Source: Zavarzinia sp.
GTDB lineage: Bacteria > Pseudomonadota > Alphaproteobacteria > Zavarziniales > Zavarziniaceae
Direction: 5' to 3'
Length of the DNA stretch: 34,017 nucleotides
NCBI GenBank assembly: GCA_025869435.1
Contig: JAOZVS010000139.1
Coordinates: 1 to 34,017, forward strand
The notes under the pieces are model-generated. The model was not told the DNA's origin, made no database searches, and saw only the letters and a program-made list of their open reading frames with translations. Positions 1 to 34,017 of the stretch are shown here, piece after piece. The position numbers and the translations under genes were made by a program. Position 1 is the first letter of the stretch. The number at the start of each line of letters is the position of its first letter.

Positions 1-36
1 GACTGCAATTGGCCGCTCGACAGGGTACTCTGGATC

Positions 37-375
37 ATGACTGACGAACCGCTGCCGTCCCTGGCCGATCTCGACCGGCGCCTCCGGGAGGCGCGCGAAA
101 CCGTCTTGGGTCCGCCCGAGCCGGAAGCGCCTTCCCGAACGTCGAATGCCTTCGGGTCGGCTATGCGTCTCGGCGTCGAATTCGTTTCCGGATTCGTCGT
201 CGGCGGGTTGATCGGATGGGCGCTCGACCGATGGTTCGGCACGAGACCCTGGTTGATGGTCGTGTTCTTCCTCCTGGGCGCCGCCGCCGGGACGGTGAAC
301 CTGATCCGCGCCGCACGCCGCCTCCAGGCGGAAGCGGAGGCCAGTGAAGAGCAAGATTCGTCAACGCGCGGCTGA
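37..375 (+). CDS. atpI: ATP synthase protein I (AtpZ/AtpI family)
   Basis: Small inner-membrane protein of 112 residues that accompanies F0 operons and is thought to help assemble the c-ring. The N-terminal 45 residues are charged and probably cytoplasmic. Two hydrophobic segments follow, at about residues 47-63 and 70-92, with a GGLIGWALDRWFG stretch at the loop, which is typical of the family. The tail is charged. The gene lies 17 bp before atpB and opens the F0 operon. Its promoter is outside or at the very edge of the window. The call rests on the two-helix pattern plus operon position; the family is poorly conserved in sequence. Confidence 0.9.
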   Translation: MTDEPLPSLADLDRRLREARETVLGPPEPEAPSRTSNAFGSAMRLGVEFVSGFVVGGLIGWALDRWFGTRPWLMVVFFLLGAAAGTVNLIRAARRLQAEAEASEEQDSSTRG

Positions 376-392
376 GAGTTTCGAGGTTCGAC

Positions 393-1139
393 ATGGCCGC
401 AGGCGGCGAAGCGCATGGTCCTCTTCACCAGTTCGAGATCACCCGGCTCGTGCCGCTCGATCTTGGTGGTGTCGATATTTCGTTCACCAATTCCGCGCTG
501 TGGATGGTGATCATCGTCGCCGTCTCGACCCTGTTCTTCGTGATCGCGACCTCGCGCGCCGCGATCGTGCCGGGGCGCCTGCAGTCGATCGCCGAACTCT
601 CCTACGAGTTCGTGGCGGGGCTGCTGCGCGACAACGCCGGCAAGGAGGGGATGAAGTATTTCCCCTTCGTCTTCACCATCTTCATCTTCGTGCTGATGGC
701 CAACATGCTCGGCATGGTGCCCTATTCCTTCACGGTGACCAGCCATCTGGCGGTGACGGCGACCATGTCGTTCATCATCATCATCGGCATCACCGTGCTC
801 GGGATCGTCAAGCATGGTTTCGGCTTCTTCCACGTCTTCCTGCCGTCGGGCGTGCCGATGTGGCTGGCGCCGCTGCTGATCGTGATCGAGGTGATTTCCT
901 ACCTCACCCGTCCGGTCAGCCTCTCCGTCCGTCTCTTCGCCAACATGATGGCGGGCCACACCACCCTGAAGGTCTTCGCGAGCTTCGTCGTCGGACTCGG
1001 CGTGCTCGCCGGCTGGCTGCCGCTTCTCTTCGTCGTGGCGCTGACGGGTCTCGAAGTTCTGATTGCCTTCCTGCAGGCCTATATCTTCACCATCCTGACC
1101 TGCATCTATCTTAACGACGCGTTCCACCCTCATCACTGA
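393..1139 (+). CDS. atpB: F0F1 ATP synthase subunit a
   Basis: Subunit a of the F0 sector, 248 residues, forming the two proton half-channels beside the c-ring. Several hydrophobic helices are visible, and the signature SVRLFANMMAGH contains Arg180, the counterpart of the essential E. coli Arg210 that faces the c-subunit carboxylate. The C-terminal helix (FLQAYIFTILTCIYL) is also typical. Length matches alphaproteobacterial homologues. The start at 393 follows atpI closely, and atpE begins 44 bp downstream, so one transcript is likely. Confidence 0.98.
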   Translation: MAAGGEAHGPLHQFEITRLVPLDLGGVDISFTNSALWMVIIVAVSTLFFVIATSRAAIVPGRLQSIAELSYEFVAGLLRDNAGKEGMKYFPFVFTIFIFVLMANMLGMVPYSFTVTSHLAVTATMSFIIIIGITVLGIVKHGFGFFHVFLPSGVPMWLAPLLIVIEVISYLTRPVSLSVRLFANMMAGHTTLKVFASFVVGLGVLAGWLPLLFVVALTGLEVLIAFLQAYIFTILTCIYLNDAFHPHH

Positions 1140-1183
1140 TATCCTGAGAGCACTGAAGCTCCTAACTTAGAAGGAATGGTTCC

Positions 1184-1408
1184 ATGGAAGTCGAAGCTGC
1201 CAAGATGATCGGCGCCGGCCTCGCGACCCTCGGCCTCGGCGGCGTGGGCATCGGCCTCGGCAATCTGTTCTCCCACTTCGTTGCCGGCGCGCTGCGCAAT
1301 CCCTCGGCCGCTCCGAAGGTGTTCCCGAACCTGCTGCTCGGCGCCGCGCTGACCGAAGCGCTCGGCATCTTCTCGCTGCTGATCGGCCTGCTCGTCCTGT
1401 TCGGTTGA
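1184..1408 (+). CDS. atpE: F0F1 ATP synthase subunit c
   Basis: Proteolipid of 74 residues forming the rotating c-ring. It is a two-helix hairpin: helix 1 carries a Gly-rich run (residues 18-26), the polar loop has the conserved R38-N39-P40, and helix 2 has the ion-binding carboxylate Glu58 in LTEALGIF. I do not see the usual set of Na+-coordinating residues around it, so proton coupling is inferred. A Shine-Dalgarno-like AGAAGGA lies just upstream (about 1169-1175). Confidence 0.98.
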
Positions 1409-1440
1409 TCCCGTAACACTTACCGGGATCGGAACAGGTC

Positions 1441-2013
1441 ATGCGGCAATACATGTTGGGACTGACCCTCGCCGTCGCCGCGGTTTCCCCGGCGCTGGCC
1501 GAGGGTGCCGAGAAGAAGGGGCTGCCTCAGCTCCGCTTCGAGGATTTCCCGCCGCAGATCTTCTGGCTGGCCGTTACCTTCGTGCTCCTGCTCGTTCTTC
1601 TCAGCACCCTGGTGCTGCCGAAGCTGCAGGGCACGATCGAAGGCCGGAAAGCCAAGCTCGAGGGTGATCTTTCCGACGCCGTCCGTCTGAAGGACGAAGC
1701 GGCGGCGGCGATCGCGGCCTATGAAAAGGCCCTGGCGGCGGCGCGGCAGCGCGCCAATGCCATCGCCGCCGAAGCGAAGGCCAAGATCGAAGCCGCGGCA
1801 GCTGCCCGCAAGGCCGAGCTCGAAGCCCAGCTGGCGGAAGAAGCCAAGGCCGCCGAGGCGCGCATCAGCGCGACCAAGGCCGCCGCCCTCGCCGAGGTGC
1901 GCACCATCGCCCTCGACGCATCGCGTGCCATCACGGCCAAGGTGGCCGGCATCGAGGTCGACGAAGCATCTGCCGCCCCGGCGGTCGATGCCGCGCTGGC
2001 CCGCAACGGTTAA
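1441..2013 (+). CDS. atpF': F0F1 ATP synthase subunit b' (second b-type stator subunit)
   Basis: Peripheral stalk subunit of 190 residues. The order is an N-terminal hydrophobic stretch with an Ala-X-Ala end (residues 5-20, SPALAEG), the family-typical LPQLRFEDFPPQIFW segment, one true transmembrane helix (about 41-58), and a long Ala/Lys/Glu-rich coiled coil to the C-terminus. Paired b and b' subunits are known from photosynthetic and other alphaproteobacteria, cyanobacteria and chloroplasts. An in-frame ATG at 1453 is an alternative start. The next gene begins 12 bp after the stop. Confidence 0.95.
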   Translation: MRQYMLGLTLAVAAVSPALAEGAEKKGLPQLRFEDFPPQIFWLAVTFVLLLVLLSTLVLPKLQGTIEGRKAKLEGDLSDAVRLKDEAAAAIAAYEKALAAARQRANAIAAEAKAKIEAAAAARKAELEAQLAEEAKAAEARISATKAAALAEVRTIALDASRAITAKVAGIEVDEASAAPAVDAALARNG

Positions 2014-2025
2014 GGAGCGGACATC

Positions 2026-2517
2026 ATGGAATTCCTGTCCAATCCGGAAACCTGGGTCGCCGTCGCCTTCGTGATCTTCCTTGGCGTGATCGTCTATCTC
2101 AAGGTGCCGGGCTCGATGGGCAAGGCGCTGGACGATCGCGCGGCCAAGATCAAGGCCGACCTCGACGCCGCCGCCAAGCTGAAGGCAGAAGCCGAGGCCG
2201 CTCTCGCGAAATACCGCGAGGCGACCCGGAACGCCGACAAGGAAGCGGAAGCGATCGTTGTCGAGGCCCGCGCCGTGGCCGAAGGCCTCGCCTCCAAGGC
2301 CGAAGCCGATCTGGCCGCCTCCCTCGCCCGCAAGGTCGAGATGGGCAAGGCCAAGATCGCCCAGGCCGAAGCCAATGCGATCGCCGAGGTTCGTCGTATC
2401 GCGGCCGAAGTCGCCGTTGCCGCCGCGCGCGAGATCATCGCGACAAGGCTCGACGGTGCCGCCAAGGACCGCCTGATCGGCGAGACGATCGCCTCCGTGG
2501 CGACCCGTCTGAACTGA
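2026..2517 (+). CDS. atpF: F0F1 ATP synthase subunit b
   Basis: Peripheral stalk subunit b, 163 residues, which holds the F1 catalytic head to subunit a. It has a single N-terminal membrane helix (about residues 8-25) after the NPETWVAVAF motif, then a long Ala/Lys/Glu-rich coiled coil. The start is fixed by an ideal AAGGAG at 2012-2017 overlapping the end of the b' gene. It is the last F0 gene and is followed 26 bp later by a strong terminator, so the F1 genes must be elsewhere. Confidence 0.97.
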   Translation: MEFLSNPETWVAVAFVIFLGVIVYLKVPGSMGKALDDRAAKIKADLDAAAKLKAEAEAALAKYREATRNADKEAEAIVVEARAVAEGLASKAEADLAASLARKVEMGKAKIAQAEANAIAEVRRIAAEVAVAAAREIIATRLDGAAKDRLIGETIASVATRLN

Positions 2518-2543
2518 CGCTCCACGCAAGATCTGCACGATTT

Positions 2544-2583
2544 GAAACCCCGGCAGGGCAACCTGCCGGGGTTTCGCTTTTTA
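2544..2583 (+). terminator. Rho-independent terminator of the F0 operon
   Basis: A perfect 14-bp stem (2544-2557 with 2562-2575) closes on a GCAA tetraloop and is followed by a T-rich run (GCTTTTTA). It ends the atpI-atpF transcription unit. Confidence 0.95.
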
Positions 2584-2591
2584 TCCCCTTC

Positions 2592-2625
2592 TTGACGGGA
2601 CGCTGACCTCTCCGTGCTCTACGCT
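2592..2625 (+). promoter_or_regulatory. Possible sigma-70 promoter for the GGDEF gene
   Basis: A good -35 hexamer, TTGACG, lies at 2592-2597. The -10 region downstream (TGCTCT to TACGCT, about 2615-2625) matches poorly. It is placed between the F0 terminator and the GGDEF start, where a promoter is expected. Weak evidence. Confidence 0.3.
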
Positions 2626-2690
2626 GTGGTGGAGGGCATGTTCGGGTCGTAATGTGACAAGGGGGTTCAAGGAGCCAGCAACAGATCAGC

Positions 2691-3848
2691 ATGGACAGCA
2701 TCTCGATCCCCAATTTCTTCCTGTTGCTTCTGTTGCCGGTCATCGCCGCGCTCTTCGGCACGATCATCGTGCTCGCGCATGTCATGACCCGGACGGGGCG
2801 CTATACCCTGCTGGCGCCTTTCGCTTTCTATTTCTTCGCCGCCGCCCTGACGCTGCAATCCTTCGTCTGGCCGCCCATGACGCCGGGCGGCACGACGATC
2901 GTCGCGATATTCTATGTCGCCAGCGTCTTCGCGACCTCGGAACTGTTCCTGCGCTTCTTCGGCAAGCGGAACGATTACCGCCTGGCCCTGCCCGCCGCCC
3001 TCGCCGTTGTGGTGGCCATGCATTATTTCAGCGCGATCGCGCCCGATGTCGTGGCCCAGATCTATGTGCTGAATTTCTCCTGCGGCCTCAGCCTGATCGC
3101 GACCGCCCTTCGCATCGGGCCGGCCCGCCACGAGAAGCCCCTGATCGGTCAGGCGATCTACTGGGGCCTCATGGCGATGGGCGCCCATTTTATCCCGCGC
3201 TGCCTTCTGGCCGTGTATTTCGACGCGCAATTGCCGCCCCCGGCCGATTTCCGTGAGACGATCTATTGGGCGAGCACCAATTTCTTCGGCATCCTGACGT
3301 TTGTCGCCCTGACCACCATGGTCCTGTGCTGCATGGCCAGCGATGTCGTCGATGCCACGCGGAATGACGGTCTGCACGACCCCCTGAGCGGCCTTCTGAA
3401 TCGCCGCGGCTTCGAGCACCACGCGCAGCCCGCCCATCAGGCACCCTGCGGCGTGATCTTCTGCGATCTCGATCACTTCAAGGACATCAACGACACCCTC
3501 GGCCATGGTGTCGGGGACAATGTGCTGCGGGAAGTCGGCCAGTTGATCCGGCGCCATCTGACCGCCGGCGCCATCGCCGCCCGGGTCGGCGGCGAGGAGT
3601 TCATCATTCTCCGGCCGCGCCGCGCGCAGGACGACAACTTCAGATTCGCCGAGGCCCTGCGCCGGGAGATCGAAGACTGCGCCTTCTCCGGCGTGCCGCC
3701 GGACATGACCATCACCGCCAGTTTCGGCGTGGTGACGGGCCTCGAGGGCGAAAGCCTGGACAATCTGATGCGCAGCGCCGACGCCATGCTCTATGCCGCC
3801 AAATCGAGCGGTCGAAACCGCTCCGTGACCACCTATCCCCATATCTGA
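2691..3848 (+). CDS. Membrane-anchored GGDEF diguanylate cyclase
   Basis: Protein of 385 residues predicted to make cyclic di-GMP from two GTP. Residues 1 to about 220 contain six or seven hydrophobic helices forming a membrane sensor module of no family I can name. The C-terminal half is a GGDEF domain starting at DPLSGLLNRRGF, with the metal/GTP motif FCDLDHFKDIND and the active-site GGEEF at residues 300-304, so catalysis is likely. No RxxD inhibitory site is present five residues ahead of GGEEF, which suggests it is not product-inhibited there. No EAL domain is fused. It stands alone between the F0 terminator and the GAF gene. Confidence 0.93.
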   Translation: MDSISIPNFFLLLLLPVIAALFGTIIVLAHVMTRTGRYTLLAPFAFYFFAAALTLQSFVWPPMTPGGTTIVAIFYVASVFATSELFLRFFGKRNDYRLALPAALAVVVAMHYFSAIAPDVVAQIYVLNFSCGLSLIATALRIGPARHEKPLIGQAIYWGLMAMGAHFIPRCLLAVYFDAQLPPPADFRETIYWASTNFFGILTFVALTTMVLCCMASDVVDATRNDGLHDPLSGLLNRRGFEHHAQPAHQAPCGVIFCDLDHFKDINDTLGHGVGDNVLREVGQLIRRHLTAGAIAARVGGEEFIILRPRRAQDDNFRFAEALRREIEDCAFSGVPPDMTITASFGVVTGLEGESLDNLMRSADAMLYAAKSSGRNRSVTTYPHI

Positions 3849-3863
3849 GAGATGAGACCTGCT

Positions 3864-3884
3864 TCACCGCGAAAGCGGCGGTGA
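3864..3884 (+). other. Hairpin between the GGDEF and GAF genes
   Basis: A 7-bp perfect inverted repeat (3864-3870 with 3878-3884) contains an alternative CCGC-GAAA-GCGG hairpin with a GNRA-type loop. No T-run follows, so it is not a standard terminator. It could stabilise or end the GGDEF transcript. Confidence 0.4.
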
Positions 3885-3940
3885 TATCGCAGTGTGGCCG
3901 ACATGCTGGTACACTCGCCGGCATTCAAGGGGGGAACCTG

Positions 3941-4585
3941 ATGGCCATGGATCGTTCGTTTCTGAGCCGCTATCTCGGCATCGCGCCGTCGACGCGGGAG
4001 GAAGGCGTGTTGCGCCTGCTGCTCGAGACGGCGATTCGCACGGTGGACGCGGCCGAAGGCTCGGTCCTCGCCTATGACCGCGATGCCAACGACCTGCGCT
4101 TCGTCATGACCGTGAACGGCCCGTCCAGCCTGATCGGCCAGCGCGTTCCGATCGGCGCGGGCCTGACCGGCCTCGCCGCCCTCACCCATGAAGTCCAGAT
4201 CGGCGCCCCCACCTTCAAGACCGTCGATGATTGCAACCAGGCGACCGGGGTCGAGGGCGAGCCCAGCGCCGTCATCGCCGCCCCCATGGTTTCGGGCGAT
4301 ACGCTAATCGGCGTGCTGACCGGCGTCCGCTTCAAGCCGGGCTACCGTTTCACCACCGATGATGGCCGGGCCTATGGCAATTTCTCGACCATCGCCGCCC
4401 TGATGCTGGACCAGCACAGCCGCCTGCGCGAACTCTCGGGCGGCACCGGCGATGTCACCACCGCCGGCTTCGGACCGGAGGAGGCACGCATCATGGCGGC
4501 TGTCGCCTCGGTCGCGCGCAGCCGGCCGGACCGCCTGCCCCGCCTCGCCCAATTGTTCGAACAGATGGCCGATATCGCCATCTGA
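3941..4585 (+). CDS. GAF-domain protein, first gene of the protease/exporter cassette
   Basis: Soluble protein of 214 residues. Residues about 15-155 form a GAF-type sensory domain: a helix with LLLETAIRTVDAAEGSVLAYD, then the GAF-like RVPIGAGLTGLAA and SAVIAAPMVSGDTLIGVL strands. The remaining 60 residues are helical with no recognisable output domain, so the ligand and partner are unknown. The start at 3941 is chosen because AAGGGGGG lies 5-6 bp upstream; an extension from 3881 lacks support. It is followed after 12 bp by the S8 protease gene and then by an overlapping ABC exporter gene, so it may be the sensor or regulator of that pair. That role is inference from position only. Confidence 0.85.
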   Translation: MAMDRSFLSRYLGIAPSTREEGVLRLLLETAIRTVDAAEGSVLAYDRDANDLRFVMTVNGPSSLIGQRVPIGAGLTGLAALTHEVQIGAPTFKTVDDCNQATGVEGEPSAVIAAPMVSGDTLIGVLTGVRFKPGYRFTTDDGRAYGNFSTIAALMLDQHSRLRELSGGTGDVTTAGFGPEEARIMAAVASVARSRPDRLPRLAQLFEQMADIAI

Positions 4586-4597
4586 TCGGCCGCGCCC

Positions 4598-5365
4598 ATG
4601 TCCTCCGTCGCGATTACCGAAGCCACGGCCGCCCGATTCGACGAACTGGCCGCGAGCGATCTCGCCCCGGTCGAGGTCGCCGTTATCGATTCCGGCATCG
4701 ACGCCACCCATCCCGACCTCGCCGGCCGCGTCGTCAGCCAATGGACGGTCGAGGACGAGGAGGGCCGCCTCGCCGTCCATCCCCTCGAAACCGGCATCAA
4801 CAACGATACTTTCGGCCATGGCACCGCGGTCGCCGGCATCATCGCCCGCATCGCGCCCAATGCCCGCATCCACGACATCCGCGTGCTCGACGCCCGCAAC
4901 AAGGGCGATCCCACCGCCTCCCTCGTCGCCTTCCGCCATGTCCTCGCCCAGCGCCTGCGCCTCATCAACATGAGCCTGGCCATTCCCGCCTCCCAGCGCG
5001 AACCGCTCTTCAAATTGTGCGAAAGCGCCTATCAGCGGAACCAGGTGGTGGTCGCCGCCAAGCGCAATGTTCCCGTGACCGACGAAGGCCTGCCGGCGGA
5101 ATTTTCCAGCGTCATCTCGATCGACAATCATCAGGTCGAGCCGATGAGCCTGCATTTCATCGAACAGGGCCTGATCGAATTCGCCACCCTCGGCAACGAC
5201 CTGACGGTGCCCGCCCCCGGTGGCGGCTACACGGTGAAGACCGGCACCAGTTTCGCGACGCCGACGGTCACCGCCATGTGCTGCCTGTTCCTGGGCCGCT
5301 GGCCGATGCTTCGCCAGTTCGAGCTGAAAACCATTCTGAAAGCCCGCGCCCATGGCCATGTCTGA
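4598..5365 (+). CDS. Subtilisin-like (S8) serine protease without signal peptide
   Basis: Peptidase of 255 residues with the complete S8 triad: Asp31 in VIDSGID, His74 in GHGT, and Ser218 in GTSFATP. The expected oxyanion Asn region reads VVVAAKRN (Asn157) instead of the usual AAGN, an uncommon form. There is no signal peptide, propeptide or C-terminal extension, so it is probably cytosolic, unlike secreted subtilisins. It is shorter than most S8 enzymes. No clear ribosome site precedes the ATG, which suggests coupling to the GAF gene 12 bp upstream. Its last 14 bp overlap the exporter gene. Such an arrangement is reminiscent of leader proteases paired with peptide exporters, but no precursor peptide was found. 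Confidence 0.9.
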   Translation: MSSVAITEATAARFDELAASDLAPVEVAVIDSGIDATHPDLAGRVVSQWTVEDEEGRLAVHPLETGINNDTFGHGTAVAGIIARIAPNARIHDIRVLDARNKGDPTASLVAFRHVLAQRLRLINMSLAIPASQREPLFKLCESAYQRNQVVVAAKRNVPVTDEGLPAEFSSVISIDNHQVEPMSLHFIEQGLIEFATLGNDLTVPAPGGGYTVKTGTSFATPTVTAMCCLFLGRWPMLRQFELKTILKARAHGHV

Positions 5366-7403
5366 CGGACCGCCGCCCGGCCCCGGCGCCGAGAAGAAAG
5401 CCCCGCCGCCCCAGGGCATTCCCCTGCCATTGGCCGGCGCCCCCAAAGGCGCCCCGCCCCCCGGCGCGATGCCGCCCGGTGGCATGAAGGGGCCGGGCGG
5501 CCCCGGCTTCCCCGGCCTGCCTTTTCCGCCGGAGCCGATGAAGTTCTCCAAGCTGCTGCGCTGGGCGGTGATGCTGGCGAAATCGGCGCCGCTGCCCTTC
5601 CTCGCCTCGGTCGGGCTCGCCGCCCTGGTCAACGCGCTCACGCCCTATACCCAGCAGGTGCTGGTCTCGCTGACCGGGGCGCTGGAAGGCAAGGGCACGG
5701 CCGATCCGAAGATGATGGCCCTCCTCTATGCCGTGCTCGCCGTCGTCGTCATCCTGCTGTCGATGGCCAGCAAGCTGGTCACCACCTGGTCGAACGAGAA
5801 GATGCTGGTCGCGCTGCGCCATCTGCTGCACGACCGGATGCTGCTGCTCGGCCCGCAGTTCCACGGCAAGGTGACCGGGCCACAGCTGGTCCAGATCATC
5901 AATAATTTCTCGGCCGGGGCGCAGTTCACCTTGCGCGAAATCCTGGCCTATCCGCTCACCCGCGGTGTCGGCCTCGTCACCGCCGGAATTTTCCTCGCCG
6001 GCAATCTGTCGGCCTTCGCCGGCATTCCGCCGCTGGCGCGCTGGATATTGCTGGCGCTCGTCGTGATCATTCCGCTGATCGGCTGGAAACTGTCGGGCGT
6101 CGTCGGCCGGGCCTTCGAGCAGGTCCGGGCCGAGGAAGCGGCCTTCGCCGACGAATTGGGCAATTCCACCGCCCAGCCCCTCGAAGTCCAGCTGATGCGC
6201 GCCCAGGCCCAGCGCTCCCGCTCGATCGGGGAGCGGCTGCAGTCGGTGATGGCGGCCAAGCTGCGCGCCACCCTGCGGCGCGAGGCGGCGCAGCAGTTCC
6301 AGGGCTCCATGTCGGTGATCCTGACCACCGTCCTCCTGATCTATGCCGCCTTTTCCTTCGACGCCAGCACACCCGTGGGCGCCCTGCTCGGCCTTATCCT
6401 GATGGTGCCGCTGGTCGTCGGGCCGATCCAGGAACTGGTCACCTTCTTCACCGGCCTTTCGGTCAACTGGCCGATGATCCGCCCGGTGGGCGAGATCATC
6501 GACGCAAAACCTGAAATCGCCGACGCCCGGGATGCCGCCGATATCGCCATCGCGGACCCGGTGGCGGAATTGGCGAATGTCACCTTCGGCTATCCCCCGG
6601 CCAAGACCCCGGTGATCCTGAACGGCGTCTCGCACCGCTTCCGGGCGCAGGCGATCACGGCGATCGTCGGCGGCTCGGGCTCGGGCAAGAGTTCGGTGAT
6701 GCGCCTCCTCGTCCGGCTGTATGACCCGCAAGGGGGTGTGGTCACCATCGGTGGCCGGCCGCTGACCGCCTATACGCTGGAATCCCTGCGCCGGCAGGTC
6801 GTCACCCTGTCGCAGTTTCCGTTGATGCTGTCGGGATCCTTGCGCAAGAATTTCGAGCTGGTGAAGCCGGATGTGAGTGACGACGAAATCCTCGCCGTGC
6901 TGCGCCGGGTCGGCGTGCTCGATGCCCTCAACCGGATCCGGCCCGAGGGTGTCCTCGATATTCCGGTGACCCAGGCGGCCGGCACCGGCACCCTGTCGGG
7001 CGGCCAGCGCCGGCTGGTGGCGCTGGCCCGCGCCCTGATCCTCGCCCCGCGCATCCTGCTGCTCGACGAGCCGTCGACCGGCGTCGATGTCGAATCGACC
7101 TCGCGCCTTGTCGCGGTGCTGCGCGAGTTGTCGCGCGAGGTGACGATCATCATGGTCGAACATGACGTCGATTTCGTCACCGCCGTCGCCGACGAAGTGG
7201 TCTGTATCGAGAACGGCCAGTTCGTCTCGGCCGGGGCGCCGCAGGCGCTGATCAGCGCTGGCGGCAATCTCTTCGCCCGCTTCGTCGAAGCCCGCCGCCG
7301 GGCCACCTCGACCGATCACCTCGATATCGAGCGGGTGCCGCTGCCGGCCATCGCCAAGGGCGGGAAAGGCCCGGCTTACCCCCCCGGTGCCAGCAACTCG
7401 TAG
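5352..7403 (+). CDS. ABC exporter (fused membrane and ATPase domains) with Pro/Gly-rich N-terminus
   Basis: Half-transporter of 683 residues. Residues 1 to about 62 are low-complexity Pro/Gly/Ala with PPPGP, GAPPPG and FPGLPFPP runs. Residues about 70-360 hold the six-helix exporter domain. The ATPase domain follows, with Walker A at 440-447 (GGSGSGKS), signature LSGGQ at 548-552, and Walker B ending in Asp572-Glu573; the VEHD histidine switch is also present. It should be active as a homodimer. The substrate is unknown. It overlaps the S8 protease gene by 14 bp; a second ATG lies at 5358. There is no peptidase C39 domain, consistent with a separate protease supplying any cleavage. The 3' end overlaps the convergent monooxygenase gene by 28 bp. 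Confidence 0.92.
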   Translation: MAMSDGPPPGPGAEKKAPPPQGIPLPLAGAPKGAPPPGAMPPGGMKGPGGPGFPGLPFPPEPMKFSKLLRWAVMLAKSAPLPFLASVGLAALVNALTPYTQQVLVSLTGALEGKGTADPKMMALLYAVLAVVVILLSMASKLVTTWSNEKMLVALRHLLHDRMLLLGPQFHGKVTGPQLVQIINNFSAGAQFTLREILAYPLTRGVGLVTAGIFLAGNLSAFAGIPPLARWILLALVVIIPLIGWKLSGVVGRAFEQVRAEEAAFADELGNSTAQPLEVQLMRAQAQRSRSIGERLQSVMAAKLRATLRREAAQQFQGSMSVILTTVLLIYAAFSFDASTPVGALLGLILMVPLVVGPIQELVTFFTGLSVNWPMIRPVGEIIDAKPEIADARDAADIAIADPVAELANVTFGYPPAKTPVILNGVSHRFRAQAITAIVGGSGSGKSSVMRLLVRLYDPQGGVVTIGGRPLTAYTLESLRRQVVTLSQFPLMLSGSLRKNFELVKPDVSDDEILAVLRRVGVLDALNRIRPEGVLDIPVTQAAGTGTLSGGQRRLVALARALILAPRILLLDEPSTGVDVESTSRLVAVLRELSREVTIIMVEHDVDFVTAVADEVVCIENGQFVSAGAPQALISAGGNLFARFVEARRRATSTDHLDIERVPLPAIAKGGKGPAYPPGASNS

Positions 7404-8371
7404 GACCGCAGGCGCGCCTTGAAGTCATAGGTGATGGTCACCACCGTCACCTCGTCCGCGCCGACGCTGGCGGCCAGCCGGGCGATACGGGCCTTCACCG
7501 TCGCGGCATCGCCCGCGATGCCGCGCGCGCCGACAAGCTCGAGGCGCTGGCGGGCGGCGGCGGGCAAGGAGTCGATATCGATGGTGGCCGGGTCCGGGAA
7601 GGGCACGTTGCGCCCCGCCAGCAGGTTCAGCACCCAGACATCGCGGGTCCGCACCAGATAGCGCGCCTCTTCGTCGGTATCGGCGGCCAGGGCGAAGAGC
7701 GCCAGCATCACCCGCGGCCGGTCATAAAGACCGGGGCGGAAACTGCGGCGGTAAGTCTCGATCGCCTGGGCCAGATTGTCCGGGTTGATGAAATGGGCAT
7801 AGGCGAAGCCCGCGCCGATCGCCCCGGCATAGGCGGCAGAATCGCCGCCCGAACCCAGCAGCCAGACATCCGGCACGCCGTCGCCGCGCGGCTGGGCATA
7901 GACGCGGGCGAAGGGATGGCTTTCCTCCATCCGCCCGGTGAGGAAGGAACAGAGATCGACCAATTGCTCGGGAAAGACTTCGGGGCCATAGGCCTGCGGC
8001 CCGGGGCGAAGCGCGGCGGTGGTGAGTTGGTCGCCGCCCGGCGCCCGGCCAAGGCCGAGATCGATGCGCCCGGGATAGAGGGTCTCCAGCATCCGGAAAC
8101 TCTCGGCCACTTTCAGCGGGGCGTAATGGGACAGCATGACCCCGCCGGTGCCGAGCCGGATCGACGAGGTGACGGCGGCCAGATGCGCTATCAGGATTTC
8201 GGGCACCGACCCCGCGAAAGCGGCCGAGGAATGATGCTCGGCGCACCAGAAGCGGTGATAGCCCAGCGCCTCGGCATGGCGGGCGAGCGCAATGGTTTCC
8301 CGCAGCGCCTGCGCCGCCGTGCCGCCGACCCGGATCGGCGACTGGTCGAGGACCGAAAGACTGAAGGCCAT
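7376..8371 (-). CDS. LLM-class flavin-dependent oxidoreductase (MsnO8/YhbW-like)
   Basis: Bacterial-luciferase-like TIM-barrel protein of 331 residues expected to use reduced FMN. Family features visible are SVLDQSPIR at the N-terminus, RFWCAEHHS, TSSIRLGTGGVML, and PGRIDLGLGRAPGGD, characteristic of the single-subunit MsnO8/YhbW group. The substrate cannot be told. It lies 4 bp downstream of the GST gene on the same strand, so the two are probably cotranscribed and may share a detoxification role. Its 3' end overlaps the convergent ABC exporter gene. Confidence 0.93.
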   Translation of the reverse strand: MAFSLSVLDQSPIRVGGTAAQALRETIALARHAEALGYHRFWCAEHHSSAAFAGSVPEILIAHLAAVTSSIRLGTGGVMLSHYAPLKVAESFRMLETLYPGRIDLGLGRAPGGDQLTTAALRPGPQAYGPEVFPEQLVDLCSFLTGRMEESHPFARVYAQPRGDGVPDVWLLGSGGDSAAYAGAIGAGFAYAHFINPDNLAQAIETYRRSFRPGLYDRPRVMLALFALAADTDEEARYLVRTRDVWVLNLLAGRNVPFPDPATIDIDSLPAAARQRLELVGARGIAGDAATVKARIARLAASVGADEVTVVTITYDFKARLRSYELLAPGG

Positions 8372-8375
8372 CGGC

Positions 8376-9002
8376 TCAGGCCGTCTTCGGCATCAGGGCA
8401 TCGTCGAGGGCGGTTGCGCGGATGTGAGCCGGACGCTCGATAAGGCGCTGCCAATAGGCGGCGAAGGCGGGCCTCGGCTCGGTCATGCCGAACTGGAGGC
8501 CAAAACCGATCTGCGAGCCCAGATAGACGTCGGCGGCACTGAAGCGGTCGCCTAGGATATAGGGTCCTTGCGCCAGCGCGGCCTCGACCGTGTTCATGAC
8601 ATCGGCGAAACAGCCGTAACCGACCATGGCGCGCTTGTCGGCCGGCACCTCGACCCCCATGGCCTTGTCGCCGAAAGATGCCTCATAGGGGCCGGCGGCA
8701 TAGAACAGCCAGCGATACCAGGCCCCGCGCAACGGATCGCCGATCAGGGGGGCTAGGCCCGCCTCGGGAAAGGCATCGGCGAGATAGGCGCAGATCGCCG
8801 CCGTCTCGGTCACCGCCACGCCCTTGTGGACGATGGCCGGCACCTTGCCCATGGGATTGATCTTCAGATAGTCGGGCGCCTTCATCGTGGTGCCATAGTC
8901 GAGCACGCGGGTCTCGTAGACTGCCCCCGCCTCCTCCAGCATCCAGCGCGCGATTCGCCCGCGCGACATCGGGTTGGTGTAGAGGATCAGATCGCTGGTC
9001 AT
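8376..9002 (-). CDS. Glutathione S-transferase family protein
   Basis: Cytosolic protein of 208 residues with a thioredoxin-like N-terminal domain (residues 1-80) containing the cis-Pro motif KVPAI (Pro55) and the glutathione-binding Glu66-Thr67, then an all-helical C-terminal domain with the conserved GDRFSAADVYLGS helix-capping motif. Ser13 in NPMSRGRIARW is the likely thiol-activating position. The start at 9002 has a GGGGAAA ribosome site. It is divergent from the HCCA-isomerase-like gene at 9100 (97 bp between starts), and both belong to glutathione-dependent families. Confidence 0.93.
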   Translation of the reverse strand: MTSDLILYTNPMSRGRIARWMLEEAGAVYETRVLDYGTTMKAPDYLKINPMGKVPAIVHKGVAVTETAAICAYLADAFPEAGLAPLIGDPLRGAWYRWLFYAAGPYEASFGDKAMGVEVPADKRAMVGYGCFADVMNTVEAALAQGPYILGDRFSAADVYLGSQIGFGLQFGMTEPRPAFAAYWQRLIERPAHIRATALDDALMPKTA

Positions 9003-9099
9003 GCTTGTTTCCCCACATTCATGGCGACGGGGAGTGTGTCACGGCGCCGTTCGGTGGCACCATGCGAAAAACGACAGGCAGACCCAAACGGGAGGGACC

Positions 9100-9705
9100 A
9101 TGCCCAGGCTCGAATTCTTCTTCGATATCTCCAGCCCCTGGACCTATCTCGCCTTCACCCGCATCGAGGCGGTGGCGGCGGAAGGCGGCGCGGATCTGGT
9201 GTTCCGGCCGATCCTCGTCGGCGGCGTGTTCAACGCCGTGAACGACAGCGTCTATGCCTGGCGGGAGAATCCGAACCCGGTCAAGATGCGCTATTACTTC
9301 AAGGACATGGCCGACTGGGCGCGGGAAGCGGGCATCACCATCGGCCAGCCGCCGGTCTTTCCGGTCAACAGCGTGAAGGTGATGCGCGGCTGCTTCGTGG
9401 CCGAGGAAGCGGGCGTCCTGGTGCCTTACGTCCGCGCCCTGTTCGAGGCTTACTGGGGCCGGCTGGAGGATATTTCGCGGGACGAGGTGATCATCCCCGT
9501 GCTCGACGACCTCGGGATCGAGCGCCGCGCCTTCTTCGACAAGATCAACAGCGACGACTACAAGGCGCGCCTGCGCGGCAATACCGAGGAGTTGGTGGCG
9601 AGGGGCGGCTTCGGCTCCCCCACCATGTTCATCGACGGCACCGACATGTATTTCGGCAACGATCGCCTGCCCCTGGTGCTGTCCGCCCTGAAGCGGTCGG
9701 CGTGA
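9100..9705 (+). CDS. 2-hydroxychromene-2-carboxylate isomerase-like (DsbA/kappa-GST) protein
   Basis: Protein of 201 residues of the HCCA isomerase/kappa GST family, a thioredoxin fold with a helical insertion. The N-terminal FFFDISSPWTYLAF holds the active Ser (Ser12, before Pro) that activates glutathione, and the cis-Pro region GGFGSPTMFIDG near residue 175 is conserved. The start at 9100 is fixed by GGAGGGA at 9091-9097. Members isomerise chromene carboxylates in naphthalene degradation, but genomes contain many paralogues of unknown substrate and no naphthalene genes are nearby. Confidence 0.93.
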   Translation: MPRLEFFFDISSPWTYLAFTRIEAVAAEGGADLVFRPILVGGVFNAVNDSVYAWRENPNPVKMRYYFKDMADWAREAGITIGQPPVFPVNSVKVMRGCFVAEEAGVLVPYVRALFEAYWGRLEDISRDEVIIPVLDDLGIERRAFFDKINSDDYKARLRGNTEELVARGGFGSPTMFIDGTDMYFGNDRLPLVLSALKRSA

Positions 9706-9747
9706 GGGGAAAGCCTCTATAATCCCAGACCTCGCCCGACAAACAAA

Positions 9748-9773
9748 AAGCCCCGCCGTCGCCGGCGGGGCTT
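9748..9773 (-). terminator. Rho-independent terminator (mainly for the acidic small protein)
   Basis: A perfect 11-bp stem (9748-9758 with 9763-9773) with a TCGC loop. Read on the minus strand it is followed by CTTTTTGTTTG, so it ends the minus-strand gene at 9795. It may also stop plus-strand transcripts from the isomerase gene, though the T-run on that side is poor. Confidence 0.9.
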
Positions 9774-9794
9774 CAAGACGGGATCCCTTGAGGA

Positions 9795-10010
9795 TCAATC
9801 GTCGTTGTCGGCGCCTTCTTCGAATTCGCCGTCTTCATATTCGAGTTCGGCGATCAGGAGGACCGCGGAGTCGCCCTGATCGTCTTCGATCACGTCGATC
9901 GCGCCGATCTCATAGACATCGACTTCGTCTTCGTCGAACGGCATGGCGAGACGCAGTTCAGTGTCGCCGTCGATCTTCGACAGTTCTGCAATAAGCTCGG
10001 AAACCTTCAT
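9795..10010 (-). CDS. Small highly acidic protein of unknown function
   Basis: Protein of 71 residues, of which 26 are Asp or Glu and only three are Lys or Arg. The N-terminus (MKVSELIAELSKIDGDTEL) resembles short conserved proteins found in phages and bacterial genomes that begin with a similar helix, followed by beta-strand-like segments and an Asp/Glu tail. The start at 10010 is preferred because AAGGGG lies upstream; a longer start at 10031 is possible. It has its own terminator and lies downstream of alaS on the same strand (79 bp). Function unknown. Confidence 0.8.
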   Translation of the reverse strand: MKVSELIAELSKIDGDTELRLAMPFDEDEVDVYEIGAIDVIEDDQGDSAVLLIAELEYEDGEFEEGADNDD

Positions 10011-10089
10011 GGTCCTGATCCCCTTTGGCACGACCGGTAGAATCTTGGGCAGACCATAACCGAGCCGCGTTGCAAGTCGAGGACTATTC

Positions 10090-12729
<2,640 letters not shown>

Positions 12730-12762
12730 GATCCTCTGAACCGCGCAAACCCCTATTGATCA

Positions 12763-12790
12763 GCCTTATTAGCCTTTGTTCCGCGCTCAA
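12763..12790 (-). promoter_or_regulatory. Possible alaS promoter
   Basis: On the minus strand TTGAGC (12790-12785) is followed after 16 bp by TAAGGC (12768-12763). The -35 is fair and the -10 poor. It is the only sigma-70-like element in the short gap before alaS. Weak evidence. Confidence 0.25.
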
Positions 12791-12802
12791 GTCCACCGCA
12801 GG

Positions 12803-13171
12803 TTACAGCTCGGGCACGGCGGCGGTACGGTCGACCGGGTATTTCACATAGAAAAGCGTGACCTCGTCGTCGACCTCGTAATCGAGCGGGGTCTCCTTGG
12901 GGAAGAACAGCACGTCGCCCGGACCGACGCTGTGGGTAACGCCCGAGGAGGTCACGCGCATGGCGCCGGCCAGAATCACCAGGACCTCGTCGAAGGGCAG
13001 GCACCAGGTGACGGTCAGGCGGCGGTAGGTGACGACGCCCGCCCCCATGGTGGACGAGACCTCGGGCCCGATCAGCTTGGCGATCTCGGCGTAATTGACC
13101 GCGGGCTGCCCCGGCTTGCCGAGATAGGTCGCGAACTGGCGGTCGGCCGCCTTGTAGCATTGCACGCTCAT
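12803..13171 (-). CDS. EutQ-like cupin protein
   Basis: Single-domain cupin of 122 residues. The segment LPFDEVLVILAGAMRVTSSG followed by VGPGDVLFFPKETPL and FYVKYPVD matches the EutQ/DUF861 cupin pattern, which is linked to ethanolamine utilisation. The usual metal-binding His residues of cupins are mostly missing, as is common in EutQ. The start at 13171 is chosen because it lies 2 bp after the Rieske oxygenase stop; a longer frame reading upstream would sit inside that gene. Its pairing with the oxygenase and proximity to eutBC suggest amino-alcohol metabolism. Exact function unknown. Confidence 0.85.
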   Translation of the reverse strand: MSVQCYKAADRQFATYLGKPGQPAVNYAEIAKLIGPEVSSTMGAGVVTYRRLTVTWCLPFDEVLVILAGAMRVTSSGVTHSVGPGDVLFFPKETPLDYEVDDEVTLFYVKYPVDRTAAVPEL

Positions 13172-13173
13172 GT

Positions 13174-14298
13174 TCAGGCCTCTTCCATCATGCGGGCGAC
13201 CAGGGTCTGAAAATGGTGGATCGGTGCTTCCAGCGCCGGCGAGAAACGGCCGCCGTCGAAGGCGCGGGAAACGCGGCCCTTCTGCAGCCGCTCGGCGATG
13301 GCGATGTCCTGGCGGTTCAGCTCGGCCCAGAGATCGTAAAGCGCCTGGCGCCGGGCGGCGTGTTCGGGCGCCGTCGCGCCATCGCCGACGAAATGGAAGT
13401 CCAGCCGCTCGGTCGAATGGCCTTCGTCGAGCGGGGTCACCGTCACGGTGAAATAATGGTCCGGCATCAGGAAGATCAGCACATTCGGAAACAGCGTGAG
13501 GAATTCGCCGAGCCGGGCCTTCCCGGCCGGCAGGCCGGGAAACGGCGGCAGCAGCACGGGCGCCCCGTCCCGCGTCGCCGTGCGGTTGCCGGTGCCGACG
13601 ATGGTGCCATCGATCACGTCGTGATGATCCTCGGCCTTGGAATATTCGTTCACCTGCGGATGGATGAAGGGCAGGTGATAGGTGTCGCAAAAATTCTCGA
13701 CCAGGAGTTTCCAGTTGGCCGCGATCTCGAAATCCATGCGGCCGGCCGGGCGGGTGGCGGCGAAATCATAATCCGCCCAGCGGGCGACGAGCGGCGCGGC
13801 ATGAGCCTCGAAAGGTTCGGCATCGCCCGAGAGATCGAGGAAGACGAGATCGTTCCACTGGGCGAGACGGATGGGCTTCAGGCCGTGGTCGGCGGGGTCG
13901 AACCCTTCCAGCGTGTGGCAGCCGATACCGCCGAAATGCGGCGTCGCGCGCAGGCCCCCTTCGAGATCGAAGGCCCAGGCGTGATAGGGACAGCGCAGCA
14001 GCTTCTCCCGCCCCGCCTCTTCGACGAGGAGGAGGCCCCGGTGGGTGCAGACATTGTGGAAGGCGCGCAGGATCCCGTCCTGCCCCCGGGCGAGAAAGAC
14101 CGGCTGCCCGGCCAGGGTCAGCGGCAGCACGTCACCCGGCGTCGCCACATCGGAAGCGGCGCCGACGGCGACCCAGCTTCGCGCCCACAGCCGCGCCTGC
14201 TCGCGGCGGAAGAAGCCGGGATCGGTATAGGCCTCCGCCGGCAGGCCTCTGGCCTGCGCGAGGGGGTGCTGGAGGGCGGACAACAGACCGTCAGGCAT
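13174..14298 (-). CDS. Rieske non-heme iron oxygenase, quaternary-amine/ring-hydroxylating alpha subunit type
   Basis: Oxygenase of 374 residues. The Rieske [2Fe-2S] ligands are Cys84, His86, Cys103 and His106 (CTHRG and CPYHAW). The mononuclear iron site has Asp205, His208 and His213 in ENFCDTYHLPFIH, with Asp331 in NRQDIAIAERLQ as the carboxylate ligand. The size and the QDIAIAERLQKG tail resemble the GbcA/CntA-like enzymes that oxidise methylated amines, more than multi-subunit dioxygenases; this assignment is from memory of motifs. No ferredoxin reductase is adjacent, so electrons must come from elsewhere. The ATG at 14298 is preferred to a TTG at 14307 because of ribosome-site spacing. 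It sits 12 bp after the regulator gene and 2 bp before the cupin gene. Confidence 0.88.
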   Translation of the reverse strand: MPDGLLSALQHPLAQARGLPAEAYTDPGFFRREQARLWARSWVAVGAASDVATPGDVLPLTLAGQPVFLARGQDGILRAFHNVCTHRGLLLVEEAGREKLLRCPYHAWAFDLEGGLRATPHFGGIGCHTLEGFDPADHGLKPIRLAQWNDLVFLDLSGDAEPFEAHAAPLVARWADYDFAATRPAGRMDFEIAANWKLLVENFCDTYHLPFIHPQVNEYSKAEDHHDVIDGTIVGTGNRTATRDGAPVLLPPFPGLPAGKARLGEFLTLFPNVLIFLMPDHYFTVTVTPLDEGHSTERLDFHFVGDGATAPEHAARRQALYDLWAELNRQDIAIAERLQKGRVSRAFDGGRFSPALEAPIHHFQTLVARMMEEA

Positions 14299-14310
14299 GG
14301 CAAGCAACCT

Positions 14311-14883
14311 TCACGACAGGGCGGGCATGATGATGAAAAGGGCGGTCGCCGGCAGCGTGGCCGAGGCATTGCCGAAACTATGCGGCCGGCGCGGGTCGTA
14401 GGTGAGCGTGTCACCGACCGAAAGCGTCACCACTTCCCCGGCGAAGCGAATGGTGACCGCCCCCTCCTCGACCAGAACGAAGACCTCGGCCGCGCGCAGG
14501 CTGTAAAGTTCCTCGCCGCCATCGGCGCCCGGCGCCAGATGGGACAGAACCGCCTGAAAGCGCCGGGTCAGGGCCGGGGACACCAGCAGGTCCGAGATGC
14601 CGCTGCCGCCGAATTCGATCGGCCGCCGGTCGGCGACACGAACGACGGCCTCCCCCGCCGCCTCGAACAGGGCCCCGACCTGCAGGCGCAGCACATCGCA
14701 GACCGCGAGCAGGGACGCGACGGACGGCGAGGTCTGGTCCCGCTCCACCGCCGAGAGGAAGCTCTTGGTCAGATCGGCGGCGGCCGCGACCTCGTCGAGG
14801 GTCATGCCCAGTTCCTGCCGCCGCGCCCGCAGCTTGTGCCCGATCTTCGCCCTGGGGCGGTTGACCTTTTCGATCTCGTCCAT
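14311..14883 (-). CDS. XRE-family regulator with C-terminal cupin domain
   Basis: Transcription factor of 190 residues. Residues about 12-66 form an XRE helix-turn-helix (LRARRQELGMTLDEVAAAAD with KSFLSAVERDQTSPSV), and the C-terminal half is a cupin ligand domain (ELYSLRAAEVFVLVEEGAV, then LSVGDTLTYDPRRPHSFGN). Regulators of this layout, such as PuuR-like proteins, often control amine or amino-acid catabolism. The ATG at 14883 is preferred; an upstream TTG at 14919 is possible. It heads the operon with the Rieske oxygenase and cupin, and an inverted repeat lies immediately upstream, so autoregulation is likely. Confidence 0.88.
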   Translation of the reverse strand: MDEIEKVNRPRAKIGHKLRARRQELGMTLDEVAAAADLTKSFLSAVERDQTSPSVASLLAVCDVLRLQVGALFEAAGEAVVRVADRRPIEFGGSGISDLLVSPALTRRFQAVLSHLAPGADGGEELYSLRAAEVFVLVEEGAVTIRFAGEVVTLSVGDTLTYDPRRPHSFGNASATLPATALFIIMPALS

Positions 14884-14885
14884 GA

Positions 14886-14910
14886 TTCCAACGGTTGTTG
14901 TGGGTTGGAA
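14886..14910. promoter_or_regulatory. Inverted repeat, candidate operator of the XRE-cupin regulator
   Basis: TTCCAAC (14886-14892) and GTTGGAA (14904-14910) form a perfect 7-bp inverted repeat around an 11-bp spacer, with an inner CAAC-G-GTTG half-palindrome. It sits just before the regulator's ATG and next to an AT-rich stretch (14911-14945) unlike the surrounding GC-rich DNA, where the promoter probably lies. Confidence 0.5.
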
Positions 14911-15033
14911 GTATATCAATAAATGACTTTGTTCATCAATGATGGATTATCACGCTTCGCGGAGCGCCAGATGGGGTATCTCCGATTTGGCGACATCTGC
15001 TAGGATCACGCATCCCCAGCGTTGGAGACGCTC

Positions 15034-15465
15034 ATGCCCCGCCCCCCTCTGTCCGGCCTCATCCTTTGCGCGGCGATGCTGGCCGCTGCTGTGCCGGCCC
15101 TGGCCGCGGGGGGGCCGCAGGGGCGCTTCGGTCTCGATGTCGAGACGACACAGGCCAACATGGTGGCCGCAGGCAAGTCCACGCCCCAGCTGCGCGAGAT
15201 GCTGAATCAAACGAAAGACCTGCTGTTTTTCGAATTTTCGGGCGATACCCTCACTTTCGTCACGGGGCCGTCCATGGGCAGCCGCGTCAACGGCCGTTGC
15301 CACTGGAAGCTGGACGGGACATCCGTCCTCGTCGACCGCTGCGTCGACGGCACCGGCACCGGACCCTTCCGCTTCACGGGAACCATGTCTTATGACGAGA
15401 GCACCAATGCCATCGCCGTTGTTGGTCCGAATTCGCCGGCCCCTGTCGTTTATGGCCATCGCTAG
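15034..15465 (+). CDS. Small secreted protein of unknown function (paralogue 1)
   Basis: Protein of 143 residues with a clear signal peptide (MPRPPLSGLILCAAM, cleavage after about PALA at residue 25). The mature part is predicted beta-rich with a G-x-F-x-L-D start, an LLFFEFSGDTLTF strand, and a Cys-x-Trp followed by a second Cys (GRCHWKL to VDRC), probably a disulfide. The ATG at 15034 has GGAGA five bases upstream; a TTG at 15022 would overlap that site. It overlaps the next gene, with which it shares this pattern. I recognise no family and give no function. Confidence 0.7.
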   Translation: MPRPPLSGLILCAAMLAAAVPALAAGGPQGRFGLDVETTQANMVAAGKSTPQLREMLNQTKDLLFFEFSGDTLTFVTGPSMGSRVNGRCHWKLDGTSVLVDRCVDGTGTGPFRFTGTMSYDESTNAIAVVGPNSPAPVVYGHR

Positions 15466-15835
15466 CACCCTGCTGGCCGGCCCGGTTTTCGCGGATGGAA
15501 ACATCGAAGGCGAGTGGCGCGTGGACCGGACGCTCAGCCTGCAGACCCTGACCGCGAGGAAAACGGTCTCGGCCGAGGAGGCTTCGGGCATCCTCGCCAT
15601 GTTCGGCGCGGCCACCCTGTCGTTCGAGGGGGCGAAGGCCCATGTCGCCCTTGGCCCCGCCCCGGTGACCTGCGCCTGGACCTGGGGCGAGGCGCGGGAA
15701 ATCCGTGTTTCCGCCTGTCTCGACAAACGCAAGCAGCCGGCGCCCGGCCCGGCGAAGCTGGAATTGTCGGGCGACGGCACCATCCGCCTGATCGAAGAGG
15801 ATGGCTCCGCCCTCGCCTTCCGCCGGGCGTCCTGA
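15407..15835 (+). CDS. Small secreted protein of unknown function (paralogue 2)
   Basis: Protein of 142 residues. The N-terminus has an RIRR charged region and a hydrophobic stretch ending in GPVFA-DG, a good signal peptide. The mature part mirrors the preceding protein: GEWRVD start, ATLSFEGAKAHV strand, and Cys-x-Trp then Cys (VTCAWTW to VSAC). The ATG at 15407 is preferred for its GAGAG site and signal peptide; ATGs at 15392 and 15452 are alternatives. It overlaps the upstream gene by 59 bp in another frame. A sigma-54 type promoter for eutBC begins right after its stop. Function unknown. Confidence 0.65.
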   Translation: MPSPLLVRIRRPLSFMAIASTLLAGPVFADGNIEGEWRVDRTLSLQTLTARKTVSAEEASGILAMFGAATLSFEGAKAHVALGPAPVTCAWTWGEAREIRVSACLDKRKQPAPGPAKLELSGDGTIRLIEEDGSALAFRRAS

Positions 15836-15836
15836 C

Positions 15837-15852
15837 TGGCATTTTTCTTGCA
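15837..15852 (+). promoter_or_regulatory. Sigma-54 (-24/-12) promoter upstream of eutBC
   Basis: TGGCATTTTTCTTGCA matches the sigma-54 consensus TGGCAC-N5-TTGCW, with the invariant GG (15838-15839) and GC (15850-15851) exactly 10 bp apart. It is 75 bp ahead of the eutB ATG, in the only gap before the operon. Transcription should start near 15863. Sigma-54 control would fit use of ethanolamine as a nitrogen source. No activator gene or obvious enhancer pair was identified. Confidence 0.75.
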
Positions 15853-15926
15853 CTGCAACACCAGCCGTCGATACCCTTGATTCGTCGGCATTCGGTAGTG
15901 AACACGGCGGTGTGAGGCGTTTTCAG

Positions 15927-17333
15927 ATGGCCTATTCGATCGCGCTGGACGGCACGAACTGGCGCTTTCCCGACCTTCGGGACCTTCTGGCCAAGGCCAC
16001 CCCGAAACGCTCGGGCGATGAACTGGCCGGTCTCGCGGCCGAGAGCGCGGTGCACCGAATTGCGGCACAGATGGCGCTTGCCGAGGCACCGCTTGCCGAT
16101 TTTCTGACCGCGACCTTCGTGCCCTACGAGATCGACGAGGTCACCCGCCTGATCCTCGACGGTCACGATGCCGCGGCCTTCCGTCCCATCGCCGCGATGA
16201 CCGTCGGCGAATTCCGTGAATGGCTGCTGTCGCCCCGGGCGACGCCCGAAGCCCTGGCCGCGATCCGCCCCGGCCTCACCCCCGAGATGGTCGCCGCCGT
16301 CTCCAAGCTGATGCGGCTGCAGGACCTGATCCTCGTCGCGGCGAAATGCCGGGTCGTCACCGCCTTCCGCAACACGATCGGCCTGCCCGGCCGCTTCGCC
16401 ACCCGCCTGCAACCCAATCATCCGACCGACGATTCGCGCGGCATCGCCGCCAGCCTCGTGGACGGGCTGCTGCTAGGCGCGGGCGATGCCGTCTTCGGCG
16501 TCAATCCGGCGACCGACGGGGTGCAGGACTATACCCGCGTCGTCGCCCTGCTCGACGATATCCGCGAGCGGTTGAACGTGCCGACCCAGACCTGCTGCCT
16601 CGGCCATGTCACCACCGCGATCAAGGCGATCAACAAGGGCGCGCCGCTCGATCTCGTGTTCCAGTCGATCGCGGGGTCGGAAGGCGCCAACGCCGGCTTC
16701 GGCGTCAGCCTCGCCACCCTCGCCGAGGCGCAGGATGCCGCCCTGTCGCTGGGCCGGGGCACGGTCGGGCGCAATGTCATGTATTTCGAGACGGGGCAAG
16801 GCGCCGCCCTCTCGGCCAACGCCCATCACGGCGTCGACCAGCAGACGATGGAGGCGCGCGCCTATGCCGTTGCCCGCCGCTTCGATCCCTTGCTGGTGAA
16901 CACGGTGGTCGGCTTCATCGGCCCCGAATATCTCTACAACGGCAAGGAAATCACCCGCGCCGGCCTCGAGGATCATTTCTGCGGCAAGCTGCTGGGCGTC
17001 CCCATGGGGGTCGACGTCTGCTACACCAACCATTGCGACGCCGATCAGGACGACATGGACGGGCTCCTGCTCCTCCTCGTCAACGCCGGGGTGAATTTCG
17101 TCATCACCGTGCCGGGCGCCGACGACGTCATGCTGAATTACCAGAGCCTGTCCTATCACGACGCCCTGTCGGCGCGGGATATCACCGGCCGCAGGCGCGC
17201 GCCGGAATTCGAGGCCTGGCTGGCCGAGGTCGGCCTGACCGATGGCGCCGGCCGCCTGCGGCCCGATCCCGACCCGCTGGCCATGCGTCCCGGCCTCGCC
17301 GCCCTCTCGGCCCGGCTGGAGGCGGCGGAATGA
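15927..17333 (+). CDS. eutB: Ethanolamine ammonia-lyase large subunit
   Basis: Catalytic subunit of 468 residues of the adenosylcobalamin-dependent enzyme that turns ethanolamine into acetaldehyde and ammonia. Family motifs are present along the TIM barrel: TRLQPNHPTDD (the Arg and Gln that hold substrate), GVNPATDG, FETGQGAALSANAHHGVDQQ (the Glu that binds the amine), GVDVCYTNHCDADQ, and PGADDVMLNYQS. Length matches the family. The ATG at 15927 has GAGG nine bases upstream. The stop overlaps the eutC start as ATGA. No microcompartment genes, EutA reactivase or EutE lie alongside, so the aldehyde must be handled elsewhere. Confidence 0.98.
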   Translation: MAYSIALDGTNWRFPDLRDLLAKATPKRSGDELAGLAAESAVHRIAAQMALAEAPLADFLTATFVPYEIDEVTRLILDGHDAAAFRPIAAMTVGEFREWLLSPRATPEALAAIRPGLTPEMVAAVSKLMRLQDLILVAAKCRVVTAFRNTIGLPGRFATRLQPNHPTDDSRGIAASLVDGLLLGAGDAVFGVNPATDGVQDYTRVVALLDDIRERLNVPTQTCCLGHVTTAIKAINKGAPLDLVFQSIAGSEGANAGFGVSLATLAEAQDAALSLGRGTVGRNVMYFETGQGAALSANAHHGVDQQTMEARAYAVARRFDPLLVNTVVGFIGPEYLYNGKEITRAGLEDHFCGKLLGVPMGVDVCYTNHCDADQDDMDGLLLLLVNAGVNFVITVPGADDVMLNYQSLSYHDALSARDITGRRRAPEFEAWLAEVGLTDGAGRLRPDPDPLAMRPGLAALSARLEAAE

Positions 17334-18136
17334 GCAACGAGACCAACCGCCATCTCGACGTCATCACCCCAGCGACGCCGGTGCTCGACGACCTGCGCCG
17401 CTTCACCGCCGCGCGGGTCGGCCTCGGCCGGGCCGGGTCCGGCCTGCCGACGGCGGCGCATCTGAAATTCACCCTGGATCATGCGCGGGCGCGGGACGCG
17501 GTCTGGTCGGCGATCGATAGCCGGGGCCTTGCCGGCGAGATCGCCAATCGCGGCTATCCGGTCGCCGTCGTCGCCAGCGAGGCGGGCGACCGGCCGACCT
17601 ATGTCCGCCGGCCCGACCTGGGCCGGTCTCTGGCCCCGGCCAATGCCGCCCTGCTGCGCTCGAAACTGGGAGCGGCGCGCATCGTCGCCGTCATCGCCGA
17701 TGGCCTGTCAGCCGCCGCGGTCAGCGCCAATGCCCTGCCCACCCTCGACGCGATCGCCGCCCGGCTGGGGGCATACGGCCTGGCGGTCGATGCGGTCGTC
17801 ATCGCTGAACAGGGCAGGGTCGCCATCGGCGATCCCATCGGCGCCGCGCTCGAAGCGGAACTGGTCATCGTCCTGATCGGGGAGCGGCCGGGCCTGTCGG
17901 CGGCGGATTCGCTGGGCTGTTACATCACCTTCCGGCCGGCGGAAGGCACGCCCGATTCGGCGCGCAACTGCGTCTCGAACATCCGCCCGGGCGGGCTGGA
18001 GCCCCGGGACGCCGCCTTCAAGATCGCCTGGCTGACCCGCGAGGCGCTGAGCCGGGGCCTCACCGGCATCGACCTGAAGGAAGACTCGGCGGCGGAACTG
18101 GAAACCGGCCCCGCCGCCCCGCTGATCGAGGGTTGA
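17330..18136 (+). CDS. eutC: Ethanolamine ammonia-lyase small subunit
   Basis: Small subunit of 268 residues that, with EutB, clamps the cobalamin cofactor. Recognisable blocks are RFTAARVGLGRAGSGLPTAAHLKF near the N-terminus, RRPDLGRSL, IVAVIADGLSAAAV, and the C-terminal GCYITFRPAEGTPDSARNCVSNIR segment, all characteristic of EutC. It starts inside the eutB stop codon (ATGA), so translation is coupled. Its stop codon directly abuts that of the convergent 3-hydroxybutyrate dehydrogenase gene with no spacer and no visible terminator. Confidence 0.97.
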   Translation: MSNETNRHLDVITPATPVLDDLRRFTAARVGLGRAGSGLPTAAHLKFTLDHARARDAVWSAIDSRGLAGEIANRGYPVAVVASEAGDRPTYVRRPDLGRSLAPANAALLRSKLGAARIVAVIADGLSAAAVSANALPTLDAIAARLGAYGLAVDAVVIAEQGRVAIGDPIGAALEAELVIVLIGERPGLSAADSLGCYITFRPAEGTPDSARNCVSNIRPGGLEPRDAAFKIAWLTREALSRGLTGIDLKEDSAAELETGPAAPLIEG

Positions 18137-18919
18137 TCAGCGCGCGGTCCAGCCGCCGTCGATCGAGATCGAGGCGCCGTTGATCGAAAGCGCGTGATCG
18201 CCGGCGAGGAAGGTCGCCAGCGCGGCGATTTCCGACACTTCGACGAAGCGCTTGTTCGGCTGCGAGGCGAGGATGATGTCGCGAATGACATTCTCGACCG
18301 GCATGTTGTTGACCTTGGCCTGATCGGCGATCTGCGCCTCCACGAGGGGGGTGCGGACGAAACCGGGACAGATCGCGTTGCAGGTGATGTGCTGTTCGGC
18401 GATTTCGAGGGCGACCGTCTTGGTCATGCCGACGACGCCATGCTTGGCCGCGACATAGGCCGACTTGAAGGGCGAGGCGACGAGGCCATGGGCCGAGGCG
18501 ACATTGATGATGCGGCCCCAGTTGCGCTTCTTCATGCCCGGCAGGGCGGCGCGGATCGCATGGAAATTGCTGACCATGTTGATCGCGACGATCTGCTCGA
18601 ATTTCTCGATCGGGAAGGTGTCGATCGGGCTGACCAGCTGGATGCCGGCGTTGTTCACCAGAATGTCGACGGAGCCCAGCTTCTCCTCGGCCTCGGCGAC
18701 CATGGCGGCGATCTGCTCGCCCTTGCTCATGTCGGCGCCCGAATAGATCGCGGTGACGCCGAATTCGGACTCGAGCCCCGCCCGCTCCTTCTCGATATCC
18801 TCGGGCTTGCCGAAGCCGTTGATCACGACATTGGCACCAGCGGCGGCGAAACCGCGGGCAATGCCAAGGCCGATACCACTGGTCGAGCCGGTGACGATGG
18901 CGTTGCGCCCTTTAAGCAT
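18137..18919 (-). CDS. D-3-hydroxybutyrate dehydrogenase (SDR family)
   Basis: Short-chain dehydrogenase of 260 residues that interconverts 3-hydroxybutyrate and acetoacetate with NAD, a step of polyhydroxybutyrate breakdown. It has the cofactor motif TGSTSGIG (residues 10-17), NNAG, the catalytic Ser in INVASAHG, and Tyr-x-x-x-Lys in SAYVAAKHG. The HGLVASPFKSAYVAAKHG, ITCNAICPGFVRTPLVEAQI and SINGASISIDGGWTAR blocks are characteristic of this subgroup. The ATG at 18919 has GAGGAGG upstream. It follows lpxK by 62 bp on the same strand, but its role is unrelated to LPS. Confidence 0.92.
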   Translation of the reverse strand: MLKGRNAIVTGSTSGIGLGIARGFAAAGANVVINGFGKPEDIEKERAGLESEFGVTAIYSGADMSKGEQIAAMVAEAEEKLGSVDILVNNAGIQLVSPIDTFPIEKFEQIVAINMVSNFHAIRAALPGMKKRNWGRIINVASAHGLVASPFKSAYVAAKHGVVGMTKTVALEIAEQHITCNAICPGFVRTPLVEAQIADQAKVNNMPVENVIRDIILASQPNKRFVEVSEIAALATFLAGDHALSINGASISIDGGWTAR

Positions 18920-18981
18920 GAATGGCCTCCTCGAGAATTGCCGCGACACAGCATGAACCCGCCCCACGACAGTTTCGAGAC

Positions 18982-19947
18982 CTAATCGCGCAAGGCGGCC
19001 CCCAGCAATTGGTCGAGCAACGTCGGGGAATCCACGGCAAGACCGATCTCGAACACCTCGATGCCCTCGGCCATGTCGCCGCTCAGGCGGGCGGCATCCT
19101 TGGCCGTGGTGACCAGCGTGGCTTCGAGGACGCGCGCCTCTTCCCGCAGGGCTTCGATCTCGGCCGGGGCATAGGGATGATGATCGGCGAAGGCCCGCGT
19201 GCCGACGGTGATCGCGCCCGCCTCGGCCAGACTGTCGAAGAACTTGCCCGGCCGGCCGATCCCGGCGAAGGCAAGGACACGGCGCCCGTCGAATCGCCCG
19301 GCGTCCACCGGCCGGATAGCCGCGCGCAGCGCCGGCAGGCCGCCCATGTCGGGCATCGCCCGGGTCGCGGCGCCGACGATGACCACGGCCTGCGCCCGTG
19401 CCCGCGCTTCCGCCCAGTCTTCGCGTAAAGGTCCGGCCGGAATCACCCGTCCGTTGCCGAGGCCCGCGCCACCGTCGAGGACGAGGAAGGACAGGGTCTT
19501 CTTCAGGGCGGGGTTCTGGAAACCATCGTCCATCACGATGACATTACCACCCGCCGCGCGGATCGCCCTGGCCCCCGCCACCCGATCGCGCGCCACCCAG
19601 GCCGGCGCGACCCGGGCGAGCAGCAAGGGCTCGTCCCCCACCACATCCGCCCCCTGCCCCGCGACCTGCAAGGGGCCATGGGCGCTGCCGCCGTGGCCGC
19701 GCGAGAGGAAATGGGGCCGCCGCCCAAGGGCGGCCAGCCGTGCCGCGACCAGCAGGGCGAAGGGTGTCTTGCCGGTGCCGCCCGCGGTCACATTGCCGAT
19801 GCAGATGACGGGAATGCCGGGATCGAAGGCAATACCCCGGGCCAGCCGGCGCCGCGTCGCCAGCCGCCAGATCGCGGACAGGGGCGACAGCGCGGCCGCC
19901 TTCCAGCCACCCCGGCCCGGCCCGGCCCAGAACTCAGGCGCCCGCAC
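18982..19947 (-). CDS. lpxK: Tetraacyldisaccharide 4'-kinase
   Basis: Inner-membrane kinase of 321 residues that phosphorylates the lipid A precursor at the 4' position using ATP. It has the N-terminal RAPEFW start, an amphipathic membrane-binding segment, the P-loop region NVTAGGTGKTP with Lys60, LSRGHGG, and VMDDGFQNPAL, all standard for LpxK. The start is read as GTG at 19947, overlapping the waaA stop by 14 bp; a longer frame from 20058 would lie inside waaA and begins with non-homologous sequence. Coupled translation with waaA is likely. Confidence 0.96.
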   Translation of the reverse strand: MRAPEFWAGPGRGGWKAAALSPLSAIWRLATRRRLARGIAFDPGIPVICIGNVTAGGTGKTPFALLVAARLAALGRRPHFLSRGHGGSAHGPLQVAGQGADVVGDEPLLLARVAPAWVARDRVAGARAIRAAGGNVIVMDDGFQNPALKKTLSFLVLDGGAGLGNGRVIPAGPLREDWAEARARAQAVVIVGAATRAMPDMGGLPALRAAIRPVDAGRFDGRRVLAFAGIGRPGKFFDSLAEAGAITVGTRAFADHHPYAPAEIEALREEARVLEATLVTTAKDAARLSGDMAEGIEVFEIGLAVDSPTLLDQLLGAALRD

Positions 19948-21214
19948 GCGGATCCAGCCCCGGCAGGTCCCGCACCGCCGCCAGCACCCGGTCGACGACA
20001 CCGTCGCCAGCAGCGGCGACGGCGGTAGCCGCCGCCCCCAGCGCCGCCACCCGGGCATGATCCGACAGAAGCGCGCCCAGCAGCGCGGCGAGCGACGCCT
20101 CGTCGGCGACTTCGGTCACCGCGGCGCCTTCGCGCAGATTATCCATCACCTCGGCGAAATTGCTCATATGCGGGCCGGTGATCAGGGCGCAGCCGAGCCG
20201 CGCCGGCTCCAGCGGGTTCTGGCCGCCATGGGGCACCAGGCTGCCGCCCATCACCGCGAGCGGCGACAGGCGATAGAACAGGCCGAGCTCGCCCATCGTG
20301 TCGGCGACATAGATATCGGTGGCAGCCGTGACCGGATCGCCCGCCCGCCGCCGCGCGACCACGAGGCCCTGGGCCGCCGCCTCGGCGGCCACATCCTCGC
20401 CCCGTTCGGGATGGCGGGGCACGATCAGGGTGAGAAGATCGGGCCAGCGCGGCTTTAGCGCGGCATGGACCCGGCCGGCCAATGCCTCCTCCCCCTTGTG
20501 GGTCGAGGCGAAGAGCCAGCGCGGCCGCTCCCCCGCCTGGGCCGCGAGGGTAGCGAGGGCGGCGGCATCGGCGCCAAGGGCCGGCGCGTCGAACTTCAGA
20601 TTGCCGAGGAGACGGACATCGGCCGCGCCCAGGGCGCGAAAGCGCTCGCCATCGGCCGCGCTCTGGGCGGCGATGAAGCGAAAAGCCGCCATCAGCGGAC
20701 GGATCAGCCCCGGCCGCTTGCGCCAGCCGGTGAAACTCGCCTCGGACATGCGGCCATTGACGAGGGCCATGGCAATGCCCCGCCGCGCGGTATCGAGGAC
20801 GAGATTGGGCCACAGCTCGCTCTCGACCCAGAGCGCGGCATCGGGCCGCCAATGGTCGAGGAAACGGCGGACGGCGGCGGGATGATCGACCGGCACGAAC
20901 TGGTGGAAGGCCCCGGCAGGCAGGCGCCCGGCCATCAGCCCGGCCGAGGTGACGGTCCCCGTCGTCAGCATGACCGAAAGACCCGGCGTCTCGACCAGCC
21001 GGCGGATGAGGCCCAGCACCGACTGCGCCTCGCCGACACTGGCGCCGTGGATCCACAGCAGGCGCCCCTCGGGACGCGGGCGCCGGGGCAGGCCCAGGCG
21101 CTCGTCCAGGCGGGCGGCGTCTTCCTTGCCCCGACGACGGCGGCGCTCCAGCAGCAGGCCGACCAGCGGCGTCGCCAGCCAGGTGAGCAGCCGGTAGAGC
21201 CCGGGGGTCATCAT
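19934..21214 (-). CDS. waaA: Kdo transferase
   Basis: 3-deoxy-D-manno-octulosonic acid transferase of 426 residues that attaches Kdo to lipid IVA on the cytoplasmic face. It has an N-terminal membrane anchor, the catalytic Glu62 in HGASVGEAQS, VESELWPN, VNGRMS, GNLKFD, ASTHKGEE, PRHPERGE, and the C-terminal GGSLVPHGGQNPLEPA. The length is usual. Its start overlaps the stop of the DUF374 acyltransferase gene as ATGA and its end overlaps lpxK, so it is inside a tightly coupled lipid A operon. Number of Kdo residues added cannot be told. Confidence 0.97.
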   Translation of the reverse strand: MMTPGLYRLLTWLATPLVGLLLERRRRRGKEDAARLDERLGLPRRPRPEGRLLWIHGASVGEAQSVLGLIRRLVETPGLSVMLTTGTVTSAGLMAGRLPAGAFHQFVPVDHPAAVRRFLDHWRPDAALWVESELWPNLVLDTARRGIAMALVNGRMSEASFTGWRKRPGLIRPLMAAFRFIAAQSAADGERFRALGAADVRLLGNLKFDAPALGADAAALATLAAQAGERPRWLFASTHKGEEALAGRVHAALKPRWPDLLTLIVPRHPERGEDVAAEAAAQGLVVARRRAGDPVTAATDIYVADTMGELGLFYRLSPLAVMGGSLVPHGGQNPLEPARLGCALITGPHMSNFAEVMDNLREGAAVTEVADEASLAALLGALLSDHARVAALGAAATAVAAAGDGVVDRVLAAVRDLPGLDPRAGA

Positions 21215-21978
21215 CGCCTCGCGCCCCGAACCTTGGGCGGCGGCGGTTCGACCCGGGGGCGGCCCATGCGGCGGTCGGCTTCATGGGTCATTGTGTTCAG
21301 GTCGTCTTCCAGCCGGCACCGCCACTGCTCGAACGCGGCTTCGTCGAGCTCGGCCGGCACGGTGAAGGGCTCACCCACCAGATAGAGGCCGCGGTTGAAC
21401 GGCGTCGCCAGCAGGAAGCGGTCCCAGCTGTTCAGCACGGGGCCGCGCCGGGCCGAGAAAGTGACGGGAAAGACCGGAATGCCGCCCATGGAGGCCGCGG
21501 CGATGGTGCCGCCCTTGGCGTGCATGCACGGCCCGCTGGGCCCGTCGGGTGTGAAGGCGGCATGGCCACCCGATTCGATCACCTGATGCAACTCGCGCAT
21601 GGCGGCATAACCGCCCTTGCGGGAGGAGCCGCGCACCGTGGACATGCCGAGGCCCTCGATCGAGCGGGCGATGATCTCGCCATCGGCATGATTCGAGATG
21701 AGGACATGGATGCGGCGGAGCGACGGGCCTTTCCGAAAGCGCGCCATCATCAGCAGCCGGCCGTGCCAGAAGGCCATGATCATGGGCGCGCCACCGTTCC
21801 AGCTCTCCAGCAGGCGGGACAGGCCCGGGCCATCCTCCTCGAAGCGACTGGTGAGGCGCACGAAGCCGATATAGCTGCCGATAGCCCAGGCAGCCAGGCG
21901 CATCACGAAGGCCGAGCGCCCGAGGCGCCGGCCCAGCGACGGGCGCTTCTTGCGCCTATTCCGCTTCGGCTTGGGCAT
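21211..21978 (-). CDS. DUF374 lysophospholipid acyltransferase-like protein
   Basis: Protein of 255 residues with a strongly basic N-terminus, one hydrophobic segment (about residues 25-40) and the DUF374 core: MAFWHGRLLMM, LISNHADGEIIA, VRGSSRKGGYAAMREL, and FTPDGPSGPCMHAKGG. The family is related to LPLAT acyltransferases. Position between msbA and waaA suggests a lipid A or envelope lipid role, but the substrate is not established. The ATG at 21978 is used; 21990 is an alternative. The gene overlaps the msbA 3' end by 23 bp. Confidence 0.9.
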   Translation of the reverse strand: MPKPKRNRRKKRPSLGRRLGRSAFVMRLAAWAIGSYIGFVRLTSRFEEDGPGLSRLLESWNGGAPMIMAFWHGRLLMMARFRKGPSLRRIHVLISNHADGEIIARSIEGLGMSTVRGSSRKGGYAAMRELHQVIESGGHAAFTPDGPSGPCMHAKGGTIAAASMGGIPVFPVTFSARRGPVLNSWDRFLLATPFNRGLYLVGEPFTVPAELDEAAFEQWRCRLEDDLNTMTHEADRRMGRPRVEPPPPKVRGARR

Positions 21979-23758
21979 AGAGCCGTGCATAGAGCCCGCC
22001 CTTCGCGATGAGGTCGTCGTGGCTGCCGCTTTCGGCGATGCGGCCGCCCTCGACCACATGGATGCAGTCGGCATCGACGATGGTCGACAGGCGATGCGCG
22101 ATGACGAGGGTGGTGCGGCCCTTCATCAGGCCGCGCAGGGTGGCCTGGATCAGGCGCTCCGACTCGGTGTCGAGGGCCGAGGTCGCCTCGTCGAGCAGCA
22201 GGATCGGGGCATCGCGCAGGAAGGCCCGGGCGATGCAGATGCGCTGGCGCTGCCCGCCCGAGAGTTTGACGCCGGATTCGCCGACCACGGTGCCATAGCC
22301 CTGGGGCAACCCGAGGATGAACTCATGGGCCGCCGCCGCCCGGGCCGCCGCCTCGATCTCGTCCTGCGAGGCGCCGGGCCGGCCATAGGCGATGTTGCTG
22401 GCGATCGTATCGTCGAACAGCGTCGCCTCCTGGGCGACGAGGGCCATGGCGCGGCGTAGCGACGCGAGGGTGACGCCCCGAATATCCTGCCCGTCGATCA
22501 GGATGCGGCCGCCGGTCGGATCGTAGAAGCGGGGAATGAGGTTGATGGTCGTCGACTTGCCCCCGCCCGAGGGGCCGACCAGCGCCACGGTCTTGCCCGC
22601 CGGCACGGTGAAGGAAATGCCCTTCAGCGCGGGCGTGCCGTCGTTATAGGCGAAGCGGACATCCTCGAAGGTGATCTCGCCCCGTTCGGCCGCGATCTCG
22701 GGCGCGCCCGGCGCATCGGCGACCTTGGGCTTCACGTCCAGCATGGCGAAGACCCGGTCGGCGGCGGCGAGACCTTCCTGCCAGGTATTGTTCAGGGTCG
22801 AGAGGCTGCGCAGGGGCTGATAGGCCATGATCATGGCGGCGATGAAGCTGGTGAAACCGCCGAAGCTCATTTCCGAGCTTTGCGCCTGCAGGCCGGCATA
22901 GAGAATGGCGGCGGCGATGGCGACCGCGCCCACCGCGTCGTTCAGCGGCACGGTCGCGGCCTTGGTGCGCACGCCGCGCATCAGATGGCCCAGCCGCCGC
23001 TCGACCGAGGCGCGGACGGTCGCCAGTTCGTCGGCCTCGCGGCCATAGGCCTTGACGAGGCGGGTGCCGTCGAAACGCTCGGTCAGGAGGGAGGACAGGG
23101 TGCCGGTCTCGGCCTGCGCCCTGGTCGAGACCTTCCGCGTCTTGCGGCCGAGGCGGCGCATGATGTAGGCGGCGACGGGAAAGCCGACCGAGGCGACAAT
23201 GGCGAGTCGCCAGTTCTGGTAATACATCACGCCGACCAGCATGACGACGGTCACCGCGTCGCGCAGAATCCCGACCACGCCCTTGGACACGGCGTCGGAC
23301 AGGAGCCCCGCGTCATAGAGAAAGGCCGAGAGCAGCCGACCCGAGTGAATGTCGTGGATCCAGGCGAGATCGGCCCGCATGAAACTGTCGAACAGATTGA
23401 GCTGGGTGTCGGCGACGATGCGCTGGCCGACATAGGACATCTGCACGCTCTGGATATAGTCGGCGATGGACTTGACGATGGCCGAGGCGACGACCGCCGC
23501 CGGCACCGCCCAGAGCGCGGTCTGGTTGCGGTTGACGAAAATCTCGTTGATCGCCGGATCGAGCAGATAGGCGAGGGTCGCCGTCATGCCGGCGACGATC
23601 GCCATCATCACGCCGGCAAGGACAAGACGCCGCGCATGGGGCCTGACCGCGCCCTTCAGCAGGCGGCGGATGGTGGATGTCGGGGCGGGCGCGGCGGCAG
23701 GCGTTGAAGTCTCGGTGGTCAAATCTGAACTCGCTATTGCGGAGCGGCACGCTATCAC
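21956..23758 (-). CDS. msbA: MsbA-type lipid A/lipid exporter ABC transporter
   Basis: Half-transporter of 600 residues with a six-helix domain (about 45-330) and a C-terminal ATPase. Walker A GPSGGGKS is at residues 395-402, with the signature KLSGGQRQR, Walker B LLLDEATSALD and switch AHRLST. It fits the MsbA/LipA-exporter group and heads a lipid A operon, so flipping of core-lipid A is likely. I place the start at a GTG (23758) because GGAGGG lies five bases upstream; a TTG at 23722 is possible, and a longer frame would run into the divergent gene. It diverges from the tyrosine phosphatase gene. Confidence 0.93.
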   Translation of the reverse strand: MIACRSAIASSDLTTETSTPAAAPAPTSTIRRLLKGAVRPHARRLVLAGVMMAIVAGMTATLAYLLDPAINEIFVNRNQTALWAVPAAVVASAIVKSIADYIQSVQMSYVGQRIVADTQLNLFDSFMRADLAWIHDIHSGRLLSAFLYDAGLLSDAVSKGVVGILRDAVTVVMLVGVMYYQNWRLAIVASVGFPVAAYIMRRLGRKTRKVSTRAQAETGTLSSLLTERFDGTRLVKAYGREADELATVRASVERRLGHLMRGVRTKAATVPLNDAVGAVAIAAAILYAGLQAQSSEMSFGGFTSFIAAMIMAYQPLRSLSTLNNTWQEGLAAADRVFAMLDVKPKVADAPGAPEIAAERGEITFEDVRFAYNDGTPALKGISFTVPAGKTVALVGPSGGGKSTTINLIPRFYDPTGGRILIDGQDIRGVTLASLRRAMALVAQEATLFDDTIASNIAYGRPGASQDEIEAAARAAAAHEFILGLPQGYGTVVGESGVKLSGGQRQRICIARAFLRDAPILLLDEATSALDTESERLIQATLRGLMKGRTTLVIAHRLSTIVDADCIHVVEGGRIAESGSHDDLIAKGGLYARLYAQAEAE

Positions 23759-23851
23759 GTCTGCCCTCCGGCGCAAAACCCGGCGGCCCCGGCCTTGCCG
23801 GGGGTGCCCGCCCTCGCTATATGGGGCGGGCCAGAGAGAGAAGGAACGAGT

Positions 23852-24556
23852 TTGTTCAAGCGCCAGACCCGCAAGGCCGGGGACCAGTTCCGCCGCCTGC
23901 GCGGCGATGCGGATACGCCCTGGCGCCGGCTGGCCGGCTGGCTCGAGGTGCTGTTCATCGACCACGGCATTTTCCGCCTGCTGTTCTGGAACAAGCGGAA
24001 GGTGAACGACAAACTGTGGCGCGGCGCGCAGCCGACGTCATGGCAGGTGCGCGGCCTCGGCCGACAGGGCGTGCGGACCATCGTCAACCTGCGCGGCCCC
24101 CGCGACTGCGCGACCTATCTGTTCGAGAAGGACGCGGCGGAAGAGGCCGGCATCCGCCTGGTCGATTTCGTCATGACCTCGCGCGAGCCGCCATCGGCCA
24201 AACGCCTGCACGAGTTGAAGAACCTGTTCGAGAGCATCGAATACCCGGCCCTCATTCACTGCAAGTCGGGCGCGGACCGCGCCGGCATCACCTCGGCCCT
24301 GTTCCTCCTCATTCACGAAGGCCTGAATCCCGAGGAGGCGAAGCGCCAGCTCTCGCTGCGCTATGGTCATATCCGCCAGGGCAAGACCGGCGTGCTCGAC
24401 CAGTTCTTCGACGATTACATCGCCGCCCGCGATGCGACCGGCATCGACTTCTGGACCTGGGTCGACACGGTCTATGATCCGAAGAAGATGAAGCAGGATT
24501 TCCACGCCGGTCTGATCGGCAATCTCATCGTCGACCGGATCCTGGGCCGGGAGTGA
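23852..24556 (+). CDS. Dual-specificity/tyrosine phosphatase family protein
   Basis: Protein of 234 residues with a P-loop phosphatase signature HCKSGADRAG, giving the nucleophile Cys137 and phosphate-binding Arg143 (Cys-x5-Arg). The preceding LWRGAQPTSWQVRGLGRQGV and TIVNLRGPRD are typical of the bacterial DSP/PTP group annotated beside lipid genes. The N-terminal 50 residues include a hydrophobic patch (WLEVLFIDHGIFRLLFW) that could bind membrane. The start is read as TTG at 23852, with AAGGA six bases upstream; the frame extends to 23795 without a ribosome site. The substrate is unknown. Its 3' end overlaps the convergent ECF41 gene by 32 bp. Confidence 0.88.
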   Translation: MFKRQTRKAGDQFRRLRGDADTPWRRLAGWLEVLFIDHGIFRLLFWNKRKVNDKLWRGAQPTSWQVRGLGRQGVRTIVNLRGPRDCATYLFEKDAAEEAGIRLVDFVMTSREPPSAKRLHELKNLFESIEYPALIHCKSGADRAGITSALFLLIHEGLNPEEAKRQLSLRYGHIRQGKTGVLDQFFDDYIAARDATGIDFWTWVDTVYDPKKMKQDFHAGLIGNLIVDRILGRE

Positions 24557-25466
24557 GCGCGGCGGCGACCGCCGCCAGCTTGTCCGGATTGGCGATCATC
24601 AGAACCTCGCCCACGCCGTCGCCCCTGACCGTGGGTACCATCACGAAGCGAAGACCGTCCTCGTCGAGCGCGGCGAGCCCGGGGTCGCCATTGACCAGCA
24701 GGCGGCGGAATTGCCAGGGCCGCGCCTGTTTTCGCGCGATGCCGGCGAAGAAGCGCAGGATGCGGTCGGCGCCGCGAATGGGGTTGAGCGCGGCCTGCCG
24801 CTTGCCGCCGCCATCGGACAGCAGCACGGCCTCGGCCTGAAGATTGGCGGCAAGCCCCTCGCCATCGCCGGCGATCAGGGCATCGATGAAGCGATGGGCG
24901 ACCGCGTCGCGCCGCGCCTTCGGGACATGAATGCCGGGCCGCGCCGCCTGAAGCCGCGCCCGGCCCCGGCTGACCAGCTGGCGCACCGCCGCCTCGCTCT
25001 TGCCCAGGATGGCGGCGACGGCGGCGTGATCGTGGCCGAAGGCATCATGAAGAAGGAAGGCCGCCCGCTCCGCCGGGGGCAGGTTTTCCAGCACCAGCAT
25101 GAAGGCCAGCGACAGATCGTCGGCCAGTTCCACCCGTTCCGCCCCGCGGCCATCGTCGCCAATCTCGACCACTTCCGCCCGGTCCGGCTCGGGCAGCCAG
25201 GGGCCGGTATAATCGGCCCGGCGCAGCTTGGCCGCGCGCAGGTGATCGATGGCCAGCCGCGTAAGCGTGGTGGTCAGCCAGGCCGCCGGCTGACGCAATT
25301 CGCCGCCTTGCCCGTGCAGGCGGAGATAGGTTTCCTGCACGAGATCCTGCGCCTCGGCCATGATCCCGGTCATGCGATAGGCCAGCCGCGTCAGGCGCGG
25401 GCGCTCGGCCTCGAAGACGGCGGCGAGTTCGCGAGGGTCCGTCCGGTTCCGCCTGTCGCTGTCCAT
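24525..25466 (-). CDS. ECF41-family sigma factor with SnoaL-like C-terminal domain
   Basis: Sigma factor of 313 residues. Region 2 spans about residues 15-82 (AYRMTGIMAEAQDLVQETYLR), region 4 about 112-170, and a SnoaL-like extension runs to the end. Three ECF41 signatures are present: WLPEP (90-94) in the linker, DGGGK (218-222), and NPDKL (293-297). In this family the C-terminal domain modulates activity in place of a classic anti-sigma factor, and the usual target is a neighbouring carboxymuconolactone decarboxylase, oxidoreductase or epimerase. None is adjacent here. The ATG at 25466 is best spaced from GGAG; 25472 is also possible. Confidence 0.95.
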   Translation of the reverse strand: MDSDRRNRTDPRELAAVFEAERPRLTRLAYRMTGIMAEAQDLVQETYLRLHGQGGELRQPAAWLTTTLTRLAIDHLRAAKLRRADYTGPWLPEPDRAEVVEIGDDGRGAERVELADDLSLAFMLVLENLPPAERAAFLLHDAFGHDHAAVAAILGKSEAAVRQLVSRGRARLQAARPGIHVPKARRDAVAHRFIDALIAGDGEGLAANLQAEAVLLSDGGGKRQAALNPIRGADRILRFFAGIARKQARPWQFRRLLVNGDPGLAALDEDGLRFVMVPTVRGDGVGEVLMIANPDKLAAVAAALTPGPGSGRR

Positions 25467-25515
25467 CACCATCTCCTTGTCTCCCTTAGACGGATGGAGA
25501 CGGCGATCCGTGACA

Positions 25516-26328
25516 TCAGCCCATCATGGTGCGGGCGACATCGGGCGGTGGATTGAATTCGGTCAGTTTCGCCAGCAGCGCGTCATGAAGCCTCGGCCCG
25601 GCCGAGATCACGTTGCGATGCCGCGTCGAGGGGCGGTTGTAGATGAAGCCTTCGCCCTGGTGGGTGCTGGCGATGCCGCCGGCCTCGCGCACGATCAGGT
25701 CGGCGGCGGCGATGTCCCAGTCGCTCTTGCCGGTGAGGCTGACCGAGCCGTGGCTGAGACCGCCGGCCACCTGGCACAGGGCATAGGCGATCGAACTGGA
25801 CGGGCCGATCTCGATCGCGGGCCAGGGCGTCGGCCAGAAGCGGGAGCGGAACATGTCGGCCGGGCCGACCAGCCGGGCGCCTTCGATCACATCCCGGTCG
25901 CTGACCTTGATCGCATCGCCGTTCAGCCTTGCCCCCTGCCCTGCGGCGGCGTCGAACAATTCGCCGGTCGCCGGGTTGAAGACGACGCCGGCCAGGGGTC
26001 GCCCACCTTCGACGACGGCGACGGAAACGGCATAGAAAGGCCGCTTCTTGATGAAGGCCCGCGTGCCGTCGATCGGGTCGACGACGAAGAGCCGCGCCGC
26101 CTTCAGGCGGGCGGGATCATCGGTGCTTTCTTCCGACAGCCAGCCATAGCCGGGCCGCGCCCTGGCCAGCGTCTGGCGCAGCAGGGCGTCGACCGCCAGG
26201 TCGGCGTCGGTCACCGGACCCTGGCCGGGCTTTTCCCTGATGTCATAGCCCCTGTTCTGATAGTCGAGGGCGAGCGCCCCCGCCGCCCTCGCGGCATCGA
26301 TCAGGAGGGAGAGGTCGCTATCGCTCAT
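25516..26328 (-). CDS. Inositol monophosphatase family, CysQ-like 3'(2'),5'-bisphosphate nucleotidase
   Basis: Li+-sensitive-type phosphatase of 270 residues. Metal-binding motifs are present: SEES (Glu66, Glu67), DPIDGT (residues 84-89) and Trp204-Asp205 in SDWDIAAADLIVREAGG. Members of the CysQ branch remove the 3'-phosphate from PAP formed in sulfate assimilation; others act on inositol phosphates, and sequence alone does not separate them fully here. The start codon overlaps the pmbA stop (ATGA), a pairing common in alphaproteobacteria next to waaA. Confidence 0.9.
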   Translation of the reverse strand: MSDSDLSLLIDAARAAGALALDYQNRGYDIREKPGQGPVTDADLAVDALLRQTLARARPGYGWLSEESTDDPARLKAARLFVVDPIDGTRAFIKKRPFYAVSVAVVEGGRPLAGVVFNPATGELFDAAAGQGARLNGDAIKVSDRDVIEGARLVGPADMFRSRFWPTPWPAIEIGPSSSIAYALCQVAGGLSHGSVSLTGKSDWDIAAADLIVREAGGIASTHQGEGFIYNRPSTRHRNVISAGPRLHDALLAKLTEFNPPPDVARTMMG

Positions 26329-27659
26329 GTGCCGGCGACGGTCATGCCTTCGACCCGCAGCGTCGGCGCATTGGTGCCGAAGCGGAAGGTGAGGTCGTTG
26401 GCCGGGGTCAGGCGGGGGAACATGTCCTTCAGATTGCCGGCGATGGTCAACTCGCTGACCGGATAGAGGATTTCGCCCTTCTCGATCCAGTAGCCGGCGG
26501 CGCCCCGGCTGTAGTCGCCGGTGATGCCGTTGACGCCCGAGCCGATCAGTTCGGTGACATAGAAGCCGCTGTCGATATCGGCGATCAGCTCGGCCGGGGA
26601 AAGCACGCCGGGGGTCATGTGGACATTGCTGGCGCTCGGGCTCGGCGGGCCGGAGGTGCCGCGCGCGGCATGGCCCGTGGTGACGAGGCCGAGCTGGCGT
26701 GCCGACGCGCTGTCGAGCAGCCAGGTGGTCAGGCGGCCGTCGTCGATCAGCTTGTGCAGGGAGACCCGCACGCCTTCGCCGTCGAACGGGCGGGAGCGCA
26801 GGCCCCGGCGGCGCGACGGGTCGTCGATGATCTCGATCCCGGGGGCGAAGATCTGCTCGCCCATGCGGTCCTTCAGGAAGGAGGTGCCGCGCGTGATCGC
26901 CGCGCCATTGATGGCGCCCAGCAGATGGCCGATCAGCGAGGAGGAAATGCGCGGATCGAACACGACCGGCACCCGCGCCGTCTTCACCTTGCGCGGATTG
27001 AGCCGGCGCACGGTCTTTTCGCCCGCGTGGCGGCCGATCGCCTCGGGATCGTCGAGATCCGCCGCGAAACGGGTGGCGGCGTAATCATAGTCCCGCTCCA
27101 TCCCCGTGCCCGTGCCGGCGAGGACCGAGACCGAGACGGAATGCATGGAATTGCGGTATTCACCGGCGAAACCGCCGCTCGTCGCCATGCCGACGCGGTT
27201 GGCGCCCCAGCTGGAACTCGCCCCCTCGGAATTGGTCACGCCCGGCACGGCCAGGGCCGCAACCTCGGCCTTGGCGGCACGGTCGAACAGGACTTGCGGC
27301 TCCGGCTCCTCGGGGTCGAACATTTCAAGGTCGGGGGGCGCGGTTTCGAGCAGCGCGGGATCGGCGAGGCCGGCGAAACGGTCGGGCGGGGCGACTTTGG
27401 CCATGCCCACCGCCCGCTCCACCAGGCGATCGAGCGCGACCGAATCGATCTCGCTCGACGAGACGATGGCCTGCGACTGGCCGACGAAGACGCGAAGGCC
27501 GAGGTCCCGGGTCTCCGATCGCTCCAACTCCTCGAGCTTTCCGAGTCGCCAGGAGGCACCGAGGGAAATCGCCTCGAAATAGAGCGCGTCGGCGGCATCG
27601 GCGCCAGCGCGGCGGGCCCGACCCAGCAAGTCGTCGAGCAGATCCAGTGGTTCGGCCAT
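26325..27659 (-). CDS. pmbA: TldD/PmbA family metallopeptidase homologue, PmbA branch
   Basis: Protein of 444 residues. It lacks the HExxxH zinc motif of TldD, which marks the PmbA/TldE partner. Conserved blocks are RDLGLRVFVGQSQAIVSSSEID, PVVFDPRISSSLIGHLLGAINGAAI, and SGVNGITGDYSRGAAGYWIEKG. PmbA and TldD form a heterodimeric peptidase known from microcin B17 maturation and CcdA degradation. No tldD is in this window, so the partner must be encoded elsewhere. The ATG at 27659 is used; an upstream TTG at 27671 is possible. Confidence 0.95.
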   Translation of the reverse strand: MAEPLDLLDDLLGRARRAGADAADALYFEAISLGASWRLGKLEELERSETRDLGLRVFVGQSQAIVSSSEIDSVALDRLVERAVGMAKVAPPDRFAGLADPALLETAPPDLEMFDPEEPEPQVLFDRAAKAEVAALAVPGVTNSEGASSSWGANRVGMATSGGFAGEYRNSMHSVSVSVLAGTGTGMERDYDYAATRFAADLDDPEAIGRHAGEKTVRRLNPRKVKTARVPVVFDPRISSSLIGHLLGAINGAAITRGTSFLKDRMGEQIFAPGIEIIDDPSRRRGLRSRPFDGEGVRVSLHKLIDDGRLTTWLLDSASARQLGLVTTGHAARGTSGPPSPSASNVHMTPGVLSPAELIADIDSGFYVTELIGSGVNGITGDYSRGAAGYWIEKGEILYPVSELTIAGNLKDMFPRLTPANDLTFRFGTNAPTLRVEGMTVAGT

Positions 27660-27734
27660 CTTCTTACCCAATAGAATGCGGGGCGCATCCTAAAGGGAAC
27701 GGATGGCCGGCGTCAGCCCTTGTCTTCACAAGTC

Positions 27735-28727
27735 TCAGCCACGCGCGGCGAGACGTGTGCCTTCCGTGCTGGCGACAGAGACCCGTGCATCCGCCCGCTC
27801 GCCCGCCGCGAGATAGAACAGGCGTTTCAATTCCTGCCGGCCGCGGGTGACATTGTCCTGGATGATGCCGGTCATGAGCGACAGCACGGCGAGGGTCAGC
27901 AGGCCGACGGAGACGATCAGGGTCGGGAAACGCGGCACCAGACCGGTCGAGATGTAATCGACAAGGACCGGAATGAAGAAGCCGATGGAGGCGAGCAGGA
28001 AGATACCGGCGAAACCGCCGAACAGGGCCAGCGGCTTTTCCAGCATCAGGAGCCGCAGGATCAGCTTCAGGATGCGGAAACCGTCACGATAGGTCGACAG
28101 CTTGGACTGGCTGCCCTCGACCCGGGCGCTGTAATGGGTCGGCATCTCGGCGGTGGCGAGGCGGAGTTCCAGCGTGTGGACGGTGATCTCCGTCTCGATC
28201 TCGAAACCGCCGGAGAGCGAGGGGAAAGCCTTCACGAAACGGCGCGAGAAGACGCGATAGCCGGTCAGCATGTCGGTGAAGGTACGGCCGAACAGGCGGG
28301 TGACCAGCGTGGTCAGCAGCCAGTTGCCGAAGCGGTGGCCCGCCCGGTAAGCCTCCGGGTCGTCGTCGACGCGGGTGCCGACGACCATGTCCAGATTTTC
28401 ATCGACGAGGCGGCGCACCATGGCGGGGGCGGCACCGGCGTCATAAGTGCCGTCGCCATCGACCATGATGTAGATGTCGGCATCGACATCCGAGAACATG
28501 CGGCGCACGACATTGCCCTTGCCGCGGTGACTGACCTGGCGGACCACGGCACCGGCGGCGCGCGCCACCTCCATCGTCCGGTCGGTCGACATGTTGTCAT
28601 AGACATAGACCGTCGCGCCCGGCAGCACGGCGTGGAAATCCTTCACCACCCGGGCGATCGCCGCTTCCTCGTTCAGGCAGGGAACGATGACGGCAATCTC
28701 GCGCCCGGCACCCGCAGTCCAGTCCAT
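27735..28727 (-). CDS. Family 2 glycosyltransferase with C-terminal membrane helices
   Basis: Protein of 330 residues. The N-terminal GT2 domain has VIVPCLNEEAAI, the metal-binding Asp-x-Asp in MVDGDGTYD, and DMLTGYRVFSRRFV. Two membrane segments follow at about residues 232-256 and 266-290, as in dolichyl/polyprenyl-phosphate sugar synthases. The likely role is loading a sugar onto a lipid carrier. The ATG at 28727 has GGAAGGA upstream. It lies 35 bp after the polytopic GT-C-like gene on the same strand, and the two probably act together: one makes the lipid-linked sugar, the other uses it. The sugar is unknown. Confidence 0.9.
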   Translation of the reverse strand: MDWTAGAGREIAVIVPCLNEEAAIARVVKDFHAVLPGATVYVYDNMSTDRTMEVARAAGAVVRQVSHRGKGNVVRRMFSDVDADIYIMVDGDGTYDAGAAPAMVRRLVDENLDMVVGTRVDDDPEAYRAGHRFGNWLLTTLVTRLFGRTFTDMLTGYRVFSRRFVKAFPSLSGGFEIETEITVHTLELRLATAEMPTHYSARVEGSQSKLSTYRDGFRILKLILRLLMLEKPLALFGGFAGIFLLASIGFFIPVLVDYISTGLVPRFPTLIVSVGLLTLAVLSLMTGIIQDNVTRGRQELKRLFYLAAGERADARVSVASTEGTRLAARG

Positions 28728-28762
28728 GTCGATATCCTTCCGGCCCTCGCGGGCCCTGGCCT

Positions 28763-30310
28763 TCAGCCTTCAACGTCACATAACACGAAGCGGCCGCCAT
28801 TCGTTCCCGGATGCTCGAAACGATGAGGCACGGGGCGGCATGGCCCGAGAGCAAGGCCGGGCCGCAGGGTCGCGAGGGCCGGCACCACCCGTTCGCGCTC
28901 CTCGGGATTGAACAGGATCAGCGGACGGACGGCGGGATCGTCCAGCACCCGGCGGATTTCCCGCGCATAGAGCGCCTCGGTCTGGTCCGGATCGATCCAG
29001 TAGCCGTCGAAGCGCAGGAAACGGATATCCGCCGGAAAGGACGGGATCAGGAAGGCCGCCGGGGTCAGACCGGCCATCAGGATGACCACATGGGCCGGGT
29101 CCTCGATCGCCGGGACCTCGACCGCCGTCAGGTCGGCGGCGAAGGCGACCCGTTCCGTCTCGGGCGGGCGGGTCGCGGCAAGAATGACGGCGACGGCCAG
29201 CGCCCCCGCGACAAGGGCCGGGCCGCGCCGGCCGATCCAGACCATCAGCGCCGCCGCGATCAGCAAGGGCCCCAGCATCTCGAAGGCGAGAACATAACGG
29301 TAGATGGCGAAAACCACCGACCAGACCATGAGGGTCAGCAGGGTGACGAGGGCAAGGCGAAGACCCGGACCCCGCAGGCGGCCGAAGACGGCGGCCAGGA
29401 AAAGCCCGATCGCCCCCAGATAGGCCGCCGGCAGGCGAAGATCGGTAAAGACCGCCTCGGCCGCGACATGATCGACGATCCCGGCGAGGAAGGGCAACTG
29501 GATGCGCGGCCAGGGCAGACCGATGGTGAAGCCCGGATCGCTGTAGGTCCGCGCCGGGACATAGGCCGAGCCGAAGATATCGTTGAAATAGGGCATCAGC
29601 GGATTGCCGAAATGAACCCAGAGGGTCGCCATCCACCAGCCGCCGGTCAGCAGCGTGCCGGCGAGGCCGCACAGGGCGAAGAGCGCGACCCGGAGAAAGC
29701 CCCCCGCCCTGAACAATTCGCAGGCGATCACGGTCAGCGCGAGGCCGACGATGAAGGGGGCGAGCACGGGCTTCAGCCCGAAGCCGGCCCCGGCGACCAG
29801 CCCCGCCAGCCACAGCCCCCGGGGCCCAGACAGCAGGGCGGCGATCGCGCAGAGAACGAAAAGGGACAGAAGATTGTCCCCCGCCGTCGCGCCCAGAAGG
29901 CCGATGTTCATCGCCCCCGCAATGCCGGCCAGCGCCAGCAGCGCGGCGGCGGGCGCCGGCAGCGTCGGCAGGACGCGCCGCGCGATGAGATAAAGCGGCA
30001 GGATGTTCAGCCCCTGCACCGCGCCAAGAACGATCGTCGCCCCTTGCGGTCCCAGCAGATGGACGGCGAACCAGAACGGCAGGTCGATCGCCGGATTATG
30101 AAAGGTCGGCCCCATGAAGGAGGGCAGGATATCGAAGCCGAGGCGCCCCCCGATCAGGGCGTGGGGCACATACCAATGGTAATTGCGCAGGTCCCAGCCG
30201 GCGTCCTGCCCGAGATGGGCGGCCAGCAGGCCGCTGCCCAGGATCCCCGCGAACAGCACGAGGGCGGCGAATGCGCGCTCACGCGCAAAAGACCGGTATT
30301 CGGGATTCAT
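28763..30310 (-). CDS. Polytopic membrane protein, GT-C glycosyltransferase-like
   Basis: Protein of 515 residues with about ten or more hydrophobic helices in the first 390 residues and a soluble C-terminal region of about 120. The early lumenal loop (DAGWDLRNYHWYVPHALIGG) has an acidic residue in the place of the catalytic Asp of GT-C enzymes, and HFGNPLMPYFNDIFGS is a recurring loop in such proteins. I infer a polyprenyl-phosphate-sugar dependent transferase, paired with the GT2 gene downstream. I cannot name the family with certainty. The start at 30310 is divergent from the bufferin promoter region. Confidence 0.75.
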   Translation of the reverse strand: MNPEYRSFARERAFAALVLFAGILGSGLLAAHLGQDAGWDLRNYHWYVPHALIGGRLGFDILPSFMGPTFHNPAIDLPFWFAVHLLGPQGATIVLGAVQGLNILPLYLIARRVLPTLPAPAAALLALAGIAGAMNIGLLGATAGDNLLSLFVLCAIAALLSGPRGLWLAGLVAGAGFGLKPVLAPFIVGLALTVIACELFRAGGFLRVALFALCGLAGTLLTGGWWMATLWVHFGNPLMPYFNDIFGSAYVPARTYSDPGFTIGLPWPRIQLPFLAGIVDHVAAEAVFTDLRLPAAYLGAIGLFLAAVFGRLRGPGLRLALVTLLTLMVWSVVFAIYRYVLAFEMLGPLLIAAALMVWIGRRGPALVAGALAVAVILAATRPPETERVAFAADLTAVEVPAIEDPAHVVILMAGLTPAAFLIPSFPADIRFLRFDGYWIDPDQTEALYAREIRRVLDDPAVRPLILFNPEERERVVPALATLRPGLALGPCRPVPHRFEHPGTNGGRFVLCDVEG

Positions 30311-30323
30311 GGCCCGGACTTTC

Positions 30324-30350
30324 TGTAACTTCGGCGAAGTCGCGCCGAAC
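30324..30350 (+). promoter_or_regulatory. ECF (Caulobacter SigF-like) promoter of the bufferin operon
   Basis: GTAACT (30325-30330) is followed after 15 bp by CGAA (30346-30349). The SigF promoter reported upstream of bufferin operons in Caulobacter is, from memory, GTAACC-N16-CGAA, so this is a near match with one base and one spacer position different. It lies about 100 bp before the bufA ATG, in the only gap. No SigF gene is in the window. Confidence 0.6.
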
Positions 30351-30449
30351 TACCCTGTGAGACCGGCCGGCAAGGCAGGCTCCCGCCGCCCAGATGACCC
30401 TGCGGCGGAGAATGATGCAACCGAACACTGGATGATCCAGGGGGATGAC

Positions 30450-30701
30450 ATGAACAAGACCGGTTTCACGCTCGCCGCCGCCGCGGCCACGCTTTTCTCG
30501 GCCGGCGCGATGATGCTGTCGCCGATCGCGGCTTCGGCTTCGGAAGGCGTCCACTGCATGGGCGCCAATGCCTGCAAGGGCACCAGCGCCTGCAAGACCG
30601 CGACCAATGCCTGCAAGGGCCAGAACGCCTGCAAGGGCCAGGGCTTCACCGTGACCCCGGATGCGGCGGCCTGCGAAGCGGCTGGCGGCAAGGTCGGCTG
30701 A
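30450..30701 (+). CDS. bufA: Bufferin-type copper-binding RiPP precursor, BufA2-like
   Basis: Precursor of 83 residues: signal peptide (residues 1-30, AASASEG cleavage), then a short Cys-rich core with cysteines at 36, 42, 48, 55, 61 and 75. Four of them sit in an ACKG/ACKT motif repeated every 6-7 residues. Bufferins are exported peptides whose cysteines are modified by an MNIO enzyme and which sequester copper in the periplasm. The EGVHCMGANACKG start resembles the group called BufA2 rather than DUF2282 (BufA1); that distinction is from memory. The ATG at 30450 has AGGGGGA upstream. A hairpin follows the stop and the MNIO gene comes next. Confidence 0.88.
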   Translation: MNKTGFTLAAAAATLFSAGAMMLSPIAASASEGVHCMGANACKGTSACKTATNACKGQNACKGQGFTVTPDAAACEAAGGKVG

Positions 30702-30716
30702 TCCGACAGACACGAC

Positions 30717-30748
30717 ACGGGGCCGGCCTCACCCGGCCCCGTTTTCTT
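30717..30748 (+). terminator. Hairpin terminator/attenuator between bufA and bufB
   Basis: A perfect 10-bp stem (30717-30726 with 30733-30742) with a CCTCAC loop is followed by TTTTCTT. It sits between the precursor and its maturation genes, so partial termination would give more precursor than enzyme. It ends 12 bp before the bufB start. Confidence 0.85.
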
Positions 30749-30760
30749 GTGGGAGCGGCG

Positions 30761-31594
30761 ATGGTACAGGGTTTCGGCCTCGGGATGCGCGCCGAGCATT
30801 ATCTCGATCTCGACCGGGACGGCGTCGCCGTCGACTGGCTGGAGATCATTTCCGAGAATTTCATGGTCGGCGGCGGCCGGCCTTTGTGGTGGCTCGACCG
30901 GCTGCGTGCCCGCTACCCGATGGTCATGCATGGCGTCTCGCTGTCGATCGGCGGCACCGATCCCCTGAACGAGCGCTATCTCGACGACCTCGCGGCGCTG
31001 GCCGAGCGGGTGGAGCCGGCCTGGATTTCCGATCACCTGTGCTGGACCGGCGTCGAGGGCGTCAATCTCCACGACCTGCTGCCCCTGCCCTATACCGACG
31101 AGGCGCTGGCCCATGTCGCCGATCGCATCGGCCGCGTGCAGGACCGCCTGCGCCGCCCGCTGGTGATCGAGAATGTCTCGAGCTACATGAATTTCACCGT
31201 CTCCGACCTGTCGGAAGCGGAATTCCTGGCGGCGCTGGTCGCGCGCAGCGGCTGCGAATTGCTGCTCGACGTGAACAATGTCCATGTCAGCGCCTTCAAT
31301 CACGGCTTCGAAGCCCTCGGCTTCCTCGATGCCCTGCCCGGCCGCGCCATCCGCCAGATCCACATGGCCGGCCACAGCCACATGGGCAGCCATATCATCG
31401 ACACCCACGACGCGCCGATCGCCGAAGAGGTCTTCGCCCTCTATGCCGAGGCGATCCGCCGCTTCGGCCCGGTCCCGACCATGATCGAACGCGACGCCGA
31501 TATCCCGCCCCTGCCCGAGCTCCTGTCCGAACTCGATCGCCTGCGCGCTATCGCCGCCCCTCTCGCCCCGGCGCTCGTCAGGATGTCGGCATGA
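30761..31594 (+). CDS. bufB: MNIO-family (DUF692) maturase of the bufferin
   Basis: Multinuclear non-heme iron-dependent oxidative enzyme of 277 residues with a TIM-barrel fold. Conserved metal-region motifs are visible: EIISENFM, HGVSLSIGG (His57), SDHLCW, VIENVSSYMNF, LLLDVNNVHVSAFNHG (Asp170), QIHMAGHS (His201), DTHD and MIERDADIP (Glu243). Enzymes of this family convert Cys of bufferins to thiooxazole-type groups. The ATG at 30761 has GGGAG five bases upstream; a GTG at 30749 is less likely. The stop overlaps bufC as ATGA. Confidence 0.95.
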   Translation: MVQGFGLGMRAEHYLDLDRDGVAVDWLEIISENFMVGGGRPLWWLDRLRARYPMVMHGVSLSIGGTDPLNERYLDDLAALAERVEPAWISDHLCWTGVEGVNLHDLLPLPYTDEALAHVADRIGRVQDRLRRPLVIENVSSYMNFTVSDLSEAEFLAALVARSGCELLLDVNNVHVSAFNHGFEALGFLDALPGRAIRQIHMAGHSHMGSHIIDTHDAPIAEEVFALYAEAIRRFGPVPTMIERDADIPPLPELLSELDRLRAIAAPLAPALVRMSA

Positions 31595-32337
31595 GCGCCC
31601 TCACCCAATTGCAGCGGACGATCGCCGACGATCTGCTGGGCCGCGCGCCCGGCCGGATCGAGGCCCTGATCGGTGACGCCCCCCACGCCGATCGAACCAC
31701 CCTCGCCGGGGTCTATCGCCACGCCTATGGCGCCCGTCTCGTGGAGGTGCTGGAGGCGGAATTTCCCGGCACGCGCGGGCTGATGGGGGCGGATGCCTTC
31801 GCGAAAGCCGCGCGCGCCTATGTCGGACGGCATCCTTCGACAGAGCCTTCCGTTCGTTGGCTGGGCCGCTTGCTGGCCGGGGATCTGGCCGCCGCTGGCG
31901 ACACGGTCGCGGCCGACATGGCGGCCTTCGAATGGGCGCTGGGCCTTGCCTTCGACGCCGCCCCCGGGGAGAAAGTCGAGGTCGGCGCGCTGGCCGCGCT
32001 CTCGGGCGAGGAATGGGAGGGTTTGCGGGTGGATTTCCAGCCCGGGCTCTCGGTGCTGACGCTCCACCACCCGGTGCATGAACTCTGGCCCCTGGCCAAG
32101 GCGGGCGAGTCCCTCGCGCCCCCCGCACGGCTGGCGGCGCCCCTGGCCCTCGCCGTCTGGCGCCTGGGGCTGGAGCCGCAATATCGCCCGCTGCAGCCGG
32201 GGGAGGACGATCTCCTCGCGCGGCTGCGCGACGGGTCCCGCTTCGGCGAGGCGCTCGGCGACGCCGATCCGGCGCGGGCGCTGACCTGGTTCGCCGGCTG
32301 GTGCATGACGGAAATGGTTTCCGCCATCCGGTTCTGA
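31591..32337 (+). CDS. bufC: BufC-like (DUF2063) partner protein
   Basis: Protein of 248 residues. The N-terminal domain (about 1-95) has the DUF2063 pattern LQRTIADDLLG, YRHAYGARLVEVLEAEFPGTRGLMG and ARAYVGRHPSTEPSVRWLG; the rest is a less conserved domain ending in LTWFAGWCMTEMVSAI. It is annotated as putative DNA-binding in databases, but next to an MNIO enzyme it is the partner that presents the precursor peptide, as in other MNIO systems. It starts within the bufB stop codon. No DoxX-like bufD follows. Confidence 0.93.
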   Translation: MSALTQLQRTIADDLLGRAPGRIEALIGDAPHADRTTLAGVYRHAYGARLVEVLEAEFPGTRGLMGADAFAKAARAYVGRHPSTEPSVRWLGRLLAGDLAAAGDTVAADMAAFEWALGLAFDAAPGEKVEVGALAALSGEEWEGLRVDFQPGLSVLTLHHPVHELWPLAKAGESLAPPARLAAPLALAVWRLGLEPQYRPLQPGEDDLLARLRDGSRFGEALGDADPARALTWFAGWCMTEMVSAIRF

Positions 32338-32409
32338 ATCTTCTGGAACAAGGATGCGATCCACGGCATTTCAGGCTTTGTGACAGCTTGATGTCCGAGG
32401 AGTGTCTCC

Positions 32410-33633
32410 ATGTCCGCAGGCCCCAATCGCATCGCCGTGATCGATGGTCTGCGGGGCTATTTCCTCGTCCTGATGATGTCCAGCCACCTGAAATTCCAGG
32501 ACGAGGCCCTGCTGCTGCGCCTGCATCACGGTGAATTTTCCTTCGTCGAGGACGCCCAGGGCTTCGTCTTCCTGTCGGGTCTCGTCATCGGCCTGACCTA
32601 TGCCCGCATCCTGATGAAACAGGGCCCCAGGGCACTGACCGGCAAGGCCTTCACCCGGGTGGGAGAATTATATCGCCTGTTGCTGGTCACGCTGTTCATC
32701 GTCGTCGGCGCGGCCTATCTGCTGCCGGATGGAGCGCAGATCTGGGGCTGGCAGCTGGGCAGATTGGCGGAAGCGCCGCTCGATCACATCGCGGCGGCGG
32801 TCAGCCTGCTGTATCAGCCGGCCTATCTCGATATCCTGCCGCAATACATGCTCTATCTCGCCGTCGCCCCCTTCATCGTCCGGGCGACGGTGGCGGGCCA
32901 CGGCCTGGCCGCCCTCGCCGCCAGTTTCGCCCTCTGGATGATGACCCAGATGGGCCTGCATCTGCCGGCGGTCGATGCCCTGGCCCGGCTGGTGGCGGAG
33001 GCCGATTCCAACGGCACCATCCGGTCCTATTTCAACCCGCTGGGCTGGCAGTTCCTGTTCGTCTGCGGCGTCGTCCTCGGCGCGGCGGTGAAATGCGGCC
33101 GGCTTGATGTCGCGAGCCTTCTCGACCGGCGGCGCGCCGATCTCGCGATCATCGCCGGCCTTCTGGTCACGGTCTTCGCCGGCTACCGCGTTGTCCACGG
33201 CCTTGGCGACCTCGGCGGGACACCGACCGGCGACCAGTTCTATCGCCTGCTGCGGCGCGAGGACCTGAGTCTCGTCTATGTCGTCAATTTCGCCGCCATC
33301 GCCTATGTCACGGCCTGGCTGCTCCGCAACGCCGCCGAGGAAGGTCTGCCCGCGCCGGTCGCCTTCGTATCGCGGACCCTGCATTATGCCTTCCGCCGGC
33401 CGTTCTTCGTCTTCCTCGGTCAGCATTCACTGCAGGTCTATGCCTTCCACGTGCTGGTCGCCTACGCCATCGTGGCGCTCGACTGGGCGGGCGGTCCCTT
33501 CGACGAGATGACCAAGAGCCTGATCATCATCGCCGCGGTCGGCAGCCTGGTGATCCCGGCCTTCTGGCACAGCATGAACCAGCAGCGCGAGGCAGCCCGC
33601 GCCCGCCAGGTGGCGGCGCTCGGTCAGCGCTGA
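32410..33633 (+). CDS. OpgC-family membrane acyltransferase
   Basis: Integral membrane protein of 407 residues with about ten helices. The N-terminal RIAVIDGLRGYFLVLMMSSHL with AQGFVFLSGLVIGLTYAR is the OpgC/acyltransferase-3-like pattern; in OpgC this family succinylates periplasmic glucans. No opgG or opgH is in the window, so the acceptor could be another glycan. The ATG at 32410 has GAGGAG upstream (8 bp spacing). It follows bufC by 72 bp on the same strand; readthrough is possible but the functions are unrelated. Confidence 0.88.
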   Translation: MSAGPNRIAVIDGLRGYFLVLMMSSHLKFQDEALLLRLHHGEFSFVEDAQGFVFLSGLVIGLTYARILMKQGPRALTGKAFTRVGELYRLLLVTLFIVVGAAYLLPDGAQIWGWQLGRLAEAPLDHIAAAVSLLYQPAYLDILPQYMLYLAVAPFIVRATVAGHGLAALAASFALWMMTQMGLHLPAVDALARLVAEADSNGTIRSYFNPLGWQFLFVCGVVLGAAVKCGRLDVASLLDRRRADLAIIAGLLVTVFAGYRVVHGLGDLGGTPTGDQFYRLLRREDLSLVYVVNFAAIAYVTAWLLRNAAEEGLPAPVAFVSRTLHYAFRRPFFVFLGQHSLQVYAFHVLVAYAIVALDWAGGPFDEMTKSLIIIAAVGSLVIPAFWHSMNQQREAARARQVAALGQR

Positions 33634-33636
33634 GCG

Positions 33637-34017
33637 TCAGCCCCGCATGGCGGACAGGGTCTTGCGGAAGCGCGTGGCGGCGACGTAGAAGAACAGGCCG
33701 CCGATGCCCGCGACCGCCAGCAGGTTGGGCCAGATGACCGAGACCCCGGCCCCCCGATAGAGGATGCCCTGGGAGGCCGCGACGAAATGGGTCGAGGGCG
33801 AGATCTGCATCACGATCTGCAGCCATTCCGGCATGCTTTCCATCGGCGTCGTGCTGCCCGACAGAAGATTCATGACGATCAGGATCGGCAGGGCGAGCAG
33901 GCCGAACTGCGGCATCGACGTGGTGAAGGTCGCGATCAATATGCCCATGGTCGCGATCGAGAATTCGTAAAGCACGGCGGTCGCGATGAAGAGCCCGACC
34001 GATCCCGCCAGCGGCAC
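33637..34017 (-). CDS. ABC-2 type permease, C-terminal part (cut by window edge)
   Basis: The visible 126 residues are the C-terminal part of an ABC-2 exporter permease; the true start is outside the window. Hydrophobic helices surround the stretch TSMPQFGLLALPILIVMNLLSGSTTPMESMPEW and SPSTHFVAASQGILYRGAG, which resemble the YhhJ/RbbA-associated permeases. It is probably the last gene of an operon whose ATPase and HlyD-like genes would lie beyond the edge. It ends 3 bp from the convergent OpgC-like stop codon. Confidence 0.88.
   Translation of the reverse strand: MPLAGSVGLFIATAVLYEFSIATMGILIATFTTSMPQFGLLALPILIVMNLLSGSTTPMESMPEWLQIVMQISPSTHFVAASQGILYRGAGVSVIWPNLLAVAGIGGLFFYVAATRFRKTLSAMRG

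Follow-up and report, generated by a model that had tools for sequence, protein, structure and literature searches.

A GAF–subtilase–ABC transporter cassette conserved in Zavarziniaceae and its possible role in coupling cytosolic proteolysis to export

What might a GAF-domain protein, a subtilase that apparently stays in the cytosol and an ABC half-transporter do together, when their genes lie packed one behind the other on a Zavarzinia contig? The window, by which we mean the whole stretch of 34,017 nucleotides that was analysed, is contig C138 of a draft Zavarzinia genome (75% complete); among species with a name, Z. aquatilis and Z. marina are its nearest relatives. The cassette comprises the following features:

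3887..3916, + strand: promoter-like element TCGCAG-N11-YGCTGNTACACTC with the extended -10-like TGNTACACT, kept ahead of the GAF gene
3941..4585, + strand: GAF-domain protein, 214 aa (Pfam GAF_2)
4598..5365, + strand: S8 subtilase, 255 aa, predicted cytosolic (Pfam Peptidase_S8)
5352..7403, + strand: ABC half-transporter, 683 aa (Pfam ABC_tran and ABC_membrane)

A cassette kept together in Zavarziniaceae

The preliminary description of this DNA had pointed to three tightly packed genes, and re-measurement in the window agrees with it, giving a gap of 12 bp between GAF and S8 and an overlap of 14 bp between S8 and ABC. On the 5′ side, a GGDEF gene ends 92 bp before the GAF start, and on the 3′ side, an opposite-strand gene overlaps the end of the ABC gene. 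The GGDEF gene was considered as a further member of the cassette and rejected, as it lies upstream in the window and in Z. marina only, with 34% identity. Genes for the F0 ATP synthase precede the cassette in the window and in several relatives.

The order GAF-S8-ABC is kept in all six Zavarzinia genomes searched as well as in one genome of a sister genus; at one of these loci (G003) the contig stops within the ABC gene. With aligned start codons, the gap between GAF and S8 is 12 bp in the six Zavarzinia genomes, against 10 bp in the sister genus, and the overlap between S8 and ABC is 14 bp at all four loci where it was measurable. Across all conserved loci dN/dS lies between 0.07 and 0.46 (within the genus and relative to the window, 0.07–0.24 for GAF and S8, 0.12–0.27 for ABC), which indicates that the cassette is under purifying selection. 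The recurrence of order, spacing and dN/dS in the relatives argues that the grouping of these genes is more than chance. Furthermore, the S8 and ABC genes were never found apart within Zavarziniaceae. The best explanation for the arrangement would be that the three genes form a single transcription unit.

An upstream element, TCGCAG-N11-YGCTGNTACACTC, lies at fixed spacing ahead of the GAF gene in 6/6 Zavarzinia genomes. A genome-wide search returned one exact site per genome, always ahead of GAF, while other element-like sites carried two or three mismatches and occurred at about the rate of a reversed control pattern. Since the pattern was derived from its own sites, only its absence elsewhere counts as a test. 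We infer a resemblance to an extended -10 promoter; a search for the sigma-70 consensus gave no match.

Several peculiarities of individual loci were noted along the way. In one relative (G005; locus L020, reversed, near 10640-10700), a one-base shift near the first transmembrane helix interrupts the ABC reading frame; it is either an assembly error or a real break. At L019:11728-15322 and the matching positions of L017 and L020, the cassette is followed on its 3′ side by a TPR gene in convergent orientation, a regulator of the Crp type and a TPR-S/nucleotidyl-cyclase protein, none of which is present in the window; in the sister genus, the TPR gene is kept directly behind ABC.

Beyond the family, no match to the GAF protein at E < 1e-15 was found outside the genus among 398 sampled Pseudomonadota, and none to the ABC protein at E < 1e-70 outside the genus in 337 genomes of the class, with the best three candidates per genome scored. 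The sampled class yielded no trio outside Zavarziniaceae. The lack of outside matches to GAF or ABC makes the gene order a trait of Zavarziniaceae and not of Rhodospirillales at large, such that the question of a conserved order, which the preliminary description had posed for Rhodospirillales, is answered with yes within the family (six Zavarzinia and the sister genus) and with no for the rest of the sampled class. A scan of genome contigs with the S8 alignment likewise returned Zavarziniaceae only, with peptide patterns that came from Zavarziniaceae themselves.

The three predicted proteins

The subtilase belongs to PF00082 (Peptidase_S8; E=2e-20, 73.7 bits, cut-off 21.8). Its complete catalytic triad (Asp31, His74 and Ser218), as read in the preliminary description, aligns with that of subtilisin BPN′, as does the oxyanion residue Asn157, and all four are invariant in seven orthologues. 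The reported absence of a signal peptide and a propeptide was confirmed as well: no hydrophobic N-terminal segment was seen, and with a catalytic domain beginning at about residue 25 there is no space for both. The best PDB matches are variants of subtilisin BPN′ with the calcium loop deleted, and the calcium-site-A loop (9 residues) is missing from the S8 alignment. With a full catalytic set and neither secretion signals nor this loop, the protein has the features of a subtilase suited to the low-calcium cytosol. The best curated match is QhpE (NF049966, 85 bits), to which we return below.

The ABC protein matches Pfam ABC_tran (E=7e-27) and ABC_membrane. Its hydrophobic peaks, at about 75-97, 121-139, 197-225, 232-250, 316-336 and 341-359, fit six transmembrane helices, and the nucleotide-binding domain follows after residue 420, with a Walker A motif (GGSGSGKSS) and LSGGQ. 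The best PDB matches (about 214 bits) are ABCB-type exporters, and both halves of full-length proteins are matched. The matches include the model of the peptide transporter TAP2, and also MsbA and multidrug exporters; none of the matches is family-specific in a way that would favour peptide over lipid or drug. No C39 peptidase domain was matched in Pfam, in line with the earlier view of an exporter lacking a peptidase of its own. The protein is thus predicted to be a homodimer-type, ABCB-like exporter without peptidase. Its first 62 residues form a low-complexity tail rich in Pro, Gly and Met. The corresponding DNA (window 5352-5537) encodes a hypervariable Pro/Gly/Met/Lys-rich stretch whose length varies by species.

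The GAF protein (GAF_2, E=1e-8, 36 bits against a cut-off of 28.6) consists of a single GAF domain and a C-terminal helical tail at residues ~160-214, and is 69-97% identical to its counterparts in six relatives. Structure predictions from five-row alignments were of low confidence, with a mean pLDDT of 53 for S8 and 46 for GAF.

Relatives of the subtilase in other phyla and in the qhp system

The nearest S8 proteins outside Zavarzinia, found by tblastn against plasmids, are encoded on large replicons of two species, Miltoncostaea oceani of the Actinomycetota and Gemmatirosa kalamazoonensis of the Gemmatimonadota. They have 250-252 aa, and each S8 gene is followed, with an overlap of 4 bp, by a gene for a GAF protein that is 160-212 aa long. 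A maximum-likelihood tree of 54 rows puts the Miltoncostaea, Gemmatirosa and Zavarzinia S8s on one side of a branch with support 100/99, and every member of this clade lacks the calcium-site-A loop. Because the GAF neighbour was seen only after the S8s had been picked by S8 similarity, its adjacency is independent evidence. Taking an S8 of this clade with an adjoining GAF gene as our definition of an S8-GAF pair, the Zavarzinia cassette contains one, and such pairs recur in three phyla, the evidence outside Zavarziniaceae being a small sample of two lineages. No further pairs were found among the Pseudomonadota searched.

The pairs differ in their surroundings. In Miltoncostaea and Gemmatirosa, S8 precedes GAF, a sigma-factor gene lies directly 5′ of S8 and no ABC gene adjoins, whereas in Zavarzinia GAF precedes S8, an ABC gene adjoins and there is no sigma gene. 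In Gemmatirosa, two TPR-CHAT genes lie 3′ of the pair. Since the pairs of the other two phyla do without an ABC gene, the exporter would not be required for the pair's basic role. The sequence comparisons suggest that GAF is the oldest and steadiest companion of S8, that this pairing predates the ABC partner, and that the ABC gene was probably added in Zavarziniaceae and locked in by the overlapping genes. In Miltoncostaea, an 88-aa Os1348/NHLP-like protein is encoded just past the pair (L072:7563-7829) and may be a substrate of that pair; it scores E=3e-8 and 33.5 bits against model NF038399, below the cut-off of 40.

A second comparison is offered by QhpE, a cytosolic subtilase that cuts the QhpC leader before export via the ABC transporter QhpF in the maturation of quinohemoprotein amine dehydrogenase, and that acts only once per molecule (suicidal, single-turnover) (PMC7876137). 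Like the Zavarzinia S8, QhpE is small and cytosolic, lacks a signal peptide and the calcium-site-A loop, and is encoded next to an ABC exporter gene. In our class search, six genomes carried a QhpE over the cut-off, an ABC gene adjoined it in 6/6, and the other S8 loci examined had no adjoining ABC gene except in Zavarziniaceae. Thus, S8 beside ABC is a rare arrangement with one understood meaning.

However, the Zavarzinia protein was rejected as a QhpE. Its 85 bits against NF049966 compare with a curated cut-off of 165 and with 211-231 for the six QhpE proteins of the class. In the tree, the QhpE clade (100/100) is separate from the S8-GAF clade, and a joint clade of Zavarzinia and QhpE was rejected (p-AU 0.012). 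QhpD over cut-off was found in 6/6 QhpE-positive genomes and in none of the seven genomes of Zavarziniaceae, five of which reach a completeness of 92% or more; PF08992 (QhpC gamma subunit) had no match in eight genomes, where no positive control matched either. Gene order differs (ABC then S8 in qhp, S8 then ABC in Zavarzinia), the qhp operon includes substrate and modifying genes (qhpC, qhpD, qhpG) that the Zavarzinia cassette lacks, and the qhp system has no GAF gene. The Zavarzinia ABC protein is only distantly related to QhpF (phmmer 70-127 bits) and not closer to it than to ABCB exporters. Finally, the oxyanion Asn is absent from six QhpE sequences and kept in the Zavarzinia S8, which suggests a difference from single-turnover cleavage. 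For the QhpE proteins themselves (loci L066-L071), the loss of the canonical oxyanion-hole Asn in all six may explain the reported single turnover.

By analogy, the cassette may work in a manner resembling QhpEF without being part of that family, and neighbouring S8 and ABC genes have also arisen apart from the qhp system. The impression that no described system has this make-up must accordingly be qualified: a search of the open-access literature gave no account of either the trio or the S8-GAF pair, while QhpE-QhpF, the nearest known analogue, had been overlooked.

What the cassette may do

We consider it about evenly balanced whether the cassette couples cytosolic proteolysis to export in some form under the control of GAF. 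The GAF protein would bind a small molecule and switch or scaffold the protease, S8 would cut a cytosolic polypeptide encoded outside the cassette, and the ABC protein would carry the cleavage product to the periplasm. Cleavage followed by export is proposed by analogy with QhpE-QhpF, where the adjacency of S8 and ABC has this known meaning. The coupling is supported by a gene order and spacing that seven genomes share, the purifying selection and the cassette-specific upstream element; by the S8 clade with its GAF-adjacent relatives (100/99), in which the calcium loop is lost, and the presence of Asn157; and by the best scores of the ABC protein to ABCB-type exporters, with the TAP2 model among the matches. 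As a counterpoint, membership in one operon does not by itself imply a common pathway.

Among eukaryotic organelles, the ABCB half-transporters Mdl1, HAF-1 and TAP serve in proteolysis-coupled peptide export. A protease acting ahead of an ABCB-type half-transporter would be the common theme with Zavarzinia, whereas the proteases are others and no GAF partner is involved. In bacteria, PCAT (C39) exporters and LanP proteases tie leader cleavage to ABC export, and LanP is usually secreted or surface-bound. The Zavarzinia ABC protein has no N-terminal C39 peptidase domain in Pfam and hence is not a PCAT, and a precursor is absent from the cassette.

Maturation of a ribosomal peptide (RiPP) by the cassette is nevertheless possible. 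In its specific form, S8 would remove the leader of a dedicated peptide or protein subunit encoded elsewhere, which ABC then exports as in QhpE-QhpF. The qhp precedent and the NHLP/Os1348-like protein beside the Miltoncostaea pair speak for such a substrate, yet we regard it as somewhat unlikely. The earlier observation that no small precursor is visible nearby stands, the neighbours in the window being the GGDEF gene and the overlapping opposite-strand gene, and neither precursor, leader family nor modifying enzyme was found in or beside the cassette in seven Zavarziniaceae genomes. NF038399 (NHLP/Os1348) had no match over cut-off in these genomes (best E 0.027), and QhpD, the companion of every QhpE control, is missing. 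A precursor locus co-regulated through the upstream element was also sought and dismissed, with no second exact or one-mismatch site genome-wide. Furthermore, the presence of the cassette in every genome of the genus, and near F0 ATP synthase in several, makes it look core and not like a sporadic peptide cluster. Of the proposal of peptide processing and export, there thus remain the conserved unit, the QhpE-QhpF precedent and the RiPP-like protein of Miltoncostaea; a precursor, leader or modifying enzyme at the cassette does not.

A family of Sec-signal repeat proteins was considered as dedicated substrate and rejected, since it is multi-copy and missing at the window locus. Its members, found in Zavarziniaceae at L016:10720-13623 (-), L019:3745-6522 (+), L017 and L018 plus paralogues, have a beta-rich N-domain of ~230 aa followed by a variable number of ~96-aa Leu/Gly-rich repeats, with no Pfam match over cut-off. 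A copy lies just 5′ of GAF in four relatives.

Alternatively, S8 and GAF could be a regulatory protease that cleaves a regulator in a signalling module, with ABC as a passenger or as exporter of an unrelated lipid or toxic compound. The genes directly 5′ of the Miltoncostaea and Gemmatirosa pairs encode ECF-type sigma factors, kinase or TPR-CHAT genes are near, and MsbA and multidrug exporters are among the matches of the ABC protein. However, the 14 bp overlap at every measurable Zavarzinia locus, the inseparability of S8 and ABC in the family and the lack of a sigma gene at the Zavarzinia cassette make this an unlikely account. An anti-phage or other conflict system is very improbable indeed: the matches to subtilase and IetS models are weak and generic, so that we rejected a defence label, and although TPR-CHAT genes adjoin the Gemmatirosa pair, there is neither a defence-specific match nor a defence island, and every genome of the genus has the cassette beside core genes.

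Returning to coupled proteolysis and export, one may speculate, as a less likely reading, about a phylum-crossing module in which GAF gates a dedicated cytosolic subtilase, and in which the link to an ABCB-type exporter in Zavarziniaceae turns an internal metabolite signal into exported peptides. To our knowledge, a role has been established for very few cytosolic subtilases. Zavarzinia isolates exist (Z. marina, Z. aquatilis), so that direct testing is feasible. A conserved subtilase-GAF pair found in three phyla, with which an exporter is associated in one of the lineages, points to an unexamined form of ligand-controlled proteolysis.
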